Source: an uncultured Bacteroidales bacterium
GTDB lineage: Bacteria > Bacteroidota > Bacteroidia > Bacteroidales > Muribaculaceae
Assembly: GCA_902796035.1 (NCBI GenBank)
Contig: CADBNR010000021.1
Span: 1-60,108, forward strand
Direction of reading: 5' to 3'
DNA: 60,108 nucleotides
Made by a program: the position numbers and the translations under genes. Shown here piece by piece: positions 1 to 60,108 of this stretch (its first letter is position 1; each line of letters begins with the position of its first letter). The notes below the pieces were generated by a model. That model was not told the origin of the DNA, ran no database searches, and was given only the letters and a program-made list of their open reading frames with translations.

Positions 1-1
1 A

Positions 2-1705
2 CAGACTTGGGCGCGCAAGTCCGCGAAGCTGCTCGCAGCCATCGCGTTGCTTGCCACAACCGCCGGCGCCGCGTGGGCTCAGACAGCAACATTAAAAATT
101 GAAAAGACTGATGTTCAAACTGGTAATACCAGCACATCGTACGTGGAAACTGAGTTTGAGTTTACCGCTAAAAACAATAAGTTCAAAACAAATAATATTA
201 ATCCTGACAAATTTCAAGTTCGTGGCAATAATAAAGATTTAGCCAAAGATTTTTATCTCTTTAACACCACTAAATTTGGTGTAATCAAGGAGATAAAACT
301 TACGGCTACTGATAAGAATCTGGTACCCAGCAAGATTAACCTCTTTATTAGCGACAAAGCCTATAATGCGGCTCCCACTGGAAACGCAACTACAACAGGT
401 GGCTCGGTAAATTCAAAAGCAACAAACGTAGCTACTCTTACAGTTCCAGACGGTACAACTGGAGAGTATTTCTATCTTCAATTCACTAAAGGCTCAACGT
501 CAGGAAATTGTTATCTATCAATGATAGAAATTATCTACGCAACGACTCCTGTATCCACTGAGCTCGGTGAGGTCATGTATGGTGATGAGGCTGCCAACGG
601 TCAGAGCGAAACTGCATATAACGGCGATGTATTCACATTCACTGCAGACAATGCCGATAGCATGAGCATCAAAGTGGGCACTGAAGAGAATCCCAGTATA
701 ACAAGCGATACAAACAGCATCAGCTGGACAGCTGAGACTCCGGTTGAAGATAATACAACCTACAATCTGACAATCTCAGCTACCAAAGGCACTGAAACCA
801 AAACCGCAACTTTCACTGTTGTAGTCAAGAAGGCTCCTCTCTGCACAATGCCGCCTGTATTTACACCCGGTGTTGGAACTATAACAAAGGGTAGCACAGT
901 AACTATCACTTGCGAGAACGCAAAGCAGATTAAGTATTGGATTTCAGAAAACGCGGATGACGCAGAGGCAGACGCACAGACTGTTGACGCACCGGCCAAG
1001 GTGACAATCAACCAGAACTGCTATCTGCACGCTTGTGGCATCAATGCCGACGGTATCGCCGGCGAAACTTCCTCAGTTCAGTACACAGTAACAGAACCGA
1101 CTACTGCCGAATTTGATTTCACTAATGCCGAAAGCATAAATGCAGCTGAAGGAAGCACAGGAATAGAAGCAAGCAACAGTCAAGATGACCCGGACAAAAA
1201 TAATCTTGATGGTAAATCACTGACAAAGAACGGCATTACTCTAAGCTTTTCTGTAGGTACCAACACCAATAACGAACCTCGTTGGTGGAAAAAAACTACA
1301 AACCAGGGAGGTGGCACAGAATTGCGTATATACACTGGTAATACACTGACCGTCACTGCCGAGAATGGCAAGAAATTGTCTAAAATAACCATGAATGGAA
1401 AAGTTGCAATGAATGCTTCGGCCGGTACGATCATCAATGGAGTTTGGACTCCTTCTGCTTCTGTTCAGACAATAGCGCGTGCTGAAGGAGACATCACATC
1501 TGTAGTACTTACCCCGACCTCTACTTGCAATATCAGTTCAATTGCTGTTGATTACGCCACTTCTACTCCTACCGGTATCGCCGGCATAGAGGCTGAGAAC
1601 GGCGAGGCCGTTTACTTCAACCTGCAGGGTGTGCGCGTACAGAACCCCGAAAACGGTATCTTCATCCGCGTGCAGAACGGCAAGGCAACAAAAATCATGA
1701 AATAA
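2..1705 (+). CDS. Secreted repeat protein with type IX-like C-terminal motif (5' end outside window)
   Basis: The frame is open from base 2, so the gene begins upstream. The first codons encode a signal peptide core (KSAKLLAAIALLATTAGAAWA followed by Q), which argues that only the N-terminal charged end is missing; a TTG at 47 is unlikely to be the true start. Visible parts: an N-terminal beta-rich region (to about residue 170), a middle Ig-like stretch, a chitobiase C-terminal-like domain near residues 265-350 (PPVFTPG, then KYWIS), another beta-sandwich, and a C-terminal tail with NLQGVRV and GIFIRVQNGK. That tail resembles type A sorting domains of type IX secretion cargo, consistent with sprA in this window. 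No catalytic motif was recognised. A strong hairpin terminator follows. Likely a cell-surface protein; the substrate is unknown. Confidence 0.75.
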   Translation, partial: QTWARKSAKLLAAIALLATTAGAAWAQTATLKIEKTDVQTGNTSTSYVETEFEFTAKNNKFKTNNINPDKFQVRGNNKDLAKDFYLFNTTKFGVIKEIKLTATDKNLVPSKINLFISDKAYNAAPTGNATTTGGSVNSKATNVATLTVPDGTTGEYFYLQFTKGSTSGNCYLSMIEIIYATTPVSTELGEVMYGDEAANGQSETAYNGDVFTFTADNADSMSIKVGTEENPSITSDTNSISWTAETPVEDNTTYNLTISATKGTETKTATFTVVVKKAPLCTMPPVFTPGVGTITKGSTVTITCENAKQIKYWISENADDAEADAQTVDAPAKVTINQNCYLHACGINADGIAGETSSVQYTVTEPTTAEFDFTNAESINAAEGSTGIEASNSQDDPDKNNLDGKSLTKNGITLSFSVGTNTNNEPRWWKKTTNQGGGTELRIYTGNTLTVTAENGKKLSKITMNGKVAMNASAGTIINGVWTPSASVQTIARAEGDITSVVLTPTSTCNISSIAVDYATSTPTGIAGIEAENGEAVYFNLQGVRVQNPENGIFIRVQNGKATKIMK

Positions 1706-1791
1706 TTTTTGGCAATTAGCAATTAGGAATTAGAAATTAGCGCAGCGAGTTCGAGAAGAAGGCTGCACTAAGACGCAAATAAAACAAGGAG

Positions 1792-1820
1792 GCGCACCCC
1801 GCGGGGTGCGCTTTCTTTTT
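1792..1820 (+). terminator. Rho-independent terminator after the secreted protein gene
   Basis: GCGCACCCC (1792-1800) pairs perfectly with GGGGTGCGC (1803-1811), followed by TTTCTTTTT. Confidence 0.85.
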
Positions 1821-1860
1821 AAGGGGGTGGGAAGGGAGCGGACGACAGGAGACGGCACTC

Positions 1861-1966
1861 CGGAGCTAAAAGCTTCGGGCCTAAACCAGGCCGCCTGATG
1901 CAGGCGGCAACGGGCAGCGGAGCTGAAAGCTCCCGGCCCGAACTACCCCGCCTGATGCAGGCGGGG
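1861..1966. repeat. REP-like palindromes, two tandem copies upstream of RAYT
   Basis: Two copies of a two-hairpin element. Hairpin A: CGGAGCT AAA AGCTTCG (1861-1874) and GGAGCT GAA AGCTCC (1919-1933). Hairpin B: CCGCCTG ATG CAGGCGG (1891-1907) and a 9-bp version, CCCCGCCTG with CAGGCGGGG around ATG (1946-1966). Order and spacing repeat, so this is one composite element present twice. Such palindromes next to a Y1 transposase gene are the hallmark of REP/BIME systems. Their mobilisation by the neighbouring RAYT is inferred. Confidence 0.75.
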
Positions 1967-2004
1967 CAAGCTGAGGGACCGGGGGTTGGCGGGATGGTTG
2001 AGGC

Positions 2005-2023
2005 GCGGAGCTTTCAGCTCCGC
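2005..2023. repeat. REP-like palindrome (hairpin A type), RAYT-proximal
   Basis: GCGGAGCT (2005-2012), TTC, AGCTCCGC (2016-2023): a perfect 8-bp inverted repeat with a 3-nt loop, matching hairpin A in the opposite orientation (loop TTC versus GAA). It lies about 30 bp before the RAYT promoter. Confidence 0.75.
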
Positions 2024-2053
2024 ATTTATTGGCTTCGCAGGCAAGAAAAAAAA

Positions 2054-2085
2054 TTTGCGCCAACGCAAAGTTTTTCGTAGCTTTG
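2054..2085 (+). promoter_or_regulatory. Bacteroidota -33/-7 promoter for the RAYT gene
   Basis: TTTG (2054-2057), 20 nt, TAGCTTTG (2078-2085) matches the Bacteroidota housekeeping consensus. The predicted transcript would start near 2092, about 27 nt before the ATG at 2119. Confidence 0.7.
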
Positions 2086-2118
2086 CTTTTCGTTTAGCCA
2101 ACCCAACACCACTACTCA

Positions 2119-3147
2119 ATGTCCATGAATTTCAATGTGCGGTGCCGAAACCATGACTACCACAGCAGGTGCATTTATATGATCACTATTCTGGAAGAAG
2201 AGGGCATGCCGCCTCTGATGCAACTCACCGGTCGCCATGTCTACGGTAAGTTAGAGCCGATACATTATGTGCAGCCGCTGGGAAAGGTGGTATACGACTG
2301 CATCGACGCATTCTTCCGGCTACATTCTGAAGTCAGGGTGCTGACCCGAGCAATAATGCCCGACCACATTCATCTGGAATTGTTCGTGACCGAACGAACC
2401 GATTGGCACCTGGGCCAATATATCGCGGCGTTCACCCATAGCTGCAAGGATGCGTTGAAGGGTTATCTTGATGCCGGCACCGGTCCGGGTGGAACGTCTT
2501 TCTGGACCGACTTACGCCAGCGCATGGCATCGCTTCAGCGCTCGGCCATATTCAGGGAGGGCTACAACGACCGCATCGCCTACAGAGCGGGAGCCAAGGA
2601 TGCCTTCTACCGCTATATCAAAGACAACCCCTACCGCTACGTGATACGTAAAATGCACCCGGAGTTTTTCGGCAACACTCTGGACCTGAAAATCGGAGAC
2701 AAATGGCTTCAATTATACGGAAACTTCCTGCTCCTTGACAATCCCGTGAAGGAGTACGTGCAGATAAGCAGCAAGCCGGAGAAGCGGCGTGACCTTCCGC
2801 AGCGCATCGCGACGTGGCGCGAGGCGATACGCCAGCAGGGGGTGCTGGTGTCGCCCTTCGTAAGCAAGGAGGAGCGGCAATACAGGGATGAGGCTGTGAA
2901 CGGAGGCGCGGGCATCATTATGGTGGTGAACTATGAATTCCGCGAGAGGTATAAACCGTACAAATCTCTGTTCGAGCTATGCGAACAGGGGCGGCTGCTC
3001 CTGGTGTCGACCGCCGCGCACGAGAATCAGGACGCACCGATGAAGCGCGAGGAGGCCTTAGGCATGAATGAGATAGCGAGGCAAATAGCGGCGTTGCAGC
3101 CGGGCGAGGCTCGCCCGCTACTGAGGAGGAGACCAAAGAAGCCCTGA
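2119..3147 (+). CDS. REP-associated tyrosine transposase (RAYT, Y1/HUH) with extra C-terminal domain
   Basis: The first ~180 residues are a Y1 transposase (IS200/TnpA-REP type): HUH motif in MPDHIHLELF near residue 90, and a late block with REGYNDRI then YRYIKDNPYRY that carries the expected catalytic tyrosine. Such enzymes nick single-stranded REP hairpins. Residues ~215-342 are not part of a typical RAYT: a segment with GVLVSPFVSKEE, GAGIIMVVNYEF, ERYKP and GRLLLVSTAA reads like a Rossmann/SLOG-DprA-like fold, an inference from pattern alone. ATG at 2119 is preceded by a canonical promoter; ATG at 2125 is an alternative. REP-like palindromes flank the gene on both sides. There are no terminal repeats or target duplication, so it is a domesticated or REP-mobilising enzyme rather than an insertion sequence. 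The ORF is intact. Confidence 0.85.
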   Translation: MSMNFNVRCRNHDYHSRCIYMITILEEEGMPPLMQLTGRHVYGKLEPIHYVQPLGKVVYDCIDAFFRLHSEVRVLTRAIMPDHIHLELFVTERTDWHLGQYIAAFTHSCKDALKGYLDAGTGPGGTSFWTDLRQRMASLQRSAIFREGYNDRIAYRAGAKDAFYRYIKDNPYRYVIRKMHPEFFGNTLDLKIGDKWLQLYGNFLLLDNPVKEYVQISSKPEKRRDLPQRIATWREAIRQQGVLVSPFVSKEERQYRDEAVNGGAGIIMVVNYEFRERYKPYKSLFELCEQGRLLLVSTAAHENQDAPMKREEALGMNEIARQIAALQPGEARPLLRRRPKKP

Positions 3148-3154
3148 GACACAG

Positions 3155-3190
3155 CGGAGCTAAAGCTCCGTGCCCGGACCAACCCGCCTG
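3155..3190. repeat. REP-like element downstream of RAYT, left half
   Basis: CGGAGCT AA AGCTCCG (3155-3170) is hairpin A again, 8 bp after the RAYT stop. It is followed by AACCCGCCTG (3181-3190), the left arm of hairpin B, whose right arm lies about 220 bp away. Confidence 0.7.
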
Positions 3191-3206
3191 ATACAATAGG
3201 AAAGAA

Positions 3207-3405
3207 CGCCGGCAGAAGCACACAGTAGCACCCGCCGGCAGAAGCACACAGTAGCACCCGCCGGCAGAAGTACACAGTAGCACCCGCCGGCAGAAGCACA
3301 CAGTAGCACCCGCCGACAGAAGCACACAGTAGCACCCGCCGGCAGAAGCACACAGTAGCACCCGCCGGCAGAAGCACACAGTAGCACCCGCCGGCAGAAG
3401 CACAC
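3207..3405. repeat. 26-bp tandem repeat array (7 full copies plus 17 bp)
   Basis: The unit is 26 bp, beginning CGCCGGCAGAAG and ending AGTAGCACC. Full copies run from 3207 to 3388 and a partial eighth from 3389 to 3405. Copy 3 has T for C (TACAC) and copy 5 has CGCCGACAG; the rest are identical. The copies abut with no spacers. Because 26 is not a multiple of 3, the array reads open in several frames, producing spurious ORFs. Confidence 0.95.
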
Positions 3406-3407
3406 GG

Positions 3408-3443
3408 CAGGCGGGTTAGTTGCGGCGAGGGGCTTCCAGCTCC
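3408..3443. repeat. REP-like element downstream of RAYT, right half
   Basis: CAGGCGGGTT (3408-3417) is the exact reverse complement of AACCCGCCTG at 3181-3190, the other arm of hairpin B. It is followed by GGGGCTTCCAGCTCC, a degenerate hairpin A. The 26-bp array therefore sits where the short ATG loop is found in the intact copies at 1891-1966. Confidence 0.7.
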
Positions 3444-3460
3444 GGCTTGCAGCGTGGCCG

Positions 3461-4858
3461 CTACCGTGTGGAGCATACGGTGCTGTAATGGCCCAGCAGG
3501 CGGCTGGCAAAAACTGCTGAAGTGTTGTGGCGCAGAGCGGTGGCACGAGTGGTCTCTCGAATAGAGGGGTTAGTACCTTCAATCAGGGAGCGAATTGCTT
3601 TCTCTAATGTCCGGTAGAAGCCTTCCGGACTAATGTCATCGGTCTTAAAGCCGGAAATTCCATTCTCAATGACATCTACTGCTGTGCCAAGGTTGAACGA
3701 CACAACCGGCGTGCCACACATTATGGACTGGTTTACCATCGACGGACCCGCATCGTCAGTGCTGGGATTCAAGAACAAGGATGCCTCCCTGTATAACGAC
3801 ACCAGCTTATCCTGATTCACCACGCCATGATTCACAACATACGCTCCCGTTTTCGCCAACATTACATGCAAGGATCCATATCCAATTGTAACCCAGCATA
3901 TTCTACTTAAGTACTCGGCAGGCTGATGTGTCTGGATATATTCAGCTGCGTGCACAATTATATCCCCTCCCTTGCGGGTAGCATTGCTGCTACGCACAAG
4001 CAATATGATATCCTTGCCCTCAGGTAAATGCAACGACTGACGCACGGATTCAGACCTTTCAGGGTAAAATACAGTCTCATCAATGAGAAGGCTGATATTG
4101 AGCACTCTTTCGGCATCAAACAGTCGGCTGCCTACGGCCCGTTCTATCATCCATGAATTCCCTACATAGTATATCTGCGCATGCGAATAATTGGCCTTCT
4201 TTATGAGATAATTCTGATGAGAACGATCGTGGGGATCGTCACTCAGCAGACATGGACATTTACCACATCCCGATTTATATCGAACACATGAATTAAAATA
4301 GAAGCAACCACCCGAAACAGGAGCCATATCGACGGCATATAGATAAACGGGGACTTTGAACCGGTCGTACAGGGCCCGGAGCGAGGTGGAGTTCAACATG
4401 CGCTGCCAGAAGATAGTGATGATCAGATCATATCCAGCCGAAGCCGGCAATTGGTTCAGAAGGGAATCAGTATCAATGGGAGGTGCAGACTCATCGGGAT
4501 AGATAAAGCCGGCCTTGGCACTGAAAGCGGCCACCTTCCGCTTATGTGAGAAACGATATATAATGTTTCTTGACAAGTGAACGAAAGGTTTTAATACTTT
4601 CTTGACATATTTCAAGCCAGGACCAGCCATAGCTTCGCTCAACCTATCGCCGGTCTTCTGAGGTTCCTGTTTCAGAATCGAATAGATAGGAAAATCATTT
4701 TCCTTCTCAGACGGAATCAATGACAGATACTCCACATGGCATCCCGCATTCCGCAGAGCCTTGACAACTCCCCCTCCCAAGTTACCGGAATATTCCGGCG
4801 GTTTGGATGAAACCACCAAAACGCGCAACCCCTTAGAAATCTGATTTATTGCCGTCAT
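3461..4858 (-). CDS. GT4-type glycosyltransferase
   Basis: A GT-B fold glycosyltransferase (about 465 aa), probably adding a sugar to a lipid-linked or surface glycan in the cytoplasm. N-terminal Rossmann half: LRVLVVSSKPPEYSGNLGGG. A cysteine cluster follows in the middle (CVRYKSGCGKCPC). The C-terminal GT4 half shows SLFLNPSTDDAGPSMVNQSI then GTPVVSFNLGTAVDVIENG, the usual nucleotide-sugar phosphate-binding region, with aspartate where many relatives have the E-x7-E motif. I chose the ATG at 4858 over the one at 4885 because the latter overlaps wecE and 4858 has AAAGGA just upstream. It follows wecE by 7 bp, the last gene of the wecD-wecE unit, so it may transfer Fuc4NAc or act on a glycan containing it; that is inference. 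Confidence 0.85.
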   Translation of the reverse strand: MTAINQISKGLRVLVVSSKPPEYSGNLGGGVVKALRNAGCHVEYLSLIPSEKENDFPIYSILKQEPQKTGDRLSEAMAGPGLKYVKKVLKPFVHLSRNIIYRFSHKRKVAAFSAKAGFIYPDESAPPIDTDSLLNQLPASAGYDLIITIFWQRMLNSTSLRALYDRFKVPVYLYAVDMAPVSGGCFYFNSCVRYKSGCGKCPCLLSDDPHDRSHQNYLIKKANYSHAQIYYVGNSWMIERAVGSRLFDAERVLNISLLIDETVFYPERSESVRQSLHLPEGKDIILLVRSSNATRKGGDIIVHAAEYIQTHQPAEYLSRICWVTIGYGSLHVMLAKTGAYVVNHGVVNQDKLVSLYREASLFLNPSTDDAGPSMVNQSIMCGTPVVSFNLGTAVDVIENGISGFKTDDISPEGFYRTLEKAIRSLIEGTNPSIRETTRATALRHNTSAVFASRLLGHYSTVCSTR

Positions 4859-4865
4859 ACATCCT

Positions 4866-6080
4866 TTAACCGATAAAGAAATCACGGATACAGTCTATCA
4901 CCTGGTCGCACTCCTGATCGGTCAGCTCGTAGTACATGGGAAGACGCAGCAGGCAGTCGGCGTATCGGTCGCATTCGGGCAGGTCCAGACCTACGATCTG
5001 TACCTCGTCGGTCACGGTGCCGTCGAAGTTGGTGACAGCTACGGTCTCCACGTCCCGGCAGTTGTCCGGACGGAAATCCGGGTGCGTGGTATAGAAGGCA
5101 CTCTTATGCAGGCTCAGATAATGGAATACGGATAGTATGTCATTATCCTTCAGATGCCTGATCAGCGCCGTGCGCTCCTTTAGTGAACGACATACCACAT
5201 AGAATATGTGGGCGTTGTTGGTGGCATAGTCGGGAATGACGGGCAATGTCAGGCAACCCTTGTCTGCTAACTCCTGCAGTCCTGCATGATAGCGCAGCCA
5301 CAATTCCTTGCGGCGCGTCTGTATCATGTCCAGATTCTCGATCTGAGCCCAGAGGAAAGCAGAGATCAACTCGGACGGCAGGAACGACGAGCCGGTATCC
5401 ACCCAGCCATATTTATTGACCTCGCCCCTGAAGAATTCGGAACGGTTGGTGCCCTTCTCCCAGATTATCTCAGACCGGCGGATGAAGCGCGGGTCGTTGA
5501 TGGTGAGAAGACCCCCTTCGCCGGCGATTATGTTCTTGGTCTCATGGAACGAGAAGCATCCCAGATGACCTATCGAACCGAGCGCACGGCCCTTGTAGTA
5601 TGAATCGATGGCCTGAGCCGCATCCTCCACTACGAGAAGATTGTGACGGGCGGCTATGTCCATGATCCTGTCCATGTCGCATGCCACGCCGGCGTAATGT
5701 ACCGGTACTATAACCTTAGTCTTTGGCGTTATCAGGGCTTCGATTTTGTCCGGGTCGATGTCGGGATTGTCCTTGCAGCTGTCGCAGAACACTATCCTGG
5801 CACCCTGACGCACGAAGGCCAAAACCGAGGACACGAATGTATAGCTGGGGGCTATGACCTCGTCTCCCGGCTTGATGTCGCACAGAATGGCCGCCATTTC
5901 CAGGGCGTCGGTGCAGGAGGTGGTCATCAGAGCCTTCCGGAATCCATAACGGTCCTCAAAGAATTTCTGGCATTTCCGCGTATACACTCCATTGCCCGAC
6001 AGTTTGCCGGAATAAACGGCCTGACGGATGTATTCAGCCTCGTTTCCTGTAAGAAAAGGCTTGTTGAACGGTATCTTCAT
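4866..6080 (-). CDS. wecE: dTDP-4-amino-4,6-dideoxygalactose transaminase
   Basis: A PLP-dependent sugar aminotransferase of the DegT/DnrJ/EryC1/StrS family. The sequence follows E. coli WecE closely from memory: MKIPFNKP at the start, PSYTFVSS, VIVPVHYAGVACDMD, VVEDAAQAIDSYYKGRALG, and SFHETKN with the PLP lysine. WecE converts dTDP-4-keto-6-deoxyglucose with glutamate to dTDP-4-amino-4,6-dideoxygalactose in the cytoplasm. At 404 aa it is longer than the ~376 aa of E. coli, owing to an insertion around residues 335-365 (DCRD to LDLPECD). Its ATG overlaps the wecD stop by 4 bp (ATGA), so the two are translationally coupled. No rmlA/rmlB is seen here, so the dTDP-sugar precursor must come from elsewhere. 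Confidence 0.92.
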   Translation of the reverse strand: MKIPFNKPFLTGNEAEYIRQAVYSGKLSGNGVYTRKCQKFFEDRYGFRKALMTTSCTDALEMAAILCDIKPGDEVIAPSYTFVSSVLAFVRQGARIVFCDSCKDNPDIDPDKIEALITPKTKVIVPVHYAGVACDMDRIMDIAARHNLLVVEDAAQAIDSYYKGRALGSIGHLGCFSFHETKNIIAGEGGLLTINDPRFIRRSEIIWEKGTNRSEFFRGEVNKYGWVDTGSSFLPSELISAFLWAQIENLDMIQTRRKELWLRYHAGLQELADKGCLTLPVIPDYATNNAHIFYVVCRSLKERTALIRHLKDNDILSVFHYLSLHKSAFYTTHPDFRPDNCRDVETVAVTNFDGTVTDEVQIVGLDLPECDRYADCLLRLPMYYELTDQECDQVIDCIRDFFIG

Positions 6081-6799
6081 AATGGGTTTGAATTTTCATT
6101 GTTGTTACTCCATACGTGATAAACGTATGACCGGGAAGCTATATTAAATCCCTGGTGTTCGTAGAACCGGCATGCCGTTATATTGTCGGCCTGGGTGGTA
6201 ACCTCCGCCTTGAGATGCAATTCGGAGGCGAGGTTGACGATGGTCTGAATCAAGGCACCCCCTATGCCACAGCCACGGTAATTCTCATCAGTCGCAATCA
6301 GCCCGATGGAGAGTTCGTCGTCCTTTACTTTGGCCGTGACGAATCCGACAGCCACGCCATCGACTTCGTAAGCGAACACATAGTCGGCAAACCGACGCGA
6401 AACGGAATTGTCGACCCATAAACGGAACATGCGTCGGAAATCCTCTTCCTTTATGGTCGGATCCACCTTATAACGGGAGTGGCCTCCGGCCTGGCAGCCT
6501 AACTCATAAAGTTGCCGGGAGACCTCGGTTACCTCCACTATAGGCTTGTCCACGGGTCTATATACCGGGCTGGCATTCACATAGCTGAGTTTCCGGTCTA
6601 CCAGGATTGCATTGAAGTCAGAGAGCCGGAGTGGATGCGTGCTGAACACATAAATCAACTCGGCACCCTGCCGCTGAAGTCGCCTTATCTCCGCATCGAC
6701 GGAACATTCCTCAGCACAGTCGGTGTCGATCCGGGCTACGTCAAAGCCAAAAAACCGGCTGTCCCAGTCCATATTGTCAATAGTTTTGATCAATGACAT
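6077..6799 (-). CDS. wecD: dTDP-fucosamine N-acetyltransferase (WecD-like GNAT)
   Basis: A GNAT acetyltransferase of 240 aa. The N-terminus (DNMDWDSRFFGFDVARID) and C-terminus (LKAEVTTQADNITACRFYEHQ, then YHVW) match the layout of E. coli WecD; the acetyl-CoA loop is YRGCGIGGAL near residue 185. WecD acetylates dTDP-4-amino-4,6-dideoxygalactose to dTDP-Fuc4NAc, the step after WecE, and the 4-bp overlap with wecE supports this pairing. First gene of a three-gene minus-strand unit (wecD, wecE, glycosyltransferase), separated from the upstream mannan locus by a terminator at 6870-6917. No clear -7 box was found ahead of it. In enterobacteria the product feeds enterobacterial common antigen; here the acceptor glycan is unknown. 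Confidence 0.85.
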   Translation of the reverse strand: MSLIKTIDNMDWDSRFFGFDVARIDTDCAEECSVDAEIRRLQRQGAELIYVFSTHPLRLSDFNAILVDRKLSYVNASPVYRPVDKPIVEVTEVSRQLYELGCQAGGHSRYKVDPTIKEEDFRRMFRLWVDNSVSRRFADYVFAYEVDGVAVGFVTAKVKDDELSIGLIATDENYRGCGIGGALIQTIVNLASELHLKAEVTTQADNITACRFYEHQGFNIASRSYVYHVWSNNNENSNPL

Positions 6800-6869
6800 G
6801 AATATATGTGGAATTCTGACTATAGATACAAAATTTTTTCTTTTACTTTATATAACGTACAAAAGCGCT

Positions 6870-6917
6870 CCATAATTATAAAACACAAACGCCCGGCCGT
6901 AAATCGGGCCGGGCGTT
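6870..6917 (-). terminator. Terminator of the mannan utilisation operon
   Basis: An 11-bp perfect stem, AACGCCCGGCC (6888-6898) with GGCCGGGCGTT (6907-6917), 8-nt loop. Read on the minus strand it is followed by TTGTGTTTTATAATTAT. It lies 19 bp beyond the GH26 stop and separates the locus from wecD. Confidence 0.85.
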
Positions 6918-6935
6918 CTGAATCCGCAGGAGTCC

Positions 6936-8378
6936 TTACCAGCCGGGAAGCTGGGCGCGGTTCAGCACCGAAGGTGCGGTGAACACCGCCTTGAGGTGCG
7001 CCGGCGTGTTGCCGAAACCGTCGGCTTCCTCGCCCTTCTTGTGCTGGTCGTATGTATACCAGAGGGTGAAATAGCTCCAGTTGGCCCCTTCCTGCAGACA
7101 TTTGTCGGGATCGGGCAGATAACCTACCTCGGCCAATGCCACGGGCTTCATGTTCTTGCCCATGTTGCGTACGGCAACGTAGGCATCCTTGTGGCTCGAG
7201 TCGTCGCCGGCCTCGGGATAGAGGTCCACTCCGAGGATATCCACCACATCGTCGCCGGGATAGTCGGCGGCCATCTCCTGCTCTTTGCCGGCTGAATACT
7301 GCGCCGTCCACACCCATATCAGGTTATTCACGCCGTTCACGTTCACGATGCGGTCGTACATCAGCTTCCACAGCTGCTTGGTGTACTCACCGCCGTAACG
7401 TCCCCACCAGAACCAGGGGTTGTTGTACTCATAGCTGCCGGCAGCCTCGTGCAGCGGACGCCACAGCACCGCGATGCCGGCCGCCTCCAGCTTCTTGAAC
7501 ACGGCCGAAACCTTGTCAAGGTCCGCGAGTATGAATTCATGCTGCCACGTGCCTTCCTTCAGAGCCTCGCGGATGTCGAATTCGGTGGGTCCCTCCACAT
7601 TATCGCCGGGTACGCGCGCACCGTAGCGGTTGTAGTCCTTCTTGTCGTAGGCGTCCTTGTCGGTGGGTACGCGCCAGTGCCACATGTAGCCCACCAGACC
7701 GTGGGCGTTCCACTGGGTCTGCGCCGGCGTAATGTCGTTGTAGTCAATCCAGTTCTGGCCCGACTCGGGGAGATGGATGAAGTCGTAGCACGTCATGCCC
7801 GGGTAAACGCCGGTAATCTTGTAGATCCAGTCGGAGAAGTCGTTGTTGTTGTTCACGTTGGCCATGGCACCGGACACGATTTTCTTGCCGATGTTCTGCA
7901 CCAGGAACGCGTACACGTCTTTGGCAGCCTTGGTAGCATTGGGATTGACCAGTGCCATGTCGTCGACAGGAATGTTGCCGCCTTCGGTACGGAACTTGAC
8001 AGTCACCTCGTCGCAGAACTTCTCGGCGGCGATTGTCGCCACGCAACGGCGCGGCACGACGAATGTATAGTCAGCGCCTTCGCTGAGTGCGACGGTAGCC
8101 TTCAGTATCTTGTTGTCCTCGAGGACAGTGGGCACCTCAACGCCGTTAAGAGTGGCCTTGACGGTCTGGTTCAACGCGACAGGCTCCGAATACTCTACGG
8201 TAATCTCCTTCAGGTCGGCGCTGACAGTTGCGCCATCGGCCACAGACGTGGCCACGACGGAGGCCGGAGGCAGAGTGTTTGGCTCGTCCTTGACGTTATC
8301 GTCGTCGCAGGAGGTCAGCGTGCCGAACGACAACAGTGCGACGAGAGCCGGCATATATTTCTTTATGTTTGGGATCAT
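6936..8378 (-). CDS. Surface lipoprotein GH26 beta-mannanase
   Basis: A lipoprotein (signal peptide ending LTSC) with a bacterial Ig-like domain at residues ~35-130 and a GH26 catalytic domain from ~150 to the end. Catalytic glutamates appear in WRPLHEAAG (acid/base) and ALAEVGY (nucleophile), both classic GH26 contexts; aromatic runs such as NPWFWWGRYGG and MWHWR fit the substrate groove. GH26 enzymes mostly cut beta-1,4-mannan, so this protein probably makes the first endo-cuts at the cell surface. I chose ATG 8378 over TTG 8402 because the latter overlaps the preceding gene and 8378 still gives a full lipoprotein signal. Last gene of the susC-susD-SGBP-SGBP-GH26 operon. Other GH26 specificities (mixed-linkage glucan, xylan) cannot be excluded. 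Confidence 0.9.
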   Translation of the reverse strand: MIPNIKKYMPALVALLSFGTLTSCDDDNVKDEPNTLPPASVVATSVADGATVSADLKEITVEYSEPVALNQTVKATLNGVEVPTVLEDNKILKATVALSEGADYTFVVPRRCVATIAAEKFCDEVTVKFRTEGGNIPVDDMALVNPNATKAAKDVYAFLVQNIGKKIVSGAMANVNNNNDFSDWIYKITGVYPGMTCYDFIHLPESGQNWIDYNDITPAQTQWNAHGLVGYMWHWRVPTDKDAYDKKDYNRYGARVPGDNVEGPTEFDIREALKEGTWQHEFILADLDKVSAVFKKLEAAGIAVLWRPLHEAAGSYEYNNPWFWWGRYGGEYTKQLWKLMYDRIVNVNGVNNLIWVWTAQYSAGKEQEMAADYPGDDVVDILGVDLYPEAGDDSSHKDAYVAVRNMGKNMKPVALAEVGYLPDPDKCLQEGANWSYFTLWYTYDQHKKGEEADGFGNTPAHLKAVFTAPSVLNRAQLPGW

Positions 8379-8394
8379 GTTTTGAAAAAATAAT

Positions 8395-10335
8395 TTATTC
8401 AAGGGTTACTTTGGTCATCTTATATCCGGTACCGGTTATCACGAGGCCACCGTTGGCCACCAGGTCGTCAATGACAGCCTTTGAGAGCACATATTCGGCT
8501 ACGCCTCCCGCGGGAGTATCAACCTGACCGATTCCGGGCAACGCAGCCCAGTCCTGTCCATGGCGTACATCGACACACCACCATTCGCCGTCAGCGACGA
8601 GGGGCGTGCAGTAGATACGCAGTCTGGTGCCGGGCTTGACCGAGCTCCAGTCATATCCGCCCCAGGCCATATCCTGGTTGCCACCCCATCCGGTGTTGTC
8701 CCAATCACCGGTCCAGATCACCGTCTCGTTCGAAGCGTTGGGGTTGATTACGTCGTAAGTATAGCTGATCTCGCCGTTGCTTGAAATCAGAGTGACGGTG
8801 GTGTTCTTGGCGGCGTCAGCAGGCAGGTTTATGTAAAGGGTCTCCCCTGTCACGATGAACTGAACGTTCTGACCGTTGACCTTGACGGCCGTCAGCTTGT
8901 CGCCGTTCTTGATCTCGGCTTCCATTAACTGGCCGGCGTGCAGTTCTTCAGACTTCACGACGGTGATGTAGGCGCATTCGGGCAGCTTCACCTCAAGTTT
9001 CTGCGTGGTGACCTTCTCGTCATTCTTCATCACGAGGGTAATGGCACCCGAAGCAGCTGTGGGAGGAACGGTCACGGTTATCTTGTCGGCCGTAGCGTTC
9101 TTGGGTTCAAGCTTGGCGCCGCCTTCAAACACAATCTCCTTGACCAGGTCGAGGTTGCGGCCGTGAATTTCCAAAGCAGCGGCAGCCGCTACGGGATTCG
9201 GATTGAATGCCGTAACCTCAGGCTTGGCGGTAGCGGCCGCCACAGTCACGGTCTTGCCGCTCTTTAGATTCAGAACGATGTCGCCGCTCTGAGCCATCTC
9301 GGGCCACTTGGTAGTAATCTTCGTGGCAGTAATCTCGGGAGTAACGGCAGCTTCGACGCCGGGGAATACCATAGTCGTCACCTGATCCATGTTGACGCCA
9401 CGAACCGAGAACGCGTCGCCTGCGCGCAGATCCTTGGCCGGCTCAGCCACAAGCCCGGTGGGAACCACCACACCGATGTTGGCCACAGCCACCTTCACAC
9501 CCGAAGCGGGCACTGCGCAGATGGCACCGTCGCTGATGTCGCCGGGCAAGGTGAACCTGATCTTGCCGTCGGCATACTCGAAGTCAATCTCCTTGTTGGC
9601 GGGAGTCACTACCTTGCGAACCAGGTCGAGGTCGGTGCCCTCGATGGTGATGACGTCACCACCTTTGGCATCGGTGAGGTCCAAAGGCTTCACTACGGCG
9701 GGAAGAACAATCTCCACTTCCTGCTCGCTCTCGATGACGTTAGGCATAGCCTTGCCGTCGGAGATGGAGATTACGCCGCTGATGGCCTCCTCCGGAACGG
9801 TCAGCACAATCTCGTGACGCTCGTGCTTCTTGAAGTCGGCACCCTTCACTATGACGCTGTCGTTGAGGAACGAGAACCAAACCTCGTTGATAAGGTTAAG
9901 GTATTCACCTTTGATGGTGAGGTCGTTGCCGGGCTTTACGGGCGAAGGAACAATCTCCTCGATGCCGATGGGCTCGGTGTATGTAAGCATGGTCTTGGTC
10001 ACTATTTCGCCGTCGGGGTATGTCAGCGTCAGCTGACCCGGCTCAGCCTCCTGGGGGACCTTGATGCGGATCTCCTGCGGGTTGATCTGCTCTATGTCGG
10101 TGATAGGCTCGCAACCCGGTATCTGAATCTTGGTGATCTGATCCATGCCGGTGCCGAGGAAGCGGAGCTGACCGCCGCGCGCCACAGGCGAAGGACCGAA
10201 CACATTCAGGTTGACGCAGCCCTTATACTGATTGGTGTCGAAATTGTTGTCGTCGCTGCAGGAAGTCAGCACGGCGGAGCCGCCCGCTGCCAGTCCCATC
10301 ATCAGCCAGACTAAAAATTTACCTGATTTTTTCAT
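8395..10335 (-). CDS. Multi-IPT/TIG surface glycan-binding lipoprotein
   Basis: A 646-aa lipoprotein (LTSC near residue 28) built mainly from repeated IPT/TIG beta-sandwiches, at least five, each opening with a PxPV or equivalent turn then GxxLxIxGxxL (for example SPVKPGNDLTIKGEYLNLI and NPVAAAAALEIHGRNLDLV). The C-terminal ~110 residues form a different, tryptophan-rich beta domain (VIWTGDWDNTGWGG, EWWCVDVRHGQDW) that probably binds the glycan. The architecture fits the elongated surface glycan-binding proteins of Bacteroidota loci. I took ATG 10335; the upstream codon at 10341 is TTG. It lies between the second glycan-binding gene and the GH26 gene in the same operon. An intercistronic hairpin (10366-10389) precedes it. 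Confidence 0.85.
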   Translation of the reverse strand: MKKSGKFLVWLMMGLAAGGSAVLTSCSDDNNFDTNQYKGCVNLNVFGPSPVARGGQLRFLGTGMDQITKIQIPGCEPITDIEQINPQEIRIKVPQEAEPGQLTLTYPDGEIVTKTMLTYTEPIGIEEIVPSPVKPGNDLTIKGEYLNLINEVWFSFLNDSVIVKGADFKKHERHEIVLTVPEEAISGVISISDGKAMPNVIESEQEVEIVLPAVVKPLDLTDAKGGDVITIEGTDLDLVRKVVTPANKEIDFEYADGKIRFTLPGDISDGAICAVPASGVKVAVANIGVVVPTGLVAEPAKDLRAGDAFSVRGVNMDQVTTMVFPGVEAAVTPEITATKITTKWPEMAQSGDIVLNLKSGKTVTVAAATAKPEVTAFNPNPVAAAAALEIHGRNLDLVKEIVFEGGAKLEPKNATADKITVTVPPTAASGAITLVMKNDEKVTTQKLEVKLPECAYITVVKSEELHAGQLMEAEIKNGDKLTAVKVNGQNVQFIVTGETLYINLPADAAKNTTVTLISSNGEISYTYDVINPNASNETVIWTGDWDNTGWGGNQDMAWGGYDWSSVKPGTRLRIYCTPLVADGEWWCVDVRHGQDWAALPGIGQVDTPAGGVAEYVLSKAVIDDLVANGGLVITGTGYKMTKVTLE

Positions 10336-10365
10336 TTTCAATGTTATCTTTTTGGTCGTTGCGCT

Positions 10366-10389
10366 TCCTGCGGTCGTTACACCGCAGGA
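10366..10389 (-). other. Intercistronic stem-loop in the mannan operon
   Basis: TCCTGCGGT (10366-10374) and ACCGCAGGA (10381-10389) form a perfect 9-bp stem with a 6-nt loop between the two glycan-binding genes. On the minus strand it is followed by an A-rich stretch, not a U tract, so it is more likely an mRNA-stability or processing structure than a terminator. Confidence 0.6.
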
Positions 10390-10408
10390 GGCGTACCAAT
10401 GACTGATG

Positions 10409-11749
10409 TTACTTCTTCACGACGCGGATGTTGTCGATTCGGAGGATTGGCGTGCAGTCCACGCCGGTCCATACGGCGTTGGCGCCGTCGGTGGTGTCCA
10501 CCCACAGGAAAATCTGCAGGTTGGCGAAGTCGCTCACCTCGGAGGGTACAGACTTGGCGGCCTTGGCGTCGGCACCGTAGGTCAGCTCGCTGAGCGGATA
10601 CACCACGGTGACCCACTTACCTTTGGTTGTGTAAGGCGTAGCCTCGGTCCAGGGCTTCCAGAGACCGCGTCCCCAGCCGGCCACCTGCTTTAGGTAGTCG
10701 TTGTTCGCACCGGCCACCTTGTTGCCGAACACATCGGTGCCGGCATTACCCATCGACACCTTGTCCGTACCGGAGAAGATGATCTGCATGGGGTTTGCCT
10801 GCCATGCGCCGTTTTCGGGCACGAAAAGTTCGAACTTGAGCACCTTGTTGTTGAAGTCGCTGAAATCGGCGATGTCGAACAGACGTGCACCCTCACGCTC
10901 GGGATAATCTGTGGGCGTGTTCCAGCTGCCCGCCCAGTACTCGAAGCTGAACTTGCCGTCGTCCCAGCCGCCGGCCGCCAATGTGGTGGAGCCGTCGCCG
11001 AGCTGAACGTAGTTGCCCGAGATACCGTCTTCGTTCTGTATGGGCTGGTTGTGCCAGCCGTGGTTTGTCAGTCCGGTCTGGCCGTCGAAGTCGAACAGCA
11101 TTCCGTTGGTGTCCATATAGTTGAACCCGGACTCGCCCTCGCCGTAGATCGAGCTGATCACTATGGGGCCCTCATGAGTACCCTCGGGCACCTCGACTAC
11201 AAGCTGCTCCTGGGCTATGCTCTTGATCTTGGCCTCAATGTCGCCGGGGAAGACGACCTTCAGGGGCACGTTGGGGTCGTTGGCGAAGTAAGCGCCGTTG
11301 ATCACCATCTCCTCGCCCGCGCGGGCATATTCGCAGCTCACGTCGTCGATACGCGGTGCCGGCACGAATACGTTGAACTCATAGTCAACCGTAGTGCCCT
11401 TGCTGGTGATGAACCGTGCGATATTGGTAACCTCGCCGGGGAGGTTGTTGGGGATGTCCACGATGATGGTATGGCTCGTCACCATATTGGGATTGAGCTT
11501 CGCCTTCTGGTCGTTGAACCATACCTGCTGCACATCGCCCATGTTGTCGCCCACGAAGCATACGCGGGCTCCAAGGGAGGCGCTGACCAGGAGAGAGTCG
11601 CTTTTGTCGATGTCACAGCTGCGGGCATACTTGATGACGGGGGTCTTGCCCTTGTCGTGTTCGGCGTCCGTCTGCTCGCACGAGCTCAGAGCGCCGCCCA
11701 GCACCAAGGCCCCGATTGACAGCATTCCTATCTTTATTATCTTGTTCAT
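10409..11749 (-). CDS. Surface glycan-binding lipoprotein (SGBP-B type)
   Basis: A 446-aa lipoprotein (LSSC near residue 24) with two IPT/TIG domains (about residues 40-220; PAPRIDDVSCEYARAGEEMVINGAYF starts the second) and a C-terminal carbohydrate-binding beta-sandwich from ~225 (LFDFDGQTGLTNHGWHN, FEYWAGSWNTPTDYP, GWGRGLWKPW). That C-terminal domain resembles the binding domain of xyloglucan SGBP-B, so a glycan-capturing role next to SusCD is likely. ATG 11749 chosen; the codon at 11761 is TTG. It follows susD by about 30 bp and precedes the multi-IPT gene. Ligand identity (mannan) is inferred only from the GH26 neighbour. Confidence 0.88.
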   Translation of the reverse strand: MNKIIKIGMLSIGALVLGGALSSCEQTDAEHDKGKTPVIKYARSCDIDKSDSLLVSASLGARVCFVGDNMGDVQQVWFNDQKAKLNPNMVTSHTIIVDIPNNLPGEVTNIARFITSKGTTVDYEFNVFVPAPRIDDVSCEYARAGEEMVINGAYFANDPNVPLKVVFPGDIEAKIKSIAQEQLVVEVPEGTHEGPIVISSIYGEGESGFNYMDTNGMLFDFDGQTGLTNHGWHNQPIQNEDGISGNYVQLGDGSTTLAAGGWDDGKFSFEYWAGSWNTPTDYPEREGARLFDIADFSDFNNKVLKFELFVPENGAWQANPMQIIFSGTDKVSMGNAGTDVFGNKVAGANNDYLKQVAGWGRGLWKPWTEATPYTTKGKWVTVVYPLSELTYGADAKAAKSVPSEVSDFANLQIFLWVDTTDGANAVWTGVDCTPILRIDNIRVVKK

Positions 11750-11779
11750 GTTCTTAATCAATTTAGGGGTTAGTGCTTG

Positions 11780-13462
11780 TTATTCAGCATAGTAGTCCAC
11801 GGGGTCGAGACCCATCATGGGTGACGAGCTGGTCACGGCTGCAGGCACGGGAGCCTGGAACGCGCTTGCGGTGATCATGATGGGATTGTACATTGCGCCA
11901 TCGTCGGTGCTGCTCACCATCTTGTAGTTGGCGGGATCGTTCTCCTGGGTCTTGTCGAGGTTGCCGTTGGGAATGTACATCGCGCAACGGTTTATGCCGG
12001 TGCCGAAGCCGTTGTTAAGCCACTCCAGAGCCTTGGCATCTCCCACGCGGTAACGGTAGCGCTGGGTATCGAACCATGTCTGGCTCTCGAAGGCCAGCTC
12101 GCGGCGACGCTCTTTCAGCAGCTCCTCGTAAGTCACGCTGTTTGCCTCGGGCACGCCGGCACGCTGACGCACCATGTTGTAATACTTCATGGCCGTGGCG
12201 TCCGAAGTCCGGTCGGCCGCGCCCATCACTGCCTCCACGTATGTCAGATATACATCGGCCAGACGCATCAGGTAGATGTTGTTGGCGGCATCCTGGTTGA
12301 TACCCACCATACCGTCGCAGTCGGCGCCCTTGCCGATCAGGTATTTCTTGATGTGGGCGTTCATCTCTATGCGGCCCTCGATTTCTTCGCCGGCAGCATC
12401 GCGGTTGATCAGCTTATAGGTGTAACCACCCTGAGCCGTAGCCAGCTTGGGATAGAAGTCGCCCTGGGTCATATACACCCACTTGCGGCGCTTATCGCCT
12501 TCCTCATACATTTTCTGTAGCGAGATTGTGGGGCCTTTGCCGCCACCCCACTGCTGGTCGGCTATGAGCGCGCTGCGGCTCCACGCCACGTTGCGCGCAT
12601 TGCCGAAGGAGTAACCCTGCACGGCGCACTGTATGGCCAGGATGGACTCCGGACCGTTGTTGGCCGGAACGTCAAACAGCGTGGAATAGTCTATCTCGGT
12701 CAGAGCCTGAGTGTTGGTGATTACATCCAGAGCGTCGGCGGCTGCCTTCTTGTAGAGGGCGTCGCGATCCAGGCCGAGGTCGGAGTGCTGAGCCATTGTC
12801 ACCGCTAACTTGGCGCGCAGAGCGCGGGCCTTGCGCTTGGTCAGACGGTATGCGTCGGTGTCTGTCTCGGGGAGGTTGTCAACCGCGAAGTCCAGGTCCT
12901 CCATTGCGAAACGGTAAACGCTGGCCTGGGTGTTACGGGGCTTCTCGAAGTTGCCGGCGCCTATGTCGGCCGAGTTATTCTCCACGATGGGCACGTCGCG
13001 CCATACCTCGGTCAGCATATAGTACGCGTATCCACGGATGCCGCGAGCTTCGGCCACGGCGTGGGTGATGTCGGCTTCGGTGATGGAGCCGCTGCATACC
13101 GGCGGAATGTCGTTGATGATGGAGTTGCAGAACAGGATCACGTTGTACAGACCCTTCCAGCCCTCGTTGATATAGGGATTGGTGGGAGTGTATGTACCGA
13201 AGTACCACTGGCCTTCCTGGTCGTAGGTGTAGTACAGGTCGCCGTTTATCATGTCCATCTTCCACTGGAAGTTCATGTGGAAGTTTGACCACGTCTTGGA
13301 CGCATAGAGCGTCATGGTGGTGGAGCGCAGATTCTCGGGAGTAGTGTAGAACGTCTCCAGCACGGGCTTGTCGGCGGGGTTTACGGTCAGGAAGTCGTCG
13401 CACGACGTCATGAATCCGCCCAGGGCAAGCGCGGCCACACCGCTCAATATTATATTCTTCAT
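11780..13462 (-). CDS. SusD/RagB-family glycan-binding lipoprotein
   Basis: A 560-aa lipoprotein (MTSC, then DDFLTVNPADKPVLETFYTTPENL) with the SusD/RagB signature throughout, including the TPR-like segment AEARGIRGYAYYMLTEVW, the N-terminal SusD block, and the C-terminal YYNMVRQRAGVPE and KERRRELAFESQTWFDTQRY motifs. SusD lids the SusC barrel and hands oligosaccharides to it. It lies 19 bp downstream of susC, the standard arrangement. The C-terminal DPVDYYAE is unremarkable. The glycan is predicted to be mannan from the GH26 gene in the operon. Confidence 0.96.
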   Translation of the reverse strand: MKNIILSGVAALALGGFMTSCDDFLTVNPADKPVLETFYTTPENLRSTTMTLYASKTWSNFHMNFQWKMDMINGDLYYTYDQEGQWYFGTYTPTNPYINEGWKGLYNVILFCNSIINDIPPVCSGSITEADITHAVAEARGIRGYAYYMLTEVWRDVPIVENNSADIGAGNFEKPRNTQASVYRFAMEDLDFAVDNLPETDTDAYRLTKRKARALRAKLAVTMAQHSDLGLDRDALYKKAAADALDVITNTQALTEIDYSTLFDVPANNGPESILAIQCAVQGYSFGNARNVAWSRSALIADQQWGGGKGPTISLQKMYEEGDKRRKWVYMTQGDFYPKLATAQGGYTYKLINRDAAGEEIEGRIEMNAHIKKYLIGKGADCDGMVGINQDAANNIYLMRLADVYLTYVEAVMGAADRTSDATAMKYYNMVRQRAGVPEANSVTYEELLKERRRELAFESQTWFDTQRYRYRVGDAKALEWLNNGFGTGINRCAMYIPNGNLDKTQENDPANYKMVSSTDDGAMYNPIMITASAFQAPVPAAVTSSSPMMGLDPVDYYAE

Positions 13463-13481
13463 TTGTGTTGTGCTCTTTAGA

Positions 13482-16400
13482 TTAGAATGTTAAATTCACA
13501 CCTACGGTGTAGGTTCGCGGTGTAGGATAGCGACCACGGTCGATATTCTGCAGCAGCGAGCTCTGGTTGAAGGCACCGATTTCAGGATCGTAACCCTTGT
13601 ATTTGGTGAAAGTATATACGTTCTGGCAGTTGAAGTAAACGCGGGCCTGCTTGATGAATGCCTTGTGCAGCCATTTGTTCGGCAGGTTCCATGCCAGCGA
13701 GATGTTCTGTATGCGCAGATACGTTCCGTCTTCTATCCAGCGGTCGGACATACGGTTGTTGCCGTTCACATCCAGGTTGGAGAAACGGGGCACACCGTTG
13801 TGACCCTCCTTAAGACGTACGTTGCTGATGGTCTCGGCTGCGTTGGGGTCGATCAGCTCGGTCTGAGCGCGGTTCAGCACGCGTGTGCTCTGGTTGTCCC
13901 AGATGGAGTTGAGTCCCTCGGTGCGGAAGCGCGACCAGTTGAGGATGTCGCCGCCGAACTGGCCCTGCAGGCCGATGTTAAGCTCGAAGTCCTTCCAGGT
14001 GAAGGTATTGGTCCATCCGTATGTCAACAGCGGATTGGGGTCGCCGATAACCTTCTGGTCCTTGTCGTCGATGACGCCGTCGCCGTTCCGGTCCTTGAAC
14101 TTGATGTCGCCTACCCATGCGCCGGACACCTTGTCAATCTTGTTGGCGTAGGGCACGTTGCCGCCGGTCTGGGTGGCGTGGGCGATGATGTCGGCCTCGT
14201 CGCGGAACAGTCCTTCGGTCTCATAGCCGTAGAACACACCCATGGGCTGTCCTACCTTGAACATGGTACAGGTCTGGAACGCGGCGTACCAGTCGACGTT
14301 GCCGTAGATGACCTGGCTGTCGTCGTTGAGAGCCACAATCTTGTTCTTGTTGTGCGACAGCGTGATGCCTGAGAACCAGCGGAAGTTCTTGGTGATGACG
14401 GGGCGTGCGTTGAACTGTACGTCCACACCCACGTTGCGGGTCTGTCCCACGTTGGCGTATGGAGGAGCTATGGAGCCCCAGCTGTCGTCTACGGAGGGAC
14501 CCATGTAGCTGGGCACGAACACCTGCATCAGCAGGTCCTTGGTCTGCTTGCGGTAGACATCCACGGTCAGCTCGATGCGGTTGTCGAGTGCCGCGAAATC
14601 AAGACCGACGTTATACTGTTCGGATGCCTCCCACTTCAGGTCGGGGTTCGAGAGGTTCTGAGGATAATATGCGGTTCCGTTGGGTGTCAGCATCGTCGCA
14701 AGCGCCGAACCGTAACGATAGGTTGCGATGTTGGAGTTACCCACCTGACCGTAACCGAGACGCAGCTTCAGGTTGTTGAGCCAGTAGGCCTTCTCCATGA
14801 ACTTCTCGTTGCTGATGCGCCATGCCAGCGCCACCGAGGGGAACGTACCCCACTTCTTGTTGGCACCAAACTTGGAGGATCCGTCGCGACGTACCGTGAC
14901 AGTAGCTAAGTAACGCTGGTCGAAGGCATAATTTGCACGCGCGAACACGGATGCCGTGGTCTGCGCGTCCTTCCATCCCTGGTTGCTTACAAACTCGCCG
15001 TCCTCGCCCATCACGAAGATGTCGTCGGTCAGGAAGTTCTTCTTGATGATCGACGTACCGTTCCACGCCGCGCGCGAAACCTCGAAGCCGACCATGGCGG
15101 TTATGTCGTGTACGTCCTTGACGGTCTGGTGATAGGTCAGATAGTCCTTCTGCATCCAGTAGAAGTTGTGGTCCTCACGCTGCATCATCTGGTTGATGTT
15201 GTTTTCCACGACACCGAACTTATAACGAGGAATGTAGGACTTGTTCTGGTTCTGGGATGCGTCGAAGGCGAACTCCGCGCGGAAGTTGAAATACTTCAGG
15301 AAATCCACGCTGCCGTAGAAGTTACCCATCACCTGCTGGCGAAGCAGCTTGTTGTTGGTCTCCAGAGCCAGTGCCACGGGGTTCCATGTGGAAGCGCCGT
15401 TCACGGTGTTGGGACCTGCCCAGTTGCCGTCGAAGTCACGCACGGGCACGGAGGGCATCATGGTCATGGCCTGCATGATGACGCCGTCCGAGCCGTCCTG
15501 ACGGGTGATGGTCTCGTCGGTGCGCGTGTAAGCTAACGAACCGCCGAAGCGCAGCCAGTCCGTAACCTTCTGGTCGATGTTGAAACGGGTGTTGAAGCGG
15601 TTGAAGTCAGATCCGATGATGATACCCTGCTGGTCCATCCAGCCGGCCGAAAGGGCGTACTGTGTCTTGTCGTTGCCACCGTCCATTCCGAACTGATAGC
15701 TCTGCATGAACGCGGTGCGGTAGATCTCATCCTGCCAGTCCGTTCCGCGGCCCAGCAGCGAGATGTCGCTGTAAGTGTCATCGTAGTTCGTGCCGCTGAG
15801 CACGCCCTCGCTAAGAAGCTGGTTCTGATATGTGGCGTATTCGCGGAGGTTCATCATGTCAAGCTTCTTGGCAACCTGCTGCCAGGCCACGTAAGCGTCG
15901 AGGTGTATATTGGTGCGTCCGGCCGATCCGCGGCGTGTAGTCACGATCACGACACCGTTGGCACCTGCCGCACCATATATGGCGCAGGCCGAGGCATCCT
16001 TAAGGACGTCGATGCTGACGATATCGCTCGGGGCGATGGCTGCCAACGGGTTGACGGTAGTCTGTCCGTTAGATCCGCCCATCCAGTCGAAACCCTGGAT
16101 GGAGTTGGAAGTGCTCATGGGCACACCGTCTATGATATAAAGGGGCTCGTTGGAGGAGTTGAGCGAACTTGCACCACGGATACGGATTGAAGTCGCTCCG
16201 CCGGGGGCACCGGAGTTGGATGTTACCTGCACACCGGCCATCTTGCCCTGCAGCATCTGGTCGGCGTTGGTCACTACGGTCTGACGCATCTGGTCCTCGG
16301 ACAGCGAAGCCACCGAACCGGTCACGTCCGAACGCTTCTGCGTACCGTAACCCACTACCACTACCTCGCTCAGTGTGGCGGCGTCCTCCTTAAGACGGAT

Positions 16401-16691
16401 GGTCACGTCGGTCTGCCCTTTCAGGTCGTAGGTCTGTGTGGTCATGCCCACATACGACACTACAAGCTGAGACTTGTTGCTCTTTACATTGACTTTGAAC
16501 TTACCGTCGATGTCTGTAGCCGTCCCGTTACCGGGCACGCCTTTCTCCATCACGGTGGCGCCTATCACCGGCTCGCCGGTGTCGTCGATGACCGTTCCCT
16601 GCACCGCTACCTGCGCCATTGCCGCACTTGTGGTGCCACAGAGAACCAACGCCACCAACGCGTGTGTCACACGTTTGAAAATCGTTCTCAT
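13482..16691 (-). CDS. SusC/RagA TonB-dependent outer-membrane transporter
   Basis: A 1069-aa SusC-type transporter: signal peptide ending AMAQ, N-terminal carboxypeptidase-regulatory-like domain (VQGTVIDDTGEPVIGATVMEKG), the signature LSEVVVVGYGTQKRSDVTGSV, plug domain (DQMLQGKMAGVQVTSNSGAPG, LYIIDGVP, DVLKDASACAIYGAAGANGV) and a long beta-barrel ending PRTYTVGVNLTF. It imports oligosaccharides with TonB energy, possibly from the TonB operon at the end of this window. There is no extra signalling (STN) domain at the N-terminus, so it is not of the anti-sigma-coupled type. First gene of the operon. A -7 box (TAACTTTG) lies about 170 bp upstream without a -33 partner. No susR, HTCS or ECF regulator is adjacent. 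Confidence 0.97.
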   Translation of the reverse strand: MRTIFKRVTHALVALVLCGTTSAAMAQVAVQGTVIDDTGEPVIGATVMEKGVPGNGTATDIDGKFKVNVKSNKSQLVVSYVGMTTQTYDLKGQTDVTIRLKEDAATLSEVVVVGYGTQKRSDVTGSVASLSEDQMRQTVVTNADQMLQGKMAGVQVTSNSGAPGGATSIRIRGASSLNSSNEPLYIIDGVPMSTSNSIQGFDWMGGSNGQTTVNPLAAIAPSDIVSIDVLKDASACAIYGAAGANGVVIVTTRRGSAGRTNIHLDAYVAWQQVAKKLDMMNLREYATYQNQLLSEGVLSGTNYDDTYSDISLLGRGTDWQDEIYRTAFMQSYQFGMDGGNDKTQYALSAGWMDQQGIIIGSDFNRFNTRFNIDQKVTDWLRFGGSLAYTRTDETITRQDGSDGVIMQAMTMMPSVPVRDFDGNWAGPNTVNGASTWNPVALALETNNKLLRQQVMGNFYGSVDFLKYFNFRAEFAFDASQNQNKSYIPRYKFGVVENNINQMMQREDHNFYWMQKDYLTYHQTVKDVHDITAMVGFEVSRAAWNGTSIIKKNFLTDDIFVMGEDGEFVSNQGWKDAQTTASVFARANYAFDQRYLATVTVRRDGSSKFGANKKWGTFPSVALAWRISNEKFMEKAYWLNNLKLRLGYGQVGNSNIATYRYGSALATMLTPNGTAYYPQNLSNPDLKWEASEQYNVGLDFAALDNRIELTVDVYRKQTKDLLMQVFVPSYMGPSVDDSWGSIAPPYANVGQTRNVGVDVQFNARPVITKNFRWFSGITLSHNKNKIVALNDDSQVIYGNVDWYAAFQTCTMFKVGQPMGVFYGYETEGLFRDEADIIAHATQTGGNVPYANKIDKVSGAWVGDIKFKDRNGDGVIDDKDQKVIGDPNPLLTYGWTNTFTWKDFELNIGLQGQFGGDILNWSRFRTEGLNSIWDNQSTRVLNRAQTELIDPNAAETISNVRLKEGHNGVPRFSNLDVNGNNRMSDRWIEDGTYLRIQNISLAWNLPNKWLHKAFIKQARVYFNCQNVYTFTKYKGYDPEIGAFNQSSLLQNIDRGRYPTPRTYTVGVNLTF

Positions 16692-17195
16692 TAGGTGATT
16701 TAGTTTATTATTGTATTATGTTTCCAGTTCTGTAGTTGTTGCATATTTACGTTCGTTTCTATCGTCGAAGCGGTCTGGGGCACTTCATTCGGCCGTAAAT
16801 ATTCTGCGGTCGTGAGTTTTTCATCCGGCTAATGACGCCTTATGAGTTTTTCACGGTTGCAAAGTTACATACTGCCGTCCGTAATTTATAATACTATTTT
16901 GACATTTATTGTTTAACTTAATTTAAATTGGATTTTACTGCTGCAATCCGGCCTGTCATGCGTCTTCGCTGTATTTTATCTATAATTATTATTCTGTTAT
17001 TTATAATGCGGGATCGACAATTGTTGATGCAGAGTCACGGATTCGTTAATTTCTATCGCTATTTTCTATCGTTAATGTTATTATTTTTGTAATTTTGCTA
17101 TCATTCCGGCTTGTATTTGTGTCTTTTTGTCAATCTGAGATGGTGGTTTTTACTCATTATTGTGTGCATTTCGTTTCATTTTGCTGCAAATATAA
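16692..17195. other. AT-rich intergenic region upstream of susC
   Basis: No gene seen in about 500 bp. It holds the susC -7 box (16860-16867) and three copies of TTTCTATCG (16756-16764, 17050-17058, 17063-17071), the last two in direct repeat 13 bp apart. These may be regulator sites; that is a guess. Confidence 0.5.
16860..16867 (-). promoter_or_regulatory. susC operon -7 element
   Basis: CAAAGTTA on the plus strand reads TAACTTTG on the minus strand, a perfect Bacteroidota -7 box, about 168 bp upstream of the susC ATG. No TTTG occurs at the -33 distance, which fits a promoter that needs an activator. Confidence 0.6.
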
Positions 17196-17227
17196 TATAA
17201 AAATGGCGACCCGCATATAGGCCGCCA
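17196..17227 (-). terminator. Probable terminator of the HdeD-like gene
   Basis: TGGCG (17204-17208) pairs with CGCCA (17223-17227), with two more G-C pairs inside; on the minus strand it is followed by TTTTTATATTATATT. A short stem, so only moderately convincing. Confidence 0.5.
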
Positions 17228-17262
17228 CCTTATTTATACTATTTTAGCAGAAATTAAGGACC

Positions 17263-17838
17263 TTAAAGGATTCCACCCGTGAACTTGCCTAAGCGTTTCA
17301 TGGCGAACGAGAAGCAGATACGGTATATGCCGTAAGTCAGCAGCGAGATGCCCAGCCATACCCATTCGATGTAGAGGCTTTCCACGGGATTCACCAGGAA
17401 TATCATCGAGAAACCGATGGTACAGAACAGCATCACGATCATCCATACCACCCACCATGGATTATACTTGATCATCATGCAACTCTCCACCACGCCGTCG
17501 ATGGCCACGACCAGAATCCATATTCCTATTATATACATGAATGTGATGACCAACTCCGGTATCGGTATGCAGAACATCCAGATGCCGCACAAAAGTTCAA
17601 GGATTCCAAGGAACAGGCTCCATCCCCATTGCGAATAGAGACCGCTCACCGAGAACGCGAATGTGAAGTTCAGCACGCCGGCCGCACACATACATGCCGC
17701 GAACACATACGCCAGAATCGGCAGCGACTGCGAGGGATCGCACAGACACCAGATTCCGAAACCTATCGCCAATAAACCCGTGAACATGGGTATCCACCAA
17801 TAGCGGCTCACGAGACCCTTTTCTGTAATTCTTGCCAT
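17263..17838 (-). CDS. HdeD/DUF308-family inner-membrane protein
   Basis: A 191-aa protein with six predicted membrane spans in two repeats of three (for example WIPMFTGLLAIGFGIWCL, LPILAYVFAACMCAAGVLNF, WSLFLGILELLCGIWMF, LVITFMYIIGIWILVVAIDG). This is the HdeD/DUF308 pattern, associated with acid and stress resistance in enterobacteria; the biochemical role is not established. ATG 17838 (MARITEKG) is preferred to an upstream start that would add a polar, unrelated 15 residues. It is divergent from clpB, and the 220-bp gap carries an 8-bp palindrome over its -33 region, which suggests regulation. The stop codon lies inside TTAAGGACC TTAAAGGAT, two units resembling the period-9 repeat seen elsewhere in the window. 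Confidence 0.8.
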   Translation of the reverse strand: MARITEKGLVSRYWWIPMFTGLLAIGFGIWCLCDPSQSLPILAYVFAACMCAAGVLNFTFAFSVSGLYSQWGWSLFLGILELLCGIWMFCIPIPELVITFMYIIGIWILVVAIDGVVESCMMIKYNPWWVVWMIVMLFCTIGFSMIFLVNPVESLYIEWVWLGISLLTYGIYRICFSFAMKRLGKFTGGIL

Positions 17839-17890
17839 AATGATATGATTTTTATAGTATTTAGTATTCTGCTGTTTTAACAATCGGTAA

Positions 17891-17898
17891 CAAATATA
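17891..17898 (-). promoter_or_regulatory. -7 element of the HdeD-like gene
   Basis: CAAATATA reads TATATTTG on the minus strand (TAnnTTTG), about 53 bp upstream of the ATG. There is no TTTG at the -33 position, which is instead occupied by the palindrome at 17912-17934. Confidence 0.5.
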
Positions 17899-17911
17899 AG
17901 TTCGGACAAAT

Positions 17912-17934
17912 AATTATGGACTAATCCCATAATT
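17912..17934. promoter_or_regulatory. Operator-like palindrome between hdeD-like gene and clpB
   Basis: AATTATGG (17912-17919), 7 nt, CCATAATT (17927-17934): a perfect 8-bp inverted repeat centred about 39 bp upstream of the predicted hdeD-like start site, an activator-like position. No named factor is assigned. Confidence 0.5.
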
Positions 17935-17957
17935 CCCACTACTCTCTTCAAAACTTA

Positions 17958-17972
17958 TGGCACGGAATTTGT
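17958..17972 (+). promoter_or_regulatory. Sigma-54-like -24/-12 element upstream of clpB
   Basis: TGGCACGGAATTTGT matches TGGCAC-N5-TTGC except for T in place of the final C of the -12 GC. It lies ~90 bp before clpB. A TAGATTTG (-7-like) at 17983-17990 is an alternative but lacks a -33 box. Uncertain. Confidence 0.3.
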
Positions 17973-18059
17973 GTTATAAAATTAGATTTGAAATTAGTTA
18001 AATTTAGTAAATCCAAATCAGTACTATAAACACATCATTGATCATTAATCTCTCACTAT

Positions 18060-20660
18060 ATGAATTTCAACAATTTTACGATTAAGTCGCAGGAAGTGGT
18101 TCAGAAGGCGATAGATTACGCCAAGGCGTCGGGCCAGCAGATGATTGAGCCGGAACATATACTGAAGGCCATCATTTCGGAGTCGGAGCCTATCGTGAAC
18201 TTTATCTTCCAGAAGACGGGTGCCTCCCTGGCATCGGTCAAGAGCGCTCTGGACACCGCGATAGCCGCTTTGCCAAAAGTGTCAGGCGGTGACGTGGCTT
18301 TGTCACGTGAGTCAAACGAGGCTTTGCAGAAAGCCGTGGATTATTCGAAGAAGAACGGTGACGAGTACGTGTCGGTGGAGGCCATGCTGATGGGCATACT
18401 CCAGACGCGCTGCAAGGCATCGCAGATACTTAAGGACGCCGGTCTGACCGAAAAGGAACTGCAGGCCGCCATCCAGGAATTGCGCAAGGGCAACAAGGTG
18501 AAGGACCAGAGCGCCGAGGAGACATACCAGGCCCTGAGCAAATATGCCATCAACCTGAACGACCGTGCGCGCAACGGTAAGCTCGACCCGGTCATAGGCC
18601 GCGACGAGGAGATACGCCGCGTGCTTCAGATCCTGTCACGACGCACCAAGAACAACCCCATGCTGGTCGGCGAGCCGGGTACCGGCAAGACGGCAATCGC
18701 CGAGGGTCTGGCAATGCGTATAGTGCGCGGCGACGTTCCGGAGAACCTGAAGTCGAAACAAATCTATTCACTCGACATGGGTGCCCTCGTTGCAGGTGCC
18801 AAATATAAAGGTGAATTCGAGGAGCGACTTAAAGCCATCGTGAACGAGGTGTCGGGTTCGGACGGTGAGATAATCCTGTTCATCGACGAGATCCACACCT
18901 TGGTGGGTGCCGGCAAGGGCGAGGGTGCCATGGACGCAGCGAACATCCTGAAACCGGCCCTGGCCCGCGGCGAGCTCCGTTCCATCGGAGCTACCACCCT
19001 GGACGAGTACCAGAAATATTTCGAGAAAGACAAGGCTCTGGAGCGCCGTTTCCAGAAGGTGATGGTGGACGAGCCGGACGAGCTGTCGGCCATCTCGATT
19101 CTGCGCGGTCTGAAGGAGCGTTACGAGAACCACCACAAGGTTCGCATCAAGGACGAGGCCATCATAGCTGCCGTACAGCTGTCGATGCGCTATATCACCG
19201 ACCGTTTCCTGCCGGACAAGGCCATTGACCTGATAGACGAGGCGGCATCCAAACTGCGTCTGGAAATGGACTCCCAGCCGCAGGCACTGGACGAGGCATC
19301 GCGCAAGATAAAGCAGCTTGAGATTGAGCGCGAGGCTATCAAGCGCGAGGGCGACGACTACAAGCTGAAGGAGATAGACGAAGACCTGGCAAACCTGCGC
19401 GACACCGAGAAATCGCTGCGCGCCAAATGGCAGGCCGAGAAGAACGAGATCAACAAGATACAGCAGAACAAGATTGACATCGAGCAGCTGAACTACGAGG
19501 CCGAGAAGGCGGAACGCGAGGGCGACTATGCCAAGGTGGCCGAGATCCGTTACAGCCGCATCAAGCAGAAACAGGACGAGAACGCCGCCATTCAGGCACG
19601 GCTGAAGGAACTGCAGGGCGAAGGCGCCATGATCAAGGAGGAAGTGGACGCCGAGGACATCGCCGAGGTAGTAAGCCGCTGGACAGGCATTCCCGTCAAG
19701 AAGATGGCGCAGAGCGAGAAAGAGAAGCTGCTGCACTTAGAGGAGGAACTGCACAAACGTGTGGTAGGTCAGGAGGACGCCATACGCGCCGTGTCGGACG
19801 CCGTACGCCGCAGCCGTGCCGGTCTGAACGACCCCAGACGCCCCATCGGCTCGTTCATATTCCTCGGCACTACCGGTGTAGGAAAGACCGAACTTGCCAA
19901 GGCGTTGGCTGAATACCTGTTCGATGACGAGGACATGATGACCCGTATCGATATGTCGGAGTATATGGAGAAGCACTCAGTGAGCCGACTGGTCGGAGCG
20001 CCTCCGGGATACGTGGGTTACGAGGAGGGAGGCCAGCTTACCGAAGCTGTTCGACGCAAACCCTACTCCGTGGTGCTGTTCGACGAAATCGAGAAGGCCA
20101 ATCCCGATGTGTTCAACATCCTGTTGCAGGTATTGGACGACGGCCGTCTGACCGACAACAAGGGACGCTTCATCAACTTCAAGAATACCATCATCATCAT
20201 GACGTCCAACATGGGTTCGGACATAATACGTCAGAACTTCGAGGGCTTCAACGACAAGAAGGAGGACGAGAAGCAAGACATCATATCGCGCACCAAGCAG
20301 GATGTGATGGACCGTCTGAAACAGATAATCCGTCCGGAGTTCCTGAACCGTATCGACGAGACGGTGATGTTCACCCCTCTGAGCAAGAAGGAAATCTTAG
20401 AGATTGTGGAATTGCAGGTGCGCAGCGTGAAGAAGATGCTTCAGACCAACGGCATAACCCTGGAGGTTACGCCTGCGGCGCTCGACCTGCTGGCCGAGGA
20501 CGGCTACGATCCCGAGTTCGGCGCGCGTCCCGTGAAGAGGACTATCCAGCGCCTGGTGCTGAACCAGCTGTCGAAAGACATCCTGGCGCAGAAGGTAGAC
20601 CGCGAGCACCCCATCACTATCGACGTCCGCGACGGCGAGCTGGTGTTCGTGAACAAGTAG
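18060..20660 (+). CDS. clpB: Protein disaggregase ClpB (Hsp100)
   Basis: A full-length ClpB of 866 aa. Clp N-terminal repeats occupy residues 1-145; NBD1 has Walker A GEPGTGKT at 204-211 and Walker [15 protein letters not shown]; the coiled-coil middle domain runs from about 400 to 530 ([20 protein letters not shown]); NBD2 has GTTGVGKT near 603-610 with [10 protein letters not shown]. The C-terminus ([21 protein letters not shown]) is typical. With DnaK it extracts and refolds aggregated protein using ATP. The M domain separates it from ClpA/ClpC. It stands alone on the plus strand and ends against a convergent operon, with a long period-9 inverted hairpin between. Regulation may involve the sigma-54-like site or the shared palindrome upstream. 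Confidence 0.98.
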
Positions 20661-20668
20661 CCTGAGAG

Positions 20669-20752
20669 TTAAGGACTTTAAGGACTTTAAGGACCTTAAG
20701 GACTCTAATGTCCTTAAGGTCTTTAAGGTCTTTAAGGTCTTTAAGGTCTTTA
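20669..20752. terminator. Period-9 inverted tandem array acting as bidirectional terminator
   Basis: Four 9-bp units TTAAGGACT/C (20669-20704), a 6-nt spacer, then four units TCCTTAAGG/TCTTTAAGG (20711-20746) in inverse orientation. The arms fold into a stem of about 35 bp including G-T pairs, between convergent clpB and the operon ending at 20767. Termination is inferred from position and structure. Confidence 0.7.
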
Positions 20753-20766
20753 GCAGTTATTGCCCG

Positions 20767-21525
20767 TCAGTTGTGGATGTCGCCGGAGCCTTGAATTATC
20801 TTCGAGACCTTGGTGGCCTTAAGGCCGCGGGCGTTGATGCAGCCGGAGCCCTGGCACATCAGGCTGGCGTTGGTGCACGAACCCGCCAAGGTTATGTCGC
20901 CCGAGCCCATCACCACAGCCCGCAACGTCGTGGTATTTACGAGATTGATGTTCAGATCGCCCGAACCCATCACATTAGCTTCGACTGATCGGGAATTCAT
21001 CTTTCGTACCTGGATATCGCCTGAACCACCGACATTCATCTTACCCGATGACGAGGCTTCTGCACTGCCGACAACCAGATCGCCGGATCCGAAAACACCT
21101 AACGTCACGACAGATGCCTTGACGGAACCGGCAGTTATATCTCCTGAGCCAAATAACATCAATGACAGGTTTGTGCCTGTAAACTTATCTACCTCGGCAT
21201 CGCCCGAGCCATACAGCATGATGCTTTCTACCTTATTGCCGTATACCTTGATCTTGGCCGGCTCCTTTTCATAACTTTTCTCGCTGGCATGAATCATCAG
21301 ATTGTCGCCCGACGACATGAGCATGATGCTTTCGCGCGCCTGCTTCGACCCTATGATTTCCACTCGAGGCGAGCCGGGGAGATATTCCAGGTCTGACGAG
21401 GTATAGTTCATCACCTTGGTAAATTCTTCGCCACGGAAACGCGTAAGGGTGCCGGCAGGCTCCTTTGCTCCCGCTATGGCCGCACACATGGCGACGGTTA
21501 TTATCGATATTATGGTTCTTTTCAT
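20767..21525 (-). CDS. Secreted GIN/DUF2807-type beta-repeat protein
   Basis: 252 aa with a signal peptide (MKRTIISIITVAMCAAIAGA). From residue ~70 onwards about eight repeats of ~20 residues each contain a GSGD (or SSGD, GSGC) turn: MLYGSGDAEV, MLFGSGDITA, GVFGSGDLVV, NVGGSGDIQV, NVMGSGDLNI, VVMGSGDITL, ending IIQGSGDIHN. This is the GIN/DUF2807 fold, a beta-solenoid of unknown function in secreted Bacteroidota proteins. It is the last gene of the operon with the ECF sigma factor, so it may be part of the envelope-stress output. No lipobox, so probably periplasmic or secreted. It is not an autotransporter: no barrel domain follows. Confidence 0.8.
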   Translation of the reverse strand: MKRTIISIITVAMCAAIAGAKEPAGTLTRFRGEEFTKVMNYTSSDLEYLPGSPRVEIIGSKQARESIMLMSSGDNLMIHASEKSYEKEPAKIKVYGNKVESIMLYGSGDAEVDKFTGTNLSLMLFGSGDITAGSVKASVVTLGVFGSGDLVVGSAEASSSGKMNVGGSGDIQVRKMNSRSVEANVMGSGDLNINLVNTTTLRAVVMGSGDITLAGSCTNASLMCQGSGCINARGLKATKVSKIIQGSGDIHN

Positions 21526-21543
21526 CGTTATTCGCTCTTATTC

Positions 21544-22059
21544 TTATTCATCTTCATCTGTTTCATCATAATCCTCGTATTTCGACTTGGTTCTTACGAG
21601 GCCTTTATTCCAGTTTATCACCGACACCTCCGCGACATTAGGCGCATCAGAGTTCCAGATCACCATCTGCGTTATCTTGTTGCCGTCGTCGGTAAATTTT
21701 TCGTATACCGCATACTCCTGAACGCCCTGACGGGTGCGCATCATTACTTCTACGCTCGGATTATCCTTCAGATACTGCTTAAGTATCTTCTTAGCCATCG
21801 CCACACTCTTTTCCGAATAGCACTGATAGGAATAGAACGACGAGAATCCCTTGTCCAGACGTATGGAATGCTGTCCCGATGAACTGGCCCATAACTTCTT
21901 GTTGTGCGCGAAACGTCCCGAAACGTATGTGCTTTCGACATTGTCCACTCCGGCCAGTTCGGCAAAGATGTCCTGCGCCGACACATTACCGTATAGTAAT
22001 GTCATCATTGCTGCCGCAAGCATGACACGCATACCGTATTTTATTGATTTATGCTTCAT
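21544..22059 (-). CDS. Secreted protein of unknown function in ECF sigma operon
   Basis: 171 aa with a signal peptide (VMLAAAMMTLLYGNVSA, then Q). The mature part is an alpha/beta domain: DIFAELAGVDNVESTYVSGRF near the start, YSYQCYSEKSVAMAKKILKQYL in the middle, then VIWNSDAPNVAEVSVINWNKG and an acidic tail (EDYDETDEDE). The DNVESTYVS opening resembles small secreted proteins next to ECF sigma genes in other Bacteroidales (DUF4252/DUF6108-like), but I cannot assign the family securely. It sits 18 bp before the DUF2807 gene and 25 bp after the anti-sigma candidate, so it belongs to the same transcript. Confidence 0.65.
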   Translation of the reverse strand: MKHKSIKYGMRVMLAAAMMTLLYGNVSAQDIFAELAGVDNVESTYVSGRFAHNKKLWASSSGQHSIRLDKGFSSFYSYQCYSEKSVAMAKKILKQYLKDNPSVEVMMRTRQGVQEYAVYEKFTDDGNKITQMVIWNSDAPNVAEVSVINWNKGLVRTKSKYEDYDETDEDE

Positions 22060-22084
22060 TATATTTATATTGCTTTAAGTGTTT

Positions 22085-22852
22085 TTATAGGTCATAAATG
22101 TCGTTCACTTCCATTTCGTAACGCGCTCTGACATCGCTGATTCTGAAGTTTTCCTCTGTCATCCCGCTTTCAAGCCTGACGAATACGGTGCTCAGAATGG
22201 CATCGGCCTCGCGTTCGTCGGTTACGACATGGTAATTGGCTGCCACCAGGCGTTCTTCCTCCTCCTCTGAAAGATACAGATCGTCGTCGCTGTCTGTCTC
22301 TACCGGCTTACACTTCACGGCATGGCGCGAGGCTTTCTTTTGAGCCGAAGCCAACTTCCGCGATTCCTTTTCAACCGCAGGAGCGACCGCCCGAGGCAGT
22401 TCCGGCGTCATAAACAGCATTGTGTCGGTCGAGGCTCGTCTGGCATCCGGCGTTTCGCTTACAGCCATTCCTGCCTTATCTCCGATCATAGCCTTATCGC
22501 TTGACTTCAGGAAAGGTATCGTCAATATCACAGCCATACATGCTGCGGCGGCACAGGCTGTCATAGCGCGTCTGCGCCAGCCGAAGCCCTTGCGTCGCTC
22601 TACCCTTTCTCCGGCCATTTCCGCCTCAAGGGCTGCGGTTATGCGTTCGGATACCTCAACAGGCATTTCGGCATAATCCTCCCCCGCCTCAGCCATGGCA
22701 CGGAACATCTCACGCTCCATCTCCAGGTCTGCGGGCAGCTCCCTGTCTGTGGCGAAGAAATCCGCAAGCCGCTGCTGCTCGGCGGGAGTCGTATTACCGT
22801 CGTACCATCGGTTCAGTATTTCGCGTATGTCGTTGTATTCGTTCATAGTCAT
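22085..22852 (-). CDS. Candidate anti-sigma factor (membrane-spanning)
   Basis: 255 aa: an N-terminal cytoplasmic part of ~90 residues (NDIREILNRWYDGNTTPAEQQRLADFF, typical of Bacteroidota anti-sigma starts), one membrane span at about 92-112 (AMTACAAAACMAVILTIPFL) preceded by RRKGFGWRRR, then a periplasmic tail of ~140 residues with basic and acidic runs. Its start overlaps the stop of the ECF sigma gene by 4 bp (ATGA), the usual sigma/anti-sigma coupling. No HxxxCxxC zinc anti-sigma motif was seen, so it is not of the ZAS type. The periplasmic tail may sense the signal or contact the secreted operon proteins. Function is inferred from layout, not a clear domain match. Confidence 0.75.
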   Translation of the reverse strand: MTMNEYNDIREILNRWYDGNTTPAEQQRLADFFATDRELPADLEMEREMFRAMAEAGEDYAEMPVEVSERITAALEAEMAGERVERRKGFGWRRRAMTACAAAACMAVILTIPFLKSSDKAMIGDKAGMAVSETPDARRASTDTMLFMTPELPRAVAPAVEKESRKLASAQKKASRHAVKCKPVETDSDDDLYLSEEEEERLVAANYHVVTDEREADAILSTVFVRLESGMTEENFRISDVRARYEMEVNDIYDL

Positions 22853-23352
22853 GAGGAAAGATTGTTATCATTCATCAGTTCCCGGAGCCTTCGTCGTCCG
22901 CGCGACAGTAACTGCCTCACATTCGCTTCCGTCATTCCGGTGGCTTCGGCTATCTCCGCGTTGTCAAGGCCTCCGAAGCTGCTCAGCCTTACAACCTTGC
23001 TTTGTCCCGCAGGCAGGGAATCGATCAGGACCTCAATCCTGTGCCGTGTGTCGCGGTATTCGGTCGATGCCCTTTCTTCCGGAGCCTTGAATTCGGCTAC
23101 CTCATCGAGCGTTACCTCCGGTTTCCGTCGCCGCATCATCGTGATGCACTCCCTGCGCAGGGTTGAAAGGGAATACATCCTCAACGCGCCGTCATCGTCC
23201 GGAATATCGACACGATGCCGCCACAGTTTGATCTGTGTTTCCTGCACAACATCGGCGGCATCGTCGGGCGGCAAACCCATCTTCAGCGCCAAACCATACA
23301 TCAATCGCTGAAGCGGCAGTACCCGTTGTCGAAATTCCTTCTCGGTCATCAT
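22849..23352 (-). CDS. ECF-family RNA polymerase sigma factor
   Basis: 167 aa with both ECF regions: sigma-2 (LMYGLALKMGLPPDDAADVVQETQIKLWR) and sigma-4 with a helix-turn-helix (SLPAGQSKVVRLSSFGGLDNAEIAEATGMTEANVRQLLSRGRRRLRELM). The spacing and GMTEANVRQLLSRGRRRL recognition helix are standard. The gene is 20 bp downstream of the outer-membrane barrel gene and overlaps the anti-sigma gene. A TGTCACA-N16-CGTC element ahead of the operon looks like its own target, suggesting positive autoregulation released by an envelope signal. Confidence 0.93.
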   Translation of the reverse strand: MMTEKEFRQRVLPLQRLMYGLALKMGLPPDDAADVVQETQIKLWRHRVDIPDDDGALRMYSLSTLRRECITMMRRRKPEVTLDEVAEFKAPEERASTEYRDTRHRIEVLIDSLPAGQSKVVRLSSFGGLDNAEIAEATGMTEANVRQLLSRGRRRLRELMNDNNLSS

Positions 23353-23372
23353 TATAATGACGAGTGATAAGG

Positions 23373-25652
23373 TTACTTTCCAGCGCCCTGGCTGGCGCCC
23401 TGCCCACCGTCATTGGATTCTTTCTCTATGTTGGCTGCCGTCTTCTTCACGCTTGCCTTCAGACCGCCGAACTTGTACGAAATGTTAAGTCCCACGTTCC
23501 ACTGGCTGTAACGGTTGTGACTGGTGAACCGTACAGTTTCGTCCGACTGAGTATAACCGTTGGTGCGGTGCGTCGGGAGGAAATTTCCGGCATTCACACT
23601 GATATTCAGGGCGTCGTCTTTCAGGAAGGCACGACTTGCGCCTATGCCGTAATAATATCCGTTCTGACTGCCTCTGCTCTGCAGGTCTATCCAGGGCGTA
23701 TAGAAACCGCCGTATGCGCTGAGACGCACTTTGCACGGCAACTTATAATTGATATTTGTGTTGCCGTAAAACTGCCATCCGCATCTTTTAGCCTTGAGCA
23801 TATCGGAATTGGCCATCATGTGCGTGTAGGAGGTAGAGACATAGACCGACCAGCGCAGGTCAGGTATTATATTCCAGTCGCCGTTAAGGTCAAGACTTAC
23901 CGTATGGGATTTGCCTATATTGGCGTAAGTGCTGTTCATGACGTTGTCTTTCATGAAGATAATGTCATTGACCATATTGTCCACATATCGGTAATTGATC
24001 TTCGCACCGCCGGTTATCTTACTGCCGTCGTAATTGGAATAAGCCAGCGACACGTTATGTCCCTTCTCACTCTTCAGGTCAGGATTACCGTACGAAATCT
24101 GGCCGGGAGTCATCACGTTGACGTATGGATTGAGTCTCCACAGACTTGGACGCGAGATACGCATCTGGTAAGCGGCGCGCAGGCTTGATCCCTGCGTGAT
24201 GTTATAGCTTACGGCGGCATTCGGCACCACGTCGTTGAGGCGTGTGGTGAAATCGGGATACTCCCCTATCTTGTACTTCAGGCCCATGCGTGTATGCTCG
24301 TAACGCAATCCGGTCTTGAGATTCCATTTGTCGAAAGTGCCGGACCATGAAGCGTAAGCAGCGTATATATCCTTGAACTGACTTAGCTTCACGCGCAAGG
24401 ACTCGTTCATGACGGCATCGTCGGGACCCGTACCGAAATAAGGCCTGGTATCGGCGTCAGTAGGATTGAGATTCATCTTGGCACCGGCCTCGATCAGATT
24501 ATGTTTGTTCAGCCTGTTGGAATAATCAATCTGGAACACATGCGTGCCGTAATTGTTGAGTTCGTTGCTGCGCGACCATGGCGCTTCCGTGATCTCGCCT
24601 TCGATGGCTTCGGTAACATAATCGTTAAAGTGATTGTTATGACCTAAGTCATATTCGTACGAGGCCACGAGCGTGTGGTCCTCGCGTCCGAAAGTATGCT
24701 GATAGGAAGCCGAGAAACCGAATCCGTTGTAACGTCCGCGGTTCCGGCCGTTGCGGTTCATATTCCAAAGCACCGACATGTCGTTACCGAACATGGTGCG
24801 ATTCTCCCGGCTGTCGTTTCCCCAGCTGTTGAAGCTGTAATATCCGGACAATGTAAACAGATTGAGCGAATCCGGTTCCCAGGACATATTGAAGTTGGCT
24901 CCCACATAGTCCCAGCCGCTCTTATATCTTGAATGGGTGCGCATCAGATGGTTGGGTCCTCCGGTCAGGTCCTCCTGCTCACGATCGCTGGTGCTCCAGC
25001 GTGGCCAGATGTTGCCGTTGTTATAGTTTACCGTAGCGTCCAGCATCACTTTGTTGGCCTTGAACCTTGAGTTGACGTATCCGCCCGCCTGCCATGCGTT
25101 CACCCAACCTGACAGCTGAGTCATGAAACCGCTCAGATTCTGCTTCCGGTCCGTGACAATGTTCAGGATTCCTCCCACGCCCTCGGCCTCGTACTTGGCT
25201 CCCGGCTCGGATATAACCTCTATCTTTTTGATCGACGACGCCGGTATGGATTTCAGCACGGTCTTAAGGTCGCCTTTCAGCATCGGGTCCTCGCGGTTGT
25301 TCATCAGTATCTTGAAGCTGGACTGCCCGTTGACCTTTACGTTGTCCTCGGCGTCCACCGTTACACCCGGCACTTTGCGCAGAATCTCGAGTATGTTGGA
25401 GCTGCCGGCTTCAGGATCCTCGGTCACGTTGTAGGTTAGTTTCGCGCCGTCGCTCTCCACCAATTTCTTCTGCTGCACTATCACGAAATCCTCAAGATCC
25501 GTATAGCCGGCCGCACCGACGGTGTCGGTTTCCGCCGTCGGTGCAGCCGTCATGGTGGTGTCGGCAGTCTCAACGACTGCCGATGCCGCATATATAGTAT
25601 TTAGGTATGAAATCAGGGTCAGTGCCGTAACGGCAATTGTCTTTAAGTTCAT
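23373..25652 (-). CDS. Outer-membrane beta-barrel / TonB-receptor-like protein in ECF operon
   Basis: 759 aa with a signal peptide (ALTLISYLNTIYA) and a plug-like domain (KLTYNVTEDPEAGSSNILEILRKVPGVTVDAEDNVKVNGQ, then IPASSIKKIEVISEPGAKYEAEGVGGILNIVT), followed by a large beta-barrel of the outer-membrane barrel family 3 type. The N-terminal carboxypeptidase-regulatory-like domain usual in this family is missing, so it is a short version. It heads the operon with sigma, anti-sigma and two secreted proteins, and its start lies only about 25 nt from an ECF-type promoter. It could import a ligand or signal to the anti-sigma. The gly/gln-rich C-terminal tail (NDGGQGASQGAGK) after the last strand is unusual for a barrel. 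Confidence 0.85.
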   Translation of the reverse strand: MNLKTIAVTALTLISYLNTIYAASAVVETADTTMTAAPTAETDTVGAAGYTDLEDFVIVQQKKLVESDGAKLTYNVTEDPEAGSSNILEILRKVPGVTVDAEDNVKVNGQSSFKILMNNREDPMLKGDLKTVLKSIPASSIKKIEVISEPGAKYEAEGVGGILNIVTDRKQNLSGFMTQLSGWVNAWQAGGYVNSRFKANKVMLDATVNYNNGNIWPRWSTSDREQEDLTGGPNHLMRTHSRYKSGWDYVGANFNMSWEPDSLNLFTLSGYYSFNSWGNDSRENRTMFGNDMSVLWNMNRNGRNRGRYNGFGFSASYQHTFGREDHTLVASYEYDLGHNNHFNDYVTEAIEGEITEAPWSRSNELNNYGTHVFQIDYSNRLNKHNLIEAGAKMNLNPTDADTRPYFGTGPDDAVMNESLRVKLSQFKDIYAAYASWSGTFDKWNLKTGLRYEHTRMGLKYKIGEYPDFTTRLNDVVPNAAVSYNITQGSSLRAAYQMRISRPSLWRLNPYVNVMTPGQISYGNPDLKSEKGHNVSLAYSNYDGSKITGGAKINYRYVDNMVNDIIFMKDNVMNSTYANIGKSHTVSLDLNGDWNIIPDLRWSVYVSTSYTHMMANSDMLKAKRCGWQFYGNTNINYKLPCKVRLSAYGGFYTPWIDLQSRGSQNGYYYGIGASRAFLKDDALNISVNAGNFLPTHRTNGYTQSDETVRFTSHNRYSQWNVGLNISYKFGGLKASVKKTAANIEKESNDGGQGASQGAGK

Positions 25653-25681
25653 TGTGGAATCAGTATTAATTACAATTATAG

Positions 25682-25708
25682 GACGCTACGACTGCCCGAT
25701 TTGTGACA
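25682..25708 (-). promoter_or_regulatory. ECF-type promoter TGTCACA-N16-CGTC
   Basis: On the minus strand TGTCACA (25708-25702) is followed after 16 nt by CGTC (25685-25682), a textbook ECF -35/-10 layout. No TAnnTTTG box is present in this 100-bp gap. The predicted start lies ~25 nt ahead of the barrel gene. Confidence 0.6.
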
Positions 25709-25753
25709 CTACTCTGAAAAATTTTACAGAATTCTCCCAATTCTCCCGCTACA

Positions 25754-28700
25754 CTACCTTGCCAGCGACACGTTCACCGCAATGCCGTAGTTGGAATTGC
25801 TGGTGGGATATGCGTTGTTGGACACTAACGGGGTGTTGGTCTGATGGTCGAAGAACATGGAGAGCGTGATGCGCTTCGACAGCTGGTAGCTGGCCATGAA
25901 ATTGACGGAGAACGTCTCGGTGCCCTGAGTGGCCTGCGTGTATGCGGTCTCTATGCGCCGTATCAGCGACTGGTTATGGCTCCACGAAAAATCCAGGTTC
26001 AGCGTCAGGTCATTGCTCACCATGCCCTGCTTGCTACCTATCTTCAGTATCTTGTTGAAGTTGGCAATCTTATAACCAGCACCCACCTGCAGCTGCTTGC
26101 TGGACGTCTCCACAATCTGACCCGCCGAAGTGTTGAGATTCAGCGTACGGGCGTCACGGTATTCGGCGTTGAGCGTCAGATCATTGTTCATCGTGACCTT
26201 AAGACCGATCAACGGGGCGAATTTTTCGGTAATCGCAACGGACGGTATATTGAACGGAGACGAGGGCTGAGGCGCCTGGGTCTGTTCGTTCATCACGAAA
26301 CCATTATTGCCCATACCGTTGCCCACCCAGTTCATATAGCTGGAATAGGATCCGATGGAGTAAGTGCACTGATAAGCATGGTTCAACGTAATCGACTTGA
26401 ACCAGCGACGCAGGTTGCCGATATTTATGAGGCCGTCGTAAGTGACACGCCAGTTGGGGAGCATCGACGACAGGCCGGGGAACAGGTTCAGGGTCTGCTT
26501 GCCGGGCTTTGTGCCTGTGTAAGCGGCTAAGAATGCCGGAATGAGCACATCGGGACTGGTGGGACTGACGCCGCCGTTCTTGCCGTCGTATTCGGCACCG
26601 GCGTATGGAGTGCCCTCCAGGAATCCCGTTGTGGGATAATTGGTCCCGGCATACTGGGCCTCTACCCTTGCGGCTACCTGAGGGATATACTCCAGGAAGT
26701 TGTTGAATTCCTTGGACGCGTAGCCATTGGAAGCCTTGCTGGTACGCATGGCCGTGGCTATGGCGCAATGCGTGCGCACATACGATCCCGAGAATGTGGT
26801 GGGATTGCCGGCGTACATGAACTGCATCTGCTCGGTTCGGCTTTCGGTCAGGTTGGACGTCAGCAATATCTTAAGGCCGCGTACCGGCTCAAGGTTCAGT
26901 TCAAAGTTGAATTCGTTGCTCTTGTTCCACAATGCGGGCGAGATCTGCTCGCTGTCAGTGATGAGCCAGCCGCGTTCCAGTGCCTTGTCCACGTATCCCT
27001 TGTCATAGAAACCGAAAGCGAAGTCCAGACCGGGCGTCATGGGTCCGTGGCTGTTATTCTGTCCGAATATGTCGCCTACGTTAGGCGCGAAGAGCGGCAG
27101 ATTCAGCGAATGACCGCTGCGCCAGCGAAAAGATGCGGAACGCACCATCATCAGGAAACGCAGCGAATGGTCGGCTATCTCCTGGCCGAGGCCCGGCTTG
27201 TCGGCGTTGGGCATCTGCGATATCAGCAGTTTCACCTGCTGATGTCCGGTGTCGGTGATCTGGATGGTGTTGGCATCCTTAACTTTATAGTTGAGCTTTC
27301 GGCGCTTTCCGTCCACTTCGGCCGACAGACGAAGTTTCTTGGTGTTAAGATTATGCTTCACGGTTATGGCCGTGTCGGCGAGCTGGATGGCCCGTTCCAC
27401 TTTCTTGACCTTGCTGTTCTTGTCATCGGTTTCCTTACCGGTCTTAAGCGCACCTTTGCCCTTTTCGTTCTTTCCCTTGTTGCGGTCGTTGTTACGGTTG
27501 CGGGCCGAACTTGAGGCGGAAAAACGCTTGTTGATGCGCTGCAGATACTTCGATTTGTTGTACAATGTCTCGAAATTGAACTTGGCGTCTGCGTTCCAGT
27601 TGCTCTGGTTCTGGATGGAATTGCCAAGGTATATGTCATCGACCGTGGCGCCCTTGTCCCAACGGTAGGTGGAATTGTAAGACACGTTGCCCGACAGATA
27701 GTCGAGGAACGGAATCTTATTGAACGGAGCGCGATAGGTTGCCGTGAAAGTCTGGTTATAGTTCCATGGCGTACCGAGACCCTTGAGCGATGACATAACA
27801 GTGTCTTTCCACTGCTTGTACCTGTCGGGGAACAGTTTTTTGTTCACGGCGCCGATGGTCTCCTCTATTCGCGCCGTGGTGTTGGATGCAAAACTGAGCT
27901 GGAGCGACTTTATAAGGTTCCAGTTGATGGAAAGCTGACGGTCCCACGTGAAATTCTTGCTGACCTGCACGGGGAGCTGGAAATCCACGTCCACCTCGCT
28001 GCGCGTCTGCTGCTCGTAATAGTACCTGTGCATCGACGTATAGAACGTCAGGCTCTGGAACAGCCAGTTTATCTCCCAGTCCTTCAGGAATTTGGCGGCG
28101 CGTTTCTTGCTCTTGATCCATGAGAACGGCTTCAGGGGCTTGAAGTATGGCGTATAGCTGTACTGGAACGATCCGCGATAGTCGCGGGTGTTCTCGTATT
28201 CAGTGGTCGGATCTACGTTGCGCTGCTTGTTGAACGAGAAGTTCAGCTGGAAGTTGGCCGGATCCCATGGCATCGGCTTCTTGCTCTGCACGTTGAAGCG
28301 GAAGTTTGAGATCGAGAAACTCTCCACGCTCTTGCGCGTCACGGCATACGACTTGATTGAATCCTTCTCATGCTTTGTCGCGGCGGCGGCTAAGGCGTCC
28401 TTAAGCAGAATATCCTGATCAAGCGGGTTATAGCGCGGCGTGGTGGTTTCCTCCGACTTGCTGTAATATATGGGTGCCGACAGCTTTGCCTTCTCGGGCA
28501 GGATCTTACCGGCATCCGCCTGTACGGATACATTATACTGGTTGTACGTGTCAAGACGGCGTGACGAGAGTCCCTGATCCACGGCGCCGAAACCGTCGGT
28601 CTCGCGATGCCAGGTGAAGTTGACGTTGGCTATATCGGATATGGACAGCGCGGCGTTGGCGTTGACTGCCCAGCCTCCGTTCTCGTTGAAGTCGGTGACA

Positions 28701-31700
28701 CGCATTTCGTTGACCCATATTATGCCGTCCTTGACCGAGTTGGAACGGTTGCGGATACCTATCAGCATGACGCGCACGTCGCTCAGGCTGGGATTACCGA
28801 GCACCGAAATTGTGTTGTGAGCGTTTTCCGGATCCTGCTCGCTGTACAGCATGGTGTAGCCCACGCCTGCGGTGCCGGCGCTCTTGTCGCGGTTGCGGTG
28901 CACCTTGACGGCAGGGAAATTGTCGAGTGCTATGTCCAGATAGTTTGACTGCGGCCATACGATGGAACGGTCACGCGAGCTGTAGAGGCTGTACTGTCCG
29001 AAGGGTGTCAGCTCCAGGGGTACCTCGTATTCGTAATAGTTATTCTTGACGTCGGAACCGATGCGGAGGAACACCGAGAGGTCGCCGTTCTTCAGGTCAG
29101 TGTGGTCGCCCACAAGGGCCTCGGCGTGCGTCCACATCTGCAGGCGCTTGTAGATGCGCAGGTCCATCTGGGTGTTCTTGTACACGCCGCGCGCATCGCC
29201 GGGTTGCAGACCCTGTACCTTCAGCTGCAGTGACTGTTCGTTCAGCAGGGTGGCCTGGGTGGAGCCGGCATCCTGGGCACGGTCCACGCCGGGAGGCAGG
29301 ATATAGTTCACCGGCTCACGGCTTGAGTTCTCCTCGATGTTAACCACGGTCTGCGACAGCTCGCCCTCGGCCGGAGAATCGTTGCGCGAGTTGAGGTTGA
29401 ACTTATAGTCGCGCCATTCGCCGCGCACAAGCTCGAGTGTCGCGAAACGCAGATGAGTCACCTCGCGGAAGCCGGTCATGAACATGCGGATGAACCGAAT
29501 GGTGGAGAAATCGTTGATGCCGCCCACCACCTTATCGGGTTGCGTCAAGGGTATCTTGAACTGATACCATACGGAACGCTTCTTACCGGCAACGGTAGGC
29601 ACTTCCTGCTCTATCTTGTCGGTGATGAAGTTGCGCCCTACCTCAAGGTCCTGCGGGCGCAGCGACACCTTGTACTGGAAGTAACGCTCGTATTCGTTCA
29701 GGGTGTTGTCCTGGTTTATGTCCTCCACATCGGGGACGGCGCGGGCCGACTGATACTGCGGATTGTCGGACTGCTCGGGGCTGAGCGAGTTACCCTCCAC
29801 GCCGTTGTAATGCTTGTAACGGTCCAACAGCCGGCTGCGGTGCTCGTCATACCAGTTGGAACGATAGAAATGATAATTGTCGCCTGCAGGGTCGTTGAAT
29901 GCCGAGAAGGGATCGTCCTGCATCTCGGCTATGCGGGACGGGCTGAGACGCGCGCGCAGTTTGTCGAGATAGTCTTTGTACGAGCCGAACGTGAACTCAT
30001 CCTCGTTGGGAAGGCCATCGAGACCCACGTCCTGAAGCAGACGCGCGTCGGGAGCGTTCTCGAACGCGTATGTCAGGGAGTTCTGACGCGACACGCGGCC
30101 CCAGTTGGTCTCGGTGAGCCATTGGTTATCTCCGTCAACAGGAAGTCCGTTCTCGTAGCTCTTAAGTCCATCCTTAAGTATGTCCTCGCTGATTTCGCCG
30201 AGGTTGAAGTACAGGTCGCCGCCGTCGGTGTTGGGGTTGTCGGGGTCCAGGAACGGGTCCATCAGCCAGAACTGGATGTACTCCACGTTGTTGGAATCGA
30301 AGTTGGAGTTGTCCATCTTGCGCATTATTCCGCCCCAGCGTCGCTCTGGATTGAGCAGGTTCCCCTGGTCGTCGATGTTCTCGGCGTCAAGGTTGTAGGG
30401 GCCGCGCTCGCGGGGATAGAACGAGAGGTTGAGGGTCTGTATCCAGTTGGCCTCGCCATACTGCAGTTCGCGGTTGGGGAACAGCTCGGTCATGGTGATC
30501 TCGCGCACGTAGGGGTTGGCCATCTGTTCGGGGTCGTTCTTCAGATAGCCGGGGATGGTGCTTGAGTTGCGCTGCGTCCATGTGCGGTCTATGTAATACC
30601 ACGACAGCAGGGCGCGGTTCTTGCCGTAATCCACGTTGTTGGACAGTGCGGCCTCGGGGAACAGGGCGTCGGCTCCCGGGTCGTAGGGCGTGGAGGCCAT
30701 GAACCATGAATAGGGACTGCGAAGGTCGATGGATGTCTGCGAGGCCTCGAAGTCGTCGATATAGCTTGAACCTTTGCTTGATCCGCTTTTCTGCTTGTGC
30801 GGAATCAGCTGGGCGAACTCGGCGTTGACGCTGAACTGCGACGGTGCCGTCGACTTGATGGTCGGAATCTTGTTCAACAGGTTGGTGAGCCACATGAACT
30901 GCTTGTTGTACGACAGGTTCAAGCCCCACATGGTGTTGTTGATGATCTCCTCGCCCATATTCACCTTCTTGGTCAGGGCTTTTTCGGAGAAATGCATCAG
31001 CGTGGCGCCGATGGTCAGGTCCTTGTTGAAACGGTACTGTGCGTCCAGACCCACTAACGTCTTGCGCTGCATGGAGAACAGCGACTGGTTCTCGAGCGTG
31101 ACGCTGACGTTGGTGCCGGAGTCGATGATGCTCTGGTTGGTGATGGTGACTATACCCATGGAATAGTCCACGGTATAGTCGGAATTTTCGGTCAGCACCA
31201 CGCCGCCGGCCATTACCACTACGGAACCTCGGGGCACGTTCATGGCGTTGAGGCGTATTGTGGCGCCACCAGACGACTGGTATTCACCCACCAGCGAGAA
31301 CTTGTTCTTGTCGGCGAACTGACGGGCCACTATCAGCGTGGAGTCGTACAGCTCGTAGTAGCAGTAATCCTTGGCTATGGCTTCGTTGCCTATCTTTGAG
31401 GCGAGATGGCGTCCGAAAGGTTCGGCCACGGGGAAGATGATCTTGCCGTTGGACGACTGCACGGTGTAACCCTCGATGTAATCGAAGAATCCGTCAGGGT
31501 TCGATTCCTGGTTGGAGTCGATGCGATCCAGGTTCATGACCTGAAGCAGCGGCTGGTTGCTGATGGGAGGCACCGGCAGGAAATTGATCATGGTTCCTGT
31601 GGTGTCGCTCAGATACTTCACCTGCATCTTGAAGTTCTGGCTCTGCATCTGATAGGCTCCAAGCGAATAGATGTTCTTCATCATCAGCTTCCACATCGGG

Positions 31701-33292
31701 AGCTTGGGCGAGACGGTGGTGCTCCGCAGCATCTTCAGGTAAAGTGACTCGCTGGTGGTGGTGACGTCGCTCGAGAACTCGCCCACCTGATACACGCGAC
31801 CGTTGTAGGTGTATTCGTATGCCACAGCCAGGACCTCATCGGTGTTGAGCGGCGACTTCAGCGAAATGTAGCCGAGATCGTCGTTGAGGGTGTATTCGCT
31901 TGAATTGAGCAGACGCGCGGACTCCACCTTCTCGAAGTCGCGTCCGCCCGTGATGCCGTATGCCTCAAGGGGCGTGAGGGCCTGAGTCACCTGGTTGATG
32001 TTGCGTGCGCCGGGATATTCGCTCTTGATGATCTGCAGCAGGTTGTTTGACTGATTGCTGGGATTGTCGAACGACAGGTCGGGCGTCCAGTAGTCGCTGG
32101 CCAAACGGTGGTTCTCGCCCAGGTCCATGAAGCCGACAAAGTTACGGCTCTGCTGATAGTTGGAGTTCTTGTTGGTGATCCAAACTTCGATGCGCGTGAT
32201 CTTGATACCGGACGCCACATGCGGCAGACGTGCGGCGAACCGGTCGTAATTGTCGTAGAAATACTGCGCCAGGAAAAAGTGCCGGTTGGCGTCGTAATTA
32301 TCGCACTTCACCTCGAACTTGGTGCTCTGCACGCCGCCCTGTGTGCTGACTGTTTTGGACTCGGAGTTCTGCTGCGACACCAATCCGGTCAGGGTCAGAT
32401 TGCCGAACTGGAACTTGCCCTTGACACCGAACAGCGACGTACCTCCGCGGATCAGACTCGATCCGGTGGTCATGCTGATGTTGCCGACTTCGAAATTCTT
32501 GACTATCTCGTCCTCCTTTCCTTCATACGCCAGTTTCAGGTTCTTGGAATCGAAATCGAACGTAGCGTCGGTGTTGTAAGTCATGTTGAACTTCAGTTTG
32601 TCGCCCACCGACGCGTTGATGGTGGCCTGTATCTTGGAATCGAAGTCGAAGTATGTCTTGCGGCGGTTGCGCTTGGTCAGCGCGGGATTGTCGGTCTTGT
32701 TGCTCTTGACGCCCAACGACAGCTGAATGGAACCCTGCGTCTGCAGACGGACGCCGCCGGGGCCGAACACCTTTTCAAGAGGCCCGAGGCTGAAGTTCAT
32801 GTCGAATATATTGAAGGGTTCCTTGTCCTTCTTCTCGAAGGTCTCGGTGTTGCGCGAATTGAAATAGGAATACATATCGCGCCGCATCATCATGTTTTCG
32901 TACTGGTCGGGCGTCATCATGTAGGGAGTGGTGATGACGTGGTCGCCTACCATGGTCTTGAACACATACAGGCCTAATTCGGGATCGTACTCTACTTCGG
33001 TCTTGACGTTGGAGGGGTCGCGGAGGTCGGCTGGATATTCGGGGTTATTGTAGTCGTCGTATCCACGTGGCACGGTGGGATGCACACGGCCCGGAAGCAG
33101 CAGGGTGTCGGCCTGCGAATCACCGGCACCGACAGGAGGAAGCACAGTCTCCACCGGAGGTGTGGAGGGAGGCTCCTTAAGTTCGGATTTGTAATACTGC
33201 GGCAGCGCTATAATGCCAAAGGGCAGTACCGCTATCAGTACCGCCATAAACATTACTATTTTACGCAATCTATTACCGCTTACAAACTTCAA
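25754..33292 (-). CDS. sprA: Type IX secretion translocon SprA (Sov)
   Basis: A 2512-aa protein matching the giant SprA/Sov outer-membrane barrel, the export channel of the type IX secretion system. Features: an N-terminal membrane/signal segment (KIVMFMAVLIAVLPFGIIAL), the early block SLGPLEKVFGPGGVRLQTQGS, repeated barrel strands such as KLKFNMTYNTDATFDFDSKNLKLAYEGKED and GTSLFGVKGKFQFGNLTLTG, and the C-terminal strand region ending NSNYGIAVNVSLAR. The family is usually 2,400-2,500 aa, so this is complete. The first codon is TTG at 33292, overlapping the ruvA stop; an ATG at 33253 (MFMAV) would lose the charged n-region. It is the last gene of recR-GNAT-ruvA-sprA. The gene at 2-1705 has a sorting-like tail and may be a cargo. 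Confidence 0.96.
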   Translation of the reverse strand: MKFVSGNRLRKIVMFMAVLIAVLPFGIIALPQYYKSELKEPPSTPPVETVLPPVGAGDSQADTLLLPGRVHPTVPRGYDDYNNPEYPADLRDPSNVKTEVEYDPELGLYVFKTMVGDHVITTPYMMTPDQYENMMMRRDMYSYFNSRNTETFEKKDKEPFNIFDMNFSLGPLEKVFGPGGVRLQTQGSIQLSLGVKSNKTDNPALTKRNRRKTYFDFDSKIQATINASVGDKLKFNMTYNTDATFDFDSKNLKLAYEGKEDEIVKNFEVGNISMTTGSSLIRGGTSLFGVKGKFQFGNLTLTGLVSQQNSESKTVSTQGGVQSTKFEVKCDNYDANRHFFLAQYFYDNYDRFAARLPHVASGIKITRIEVWITNKNSNYQQSRNFVGFMDLGENHRLASDYWTPDLSFDNPSNQSNNLLQIIKSEYPGARNINQVTQALTPLEAYGITGGRDFEKVESARLLNSSEYTLNDDLGYISLKSPLNTDEVLAVAYEYTYNGRVYQVGEFSSDVTTTSESLYLKMLRSTTVSPKLPMWKLMMKNIYSLGAYQMQSQNFKMQVKYLSDTTGTMINFLPVPPISNQPLLQVMNLDRIDSNQESNPDGFFDYIEGYTVQSSNGKIIFPVAEPFGRHLASKIGNEAIAKDYCYYELYDSTLIVARQFADKNKFSLVGEYQSSGGATIRLNAMNVPRGSVVVMAGGVVLTENSDYTVDYSMGIVTITNQSIIDSGTNVSVTLENQSLFSMQRKTLVGLDAQYRFNKDLTIGATLMHFSEKALTKKVNMGEEIINNTMWGLNLSYNKQFMWLTNLLNKIPTIKSTAPSQFSVNAEFAQLIPHKQKSGSSKGSSYIDDFEASQTSIDLRSPYSWFMASTPYDPGADALFPEAALSNNVDYGKNRALLSWYYIDRTWTQRNSSTIPGYLKNDPEQMANPYVREITMTELFPNRELQYGEANWIQTLNLSFYPRERGPYNLDAENIDDQGNLLNPERRWGGIMRKMDNSNFDSNNVEYIQFWLMDPFLDPDNPNTDGGDLYFNLGEISEDILKDGLKSYENGLPVDGDNQWLTETNWGRVSRQNSLTYAFENAPDARLLQDVGLDGLPNEDEFTFGSYKDYLDKLRARLSPSRIAEMQDDPFSAFNDPAGDNYHFYRSNWYDEHRSRLLDRYKHYNGVEGNSLSPEQSDNPQYQSARAVPDVEDINQDNTLNEYERYFQYKVSLRPQDLEVGRNFITDKIEQEVPTVAGKKRSVWYQFKIPLTQPDKVVGGINDFSTIRFIRMFMTGFREVTHLRFATLELVRGEWRDYKFNLNSRNDSPAEGELSQTVVNIEENSSREPVNYILPPGVDRAQDAGSTQATLLNEQSLQLKVQGLQPGDARGVYKNTQMDLRIYKRLQMWTHAEALVGDHTDLKNGDLSVFLRIGSDVKNNYYEYEVPLELTPFGQYSLYSSRDRSIVWPQSNYLDIALDNFPAVKVHRNRDKSAGTAGVGYTMLYSEQDPENAHNTISVLGNPSLSDVRVMLIGIRNRSNSVKDGIIWVNEMRVTDFNENGGWAVNANAALSISDIANVNFTWHRETDGFGAVDQGLSSRRLDTYNQYNVSVQADAGKILPEKAKLSAPIYYSKSEETTTPRYNPLDQDILLKDALAAAATKHEKDSIKSYAVTRKSVESFSISNFRFNVQSKKPMPWDPANFQLNFSFNKQRNVDPTTEYENTRDYRGSFQYSYTPYFKPLKPFSWIKSKKRAAKFLKDWEINWLFQSLTFYTSMHRYYYEQQTRSEVDVDFQLPVQVSKNFTWDRQLSINWNLIKSLQLSFASNTTARIEETIGAVNKKLFPDRYKQWKDTVMSSLKGLGTPWNYNQTFTATYRAPFNKIPFLDYLSGNVSYNSTYRWDKGATVDDIYLGNSIQNQSNWNADAKFNFETLYNKSKYLQRINKRFSASSSARNRNNDRNKGKNEKGKGALKTGKETDDKNSKVKKVERAIQLADTAITVKHNLNTKKLRLSAEVDGKRRKLNYKVKDANTIQITDTGHQQVKLLISQMPNADKPGLGQEIADHSLRFLMMVRSASFRWRSGHSLNLPLFAPNVGDIFGQNNSHGPMTPGLDFAFGFYDKGYVDKALERGWLITDSEQISPALWNKSNEFNFELNLEPVRGLKILLTSNLTESRTEQMQFMYAGNPTTFSGSYVRTHCAIATAMRTSKASNGYASKEFNNFLEYIPQVAARVEAQYAGTNYPTTGFLEGTPYAGAEYDGKNGGVSPTSPDVLIPAFLAAYTGTKPGKQTLNLFPGLSSMLPNWRVTYDGLINIGNLRRWFKSITLNHAYQCTYSIGSYSSYMNWVGNGMGNNGFVMNEQTQAPQPSSPFNIPSVAITEKFAPLIGLKVTMNNDLTLNAEYRDARTLNLNTSAGQIVETSSKQLQVGAGYKIANFNKILKIGSKQGMVSNDLTLNLDFSWSHNQSLIRRIETAYTQATQGTETFSVNFMASYQLSKRITLSMFFDHQTNTPLVSNNAYPTSNSNYGIAVNVSLAR

Positions 33293-33870
33293 AGCATCTT
33301 AAACGCCTGCCTTATAGCTTCTTCGGTGGATGCTCTCGGATTGTCTCCGAATACTTTCTTCAACACCTTCTGACTCTGTTGCTGAGTATATCCCAATGCC
33401 ACAAGGGCATCCAGCGCATCCTGGTATGTTTCTCCCGCAGGCGTACTTGTAATAAACGACTCCGATACCCCCTTTATTTTATCCTTCAGGTCCACTATGA
33501 TGCGCTGCGCGGTCTTTCCGCCTATCCCTTTTACTGCCTTGAGCTGTGCCTCGCTTCCCGATGCTATTGCCGCCTGAAGCTGTTGGGACGTCATGGCCGA
33601 TAGAATGAGCCGGGCCGTATTTGGTCCCACACCGCTCACGCTGGTAAGCAATATGAACAGCTCGCGGCTCTCCTTACTGAGAAATCCGTACAGTACATGG
33701 GCATCCTCGCGGATCGACTCAAAGACATATAGCTTGACGTTGTCTTTGGCTGCTGCGATATGCGGATAGTCTATCAATGTGATGTTTATGCCGTAACCTA
33801 AGCCATTGTTGTCAATCACGGCATACGCGGGCGAGACTTCCGCCGGTTTCCCGATTATGTATTCAAGCAT
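33289..33870 (-). CDS. ruvA: Holliday junction branch-migration protein RuvA
   Basis: 193 aa, standard RuvA length. Domain I (OB fold) starts MLEYIIGKPAEVSPAYAVIDNNGLGYGINI; domain II carries the two helix-hairpin-helix motifs (LLTSVSGVGPNTARLIL and LKAVKGIGGKTAQRIIVDLKDK); domain III is the short C-terminal helix bundle (EALVALGYTQQQSQKVL-type). RuvA tetramers bind Holliday junctions and dock RuvB. ruvB is not in this window. The gene overlaps the start of sprA by 4 bp, so a DNA-repair gene and a secretion gene share a transcript. Confidence 0.97.
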   Translation of the reverse strand: MLEYIIGKPAEVSPAYAVIDNNGLGYGINITLIDYPHIAAAKDNVKLYVFESIREDAHVLYGFLSKESRELFILLTSVSGVGPNTARLILSAMTSQQLQAAIASGSEAQLKAVKGIGGKTAQRIIVDLKDKIKGVSESFITSTPAGETYQDALDALVALGYTQQQSQKVLKKVFGDNPRASTEEAIRQAFKML

Positions 33871-33909
33871 GAGAATTCTGAGTTTAAAGAGTTGAGAAAG
33901 TTGAAAAAG

Positions 33910-34473
33910 TTAAGAGGAATGTGATGAGGAGTCGGGATTAGAATTCAGTAATTTTTGGAATAGCAGGATGTCTTGCGAATTGTCGGCAGAGACAAGCCAG
34001 TCTTTAAGACAGCCACATTCAAAATATCTAGCCTTAGCGAAAAGCCTCCGGCTTGCAACATTTCCGGAAGCTATCTTTGCGGCCAAAATGCGCAGGTTGA
34101 GCAATCGGCGGCAATAATCCTCAAGCATCTGCAACGCCTTCTTCCCTACTCCATTTCCGCGGTATTCAGGACGTATATAAATGCCTACCCATGCAGTGCG
34201 ATTGGACGCTGATATATCATATAAATCTATTATACCAACCGGTTCATCCACGTTTTTGTCAACCAGCATCAGGCGTAACTGCCCTTCGGCAAATGGATCG
34301 GCCCGATACTGTAGGGCGTATTCCTTGAGATTCCGCAGTGAGAACGGCGCCATCATGCCGTTCTGGATCCACTGCGTAGGATCGCTTTCCATCTCCCACA
34401 TGGCCAGGGCGTCTTCAGGCTCGACCGGACGTAGACGCAACGCACCGTTTCTCAGTAATCCGGAATCAGCCAT
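33910..34473 (-). CDS. GNAT-family acetyltransferase (RimJ/SpeG-like)
   Basis: 187 aa GNAT of the RimJ/RimL/SpeG branch: [20 protein letters not shown] at the start, [23 protein letters not shown] in the middle, and the acetyl-CoA loop [12 protein letters not shown] near 120. The C-terminal half ([27 protein letters not shown]) is typical. The substrate could be a polyamine, an antibiotic or a protein N-terminus; the sequence alone does not decide. It overlaps recR by 8 bp and precedes ruvA by about 40 bp, so it is co-transcribed with them. Confidence 0.85.
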
Positions 34474-35089
34474 GAAACGTGTCTTTAAACGGCATTCGGT
34501 TCAGAATGGAACGGCCTAACGTCAGTTCGTCGGTATATTCCAGCTCGTTGCCTATGCTGAGACCGCGTGCCAGCATGGTGACATCCACCGGATAGTCCGC
34601 GAGCTTGCGGTAGATGTAGAAATTGGTTGTATCACCCTCCATAGTCGGGCTCAAGGCCAGTATCACTTCCTTTATCTCTCCTTTTGCAACACGCTCCACA
34701 AGGCTTGCTATCTCTATGTCTCCGGGAGAAATGCCTTCGAGCGGCGATATGAGGCCACCCAGTACATGGTACAGTCCGCGGTGCTCGTGTGTTGCCTCGA
34801 TGGTTATCACATCCTTCACGTTTTCCACCACCATTACGGTACTGCGGTCGCGCCGGCGGTCGCTGCATATCTGGCATTCGCCGCTGTCGCTGATGTTATG
34901 ACATTCCGGACAGTACCGAATGTGGCGGCGCATCTCGATGATTGCGTTACCTAACGCTTCCGCGGCCTCTGGCTCGCGCCGCAACAGATGCAACGCAAGA
35001 CGCAGAGCTGTTTTTTCGCCTATACCCGGAAGTTTCGACAGCTCGGACACCGCCGTGTCAAGCAATTGTGAATTATAACTCGTCAGCAT
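34466..35089 (-). CDS. recR: Recombination mediator RecR
   Basis: 207 aa with the RecR order: N-terminal helix-hairpin-helix ([20 protein letters not shown]), a C4 zinc finger ([16 protein letters not shown]), and a TOPRIM domain with [26 protein letters not shown] and [15 protein letters not shown]. RecR works with RecO and RecF to load RecA on single-stranded DNA. First gene of the recR-GNAT-ruvA-sprA transcript; its stop overlaps the GNAT start by 8 bp. Confidence 0.97.
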
Positions 35090-35216
35090 TTTATGCTTTT
35101 GTTATCACGTTATTGTGAATTATTAACCAACCTCACAGGCATGTCGGTTGTTAATACTTCGAATATTAACCGCACGCAAGGATTCAGGTCCCCCGAGTGC
35201 ATCAAACATTATCGAT

Positions 35217-35459
35217 ATGAACACCGATGCTTTGAAAAAGAGTGCCACGGAAGCAAAAGAAGCCGCACAGGACTTCATGAACAGCCCTCAGGTGCAGGGT
35301 GCTATCGACAAGGGCAAGGAAGCCCTGGAGAAAGGCAAGGAATGGCTCAGCGGGCCCGAGGGTCAGAAATACGTCCAGAAAGGCAAAGAAATGCTTGAAG
35401 ATGTCAAGGACAAAGTGGGCGATTTCATGAATGATAAATTCGGTTCCGACAAGAAATAA
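35217..35459 (+). CDS. Small soluble helical protein
   Basis: 80 aa from MNTDALKKSATEAKEAAQ, chosen over an upstream in-frame ATG at 35148 because that would add a stretch of 23 residues without pattern. Highly charged and alpha-helical: a repeated GKEALEKGKEWL, GKEMLEDVKDKVGDFM heptad-like pattern, no membrane span, no cysteine. It looks like a small amphipathic stress-type protein; I do not recognise a named family. It is transcribed alone on the plus strand, divergent from recR, with a hairpin terminator 32 bp after the stop. Confidence 0.65.
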   Translation: MNTDALKKSATEAKEAAQDFMNSPQVQGAIDKGKEALEKGKEWLSGPEGQKYVQKGKEMLEDVKDKVGDFMNDKFGSDKK

Positions 35460-35490
35460 CGGCCACTTCCACTCACCGTCACATCACGAT

Positions 35491-35525
35491 CCGTCGCATA
35501 GCCGCCTATGCGGCGGATTGTGTTT
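35491..35525 (+). terminator. Terminator of the small helical protein gene
   Basis: CCGTCGCATAG (35491-35501), CCGC loop, CTATGCGGCGG (35506-35516): an 11-bp stem with one G-T pair, followed by ATTGTGTTT. Confidence 0.7.
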
Positions 35526-36813
35526 AATTATAGCGGGCGTATATCTCGTTGCCTAACTTCTTTGCCTTGTCTATGTCGGCCTTGTTGTCGGGATTGACGC
35601 CATACTTGGACAGAGGAGGCACCACAACCTTTGTTCCCGGACGTATGCGGTCCGGATGGCCAAGGATTTTTTCATTTTCCTTGTAGATATATGGCCACAG
35701 GTGATAATTGCCGTAATGGTCCTTGGCCATAGTTGTCAGGTATCGGGTCTTTGTTATAGTGTCATACACTTTCTTGTCGGACGGCTGAGTAGGAACTGTC
35801 GGTTCGGCTTCAGGCTCCGGAGCCGATTGCTCCAATATCTGCTCCTTGCCGACAGGCTCGGCTTCGGCTTTTGATTCATCAGGCACTCCTTCCGGGACAT
35901 GAGTCGTAGCATTATTTACTGTTATGGCCTCGGACGCAGGCTTGGGTTTGGCCTCGGCCATACGCTCGGTAGAAAGCACACCATACTGGCACAGTGTCCA
36001 TACCGCAACAAACGCAATCAGACAGGCGGCAGCGAATCCAACTAAGAAGCCCGGCCAAAAGCGTTTCTTTGGAATGGCTGGAATTTCAGAGTCTTCAGAA
36101 ATATCAGGATCTTCAGAGTCCTTAAGGTCCTTAAGGTCCTTAAGGTCCTTAGGGTCCTTAAAGTCCTTAGGGTCTTTAGGGTCCTTAGGGTCCTTAGGGT
36201 CCTTAAGGTCCTTAAAGTCCTTAGGGTCTTTAGGGTCCTTAGGGTCGTCATCGGAATTGGGGGATTCTTCCGAAGCGGGTTGAATGGTTTCCGGCTGTTC
36301 CGGAATTGATTCGGCTGCGTATTCCTGCACCGACTCACGCTCAAGCTCAGCCTCTGCCATCACTTCCGGCTCCTCCAACTCATAGACGGTGCTTGCGAAC
36401 GGTACGTCGCAGACCGGTTCCGGTTCTGTTGATTCCGATTCCTCCAGCTCTGTGACTGCATCATCCGTAAGTTCAATGGTCTGAAACATGCTGAACGGTT
36501 CGTTCACAGTGGCCGAGAGTTCCTTGGACGCCATGTACACTATCTTGCGATGACCCGGTATCAACGTCTCCTCGCCGGTGTTGACGTTCACGCTCTTGCG
36601 GGCCTCGACCTCGATGCTCTTGAACACTCCCAATCCGGGGACCTTGACACTCTCTCCTTTCTCAAGCTCGCCGGCAATCAGGGCGAACAGTTCGCGCAGA
36701 AAATCTTCGGTCTGGCGTTTTGTGTCGCCGGTGCGTACCGACAGCCGTGCCGTCAGCCCCGCCAACGTCACTTTCTCACTATCTCGTTTGCGCTCTTCAA
36801 TATTCTCGCTCAT
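35524..36813 (-). CDS. HU-like DNA-binding domain / membrane span / LysM protein
   Basis: 429 aa with an unusual order. Residues ~15-110 are an HU/IHF-type DNA-binding domain (VTLAGLTARLSVRTGDTKRQ, GESVKVPGLGVFKSIEVE, ending SATVNEPF). An acidic linker follows, then 14 tripeptide units of the KD type (PKD, FKD, LKD; residues ~190-232, DNA 36117-36249), then KKRFWPGFLVGFAAACLIAFVAVW as one membrane span near 255-275. Residues ~345-400 form a LysM-like domain (YLTTMAKDHYGNYHLWPYIYKENE, IRPGTKVVVPPL). Positive residues just before the span place the HU part in the cytoplasm and LysM in the periplasm. It could tie the nucleoid to peptidoglycan; that is inference. ATG 36813 overlaps the stop of the upstream HU gene (ATGA), so an apparent longer N-terminus is spurious. 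Confidence 0.85.
   Translation of the reverse strand: MSENIEERKRDSEKVTLAGLTARLSVRTGDTKRQTEDFLRELFALIAGELEKGESVKVPGLGVFKSIEVEARKSVNVNTGEETLIPGHRKIVYMASKELSATVNEPFSMFQTIELTDDAVTELEESESTEPEPVCDVPFASTVYELEEPEVMAEAELERESVQEYAAESIPEQPETIQPASEESPNSDDDPKDPKDPKDFKDLKDPKDPKDPKDPKDFKDPKDLKDLKDLKDSEDPDISEDSEIPAIPKKRFWPGFLVGFAAACLIAFVAVWTLCQYGVLSTERMAEAKPKPASEAITVNNATTHVPEGVPDESKAEAEPVGKEQILEQSAPEPEAEPTVPTQPSDKKVYDTITKTRYLTTMAKDHYGNYHLWPYIYKENEKILGHPDRIRPGTKVVVPPLSKYGVNPDNKADIDKAKKLGNEIYARYN
36117..36249 (-). repeat. Period-9 tandem repeat coding the KD tripeptides
   Basis: About 14 units of 9 bp, plus strand TCCTTAAGG, TCCTTAGGG, TCCTTAAAG or TCTTTAGGG. The most frequent unit equals the 9-mer in the intergenic hairpin at 20711-20746. 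Length change by whole units keeps the reading frame. Confidence 0.9.
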
Positions 36814-37088
36814 GATTGACGTACCTTGAGTTTTAGCATTGTGGAGGGTCGGAATGTAACCGACAATTTCGGGGGTATCAATATGCGTCGGCCTGTGGAG
36901 GGATGCATCGTGATGCGTTCCATCCGTTTCTTGGGTTCGAACGATCCGAACGAGGGCACGGCCACGCTGTCGCCTTCGGCCAGCACCTCGCCGATCACTC
37001 CGGCAAGCTGCTCGCACAGCAGCGTCACATCCTGCGGCTCCCGCTCAAGGCGTCGACCTAATTCTTCCGTCAGTTGTTTTGCGTCCAT
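36810..37088 (-). CDS. HU/IHF-type DNA-binding protein
   Basis: A 92-aa HU-fold protein: MDAKQLTEELGRRLEREPQDVTLLCEQLAGVIGEVLAEGDSVAVPSFGSFEPKKRMER, then ILIPPKLSVTFRPSTMLKLKV. The G-FGSFE turn and the C-terminal strand RPST are HU hallmarks. ATG 37088 gives the normal length; two upstream in-frame ATGs would add residues without pattern. It overlaps the HU-membrane-LysM gene by 4 bp, so the two are coupled and may dimerise. A canonical promoter lies 64 bp upstream. Confidence 0.88.
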   Translation of the reverse strand: MDAKQLTEELGRRLEREPQDVTLLCEQLAGVIGEVLAEGDSVAVPSFGSFEPKKRMERITMHPSTGRRILIPPKLSVTFRPSTMLKLKVRQS

Positions 37089-37151
37089 ATTATAATACAT
37101 ATACCCTGTCAATCATGGCTCCGGACATGGTGCGGATTCGGGTATTGACTA

Positions 37152-37183
37152 CAAAGTTAATCGTTTGTCGCCAATTACACAAA
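37152..37183 (-). promoter_or_regulatory. -33/-7 promoter of the HU operon
   Basis: Minus strand TTTG (37183-37180), 20 nt, TAACTTTG (37159-37152): a perfect Bacteroidota promoter about 64 bp ahead of the HU ATG. Confidence 0.75.
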
Positions 37184-37204
37184 CCCATGACCTCGAAACT
37201 GCAT

Positions 37205-37255
37205 GAAAAAAATATCAGGCTCCGTATCGCACTTAATGCGGAACGGAGCCTGATA
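37205..37255 (-). terminator. Terminator of the ndk-M23 unit
   Basis: TATCAGGCTCCGT (37213-37225) pairs with ACGGAGCCTGATA (37243-37255), 13 bp, followed on the minus strand by seven T (37212-37206). It lies 54 bp past the M23 stop. Confidence 0.85.
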
Positions 37256-37308
37256 ATCGGGGACGAAACTAATCGACCCTCTTTATAACATCTTCTAAAA
37301 TCAACTTC

Positions 37309-38253
37309 TTACTTCAGTTTCAGCACCTGGCCGGCCTGAATCTTGTCGACGTGGCTCAGTTTGTTGAGTCGCCTCAGTGTCGTGGCCGACATACCGTAGG
37401 AACGGGCTATCGACGACAGTGTGTCACCGCGCTTAACCGTGTATGTGCTCTGGGTGTTGGATGCTGCATGATAGCTGTTGCCGTCTGTCTTGGCCAGCGC
37501 ATTGCGCTTGGGAGCGTAGTTACGGGGCTGGGTGTACGTCTTCTTGCTGAATGTATATGTGTCGGTATGGGTGGTGCGGTTGGCAAAATCGAAAATTGCC
37601 GATGGATTGATGGCATAACCCATGTAACGCGTCTCGAAATGCAGGTGCGGGCCTGTGCTTCGTCCTGTGTTGCCACCCAGGGCTATGGGCTGTCCGGCCC
37701 TTACGGTCTGTTCAGGTTTCACCAGCGCTTTGGTTAGATGGCCGTAAATGGACTCCAGTCCGTTGGGGTGACGAAGAATCACATAGTTGCCGTAACCCTT
37801 GGCCTCGTAGTTGGTGAGACGCACCTTGCCGTCGAACGCGGCATAGATGGTGTCACGCATCTTGATACCCATGTCGATGCCCTTGTGCATACGGCCGAAC
37901 TTGGCGCGATAGCCATAGTTGGACGTGATGCGGATGTTCTTGACAGGCATGTGATAGCCTGTTACATCTATAACCTGCTGGTTGGGCACGTCCTTCTCCT
38001 GGAAAGGATTCACACGTTTTGAGTTCCAGCCTTCGGTATAGATGTCGATCTCAGGCTCCAGATCCTCGATCAGGTCGATGAACGTGTTTTGTTCTATCAA
38101 CTTAATCTGATCGGAACTTTTGGTCTGCGAGGCCAGCAGCTGCTTGTGCATCTGCGAGTGCGGGTTCTTCGAGCGTACGTTCTGAGCCTGCGCTCCCATA
38201 CACGCCATGGCTACAAGTAACGTTCCGCTTAATATCTTCCTTATCTGTATCAT
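37309..38253 (-). CDS. Secreted M23 endopeptidase with C-terminal LysM
   Basis: 314 aa with a signal peptide (ILSGTLLVAMACMGAQA, then Q). The catalytic LytM/M23 domain spans ~100-220: MHKGIDMG gives the first zinc ligands (H and D) and TGPHLHFETR the last (HxH). A C-terminal LysM (YTVKRGDTLSSIARSYGMSATTLRRLNKLSHVDKIQAGQVLKLK) anchors it to peptidoglycan. M23 enzymes cut peptide cross-bridges or act as activators when degenerate; the metal ligands here look intact, so it is likely an active DD-endopeptidase of cell-wall remodelling. It follows ndk by 31 bp and ends at a strong terminator. Confidence 0.92.
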   Translation of the reverse strand: MIQIRKILSGTLLVAMACMGAQAQNVRSKNPHSQMHKQLLASQTKSSDQIKLIEQNTFIDLIEDLEPEIDIYTEGWNSKRVNPFQEKDVPNQQVIDVTGYHMPVKNIRITSNYGYRAKFGRMHKGIDMGIKMRDTIYAAFDGKVRLTNYEAKGYGNYVILRHPNGLESIYGHLTKALVKPEQTVRAGQPIALGGNTGRSTGPHLHFETRYMGYAINPSAIFDFANRTTHTDTYTFSKKTYTQPRNYAPKRNALAKTDGNSYHAASNTQSTYTVKRGDTLSSIARSYGMSATTLRRLNKLSHVDKIQAGQVLKLK

Positions 38254-38284
38254 AATTCAGGTTTCGCCGATTCGGATGCCTTCT

Positions 38285-38746
38285 TTAGAGTTCTTCCGGG
38301 CCGTATATATATTTAAGTGTGGCCGGCTGATAGTCGAACACTTCTTCGGGCTTGAAGAAACGTGCTATCTCTATCTTGGCGTTTTCTACCGAATCGGATG
38401 CATGTATTATATTGAGAGATCCGCTCATGCTCAGATCTCCGCGGATAGTGCCCGGCGCTGCCTTGCGGCCGTTGGTCACGCCTGTCATCTCGCGGAACAC
38501 GGATACGATCTCTACGCCCTGCAGACACATCACGATTACGGGACATGCCGTCATCGACGCAACGATGTCGGGAAAGAAGGGCTTGTCTACCAGATGTGCG
38601 TAATGCTCGCGCAGTATCTTTTCATCCAGCTGCATCATCTTTATTCCACATATCGTAAGACCACGCTTCTCTATGCGGCTTATAACTTCTCCTACCAGAT
38701 TACGCTCGATGCATCCGGGCTTCAGAATTACCAATGTACGCTCCAC
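38285..38746 (-). CDS. ndk: Nucleoside diphosphate kinase
   Basis: 153 aa, the usual Ndk length in Bacteroidales, from GTG at 38746 (VERTLVILKPGCIERN, first residue Met). The catalytic histidine sits in GSLNIIHASDS; KPG, GVTNGRKAAPGTIRG and FFKPEEV are family blocks. Ndk balances NTP pools via a phosphohistidine. I rejected the TTG at 38788 because the predicted promoter (-7 at 38786-38793) would place the transcript start downstream of it. First gene of ndk-M23. Confidence 0.93.
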   Translation of the reverse strand: MERTLVILKPGCIERNLVGEVISRIEKRGLTICGIKMMQLDEKILREHYAHLVDKPFFPDIVASMTACPVIVMCLQGVEIVSVFREMTGVTNGRKAAPGTIRGDLSMSGSLNIIHASDSVENAKIEIARFFKPEEVFDYQPATLKYIYGPEEL

Positions 38747-38785
38747 GCTTTTAACCAATTTTAAGATTTCGATCTCTCTGTTTCT

Positions 38786-38818
38786 CAAAGGTAAAACTAT
38801 TTCTCCGAAAAAACCAAA
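38786..38818 (-). promoter_or_regulatory. -33/-7 promoter of ndk
   Basis: Minus strand TTTG (38818-38815), 21 nt, TACCTTTG (38793-38786). The start site near 38779 settles the ndk start codon as GTG 38746. Confidence 0.7.
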
Positions 38819-39229
38819 CGTTTTAATATTTTTTTTTCAAAATATAATTATCCATAAGTGTATTTTTACACCCAAGTACCAATAATTTAGCGGATTAACC
38901 CCAAAATATGTTTTACAGCATATTTTTGAACATTTTGCACTGATCGCAAATTGTGTGCAAAAATATAATTACTGAATTGTAAACAAATGTTAACTCTTTG
39001 TAACATGCCCATTCTCACCATTTTCAACTCCTGCTTTCGTCAATTATGCATTTTCATGGTCATATTTGTACATTCTCAAACTGTATAACCACACACAACA
39101 GTAAACGGTTGTTTCCGGTCCCGAACCATATAGGTCGGGACATTGTATTATATAGAGGAGCGTGAGTACGTTCTCTCTGTATTTATCTCCGCTATAAACT
39201 GAAAATATCCACTATAAACCATATAGGAT
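38819..39229. other. AT-rich divergent intergenic region with several inverted repeats
   Basis: No gene seen. Inverted repeats: AAAATATG...CATATTTT (38903-38926), TTTTGCAC...GTGCAAAA (38933-38962), and TCCCGAACC...GGTCGGGA (39119-39140, one bulge) in the mscS leader. A near -7 box CATATTTG lies at 39061-39068. Confidence 0.5.
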
Positions 39230-40786
39230 ATGACTTTAACGACCAATATTGCCGAGGCAACCGATAAGATGCCGACTCTACATATTGCAGAGACGGTCAC
39301 GGAGCAAAGCACTTACGCCGTGGCCAGACTATTGATGAGCCTTTCATCATGGCTGATCAAGACATTGCATCTGCCCAAAACCGACGATGTCTTCGTCGTG
39401 GTATATGCACTGGTAGTCTTCGCCGTGGCATTTGCGGCAGGATGGGTTGTGAAGACTATATGCGTATTCATACTGAGACATATAAGTTTCAAAAATAAAT
39501 TATCCCTGTATGATATTCTGGTCGGGAAGCACTTCTTCATCAAATTGTGCAATGTGATTCCTCCGTTATTGTTCGTGATTCTCATACAGTTCACTCTTTA
39601 TACTCATGTCACCCTGGCCTCATGGCTTACCCGCGTGTCGTGGGTGTATATGTCCATTGTACTGGCCCGGTCGCTATGCACTCTGGCCGACGGCATCTGG
39701 GAACATATCGACATGAACGAAAACAAAAAGAGGCTGCCGCTTCACGGAATAGTGCAGATTATCAAGATAATTCTGTGGCTTATAACCATCATAATCTGCT
39801 GCGCCGTTCTCGTCAATAAGTCGCCGGCATCACTGTTGGCAGGTATCGGAGCCTTCGCCGCGGTGCTGATGCTGATATTCAAGGACTCTATCCTTGGTGT
39901 GGTGGCCGGGGTGCAATTAGCCCAGAACGACTCACTGCATGTGGGCGACTGGATAGTGGTGCCTAACAGCAATGCCAACGGCACCGTGACCGAAGTATCA
40001 CTGACAGCCGTCAAGGTCACCAACTGGGATCTGACCGTCACCACGGTGGCGCCATACACGTTGATCACCAACGGATTCACTAACTACCGCAACATGCAGC
40101 TGTCCGACACGCGCCGCATCCAGCGGTCGTATATGATAGACGCCGACTCAGTGGTAGAGACCACCGATGAGATGCTTAAGGAGTTCCGTCAAATTCCTCT
40201 TATGAGCGAATGGATAGACGGCAAGCTGAAACAGAAAGCCGCCGGCAAGGAATATGACGTAAACAATCCCGACGGCCTGGTGGACGGGACAATAGACACC
40301 AATTTAGGCATATTCCGCGCCTACATCCGTATGTATCTGGCCAACAACAGCGACATATCCCAGACCAGCACGTGCTTCGTGACCACACTTGCACAGACAT
40401 CCGCCGGGATTCCACTGCAGGTTTACTGCTTCACCTCCACATCCTCCTGGCTGCCTTACGAGGGCATCATGGCGTCTGTATTCGAGCACTTAGCCGTGAT
40501 GATGCACCGGTTCCACCTATACACCTTCGAGAATCCGTCCGGCCGTGACACCATTGTGGACGGCTATCTGAGTCCGGGCAAGAATCCGGAATTCGTGACC
40601 GGCATGCCCTACCCTTTCTTCCGAAATACAAGCACGCCTATGAATCCCGGCATCCCTCCGGCCGGACTGTATGCACAGACGGCACAAAACAACAACGGCC
40701 CCGTGCAACAGCCTTCAAAGGTTTGGGGCGAGCCTGAGCCGAAGTCGGAGTCAAAACCGGAGTCAAAACCGAGCCAACAGAGCTGA
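39230..40786 (+). CDS. MscS-type mechanosensitive channel (YbdG-like)
   Basis: 518 aa. Several N-terminal membrane spans (FVVVYALVVFAVAFAAGWVV, IIKIILWLITIIICCAVLV) lead to the pore-lining helix and beta domain: SPASLLAGIGAFAAVLMLIFKDSILGVVAGVQLAQNDSLHVGDWIVVP, which matches the YbdG/MscM branch more closely than MscS itself. It releases solutes on membrane tension. The C-terminal ~80 residues (SGRDTIVDGYLSPG to KPSQQS) are low-complexity, with a lys/glu/pro/ser tail. Its stop lies 8 bp from the convergent kdsA stop, inside the self-complementary AGCTGATCAGCT. Confidence 0.88.
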   Translation: MTLTTNIAEATDKMPTLHIAETVTEQSTYAVARLLMSLSSWLIKTLHLPKTDDVFVVVYALVVFAVAFAAGWVVKTICVFILRHISFKNKLSLYDILVGKHFFIKLCNVIPPLLFVILIQFTLYTHVTLASWLTRVSWVYMSIVLARSLCTLADGIWEHIDMNENKKRLPLHGIVQIIKIILWLITIIICCAVLVNKSPASLLAGIGAFAAVLMLIFKDSILGVVAGVQLAQNDSLHVGDWIVVPNSNANGTVTEVSLTAVKVTNWDLTVTTVAPYTLITNGFTNYRNMQLSDTRRIQRSYMIDADSVVETTDEMLKEFRQIPLMSEWIDGKLKQKAAGKEYDVNNPDGLVDGTIDTNLGIFRAYIRMYLANNSDISQTSTCFVTTLAQTSAGIPLQVYCFTSTSSWLPYEGIMASVFEHLAVMMHRFHLYTFENPSGRDTIVDGYLSPGKNPEFVTGMPYPFFRNTSTPMNPGIPPAGLYAQTAQNNNGPVQQPSKVWGEPEPKSESKPESKPSQQS

Positions 40787-40794
40787 TCAGCTGA

Positions 40795-41616
40795 TCAGCT
40801 GATCTCGTTGACCGCGATGCGCAATACGGTCAGTTTCCGCAGCATATCCTCTACCTCACCGAGCGGAAGCATATTCGCGCCGTCGCTTTTGGCCACGGCC
40901 GGATTCTGATGCGTCTCCATGAAGATTCCGTCACAACCCGCTGCTATGGCCGATCTCGCTATGGTCCCTATCAGTTCGGGCTTTCCCCCTGTCACGCCCT
41001 CGGCGCGGTTGGGCTGCTGAAGGGAATGCGTTATGTCCATGATAACGGGACATCCGCATGAGCGTTTCATTTCAGGTATGCCACGCATATCTACTACAAG
41101 GTCGCCATAGCCGAAGAATGTACCGCGATCGGTAACGGCGACCTCATTGTTGCCTGACTCTACTATTTTTGACACGGCGAACCTCATTGATTCCGGCGCT
41201 AAGAACTGTCCCTTCTTGATATTGACGAACTTGCCCGTCTTGGCAGCGGCTATCAGCAGGTCCGTCTGACGGCACAGGAAGGCGGGTATCTGAAGGATGT
41301 CGACATATTCGGCGGCCATCGCGGCCTCGGGTGCCGAATGGATGTCTGTCACAACCGGGATGCCGAACGTGTCGTGAACCTTGGCAAGTATCTTCAACGC
41401 CTTTTCATCACCGATGCCCTGGAACGAATCCAGACGGCTGCGGTTGGCCTTGCGGTAACTGCCTTTGAACAAGTATGGAATGTTTAGATCAGAGGTGATT
41501 TTAACCAGCTTTTCGGCTATGTCGAGGGCCATCTCCTCTCCCTCTATCACACATGGACCGGCCAACAGAAAGAAATTGCCGGTAGGGCTACTTTGCAAAT
41601 ATTCCGATATCTTCAT
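40795..41616 (-). CDS. kdsA: 2-dehydro-3-deoxyphosphooctonate aldolase (KDO-8-P synthase)
   Basis: 273 aa. KdsA condenses arabinose-5-P and PEP to KDO-8-P for LPS core. Family blocks: FKGSYRKANRSRLDSFQGIG, LQIPAFLCRQTDLL, KKGQFLAPES, and the C-terminal GGKPELIGTIARSAIAAGCDGIFMETHQNP. The segment AGPCVIEGE carries a cysteine where E. coli KdsA has Asn, which marks the metal-dependent class (as in Aquifex), an inference from known families. Last gene of nucleoside transporter-rsmE-kdsA, 12 bp after rsmE. Confidence 0.97.
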   Translation of the reverse strand: MKISEYLQSSPTGNFFLLAGPCVIEGEEMALDIAEKLVKITSDLNIPYLFKGSYRKANRSRLDSFQGIGDEKALKILAKVHDTFGIPVVTDIHSAPEAAMAAEYVDILQIPAFLCRQTDLLIAAAKTGKFVNIKKGQFLAPESMRFAVSKIVESGNNEVAVTDRGTFFGYGDLVVDMRGIPEMKRSCGCPVIMDITHSLQQPNRAEGVTGGKPELIGTIARSAIAAGCDGIFMETHQNPAVAKSDGANMLPLGEVEDMLRKLTVLRIAVNEIS

Positions 41617-41628
41617 TTTTCAGTATTC

Positions 41629-42339
41629 TTACATGTTGTTTATTACATGGAACGCGGCCGTGGCATAAAGCGCGGCTGTCTCGGTGCGCAACCGGCTCGT
41701 GCCGAATGTTACCGGCTGGAATCCGGCCTTGATGGCCTTCTCCACTTCCGCAAGGCTGAAATCGCCTTCCGGACCTATCATGACCACTACGTCGCTATCC
41801 TTAGTGCAGCACTGACCGAAGTCACGACGCTCCACCTCGGGCGAGCAGTATCCAAAGCACTTGAACTCCGGTTTATCGGCATGGGCCTTAATGAAATCCT
41901 TATAATCGACCGGGCCTGCGACCTTCGGCAAGCGGGCTTTGAGCGACTGCTTCATGGCCGACACGGCTATGCGTTCCAGTCGCTCCGTATTCATCTTCCG
42001 GCGTTCGGAATGCTCGCAACGCAACAGGACTATCTCATTTACGCCCATCTCCACAGCCTTCTCCACAAGCCATTCCATACGGTCGGCATTCTTTGTGGGC
42101 GCCACGGCCAAAATAAGATTACCGCGCCAGTTCTGAGGCTGATCCGTCCGTTCCAATACCTCTACAGCGGCATGCTTGGGATGCGCATTTGTTATGACGC
42201 AACGGTACACATGCCCCTCCCCGTCGACGGTCTCGATTTCGTCGCCCTCGCGCATGCGCAGCACGCGGCAACAGTGAGTGGACTCATCCTCGGGCAGGGT
42301 GCCTGTCTGCTCTATGCCGGGCGAATAAAAACGTATCAT
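41629..42339 (-). CDS. rsmE: 16S rRNA m3U1498 methyltransferase RsmE
   Basis: 236 aa. N-terminal PUA-like domain (THCCRVLRMREGDEIETVDGEGHVYRCVI) and a C-terminal SPOUT knot with the SAM loop MIGPEGDFSLAEVEKAIKAGF and TFGTSRLRTETAALYATAAF. RsmE methylates U1498 of 16S rRNA at N3. Middle gene of a three-gene unit, 6 bp after the nucleoside transporter and 12 bp before kdsA. Confidence 0.95.
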   Translation of the reverse strand: MIRFYSPGIEQTGTLPEDESTHCCRVLRMREGDEIETVDGEGHVYRCVITNAHPKHAAVEVLERTDQPQNWRGNLILAVAPTKNADRMEWLVEKAVEMGVNEIVLLRCEHSERRKMNTERLERIAVSAMKQSLKARLPKVAGPVDYKDFIKAHADKPEFKCFGYCSPEVERRDFGQCCTKDSDVVVMIGPEGDFSLAEVEKAIKAGFQPVTFGTSRLRTETAALYATAAFHVINNM

Positions 42340-42345
42340 TTCCGC

Positions 42346-43731
42346 TTAGATTTCGACCATCCCGCCGGCATCAGGATTACTTTCCTTCTTTTCATCCTCG
42401 GCTTCGTGCCTTTCTTCGGGTTTACGCTCCTTGAAGACTATCCAGAACAGCACGCCCACTATCAGAGCGTATGCGGCGAAAATCAGCCATGACTCATGCC
42501 AGCCGTCAAGCTGCTGCTGCAATGTAAGGCCAGTGGCGTTCACCAGCTTGTTCACCACCAGCTTACCTGCCAAGAACGTACCCAACGAGGCTCCGATGCC
42601 ATTGGTCATCAGCATGAACAGTCCCTGCGCGGCCGAACGCTGGTCGTGCGACGTGCGGCTATCGACATACAGGCCTCCGGAGACATTGAAGAAATCGAAT
42701 GCCACGCCGTAAACGATGCAGGAAAGGAGCAGCCAGATGAAGCCGGGGCAGTTCGTGTCGCCGATTCCGAAGAATCCGAAACGAAGCACCCACGCGAACA
42801 TGGCAATGAGCATAACCCCCTTTATGCCGAATTTACGCAGGCAGAAGGGTATCATAAGTATGCACAATGCCTCGGCACATTGCGAGATGGAAATCAGGAA
42901 CGTCGGGTTCTTGGCCCACCAGCCGTCCATGAATCCGTCGGCAAACTGCGGCAGTTCCGGATTGCTGAAGAAATTGATGAACGACGAGCCATAACTGTTG
43001 GTGATCTGCAGCGACACGCCCAGCAACATGCTGAAGATGAAGAATATGGCCATATCGCGGTATTTGAACAGCCTGAACGCCTTTAGACCGAGTGCATCGG
43101 ACAGCGATTTCTTCTCGCCGCTCTTGTCTATCGGGCAATTGGGCAACGTCAGGCAGTATGCCGCAAGAATGATGCTGAATATACCCGAGGTATAGAACTG
43201 TGCTGCCGAGAACTGGATGGCCTGACCACCCCAGGGCACGAAGTTGACAAACAGTTCGGCAAAAATGAAGCCGACAGTTCCGAACACACGAATCATCGGG
43301 AAATGCGTTACCGTATCAAGCTTATTCTGATTCAGCACATTGAAGGCGACTGAGTTGCTGAGTCCGATGGTAGGCATGAAGAATGCCACCGAGACCGTGT
43401 AAGCGGCAAACAGCGGACCGAACTCGAGAGTGCCGCTGGCGGCAAGTTGCGAGTTGGCTATCGCGCCTGTAACTATCATCATCACGCCGGCCAGAAGCTG
43501 ACACAACGCCAATGTACGCTGGGCCGGTATCCAACGGTCGGCTACGATGCCCATCAACGCGGGCATGATGATGGACACGAGGCCCTGTACGGTATAAAAC
43601 CAGAATACGTCTGCGCCGAGACCGTGATTGCCTAAAAACATACCCATCGATATCAGGTATGCGCCCCATACGGCGAACTCCATGAAGTTCATTACCGACA
43701 GGCGTGTCTTGATTTTTGCTGTATTTGTCAT
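42346..43731 (-). CDS. Nucleoside:H+ symporter family transporter (NupG-like MFS)
   Basis: 461 aa from ATG 43731 (MTNTAKIKTRLSVMNFMEFAVWGAYL); an upstream ATG at 43776 adds 15 residues lacking pattern. About 12 membrane spans in MFS layout, with VSAFFMPTIGLSNSVAFNVL-like and MGIVADRW segments characteristic of the nucleoside/H+ symporter family (NupG, XapB). It likely imports nucleosides across the inner membrane. The C-terminal tail is charged and cytoplasmic (KERKPEERHEAEDEKKESN). First gene of transporter-rsmE-kdsA, with a canonical promoter about 75 bp upstream. Confidence 0.87.
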   Translation of the reverse strand: MTNTAKIKTRLSVMNFMEFAVWGAYLISMGMFLGNHGLGADVFWFYTVQGLVSIIMPALMGIVADRWIPAQRTLALCQLLAGVMMIVTGAIANSQLAASGTLEFGPLFAAYTVSVAFFMPTIGLSNSVAFNVLNQNKLDTVTHFPMIRVFGTVGFIFAELFVNFVPWGGQAIQFSAAQFYTSGIFSIILAAYCLTLPNCPIDKSGEKKSLSDALGLKAFRLFKYRDMAIFFIFSMLLGVSLQITNSYGSSFINFFSNPELPQFADGFMDGWWAKNPTFLISISQCAEALCILMIPFCLRKFGIKGVMLIAMFAWVLRFGFFGIGDTNCPGFIWLLLSCIVYGVAFDFFNVSGGLYVDSRTSHDQRSAAQGLFMLMTNGIGASLGTFLAGKLVVNKLVNATGLTLQQQLDGWHESWLIFAAYALIVGVLFWIVFKERKPEERHEAEDEKKESNPDAGGMVEI

Positions 43732-43804
43732 TTCTTTATAATTTGCAGCTGTTGAGTTTTTCAAATATGCCGCCACAGATGTGGCCGCTCATGATTCCGA
43801 AAGG

Positions 43805-43835
43805 CAAATTTATAAAAAAATGATAACATGACAAA
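43805..43835 (-). promoter_or_regulatory. -33/-7 promoter of transporter-rsmE-kdsA
   Basis: Minus strand TTTG (43835-43832), 19 nt, TAAATTTG (43812-43805), about 75 bp ahead of the transporter ATG. Confidence 0.75.
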
Positions 43836-43882
43836 GTAATCGAAGCGGAATGCCCCGTACCGGTCACTATTTCAGTGGCGTT

Positions 43883-44581
43883 TCAGCGGGATTCTTCCTT
43901 CAGACTCTCGGCGTAATCAAGGAGTGTCTGACGCGATTCGATGATGATTTCACCTTCGTTACCGAACTTGACATAACCGGCGTCCACCAGCTCGTCAACC
44001 TGTCTGTCGTAATCGGCCTGCGCGTTTTCAGGGCCTGTGCCCCAGAGGCGGTCCATGCCTTCCAGCACTATCCGCCTGCAGTCTCGGTCGGTCATCAGCG
44101 ACACGACGGTGGCAAGAGTGCCAGCCACCGAACGGCTGTACAACGATTCCATCGAGACCTCGATGCGCTGGCAGTGATAGTTCAGATAATTCAGGTAATT
44201 TATGAGACAGATGTGGTTGTTGCGCAGCAGCGACATATACTGTTCCTTCGAAAAGCTCATGGTGCCGCACGGCTCCAGTGCCCTGACTTCGTGGCGTGTG
44301 CGCGTGTCCATGCCGAACAGACGCTCCAGGCCCAGCACCTTGCCCGGACCATATTCGGCCACAAGACGACTTTCGCCCCCCGACAATGTATATACCATCT
44401 CAATCCGGCCCGACAGAACGCATTTCAATCCGTTGCAGTCCTCAAGCAATGGCTGTATCACGGCGCCGGCTTCGTAATTATCGAAATCCAGGTGCGTCTT
44501 CTCCAGAAACATCGATAACTGTTCGGTGCCTACTCCCTTGAATATGGGCAGAGTCATGAGCCTTTCGTACATTGTCATCAT
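43883..44581 (-). CDS. Crp/Fnr-family transcriptional regulator
   Basis: 232 aa. An N-terminal cyclic-nucleotide-binding-type beta-roll (TLPIFKGVGTEQLSMFLEKTHLDFDNYEAGAVIQPLLEDCNG, then SGRIEMVYTLSGGESRLVAEYGPGKVLGLERLFG), a long dimer helix (HICLINYLNYLNYHCQRIEVSM) and a C-terminal winged-helix remnant (VAGTLATVVSLMTDRDCRRIVLEGMDRL to VDELVDAGYVKFGN). The recognition helix is poorly conserved and no cyclic nucleotide phosphate-binding RxAS motif is obvious; no Fnr cysteines. Target and ligand unknown. It is monocistronic. Confidence 0.85.
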   Translation of the reverse strand: MMTMYERLMTLPIFKGVGTEQLSMFLEKTHLDFDNYEAGAVIQPLLEDCNGLKCVLSGRIEMVYTLSGGESRLVAEYGPGKVLGLERLFGMDTRTRHEVRALEPCGTMSFSKEQYMSLLRNNHICLINYLNYLNYHCQRIEVSMESLYSRSVAGTLATVVSLMTDRDCRRIVLEGMDRLWGTGPENAQADYDRQVDELVDAGYVKFGNEGEIIIESRQTLLDYAESLKEESR

Positions 44582-44648
44582 AGCGCTATTCTTTTATTCC
44601 CGTGGAATCATCTATTATAAATCTATAATGATATAACATCGGGAACGT

Positions 44649-44685
44649 AAAAAAGGTGCGTCAAACCTGCATTTGACGCACCTTT
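44649..44685 (-). terminator. Terminator of tRNA-Met
   Basis: AAAGGTGCGTCAAA (44652-44665) and TTTGACGCACCTTT (44672-44685), 14 bp; on the minus strand the T-run at the base serves as U tract. Confidence 0.8.
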
Positions 44686-44696
44686 CAAACGATTCG

Positions 44697-44770
44697 TAGC
44701 GGGACCGAGAATTGAACTCGGGACCTCCGGGTTATGAATCCGACGCTCTAACCGACTGAGCTATCCCGCC
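44697..44770 (-). tRNA. tRNA-Met (CAT)
   Basis: 74 nt with a standard cloverleaf: acceptor GGCGGGA/TCCCGCT, D-arm GCTC...GAGC, anticodon loop TTCATAA (anticodon CAT), T-arm with TTCAATT. The 1-72 pair is G-T as in elongator tRNAs; the anticodon stem has an A-C mismatch at 31-39. CCA is not encoded. A tRNA-Ile (CAT, lysidine) cannot be fully excluded from anticodon alone, but the body fits Met. Confidence 0.9.
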
Positions 44771-44781
44771 GTTTGCGAGTG

Positions 44782-44813
44782 CAAAGTTATATAAAATTTA
44801 CAAACTGACCAAA
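44782..44813 (-). promoter_or_regulatory. -33/-7 promoter of tRNA-Met
   Basis: Minus strand TTTG (44813-44810), 20 nt, TAACTTTG (44789-44782), 12 bp ahead of the tRNA. Confidence 0.8.
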
Positions 44814-44831
44814 ATTTCTCGATATTTTTTC

Positions 44832-44839
44832 TAATTTTG
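44832..44839 (+). promoter_or_regulatory. -7 element of the BamE-like lipoprotein gene
   Basis: TAATTTTG ends 11 bp before the ATG at 44851, predicting a leader of only a few nucleotides. No -33 TTTG at the right distance. Confidence 0.5.
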
Positions 44840-44850
44840 CATTCAGAACT

Positions 44851-45810
44851 ATGGCAATATATCTGAAATTGAAACTGAGACATACCATATATTTATTTGC
44901 GTCTCTGCTTATTATGGCATCGTGCAACACGGGCATAGAGCGGACCAAAAGAATCACGCCCACACGCGCCGACCGGCTTATCATGAAGGAAAGCGCCGAG
45001 GAAGCGCTGGCCGATTCGGTGCGTCCGGCCCCGTTGTCGCAATGGACGCCGGGCAAGGAATTCGTCGTGACCAACTCACGCGCGGCCCTGCTTTACGACA
45101 TAACCGACCGCAGCGGACGCCGCTCGCATCAGGACTCCATTCAGGATATGACCGTGCGTTACATCGGCACCGATGCTGCCGTAGCTCCCGACGGCCGGAA
45201 CATATCGGTCGTGAAATTCGACATACCCTCCCTTGACCGGTTCATGACATATACGGTGCGCAAGGATCCCGCTGCTACCGGGTCGATGGTATGGAGCGAC
45301 TTCCCCATGCTGATCGACCTGGACATGGTGTCGGAATTCAGCACGATTCTTACCGGACGCAAAGTGTGGCTGCGCACCGCACTATGGTACGACAACGACA
45401 TGAATCCGATAAAGGGTCGCAAATTCATTCCCGTCACCATAAGCGAGGTGAAACGTGGCAATTCCTCGTTCCCGCTCCTTATATGTTTCGACGACGGCAA
45501 GGACAAGTCATGGCTCCCCATGAACATGCCGGACGGCAAAGGAAACCAAGGCTCGCGCAACTTCGCCTCGCTGTTCTATATCTCCGACCCGAAACTCAGA
45601 TTCCCCGACATCACTCCCGAAGTATGGGACCTGATATGCTCCGAACAGGTGCAACCCGGCATGACCAAACAGGAATGCAAGCTCGCCTTAGGCAATCCTG
45701 ATCAGGTGGAAACCGGACACGACTGGAACATCCTGGCCGACATCTGGAAATATTCCGACGGCAAATACCTATTTTTCATCGACGACAGACTCGTGGACAA
45801 CAAACGATAA
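44851..45810 (+). CDS. Lipoprotein with C-terminal BamE/SmpA-like motif
   Basis: 319 aa with a lipoprotein signal (IYLFASLLIMASC). Most of the protein is an unassigned beta-rich domain (FVVTNSRAALLYDITDRSG, DMVSEFSTILTGRKVWLRTALWYD). The last 60 residues contain VQPGMTKQECKLALGNPDQVETGHDW, which resembles the PGMTxxEVxxALGxP motif of BamE/SmpA lipoproteins. It may assist outer-membrane assembly; that is inference. It is 2 bp upstream of the MurB fusion gene, so co-transcribed, and divergent from tRNA-Met. The -7 box is so close that the transcript may be nearly leaderless. Confidence 0.7.
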   Translation: MAIYLKLKLRHTIYLFASLLIMASCNTGIERTKRITPTRADRLIMKESAEEALADSVRPAPLSQWTPGKEFVVTNSRAALLYDITDRSGRRSHQDSIQDMTVRYIGTDAAVAPDGRNISVVKFDIPSLDRFMTYTVRKDPAATGSMVWSDFPMLIDLDMVSEFSTILTGRKVWLRTALWYDNDMNPIKGRKFIPVTISEVKRGNSSFPLLICFDDGKDKSWLPMNMPDGKGNQGSRNFASLFYISDPKLRFPDITPEVWDLICSEQVQPGMTKQECKLALGNPDQVETGHDWNILADIWKYSDGKYLFFIDDRLVDNKR

Positions 45811-45812
45811 TC

Positions 45813-47609
45813 ATGGACATTCAATTTGAAGAGCATAAAGACCTGACCTCTCTCACCACGTTCGGCATACCGGCCAAGGCAAGATGGTATGCCGAATATA
45901 CCAGCGAAGCCGAACTGCTGAAGATATCCCGTTCCGAGATATTCATCAACAATGAGATACTAAACCTGGGAGGCGGCAGCAATCTTCTGTTCATAGACGA
46001 GTTTGAAGGGCTTGTGCTTCATTCGCGCATCGGCGGCATAGTCCGTTACGACAAGGATCCGGAGAATGTATATGTGATAGCCGGTGCGGGCGTGAACTGG
46101 GACGAATTCGTGGACTGGTGCGTTTCCCGGCAGTTGGGAGGTATAGAGAACATGGCCGGAATCCCTGGCTGCGTGGGTGCCTCGGCCGTACAGAATGTTG
46201 GAGCATACGGCGTCGAGGCGAAAGATGTGATATATTCCGTGGAATGTTTCGATACCCTTACACGCAAACCGTGCCGGTTCACCAACAAGGAATGCAGATT
46301 CGGATACCGCGACTCGTTCTTCAAGCACGAAGGCAAGGACCGGTACATCGTGCTGCGCGTATGCTTCAAGATGATTCCCGGGAATGAAGCTCAAAACCTG
46401 GAATATGGCCCGCTGCGTGAATTGAAGGAGAAATCAGGACATACCCCTACCCTTATCGAGACAGCCAATGAGATAAGAAGAATACGCAATGAGAAACTGC
46501 CGGACTGGCATGAAACGGGAAGTGCGGGTAGCTTCTTCAAGAATCCGATCATCAGCCGTCCGCATTGGGAGGATATATGCGCTCGCAGCGGCATGGAGAT
46601 TCCTGCACACGATGTAGGCGAGCATCTTAAGAAGCTGTCAGCCGCATGGCTCATAGACCATGCCGGCATGAAAGGCCATCGCGTGGGCGGAGCGCAGGTA
46701 TGGGAAAAACAGCCGTTAGTCCTGGCCAATGTGGACCATGCCACGGCTACGGATGTCGCCGTGCTGGCAAACGAAGTGCGCAGCGCCGTAAGACGCCGTT
46801 TCTATATCGACCTGCTCCCTGAAGTGAATTATATAGACACTTCTGTTAAGGTGACGGTATTGGGCAGCGGAACTTCCAAGGGAGTGCCTGAAGTTGGCTG
46901 CGAATGCGAGACATGTCGCTCCACGGATCCTCGCGACAAACGCCTACGCGCGTCGGTATTGATACAGACCCACGGCATGAACCTGCTGATCGACGCATCG
47001 GCAGATTTCCGCCAGCAGGCTCTTGACGCCCGTATATATAACATTGATGCAGTACTTATCACTCACGTGCATTACGACCACATCGGCGGCATCGAGGACC
47101 TGAGGCCATTCTGCACGACAGGCGATCTTCCCATATATGTGCGCAAGGACGTAGACACCGACCTGAGGGAACGACTGGCATATTGCTTCAAGAAACATCC
47201 TTACCCCGGTGTGCCGAAATTCGACATGCGTGTCATAGACAACTATCCGTTCCATATCAATGGACTCAAGATAGTGCCCATAGAGGTGTTGCATGGAAGC
47301 AAGCCGATATTCGGATACCGAATCGGCAATTTCGCTTACCTGACCGATTGCAAGCATATCAGCGAAATGGAAAAAGAAAAACTGGAAGGTCTTGATGTCC
47401 TGATCGTAAACGCACTGCGCGACCGCGACCATTTCGCACACTTCACCATCCGGGAAGCCTTAGACCTTATTGAGGAAGTGAAACCTAAGACAGCATACCT
47501 CACTCACTTCAATCATGAAGTGGAGACCCACGAGCTTCTTGACCGACGTCTGCCGGAAAATGTGCATCCTGCATACGATGGCCTTGTAATTGAGATAAAC
47601 GGCAAATAA
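45813..47609 (+). CDS. murB: UDP-N-acetylenolpyruvoylglucosamine reductase (MurB) fused to metallo-beta-lactamase-fold hydrolase
   Basis: 598 aa in one open frame. Residues 1-~340 are MurB: FAD-binding LGGGSNLLF, GAGVNWDEFVDWC, GIENMAGIPGCVGASAVQNVGAYG, and catalytic GSAGSFFKNP. It reduces UDP-GlcNAc-enolpyruvate in peptidoglycan synthesis. From ~347 begins a separate metallo-beta-lactamase domain (KVTVLGSGTSKGVPEVGCECETCRSTDPRDKRLR) of the PhnP/YcbJ-like type, with HVHYDHIGG near 418 and downstream histidines (LTHFNHEVETH). In related Bacteroidota these are usually two adjacent genes; here the MurB stop is absent and the linker EVNYIDTSVKVTV joins them. No frameshift is needed. The hydrolase substrate is unknown. 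Confidence 0.92.
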   Translation: MDIQFEEHKDLTSLTTFGIPAKARWYAEYTSEAELLKISRSEIFINNEILNLGGGSNLLFIDEFEGLVLHSRIGGIVRYDKDPENVYVIAGAGVNWDEFVDWCVSRQLGGIENMAGIPGCVGASAVQNVGAYGVEAKDVIYSVECFDTLTRKPCRFTNKECRFGYRDSFFKHEGKDRYIVLRVCFKMIPGNEAQNLEYGPLRELKEKSGHTPTLIETANEIRRIRNEKLPDWHETGSAGSFFKNPIISRPHWEDICARSGMEIPAHDVGEHLKKLSAAWLIDHAGMKGHRVGGAQVWEKQPLVLANVDHATATDVAVLANEVRSAVRRRFYIDLLPEVNYIDTSVKVTVLGSGTSKGVPEVGCECETCRSTDPRDKRLRASVLIQTHGMNLLIDASADFRQQALDARIYNIDAVLITHVHYDHIGGIEDLRPFCTTGDLPIYVRKDVDTDLRERLAYCFKKHPYPGVPKFDMRVIDNYPFHINGLKIVPIEVLHGSKPIFGYRIGNFAYLTDCKHISEMEKEKLEGLDVLIVNALRDRDHFAHFTIREALDLIEEVKPKTAYLTHFNHEVETHELLDRRLPENVHPAYDGLVIEINGK

Positions 47610-47697
47610 ATAGGCGGGTATGCCATGCGACAACACCTTGCAATCCGCATGAATCCACGATTTTTTTGCAGTTTTTTCAAAAAAAATCGCCCGAAAT

Positions 47698-47728
47698 TTT
47701 GCAGATTCAAAAATAAGTTGTAATTTTG
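47698..47728 (+). promoter_or_regulatory. -33/-7 promoter of tRNA-Glu
   Basis: TTTG (47698-47701), 19 nt, TAATTTTG (47721-47728), 42 bp ahead of the tRNA. Confidence 0.75.
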
Positions 47729-47770
47729 CATCGTCAAACAGGAACAACACCTGCTGATGACAAAATAACC

Positions 47771-47842
47771 GGTCGATTAGTGTAGCGGTTAGCACGCCAC
47801 CCTCTCACGGTGGAGACTCGGGTTCGAGTCCCGGATCGACTA
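47771..47842 (+). tRNA. tRNA-Glu (CTC)
   Basis: 72 nt: acceptor GGTCGAT/ATCGACT, anticodon stem CCACC/GGTGG with loop CTCTCAC (anticodon CTC), T-loop TTCGAGT. CCA not encoded. A terminator hairpin follows 5 nt later. Confidence 0.95.
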
Positions 47843-47847
47843 CCCAA

Positions 47848-47872
47848 GGACTGCTTAAGGCAGTCCTTTTTT
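47848..47872 (+). terminator. Terminator of tRNA-Glu
   Basis: GGACTGC (47848-47854), 5 nt, GCAGTCC (47860-47866), then TTTTTT. Confidence 0.9.
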
Positions 47873-47919
47873 GCGTATCGTACATTATATTGCTCTTTTC
47901 AACGCCTGTTTTCATTTAT

Positions 47920-47951
47920 TTTGTTTTTTTCAATTTTTATTGCTACTTTTG
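47920..47951 (+). promoter_or_regulatory. -33/-7 promoter of the WbpM-like gene
   Basis: TTTG (47920-47923), 20 nt, TACTTTTG (47944-47951). The leader to the ATG at 48049 is about 90 nt. Confidence 0.75.
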
Positions 47952-48048
47952 CAGTCCGCTACATGGAATTAGTTGCGGGTTACGTCTGTTTACATGGCAA
48001 ATTGACATTATCGTGATTTACGGTCGATAAAACGATTACTACGAACTT

Positions 48049-49950
48049 ATGATTTCTAAATTATCAAGCTGGTATTTCTCCAAACGCGCTTTGCCGCTGT
48101 GGTGTATACTGATTATGGATTGTTGCTTGGTATTGTTTTCGGACTTGCTGGTCTATTCTCTGATGAACGGTCCGTCATATACGATGGAAGTTATCAAGCC
48201 TCTTACCGGTGCCTTTTTATTCTATTTGATTTTTTACCTGCTTGGATTCCGTCTGTTCCACACCTACTCGGGCGTAATCAGATATTCGTCGTTCATTGAC
48301 TTGCAGAAGATAGCGTTTGCAATGCTGAGCGGCCTGGGTATGATAGCCGTAATGAAATATGGATTTAATTCCAACGACTGGCTTTTCCCCATCCGCATGC
48401 GCGACATAATAGTGTCCGCATTGCTTGCCACAATCCTGATGTGGACCATGCGTGTGGTGGTGAAGGTATTATACGACAACACGTTTACCCAGTCCTCGGC
48501 CAAGCGCACCATGATATACGGCACATCGCACGGCGGCGTGGGCCTGGCCAAGAGCATACGCAACAACAACAGCTGTTATAAACTGTGCGGATTTATCACC
48601 GACGGCGAGGATATGCCCGAACACATGCTGATGGGCGTAAAGGTATATCTTAACGACGCCAATCTCGCAGATGTCCTGAAACGCGAAAATATCCAGACCG
48701 TGCTGATATCTCCACACAAGAACGAAGCCATACGCAATAACGAGCGAATGACCGACATGCTGATGCAGGCAGGCGTCACCATGATGATGATGCCGTCACC
48801 CAAAGAATGGGACGGCAAGTCCGACCTGGATCACAATCAGCTCCGCGAAGTGGACATCATGGACCTTCTGCCCCGCGATGAAATTCAGATAGACATCTAT
48901 GCCATAGGCAAGCAGCTCACCAATCACAGTATAATGGTGACCGGGGCAGCCGGCAGCATAGGCAGCGAGATAGTGCGCCAGCTGGCACTGTTCAATCCCA
49001 AACGTCTCATCCTAATAGACCAGGCGGAGACTCCGCTTCATGACATCCGACTTATGATGCTGCGCAACTGGCCGGACATAGAAGCCCTGACCATAGTGAG
49101 CGACATAGCAAACAAACGGCGCATGCGCGAGCTTTTCGACCTGTACCGACCGGAATATGTGTTCCACGCGGCGGCCTACAAACATGTGCCCATGATGGAG
49201 GACAATCCAGGAGAAAGCGTTCGCAACAACGTGCAGGGCACCCGCAACATCGCCGACCTCGCCGTGGAATTCGGAACCAGGAAATTCGTGATGGTATCCA
49301 CCGACAAGGCCGTGAATCCAACCAACGTCATGGGATGCTCCAAACGTATATGCGAGATTTACGTCCAAAGCCTGGACAAGGCCATCAAGAACGGCAAGGT
49401 AAAGGGTGTGACACAGTTTGTCACTACCCGTTTCGGCAATGTATTGGGCAGTAACGGATCCGTAATCCCATTGTTCAAGGAGCAGATTAAAAAAGGAGGG
49501 CCCATTACAGTGACACACAAGGACATAATCCGTTATTTCATGCTCATCCCCGAGGCATGCAAGCTTGTGCTCGAGGCTGGGACCATGGGACACGGAGGTG
49601 AAATTTACGTGTTCGACATGGGCAAACCCGTGCGCATCGTGGATCTTGCACGCCGAATGATAGACTTGTCCGGAGCTAAGGATGTAAAAATCGAATTCAT
49701 AGGACTCCGGGATGGCGAGAAACTTTACGAAGAGGTGCTGAATAAGGAAGAGACCACCTTGCCGACCGACAATCCGAAAATCAAAATCGCCACGGTCCGC
49801 GATTACGACTATGAGGATGCCTGCCGAAACATCGAGGCCCTGTACGAATCGAGCCTGAAGGACGATGACATGACGATAGTGAAGCACATGAAGGAGATTG
49901 TGCCTGAATTCAAGTCCAGCCACTCGCAGTACGAAGCACTCGACAAGTAG
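48049..49950 (+). CDS. Membrane-bound UDP-sugar 4,6-dehydratase (WbpM/CapD/FlaA1 family)
   Basis: 633 aa. Four N-terminal membrane spans (ILIMDCCLVLFSDLLVYSL, TGAFLFYLIFYLLGFRLF and two more), then a first Rossmann domain, then the catalytic SDR domain from ~295 with the NAD loop GAAGSIGSEI and the triad region VSTDKAVNPTNVMGCSKR, where Met replaces the usual Tyr as in WbpM/CapD. RDGEKLYEEVL near the end is typical. It makes UDP-4-keto-6-deoxy sugar from UDP-GlcNAc for O-antigen or capsule. It stands alone with its own promoter; glycan genes are otherwise distant (wecDE at 3.4-6.8 kb). Convergent with prfA, 3 bp apart. Confidence 0.93.
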   Translation: MISKLSSWYFSKRALPLWCILIMDCCLVLFSDLLVYSLMNGPSYTMEVIKPLTGAFLFYLIFYLLGFRLFHTYSGVIRYSSFIDLQKIAFAMLSGLGMIAVMKYGFNSNDWLFPIRMRDIIVSALLATILMWTMRVVVKVLYDNTFTQSSAKRTMIYGTSHGGVGLAKSIRNNNSCYKLCGFITDGEDMPEHMLMGVKVYLNDANLADVLKRENIQTVLISPHKNEAIRNNERMTDMLMQAGVTMMMMPSPKEWDGKSDLDHNQLREVDIMDLLPRDEIQIDIYAIGKQLTNHSIMVTGAAGSIGSEIVRQLALFNPKRLILIDQAETPLHDIRLMMLRNWPDIEALTIVSDIANKRRMRELFDLYRPEYVFHAAAYKHVPMMEDNPGESVRNNVQGTRNIADLAVEFGTRKFVMVSTDKAVNPTNVMGCSKRICEIYVQSLDKAIKNGKVKGVTQFVTTRFGNVLGSNGSVIPLFKEQIKKGGPITVTHKDIIRYFMLIPEACKLVLEAGTMGHGGEIYVFDMGKPVRIVDLARRMIDLSGAKDVKIEFIGLRDGEKLYEEVLNKEETTLPTDNPKIKIATVRDYDYEDACRNIEALYESSLKDDDMTIVKHMKEIVPEFKSSHSQYEALDK

Positions 49951-49953
49951 GGA

Positions 49954-51063
49954 TTACAGTTCGGCGCTTTTCAGTTTTTCGGTGTTTTCGGCCACGGTCA
50001 GTTTGTCTATACAGTCCTGGATATCGCCGTTCATGAATCCCTGCAGATTATAGATGGTGTAATTGATGCGATGGTCGGTGATGCGTCCCTGCGGATAGTT
50101 ATAGGTACGTATTTTGGCAGAACGGTCGCCGGTGCTGACCATGGTCTTGCGCCTGGAGGCGATGTCATCCAGATATTTCTGATGCTCGCGGTCGTAGATA
50201 AACGTACGCAGACGCGACAATGCCCGTTCCTTGTTCTTGGGCTGGTCGCGGGTCTCGGTGCACTCTATCAGAATCTCCTCTACCTGTCCGGTATTGGGGT
50301 TCTTCCAGTTGTAACGCAGACGCACACCGGATTCCACCTTGTTGACATTCTGGCCTCCGGCCCCCCCTGAGCGGAACGTATCCCACCGTATCTCGCCTTC
50401 GTGTATCTCTACTTCGAATTCCTGAGCCTCAGGCAATACCGCGACGGTTGCTGCCGAAGTGTGTACACGTCCCTGGGTCTCGGTAGCCGGCACACGCTGC
50501 ACGCGGTGGACGCCCGACTCATATTTCATGACTCCATATACGCCGGCCCCTGTGAGCGAGAACACTATTTCCTTATAGCCACCGGCCGCGCCTTCTGAAT
50601 ATGAGCTTACGGCCATGTCCCATCCCTTGGACTCCGCGAATTTCTGATACATGCGGAACAGGTCGCCGGCAAACAGAGCCGCCTCGTCGCCTCCGGTTCC
50701 ACCCCGAATCTCGACCACGGCGTTCTTGGCGTCGTCGGGATCGGCAGGTACAAGCATCAGCTTTATGCGCTCCTCCAGTTCCGGTATACGGGCCTGGGCT
50801 TCCTCAAGTTCCTGGCGCGCCAGTTGACGCATCTCCTCGTCTTCTTCCTCGGCAAGTATCTGTTTGGATTCCTCGACGGCGCCAAGTGCGTTGACGTACT
50901 CACGCTTTGCCTGCAACATGCGTTCCAGATCATGGTACTCCTTGGTCAGCCGCACATAACGCTGCTGATCGGCTATGACTGCCGGATCCGTTATCAACGT
51001 AGATACTTCCTCAAACCGGGGTTCGAGTATGTCAAGTCTCTCTATTAAGCTTGATGCTGCCAT
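49954..51063 (-). CDS. prfA: Peptide chain release factor 1
   Basis: 369 aa. RF1 reads UAA and UAG. The GGQ catalytic loop is RSGGAGGQNVNKVESGVRL; the N-terminal coiled-coil domain and the block GGTGGDEAALFAGDLFRMYQKFA are standard. The anticodon-like PxT tripeptide is in RVPATETQGRVHT (PAT), consistent with RF1 rather than RF2 (SPF). Divergent from rpsP; a -7 box lies 37 bp upstream. Confidence 0.97.
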   Translation of the reverse strand: MAASSLIERLDILEPRFEEVSTLITDPAVIADQQRYVRLTKEYHDLERMLQAKREYVNALGAVEESKQILAEEEDEEMRQLARQELEEAQARIPELEERIKLMLVPADPDDAKNAVVEIRGGTGGDEAALFAGDLFRMYQKFAESKGWDMAVSSYSEGAAGGYKEIVFSLTGAGVYGVMKYESGVHRVQRVPATETQGRVHTSAATVAVLPEAQEFEVEIHEGEIRWDTFRSGGAGGQNVNKVESGVRLRYNWKNPNTGQVEEILIECTETRDQPKNKERALSRLRTFIYDREHQKYLDDIASRRKTMVSTGDRSAKIRTYNYPQGRITDHRINYTIYNLQGFMNGDIQDCIDKLTVAENTEKLKSAEL

Positions 51064-51099
51064 ATATCATAGATTACACGATTGTCACTATTGTCACTG

Positions 51100-51107
51100 C
51101 AAAATTA
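51100..51107 (-). promoter_or_regulatory. -7 element of prfA
   Basis: CAAAATTA reads TAATTTTG on the minus strand, 37 bp before the ATG. No -33 partner seen. Confidence 0.5.
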
Positions 51108-51125
51108 CAAAATAAACTTTAAAAA

Positions 51126-51157
51126 CTTGCGAGATTCAGCAATTAGAATTAACTTTG
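51126..51157 (+). promoter_or_regulatory. Promoter of rpsP
   Basis: CTTG (51126-51129), 20 nt, TAACTTTG (51150-51157); the -33 box has one mismatch to TTTG. Leader to the ATG at 51232 is about 70 nt. Confidence 0.65.
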
Positions 51158-51231
51158 CAGTCGCAAACCGAGTTCGGGCCTGAGTCCGGAGGGAAGTTTG
51201 ACAAACCAATCAATAGTAAACCGGCAAGTTT

Positions 51232-51777
51232 ATGGCAACAAAAATCAGGTTACAGCGTCACGGCCGCAAGGGCTACGCTTATTACCCCATTGTAGTAGCC
51301 GATAGCAGGGCACCACGAGATGGTAAATTTATTGAGAGGATAGGTTCTTATAATCCGAACACTAATCCTGCTACAATAAGTTTGGACTTCGACCGTGCTT
51401 TGTATTGGGTAGAACAGGGCGCACAGCCCACGGACACAGTACGTTCACTGCTTTCGAAAGAGGGCGTGATGCTGATGAAGCACCTCAGAGGAGGCGTAAA
51501 GAAAGGCGCGTTCGACGAGGCAGAGGCCCAGAAGCGTTTCGACGCATGGAAGGCTGCACGCGACAAAGAAGCCGCAGCATACGCTGCTAAGAACGAGGCT
51601 AAGGCCGCAGCTGACAGCAAGGCTCGTTTCGAGGCCGAGGCTGAGAAGAACCGTCTCAAAGGCGAAGCTGTAGCCAAGAAGCGCGCTGAGAAACTCGCTG
51701 CCGAGGAGGCTGCCGCCAAGGAAGCCGCCCAGGCTGAGACCGAGGCTCCCGCCGAGGAAGCTCCCGCCGCTGAGTAA
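51232..51777 (+). CDS. rpsP: 30S ribosomal protein S16 with long C-terminal extension
   Basis: 181 aa. The first ~80 residues are canonical S16 ([44 protein letters not shown]). After ~100 it continues as a lysine/glutamate/alanine-rich helical tail ([20 protein letters not shown] to AEEAPAAE), more than doubling the usual ~80-90 aa. Such tails occur in S16 of Bacteroidota. S16 stabilises the 30S body. It is monocistronic with a hairpin terminator 71 bp after the stop. Confidence 0.95.
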
Positions 51778-51848
51778 TCCGCTCGTCACGCATGGTAACT
51801 GTGACATTCTGATGGTTCCAACGCGAACCATTACGGATAAAAAATTGG

Positions 51849-51882
51849 AAGGTGTGTCATCACGACGCGCCTTTCGTTTTTA
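51849..51882 (+). terminator. Terminator of rpsP
   Basis: AAGGTGTGTC (51849-51858), 5 nt, GACGCGCCTT (51864-51873), a stem with three G-T pairs, then TCGTTTTT. Confidence 0.7.
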
Positions 51883-51890
51883 TATATCCT

Positions 51891-51970
51891 CCCGATTTAT
51901 CTCGATTTATCTCGATTTATCCCGATTTATCCCGATTTATCCCGATTTATCTCGATTTATCTCGATGAAT
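51891..51970. repeat. 10-bp tandem repeat, eight copies
   Basis: Unit CYCGATTTAT repeats seven times (51891-51960), the eighth degenerate (CTCGATGAAT), followed by CCCGATG. The only variation is C or T at position 2. No coding role in the frame examined. Confidence 0.95.
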
Positions 51971-52085
51971 CCCGATGTCTGCCGCGAATGTGTTAAATAT
52001 CCGTCTGTCAGTGTTAAAGAGCTGTCTGCATTAAGGAATTCGGTATCATAGATTGTTAATATTGTATAATCAATATGAAACTATT

Positions 52086-52271
52086 ATGAAAACACTTTCC
52101 ATCGTATTCTACATAATCGGGTCCGCGCTACTGATTGCCTCATGCTTCACCACAGGATTGACTCTGACATGGGTATTGGGAGGTGCCGCCGTGATCGCTC
52201 TCATCTTAGGCTGCGTATTCCAGTTCAATGTAAACAAGAAACGTTACAGAGCGCCACAGCACAGACCCTGA
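52086..52271 (+). CDS. Small two-span membrane protein
   Basis: 61 aa from MKTLSIVFYIIGSALLIASC. Two hydrophobic helices (IVFYIIGSALLIASCFTTGL, LTWVLGGAAVIALILGCVF) and a short basic tail (NVNKKRYRAPQHRP). I do not recognise the family. An earlier in-frame ATG at 52053 would add 11 residues (MLILYNQYETI) with no support. The Cys at 20 could be taken for a lipobox (LIASC), but the second span right after makes a lipoprotein unlikely. Its tail lies 14 bp from the convergent murU-like gene. Confidence 0.6.
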   Translation: MKTLSIVFYIIGSALLIASCFTTGLTLTWVLGGAAVIALILGCVFQFNVNKKRYRAPQHRP

Positions 52272-52285
52272 TCGGCGACGGCCGG

Positions 52286-53032
52286 CTATAGCGACGAAAT
52301 GAAATCCTCGGCCTTGGCCAACGCATCCGGTTTGCCGATGTCGAGCATCCGCAACCGGTCGTTGCGTACGTTACGTATCTTCACCCCGTCGGGGCGTGAC
52401 AACAGATAATCCATTATCGGGAATTTTGCACGACAGGAACGGTGCGAATAATCTGCAAGGCTTTTGACGGCATCGGCGCCAAGCACGTAGATGCCGCTGA
52501 AAGCCTCCTCTGTCATGTTCCGGTCGGACATGAACCCCGCAGGCCGGTACTCATCGGTGACGTTGTTGTGCCATCCTTTAAGCTCGCCGTCAGAGTCGAA
52601 TATCAGTTTACGCGACGATTCGCGGCCGCTGGTAAGCAGAGTTATGTCGTTCCCGACCTGTTCATGCTTCTGCACCAGCCCGCATAAATCCTGATTGCTG
52701 AGTATGTCCACATTGTGAACCAGTACCGGGCCTCCGTCTGCTAAAAATATCGGTGCGGCCTTGACCAACGCGCCGCCTGTATCAAGCAGTTCGTCGGTTT
52801 CGTCGCTGATGTCGATGCGCACGTCATAGTCATGCGCCGACAGATGCTCCCTGACCTGATCCGCGAAGTGATGCACGTTAACCACGATGCGGTCAAAGCC
52901 CTCATTCTTTAATTTTGATATGAGCCGATCCAATACTGGCACTCCGCACACCGGCACCAATGCCTTGGGATGATGTTCGGTCCAGGGCTTTAGCCGGGTT
53001 CCGAGACCGGCCGCCATTATCATCGCTATCAT
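52286..53032 (-). CDS. MurU-like sugar-1-phosphate nucleotidyltransferase
   Basis: 248 aa. NTP-binding start MIAMIMAAGLGTRLKPWTEHHPKALVPV and the DxD-like VHNVDILS at ~105, SGIYVLG and LDIGKPDALAKAE near the end. The layout matches MurU (MurNAc-alpha-1-P uridylyltransferase) of the cell-wall recycling bypass, in which AmgK supplies MurNAc-1-P. The gene directly upstream encodes an AmgK-like kinase, 22 bp away, which strongly supports that pathway. Other sugar nucleotidyltransferases are possible on sequence alone. Confidence 0.85.
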   Translation of the reverse strand: MIAMIMAAGLGTRLKPWTEHHPKALVPVCGVPVLDRLISKLKNEGFDRIVVNVHHFADQVREHLSAHDYDVRIDISDETDELLDTGGALVKAAPIFLADGGPVLVHNVDILSNQDLCGLVQKHEQVGNDITLLTSGRESSRKLIFDSDGELKGWHNNVTDEYRPAGFMSDRNMTEEAFSGIYVLGADAVKSLADYSHRSCRAKFPIMDYLLSRPDGVKIRNVRNDRLRMLDIGKPDALAKAEDFISSL

Positions 53033-53054
53033 AATCTCTAATCGGACAATGTCG

Positions 53055-54485
53055 TTATAACGTTTCCTCTATACCCCTCTCCCTGTGTATCAGCATGACC
53101 TGAGCCTGCGGATACTTTCGCTTGATGGCATGCGCCACTGCCTCGGCGCAATACACCGACCTGTGTTGGCCTCCCGTACATCCGAATCCTATCTGCAGAT
53201 CGGAGAATCCGCGACGCAGATAGCATTCCACCGACGGCGACACTATCGCCTCGGCATCTGCCACGAATTTCTGAACCTCTCCCCTGCTCTCCAGAAAATC
53301 GATCACCGGCTTGTCCCGTCCCGTCAATGACTTATATTCGGCATAGCGACCCGGATTGTGCATACCGCGGCAATCGAACATGAATCCGCCGCCATTGCCT
53401 GTGTAATCCTCAGGATAGCCACGCTTATACGAAAAACTGTACACCTTTATAAGCAAGCCGTCATGCCTGGCGGGCACGGGAGAATGGGCGATGGCTTCGC
53501 GACATACGCGCGCCAGCTCGGGACACCGGTCCAACACAGGCAGATTCATCAGGTCGCCGAGATTGTCGAGCGCTGCGGGTATACTTTCGATGAAATGCGC
53601 GCGTTTCTGCACCAACCCGCGGAAACCGTACGCCCCCAACACCTGCAGAGTCCTGAAGAATGCCAACGGACGGACGGCATCCAGTATCTGCCGTGCAGGT
53701 GTGCCTGTCGCACGTTCATATTCAAAGGCATACAGCTCCATCAGTTCCTCGCGTGTCTCCGGCTTAAGTCCGGCCTTGGCCTGCCACAGGAGGGAAATCG
53801 CGTCGTACGTAACAGGACCTCTCCTACCTCCTTGAAAATCAATAAGCCACGGCTTACCGTCATGGATCATGACATTTCGACTCTGGAAGTCGCGCATCAT
53901 GAATCCCTGGGGTCCCGAGGTCGGCCCCGAAAGATATCCGGCGAGACGTTCCATGTCATCCTCAAGCTTATCCTCGTCGAAGTCAATGCGTGCCGGCTTC
54001 AGATATTCATATTTGAAATAATTCAGATCCCACATCACCTGACGGCGGCTGTAGGGCTTGTAACCGGCAAACCGTCCCCATTCCGATTCCGGCACAGTCT
54101 GCAATTTTACCAAAGCCTTGAGCGAGTCCTCGGCAAGTCCGCGCCATTCGTCGCTGCCGAGACATGAAAACAATGACCTGTCGCCTAAATCCTGCTGTAT
54201 ATAGCATCGCATGTCGTCCGACACGCCATATATCTCGGGCACCGGCACTCCGTGATTATGAAACACCCGGTCCAGACCGATGAAGGCCCGGCAGTCACGC
54301 TCCGAATCCCCTACCGTGCCGATGCAGCATCCGGCATCCGAACGCATGCGGTAATACTGACGGTCGCCCCCGGCGCCGGCAAGCCTTATGACCTCGGCAG
54401 CCGGCGTGCCGTAACGGGCACGGTGCAACGACTGCAATTCTTCCATATCCTTTTCCATAATTATGTAACGGCAGTTTGGCACCAT
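53055..54485 (-). CDS. AmgK-like sugar kinase fused to RapZ C-terminal domain
   Basis: 476 aa. Residues ~1-320 are an aminoglycoside-phosphotransferase-fold kinase of AmgK type: catalytic loop FMMRDFQSRNVMI with the aspartate, then the metal aspartate in KPWLIDFQGGRRGP. From ~340 the protein is a RapZ C-terminal domain: LLIKVYSFSYKRGYPED, FDCRGMHNPGRY, LTGRDKPVIDFL and IGFGCTGGQHRSVYCAEAVAHAI, closely paralleling E. coli RapZ, where this domain binds glucosamine-6-P. AmgK phosphorylates MurNAc/GlcNAc at the anomeric position in wall recycling; the fused sensor could tune that to amino-sugar level (inference). The ATP-binding N-domain of RapZ is absent. Start: ATG 54485; ATG 54458 and 54446 are alternatives. 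Pairs with the MurU-like gene. Confidence 0.88.
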   Translation of the reverse strand: MVPNCRYIIMEKDMEELQSLHRARYGTPAAEVIRLAGAGGDRQYYRMRSDAGCCIGTVGDSERDCRAFIGLDRVFHNHGVPVPEIYGVSDDMRCYIQQDLGDRSLFSCLGSDEWRGLAEDSLKALVKLQTVPESEWGRFAGYKPYSRRQVMWDLNYFKYEYLKPARIDFDEDKLEDDMERLAGYLSGPTSGPQGFMMRDFQSRNVMIHDGKPWLIDFQGGRRGPVTYDAISLLWQAKAGLKPETREELMELYAFEYERATGTPARQILDAVRPLAFFRTLQVLGAYGFRGLVQKRAHFIESIPAALDNLGDLMNLPVLDRCPELARVCREAIAHSPVPARHDGLLIKVYSFSYKRGYPEDYTGNGGGFMFDCRGMHNPGRYAEYKSLTGRDKPVIDFLESRGEVQKFVADAEAIVSPSVECYLRRGFSDLQIGFGCTGGQHRSVYCAEAVAHAIKRKYPQAQVMLIHRERGIEETL

Positions 54486-54599
54486 GATTATATCATCCGT
54501 AAACGCAGATATTCACACTTTATAGCACATTATACTGTATATCATAGATGTGTTAACATTTTTTGTCGCGCTACTTAATGCAGTGTGCGAAAATTTTTG

Positions 54600-54607
54600 T
54601 AAATTTG
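54600..54607 (+). promoter_or_regulatory. -7 element of pgk
   Basis: TAAATTTG, 37 bp before the pgk ATG. No TTTG at the -33 distance. Confidence 0.5.
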
Positions 54608-54644
54608 CCTTTTGAAAAATAACCCTATATCAAATAGACATACA

Positions 54645-55895
54645 ATGGCTAAAATTGAAGATTACAACTTCAAGGGCAAGAAGGCTATAGTTCGCGTAGA
54701 CTTCAACGTACCCTTGGATGAGAATGGCAAGATCACGGACGACACCCGTATTCGCGGCGCACTCCCCACACTGAAGAAGATTCTGGGCGACGGCGGCGCA
54801 CTGATTCTGATGTCACACATGGGCAAGCCCAAGGGCAAGGTTAACCCGAAGCTGAGCCTGTCGCAGATCCGTGAAGCAGTAGCCAAGGCCCTCGACACCG
54901 AGGTCGAGTTCGCACCCGACTGCGCCAAGGCTCAGGATATGGCCAAGAATCTGAAGCCCGGCCAGGTGCTCCTGCTGGAAAACCTGCGCTTCTATCCCGA
55001 GGAGGAGGGCAAGCCCGTGGGCATCGACAAGAACGACCCCGCATACGACGCCGCCAAGAAGGAGATGAAGGAGCGTCAGAAGGAATTCGCAAAGACTCTG
55101 GCAGACTATGCCGACGTTTACGTTAACGACGCATTCGGCACGGCTCACCGCCGTCACGCCTCGACAGCCGTGATAGCCGACTATTTCGACGCCGACAACA
55201 AGATGCTGGGATACCTGATGGAGAAGGAAGTAGGCGCCGTTGACAAGATCATCAGCGACATCAAGCGTCCCTTCACTGCAATCATGGGCGGCTCGAAGGT
55301 TTCCACCAAGATCGGCATCATCGAGAACCTGATGGACAAGGTTGACAACCTGATTCTGTGCGGCGGCATGACCTTCACTTTCGCCAAGGCAAAGGGCGGC
55401 CACATCGGCAACTCCATCGTAGAGGACGACAAGCTGCAGCTGGCTCTGGACATCATCGAGATGGCCAAGAAGAAGGGCGTGAACCTGGTGCTGGGCACCG
55501 ACTGCGTCGCCGGCAATAAGTTCAGCAACGACGCCGACACACAGATCTGCTCCGTAATGGACATTCCCGACGGATGGGAAGGCATGGACGCCGGTCCCGA
55601 ATCCATCAAGGCATTCCGCGCAGCCATCCTGCCCGCCAAGACCATCCTCTGGAACGGTCCTGCCGGCGTGTTCGAGTTCGACAAGTTCACCGGCGGTTCG
55701 CGTGCCATTGCAGACGCTATCGTCGAGGCTACCGAAGACGGCGCATTCTCGCTGGTAGGCGGCGGCGACTCCGTGGCCTGCATCAACAAGTTCGGCCTCG
55801 CCGACAAGGTAAGCTACGTTTCCACCGGCGGCGGCGCTCTGCTCGAGGCCATCGAAGGAAAGGTTCTGCCCGGCGTAGCAGCAGTCAAGGCCTGA
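54645..55895 (+). CDS. pgk: Phosphoglycerate kinase
   Basis: 416 aa from [28 protein letters not shown]; an upstream in-frame ATG at 54612 adds 11 odd residues. Blocks: [43 protein letters not shown], and the C-terminal nucleotide loop [16 protein letters not shown] with STGGGALLE. It transfers phosphate between 1,3-BPG and ADP in glycolysis. Alone, with its own -7 box and terminator. Codon use is strongly biased to C/G third positions (GGC, CTG, AAG), as expected for high expression. Confidence 0.98.
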
Positions 55896-55926
55896 TAAGA
55901 ATCCCCCAAGCTAAGCTATATAAACC

Positions 55927-55970
55927 GGAGAGTGTACCGACCACGTCGGCGCGCTCTCCTGCTTTTATAT
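55927..55970 (+). terminator. Terminator of pgk
   Basis: GGAGAG at 55927 pairs with CTCTCC ending 55959, a 15-position stem with one mismatch and two G-T pairs, 3-nt loop, followed by TGCTTTTATAT. Confidence 0.85.
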
Positions 55971-56381
55971 ATCTTGCCGTCACGGCCTGAACGGAGGACC
56001 GCGACGTTATGGGTACCCGGAATTTTTACCGCGAAACCATTAAATATTTCCGATTTTAAGACAGAAATTCTAAAATTATTATAAAATTTTGCGTTTCTTG
56101 CTAAAATATCGGGATAAGATATTTGATTTTTTGAAAAATTCAGTAACTTTGCATTCGGGTTGTCAAAACCGTAGCGATTACGAGACTCCGACGCAGTGCA
56201 TGACGACTTAACAACTATACAGAACGGGAATGCTGAGAGGTTTCGCAGCTATCCTTAAAAATTTAATAACCGGATATTATAAAAAAAAGACATATAGACT
56301 CCGTGCGGAGTCATTGACGTTGGAAGAAATACAAACTAATCTATACACACAAACCAAAAAAACAAAACTAATTAAAAGAGT
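55971..56381. other. Long leader and upstream region of the TonB operon
   Basis: No gene supported. Contains the exbB promoter (56122-56151) and a ~225-nt leader with a small hairpin, GACTCC (56297-56302) and GGAGTC (56307-56312), preceded by a run of A. Confidence 0.55.
56122..56151 (+). promoter_or_regulatory. -33/-7 promoter of the TonB operon
   Basis: TTTG (56122-56125), 18 nt, TAACTTTG (56144-56151). The spacing is slightly short. Confidence 0.65.
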
Positions 56382-57242
56382 ATGGAATCTCAGAAACCTA
56401 TGGCTCCTCAGCCTAAAGCGACTACGGCCGCTGCCAAAGTGAAGAAAGAAGAGAAGATCAGCAACGTACGCGGCATCCGCAACGCGTTCATCGTGATCAT
56501 CGCATGCGCAGTCGTTGCAGTATGCATCTTCCTGTTCGGAATGGGTGCCCCCGGCAACTTCGAGGGCAACGACACAGCTGGTCACCCGCTGAACCTGGCC
56601 GGTACCGTTTACAAGGGCGGTTTCATCGTGCCTATCCTGATGACCCTTCTTCTCACCGTTATCGTTCTGTCGATCGAGCGTTGGATCGCCATCAAGAGCG
56701 CAAGCGGCAAGGGCAACACCACCAAGTTCGTCGCAGACATCAAGGCTGACCTGGCTGCCGGAAACATCGATGGCGCCATGAAGCGTTGCAAGACTCAGAA
56801 AGGCTCTGTTGCATCTGTAGTTTACAACACACTGGTTAAGTACAAAGAGATGGAAGCCAACGACACTCTGAGCAAAGAGCAGAAGCTGACCACCCTCCGC
56901 AACGAGGTTGAAGAGGCTACCGCCCTCGAGATGCCCGGTCTGTCGCAGAACCTCCCCATCATCGCCACACTGACAACTCTCGGTACTCTGGTCGGACTTC
57001 TCGGTACTGTAATGGGTATGATCAAGTCGTTCCAGGCTCTGGCCGCTTCCGGTTCGCCCGACTCGACCGAGCTGTCTACCGGTATCTCCGAGGCCCTTGT
57101 CAACACCGCATTCGGTATTATGACTGGTGCTTTCGCTGTTATCTCCTACAACTTCTTCACCAACAAGATCGACAACCTTACCTACGCTATCGACGAAATC
57201 GGTTTCTCCATCGTAGCTACTTACGCCGCTACCCACAAATAA
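56382..57242 (+). CDS. exbB: ExbB/TolQ-type proton channel subunit
   Basis: 286 aa. Spans: FIVIIACAVVAVCIFLF near 35-52, FIVPILMTLLLTVIVLSIERW near 85-105, and two more in the MotA/TolQ block with LTTLGTLVGLLGTVMGMIKSF and TAFGIMTGAFAVISYNFF. An N-terminal lys/pro-rich extension (MESQKPMAPQPKATTAAAKVKKEE) is not in E. coli ExbB. With ExbD it uses proton flow to energise TonB. First of a four-gene operon; the A-rich run before the ATG serves as initiation context. Confidence 0.95.
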   Translation: MESQKPMAPQPKATTAAAKVKKEEKISNVRGIRNAFIVIIACAVVAVCIFLFGMGAPGNFEGNDTAGHPLNLAGTVYKGGFIVPILMTLLLTVIVLSIERWIAIKSASGKGNTTKFVADIKADLAAGNIDGAMKRCKTQKGSVASVVYNTLVKYKEMEANDTLSKEQKLTTLRNEVEEATALEMPGLSQNLPIIATLTTLGTLVGLLGTVMGMIKSFQALAASGSPDSTELSTGISEALVNTAFGIMTGAFAVISYNFFTNKIDNLTYAIDEIGFSIVATYAATHK

Positions 57243-57289
57243 TTGCGGCAGTCAACGAATTGTAAAACCGATTAAACAGACAGCAAAAA

Positions 57290-58015
57290 ATGGGAAGAGT
57301 AAAAATAGCCAAGAAGAGCACATTCATCGACATGACCGCGATGAGTGATGTGACGGTGCTGCTGCTTACCTTCTTCATGCTGACATCAACCTTCCTTTCC
57401 AAAGAACCGACACAGGTTATCACGCCTCCTTCGGTTTCGCCGGAAAAGGTGCAGGAAACCAACTACGTTCAGGTGTTGGTCAGTCCCGAAGGGAAGGTCT
57501 GGCTCTCGATGAACAACGACACCTCCAAGAACTGGAGCAACGAGAAGATGCGCATGGCGCTTCTCGACAAGGTCAGCGAGATCTACAACGAGTCACATAA
57601 GAACAAGATCAGCTTCACACCGGAGCAGAAATATGCCTTCAGCAAGTTGGGAACTTTCGGCGTTCCTTTGACACAGATGGGCGAATTCCTGAACCTTGCC
57701 TCGCAGCAGGAAGGCCAGACAGCCATGGATAAGTGGCTGGACGGTTCCGACGGCAATCCGAGCCATACTACAGGCATTCCCGTCAACTGGAATCAGAACG
57801 ACCAGACTCCCAATGAGTTCCAGATGTGGATGAAAGCAATGCGTCAGACCGACAACGATAACCTCGCCTCGGCCATCAAAGATGGTTCCGGCGTCGCTAT
57901 CAAGGCCGACCAGAACACTTCGTTCGAAATAATCCACATGATTATGGATAATCTTCAGACTATCCATATGAATAAGTTTACGTTATTGACCGCTCTTAAG
58001 GGCGCAGAAGAATAA
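57290..58015 (+). CDS. exbD: ExbD-type protein, first copy
   Basis: 241 aa versus ~140 in E. coli. N-terminal anchor STFIDMTAMSDVTVLLLTFFML with the aspartate that carries protons. The rest is periplasmic and much longer than usual: a stretch of ~110 residues (KVWLSMNNDTSKNW to QMWMKAMRQ) separates the start from the usual ExbD fold end (SFEIIHMIMDNLQTIHMNKFTLLTAL). The second copy follows in the same operon, so the two may form heteromers. Confidence 0.92.
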   Translation: MGRVKIAKKSTFIDMTAMSDVTVLLLTFFMLTSTFLSKEPTQVITPPSVSPEKVQETNYVQVLVSPEGKVWLSMNNDTSKNWSNEKMRMALLDKVSEIYNESHKNKISFTPEQKYAFSKLGTFGVPLTQMGEFLNLASQQEGQTAMDKWLDGSDGNPSHTTGIPVNWNQNDQTPNEFQMWMKAMRQTDNDNLASAIKDGSGVAIKADQNTSFEIIHMIMDNLQTIHMNKFTLLTALKGAEE

Positions 58016-58019
58016 GACA

Positions 58020-58796
58020 ATGGCAGAAGTTCAGCAAAATGGTGGAGGCGGCAAAGGCAAAAACCACCAGAAAAAAATGCAGATCCGCGTGGATTTCACG
58101 CCGATGGTCGACATGAACATGTTGCTTATCACGTTCTTCATGCTCTGTACGACAATGATCAAATCGCAAACTCTTAGTATAGCCTTGCCCTCTAACGAGA
58201 AGGTTGACAATGTCGAGAACATGTCGCAGGCATCGGCCGACGATGCAGTGACCATCATCCTCGACGCCAAGCGCAAGACCGGATCGTTCGATGTCGATAC
58301 AGTCAACGGCAAGGTAGTGCCTGTTGTTTACTACTATTTCGGCAAGCCCGGCGGCGACGCAGGCATCGGCTCCAACCCCGAGCAGATAGCAGCAAACAAT
58401 AACCTTCAGGAATCGGAGTTCCTCACAAACGACGAGAAATCAGGCAAAGCCCGCGGTATCCGCGAGATTATCCAGCAGCGTAACAAGGAAGTGCTCACCG
58501 AGGTGAACAAGCTCAAGGAGAAATACGCCAGCGGCGGTTTCGGCAGCCTTGAGACAGCCGACGGCCGCGAAAAGGCACAGGCAGCCTACGACGAGGCTGC
58601 TTCCAAGGTCCGCAAGGATGAAAACCTGAAGAAACCCGTCATCATCATCAAGTCCACGCCTCAGGCTTCATACGGCAGCCTCGTGCAGGTACTTGACGAA
58701 ATGCAGATCAACTCCATCTCCAAGTATCAGATCGATAACATGACCAAGGTTGACTCCGTAATGGTCATCGACTATCAGAATCGTCATCATAAGTAA
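58020..58796 (+). CDS. exbD: ExbD-type protein, second copy
   Basis: 258 aa, also oversized. VDFTPMVDMNMLLITFFML is the anchor with the conserved aspartate. The N-terminal tail is gly/lys rich (NGGGGKGKNHQKK). A central insert carries GREKAQAAYDEAASKVRK and other helical text, and the C-terminus (IIIKSTPQASYGSLVQVLDEMQ) is the ExbD fold. The start follows the first exbD stop by 4 bp. Confidence 0.92.
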   Translation: MAEVQQNGGGGKGKNHQKKMQIRVDFTPMVDMNMLLITFFMLCTTMIKSQTLSIALPSNEKVDNVENMSQASADDAVTIILDAKRKTGSFDVDTVNGKVVPVVYYYFGKPGGDAGIGSNPEQIAANNNLQESEFLTNDEKSGKARGIREIIQQRNKEVLTEVNKLKEKYASGGFGSLETADGREKAQAAYDEAASKVRKDENLKKPVIIIKSTPQASYGSLVQVLDEMQINSISKYQIDNMTKVDSVMVIDYQNRHHK

Positions 58797-58830
58797 TGTT
58801 GGATTTATTAACCTTTAAAGCAGACTGAAA

Positions 58831-59700
58831 ATGGCTAAAAGTAGCGTAGATCTGACATCACGGGAATGGAATGATATAATATTTGCCGAGAAGAACAAGG
58901 AATTTGGCGCATACCAGATCCGTAAGAAGAGCGACAAACGTCATAACATGGCTATGCTCTACATGCTAATGGGACTGGTTGTGGTATTCTGCCTCATCCT
59001 CGGTCTTAACAAATACTCGGCATACCGTGCAGAGAAAGCTGCCCTGGAACTCCAGGAACAGCGAGAGAAAATGATGGCTGCTCAGATCGCCCAGGAAGAG
59101 GAGGTCGAGGAGCAGGAAGAACCTGAAGAACAGAAGTTCGAACAGCCCGAAGTCACTGTACCGGAAGAGGTACTGGCTACCGTACAGGTAACTCAGATCG
59201 CCATCGTCGACGCCGACCAGGTGAAGAACGAGGTGATGGACATGGATACCCAGAAAGAGGACAACACCGCCCGTGGTGTCGTTACTCAGGAAGGTAGTGA
59301 TGACGCCGACAAGTTCAGGGCTGTACAGGAACAGGTAGTAGTTAAGGAACCGGAGCCCGAGGTTAAGCACAAGGAGGAGGAAATCTTCGTTGCCGTTGAA
59401 CAGCAGGCAGAGTTCCCCGGCGGTCAGGCTGCCCTGATGAAGTGGCTGTCGCAGAACGTCCGCTATCCCGAGACCGCTCAGCAGAACGATGTTCAGGGTC
59501 GTGTAATCGTGAAGTTCGTCGTTGAGAAAGACGGTTCAATCGGTACCGCCACCATCCTCAAGGGTGTTGACAAGGACTTGGACCGCGAGGCTCTCCGCGT
59601 CGTAAAGAAGATGCCCAGGTGGCAGCCCGGTAAGAACAATGGTGTAGCCGTACGAAGCTACTTCAACCTTCCCGTGGTATTCAAACTTCAGAATCAGTAA
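58831..59700 (+). CDS. tonB: TonB energy transducer
   Basis: 289 aa. One N-terminal membrane span (MLYMLMGLVVVFCLILGL) near residues 43-60, a glutamate-rich coiled/extended spacer (EEEVEEQEEPEEQKFEQPEV), and a C-terminal TonB domain from ~200 (FPGGQAALMKWLSQNVRYPETAQQNDVQGRVIVKFVVEKDGSIG, then MPRWQPGKNNGVAVRSYFNLPV). Residue FPGGQAALMKWL is typical of the Bacteroidota version. It delivers energy to outer-membrane transporters such as the SusC here. Last gene of exbB-exbD-exbD-tonB, with a terminator after the stop. Confidence 0.95.
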   Translation: MAKSSVDLTSREWNDIIFAEKNKEFGAYQIRKKSDKRHNMAMLYMLMGLVVVFCLILGLNKYSAYRAEKAALELQEQREKMMAAQIAQEEEVEEQEEPEEQKFEQPEVTVPEEVLATVQVTQIAIVDADQVKNEVMDMDTQKEDNTARGVVTQEGSDDADKFRAVQEQVVVKEPEPEVKHKEEEIFVAVEQQAEFPGGQAALMKWLSQNVRYPETAQQNDVQGRVIVKFVVEKDGSIGTATILKGVDKDLDREALRVVKKMPRWQPGKNNGVAVRSYFNLPVVFKLQNQ

Positions 59701-59722
59701 TTACTGAGATTTTCCATATCGA

Positions 59723-59762
59723 TGGAGGGCAGTTCCCCAGTGGGCTGCCCTCCATTATTTTT
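59723..59762 (+). terminator. Terminator of the TonB operon
   Basis: TGGAGGGCAG (59723-59732) pairs with CTGCCCTCCA (59745-59754), 10 bp, followed by TTATTTTTG. Confidence 0.85.
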
Positions 59763-59903
59763 GTACGCTACCAAAAACATTATTAACCCATCTTCCTAAC
59801 CTTTGGACATAGACGATAGACAACCCCATTATAATCGACACTGCAGGCTCCTCGTGCGCTATATGGTAACGAAACGGTTTAGCGCGACTGGGTAGAATTA
59901 GAT

Positions 59904-59984
59904 GAATGGGAATATTGGGATAATTGGGAGGAATGGGAGTATTGGGAGTATTGGGAGTATTGGGAATAATGGAACCAATGGGAT
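59904..59984. repeat. Period-9 tandem array, left arm
   Basis: Nine units of 9 bp: TATTGGGAG is the core, with GAATGGGAA, AATTGGGAG and similar variants. No gene was supported in 59763-60108. It faces an inverted array at 60056-60108. Confidence 0.9.
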
Positions 59985-60055
59985 TATTTAAAGTTAGTGA
60001 TAGTAGGGAATGCTCCAGCTTCAACCTTACCCCTGTTTCCTCCCTATATTCCAAT

Positions 60056-60108
60056 TCCTCCCACTCCTCCCACTCCTCCCACTCCTCCCACTCCTCCCAC
60101 TCCTCCCA
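60056..60108. repeat. Period-9 tandem array, right arm (runs off window)
   Basis: Five full units TCCTCCCAC plus eight bases of a sixth. The reverse complement (GTGGGAGGA) shares GGGAG with the left arm. The array continues beyond the window. Confidence 0.9.

Follow-up and report, generated by a model that had tools for sequence, protein, structure and literature searches.

A conserved gene pair of Bacteroidales encodes a stand-alone HU protein and a membrane-spanning HU-LysM-type fusion that may link DNA to the cell wall

The subject of this report is a pair of overlapping genes on the minus strand of the window, by which we mean the whole stretch of 60,108 nucleotides that was analyzed. The source genome comprises 2.2 Mb in 76 contigs, with the pair on contig C21; among the best 80 matches kept, its closest named relatives are mostly MAGs labeled Muribaculaceae or Porphyromonadaceae. 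The first gene of the pair encodes a small, stand-alone HU protein, and the second encodes a fusion in which an HU domain precedes a linker, a membrane span, and a LysM-type domain (Table 1). The original prediction had described two coupled genes with a short overlap and a 429-residue fusion product, and its coordinates, lengths, and overlap were all exact. The acidic linker and KD-repeat spacer that it noted are also present, the latter encoded by a tandemly repeated 9-bp unit.

Table 1. Features of the HU/HU-LysM gene pair (positions in the window)
Feature	Position	Strand	Remarks
Stand-alone HU gene (P0002), 92 aa	36810-37088	minus	conserved partner; PF00216, AlphaFold, and Foldseek
HU / acidic linker / KD repeat / membrane span / LysM-type fusion (P0001), 429 aa	35524-36813	minus	
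ATGA overlap, 4 bp: HU stop and fusion start codon	36810-36813	minus	
Fusion HU domain, residues 17-107	36493-36765	minus	arm present; tip Val where HU has Pro
KD-rich spacer, predicted cytoplasmic, residues about 190-232	36118-36246	minus	in-frame 9-bp tandem repeat, 14.3 copies
Membrane helix, residues 253-276	35986-36057	minus	KKR before helix, on HU side
LysM-type domain and conserved C-terminal helix, residues 349-428	35530-35769	minus	predicted periplasmic
Strong stem-loop	35485-35522		terminator-like as read on the plus strand; between fusion and convergent YtxH-like ORF

Across the stem-loop from the pair lies a small, lysine-rich ORF (35148-35459, plus strand) having a weak YtxH-like match (E 0.04). 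Just upstream of the pair, and adjoining a nucleoside diphosphate kinase gene, is a gene for an M23 peptidase whose LysM domain is clear (37309-38253, minus strand); of 78 loci, 16 have related M23-type ORFs close to the pair. A 2512-aa ORF occupies 25754-33292 (minus strand); it presumably resembles the gliding/secretion protein SprA, and we take its neighbor to be RuvA-like.

The original prediction of an HU-like domain is backed for both proteins by profile, model, and structure search. The Pfam model PF00216, with a cut-off of 22.4 bits, matches the stand-alone protein at 67.7 bits (E 1.1e-18) and the fusion at 64 bits (E 1.5e-17). AlphaFold returns HU topology for the stand-alone protein (mean pLDDT 95.2) and for residues 21-110 of the fusion (block mean pLDDT 88-97), the latter within a model that reaches an overall pTM of just 0.34 and has linker stretches mostly of low confidence. 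Further, HU/IHF-type structures make up all of the best 50 Foldseek matches listed for each of the two models. The NCBIfam IHF and HU models give matches far below their own cut-offs.

The C-terminal domain of the fusion, a putative divergent LysM by its modeled fold and profile matches, is the weakest point of the domain assignment. Residues 349-398 are confidently modeled by AlphaFold as a beta-alpha-alpha-beta unit, and the C-terminal helix follows. When the family profile was compared with PDB sequences, the best non-HU relatives of the fusion were Kbp (7pvc, 5.4e-10) and the LysM of phage gp61 (9g8s, 5.6e-8); the NCBIfam model PRK11198 matches residues 342-400 with an E of 1.6e-7, but its 31.9 bits are far under the cut-off of 134. 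The Pfam LysM model (PF01476) is absent from the fusion's matches at E 1 and, at E 0.01, from those of all 62 members aligned; among eight fusions of a distant family (f131, described below), it gives two matches below the cut-off. No LysM entry is found among the best 50 Foldseek matches listed for the fusion model. Since all of these are HU-type, the Foldseek result leaves the C-terminal fold untouched. The LysM-like assignment of the original prediction thus draws on the modeled fold and the profile relation to Kbp and gp61, but it does not extend to the Pfam cut-off.

The HU and LysM-type parts are present in a single ORF in 147 of 150 loci, which rules out chance or a mis-called ORF as the origin of the fusion. 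The three exceptions are two loci cut by a contig end (L081 and L129) and one that is split into two ORFs (L124). Once repeats among the 150 loci, copies of the window among them, are set aside, 126 distinct fusions remain. At first pass, an HU gene was located on the same strand, at most 264 bp upstream, in 122 of these 126, and it overlaps the fusion by 1-17 bp in 76 of the 122. The remaining four loci were rechecked: three have the partner in a longer open frame, and at the other (L105) the contig ends. The upstream HU gene is therefore present in all 125 distinct loci with upstream DNA.

Forty further Muribaculaceae loci (L168-L207), three of which duplicate earlier sequences, were taken from genomes matched by the fusion. 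Upstream DNA is present for 39 of them, L200 being cut off, and 38 of these 39 have the partner HU gene; L170 (G074:C67) is the sole locus with upstream DNA where no partner HU was found. At L204, the partner is present, and the HU and LysM parts of the fusion lie in different frames. Among 78 loci, no other neighbor comes close to the HU gene in constancy. The commonest unrelated cluster occurs in 26 of the 78, and a functional neighbor beyond the HU gene was rejected on this count. A putative MoxR/DUF58-like operon follows the pair in 16 of the 78.

Pairing this close to universal argues strongly that the two proteins act jointly. The coupling that the original prediction described for a single pair of genes extends to many families and to f131 (8 of 8 loci). 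We conclude that the HU-LysM gene pair is a real, conserved two-gene module, and it is probably old.

A search with the fusion sequence matched 138 of 148 genomes of its own family and 29 of 29 genera, partial matches counted. The profile search of 295 Bacteroidales genomes gave matches at E <= 1e-20 in 55 genomes and, counted by hand from the result tables, 18 of 109 families; weaker matches were mostly ordinary HU genes. All 29 loci that were fully read, from 11 of the 18 families, have both the fusion and the upstream HU gene. The single match in family f19 has its two halves in separate ORFs. Of 508 candidate stretches from named genomes, 487 were confirmed as relatives; the names among the best 80 kept include Muribaculaceae, Barnesiella, Coprobacter secundus, and Candidatus Caccoplasma. 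Among 296 genomes of the phylum, the only matches at E <= 1e-20 outside Bacteroidales were in f131, a family of another class, conceivably Balneolaceae; by hand count, 30 of its 35 genomes match at this level, versus 0 of 258 other genomes. The eight f131 loci that were fully read all share this architecture, and in each an HU gene lies upstream and overlaps the fusion, by 1 to 20 bp when the longest ORF is taken.

The arrangement of the fusion in the membrane is predicted consistently by its relatives. A single membrane helix is present in the AlphaFold model, and one strong hydrophobic stretch occurs in 125 of the 126 distinct fusions. In 117 of the 126, the HU side has more lysine and arginine among the 12 flanking residues than the other side; the two sides are equal in seven, and the HU side has fewer in two (means of 3.22 for the HU side and 1.06 for the other). 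By the positive-inside rule, a positively charged flank stays cytoplasmic; this charge excess therefore places the HU domain inside and the LysM-type domain outside, as the original prediction had it from one span with positive residues on its HU side. The reverse topology is disfavored, as it agrees with the charges of only two of the 126. Cytoplasmic linkers are 37-241 residues long, with a mean of 136. Low-complexity linkers occur in relatives too, with EP repeats in L159 and RSD repeats in L010, which suggests selection on length and charge, not on sequence.

The DNA-binding arms were compared in 166 fusions, of which 163 are unique; arm classes come from the profile alignment, and nine of the 163 rows are unclassed and stand outside the counts. 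Where the fusion is armed (n=107), the net charge of the partner's arm is +3 to +6, and the partner retains the tip proline in 106. Where the fusion is armless (n=35), the partner's arm has a net charge of -4 to +2, a range that does not overlap the former. The stand-alone HU of the window has an arm net charge of +5 and the tip HPSTG, with its proline present; the arm of the window's fusion is weakly charged. Armed Bacteroidales fusions have Val or Ile at the position of the intercalating proline of HU in 110 of 111, the other having a gap, and the fusion HU domain has a net charge near zero (mean +0.4 in 107 armed members). Proline is found at the fusion tip in all eight f131 fusions, and both tips of the pair have it in all eight.

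The arm is deleted in 11 fusions of the first set of 126, a set that leans toward sequences like the fusion of the window. The 40 further Muribaculaceae loci, read by hand, comprise 31 armless, seven armed, and two unclear fusions, and the armless ones retain the pair, the span, and the LysM-type domain. For comparison, 30 HU loci were fetched, of which 25 were read, and two of these proved to be partners from the pair itself. The other 23 (of 28 ordinary HU loci) are ordinary HU genes from 15 armless genomes; they serve as a control and have arm charges of +2 to +4, sharing only the value of +2 with the armless partners. Isoleucine occupies the tip in 13 of these 23, so a change at the tip alone is no proof of lost DNA binding, and the tip valine was ruled out as such proof. 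A tree that includes 11 armless rows puts them in two groups (of nine and two) and needs one or two arm losses; the rows are thus related, and the charge contrast does not represent 142 independent events. That both arms change jointly fits the two halves of one DNA-binding dimer. Conversely, the existence of armless members means that DNA binding is not common to the whole family.

According to the original prediction, no function had been described for this arrangement. Indeed, no paper on an HU-LysM protein is among the top matches listed from the open-licence PMC literature, but the same general design is known with SPOR. One paper lists a LysM protein of B. thetaiotaomicron and a protein of the HU family as separate table entries (PMC10434189). 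The HU-CCDC81/SPOR proteins (PF18174, PF18175, a span, and PF05036) resemble the fusion in having a cytoplasmic HU, one span, and a C-terminal domain of a wall-binding type. They differ in having two diverged tandem HU domains per chain and SPOR rather than LysM, whereas the fusion has an ordinary HU, a LysM-type domain, and its own HU partner gene. Given that an HU family bearing SPOR is known, anchoring HU to the wall is no new idea; Burroughs et al. (Cell Cycle 2017) reportedly predicted that this family acts in chromosome partition.

At E 0.001, PF18174 is found in 264 of the 295 Bacteroidales that were sampled, the source genome among them, and in 255 the match is above the cut-off. The HU-CCDC81 protein of that genome (L167 586-1671, G000:C28) has HU-CCDC81_bac_1 and _2, one span, and a weak SPOR (E 0.065), while SPOR is over the cut-off in six of the seven HU-CCDC81 proteins scanned; the two designs thus coexist in one genome. 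For the fusion of the window, PF18174, PF18175, and SPOR are all unlisted by Pfam at E 1. Its partner scores 18.5 bits with PF18174, under the cut-off of 26, and PF18175 matches six of 62 fusions at E 0.01, the best at 7e-4. By these profile scores, the HU-LysM fusion lacks the membership features of the HU-CCDC81/SPOR family.

HubP/FimV offers another parallel. These proteins resemble the predicted layout of the fusion in having a single span, with LysM on the periplasmic side and an acidic part in the cytoplasm; unlike it, they have the LysM at the N-terminus and TPR instead of HU, and they act via client proteins (PMC12918733). The same source states that the LysM of FimV binds peptidoglycan, that HubP localizes oriC to the pole, and that FimV of P. 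putida has no apparent role in chromosome segregation (PMC12918733). No FimV/TPR-type Pfam family is listed for the fusion, and its LysM-type domain is C-terminal, not N-terminal. Because of the reversed order and the TPR end, the fusion at most works like HubP/FimV. RocS of Streptococcus likewise combines DNA-binding and membrane-binding parts in one chromosome-segregation protein, but it has an amphipathic helix and a coiled coil, with no span or wall domain named in the abstract (PMC11500499).

Other relatives share the HU fold itself. The IHF alpha/beta and HU alpha/beta heterodimers consist of HU-fold chains (PF00216), as does the likely pair described here, but in the latter one chain is fused to a membrane anchor. 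HU-HIG proteins (PF18291) have a related HU domain, and 35 of 62 fusions match this model at E 0.01; two of the eight distant fusions pass its cut-off. Both proteins of the window differ from HU-HIG in that they are under the PF18291 cut-off and score far higher with PF00216.

For the armed members, including that of the window, we favor a nucleoid tether formed by a wall-anchored HU heterodimer, a reading to which we would give slightly less than an even chance. The two-gene operon would yield a soluble small HU and a membrane-borne HU, probably at matched levels, and the two chains would form a heterodimer at the cytoplasmic side of the membrane, as their genetic pairing and the co-variation of their arms lead us to infer. 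The sequence supports a fusion that crosses the membrane once with its N-terminus inside, and the C-terminal LysM-type domain would then sit on peptidoglycan. In armed members, the basic arm of the partner would be that of a normal HU, and the fusion would add a weaker arm. Such a dimer could hold chromosomal DNA, without strong sequence preference, at membrane sites fixed to the wall, with a linker of about 145 residues, flexible and largely acidic, to span the distance. Within Muribaculaceae, one or two lineages would have kept the pair and either reduced the DNA contact or exchanged it for another ligand. The nucleoid-to-wall tether of the original prediction accordingly remains plausible where the partner has a basic arm with its proline (106 of 107 armed partners), but armless Muribaculaceae speak against it as a family-wide rule. 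Against the tether stand the near-neutral HU domain of the fusion, its Val/Ile tips, the armless majority (31 of 40), the partnerless L170, and the failure of Pfam to recognize the LysM. More tentatively still, the module may represent an undescribed, ancient DNA-to-wall linkage, in which an obligate HU heterodimer with one subunit spanning the membrane and gripping peptidoglycan is found in Bacteroidales and a distant class and is convertible to another kind of wall anchor by joint arm loss; as a whole, this proposal is possible but doubtful.

The same observations could be accommodated by a wall-anchored scaffold or landmark, in which the HU heterodimer binds protein instead of DNA and joins a client complex to the wall. 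CCDC81-type HU domains are predicted to bind protein, and models of this type give weak matches in 12 and 6 of 62 members at E 0.01. An armless clade that keeps the pair, span, and LysM-type domain without arm or basic charge would be expected of a scaffold, as would an HU domain that is near neutral even in armed fusions; HubP/FimV is built on similar lines, with its periplasmic LysM, single span, and acidic cytoplasmic part (PMC12918733). We nevertheless regard a scaffold as unlikely, because the arm is basic in 107 of 107 armed partners and retains the tip proline in all but one, and because the pairs of the distant class have proline at both tips in all eight cases.

The remaining alternatives concern the periplasmic end. 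Kbp and phage gp61 are not classical wall binders, and they are the closest non-HU relatives of the LysM-type domain by profile; with the Pfam LysM model unreached in 62 of 62 aligned members, the domain could sense an ion or mediate protein contacts, like Kbp or the LysM-like domains of phage tails, and tether nothing to the wall. The predicted periplasmic location of the domain argues against this, as does the binding of sacculi by the periplasmic LysM of FimV (PMC12918733), and we consider it improbable. The chance seems slimmer yet that the fusion is a membrane-bound regulator whose LysM-type domain senses the state of the wall while the HU pair alters transcription at particular sites. 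A DNA-binding-type domain inside, one span, and a periplasmic domain would suit a regulator in the style of ToxR/CadC, but the 78 loci contain no constant neighbor beyond the HU gene that could serve as a target. HU is not a sequence-specific activator fold, which also counts against a regulator.

How chromosomes are fixed to the envelope is an old question, and few physical tethers are known. A single protein with a chromosomal packaging fold at one end and a wall-binding-type fold at the other makes this question directly testable. Further, the armed and armless lineages constitute a natural experiment: if the favored DNA tether is correct, only armed members would carry DNA to the wall.

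Two further observations concern the arm tips. The partner tip in f131 (L159-L166) is unusual, reading YNPHY in six of eight and YSPHH in two of eight, and the fusion keeps NPxT; the arm pattern of f131 thus looks different from, and perhaps opposite to, that of Bacteroidales. Finally, a second type of stand-alone HU, with RNISKN or a similar tip replacing NPxT, exists beside ordinary HU at G000:C5 (L002) and in several of L217-L235.
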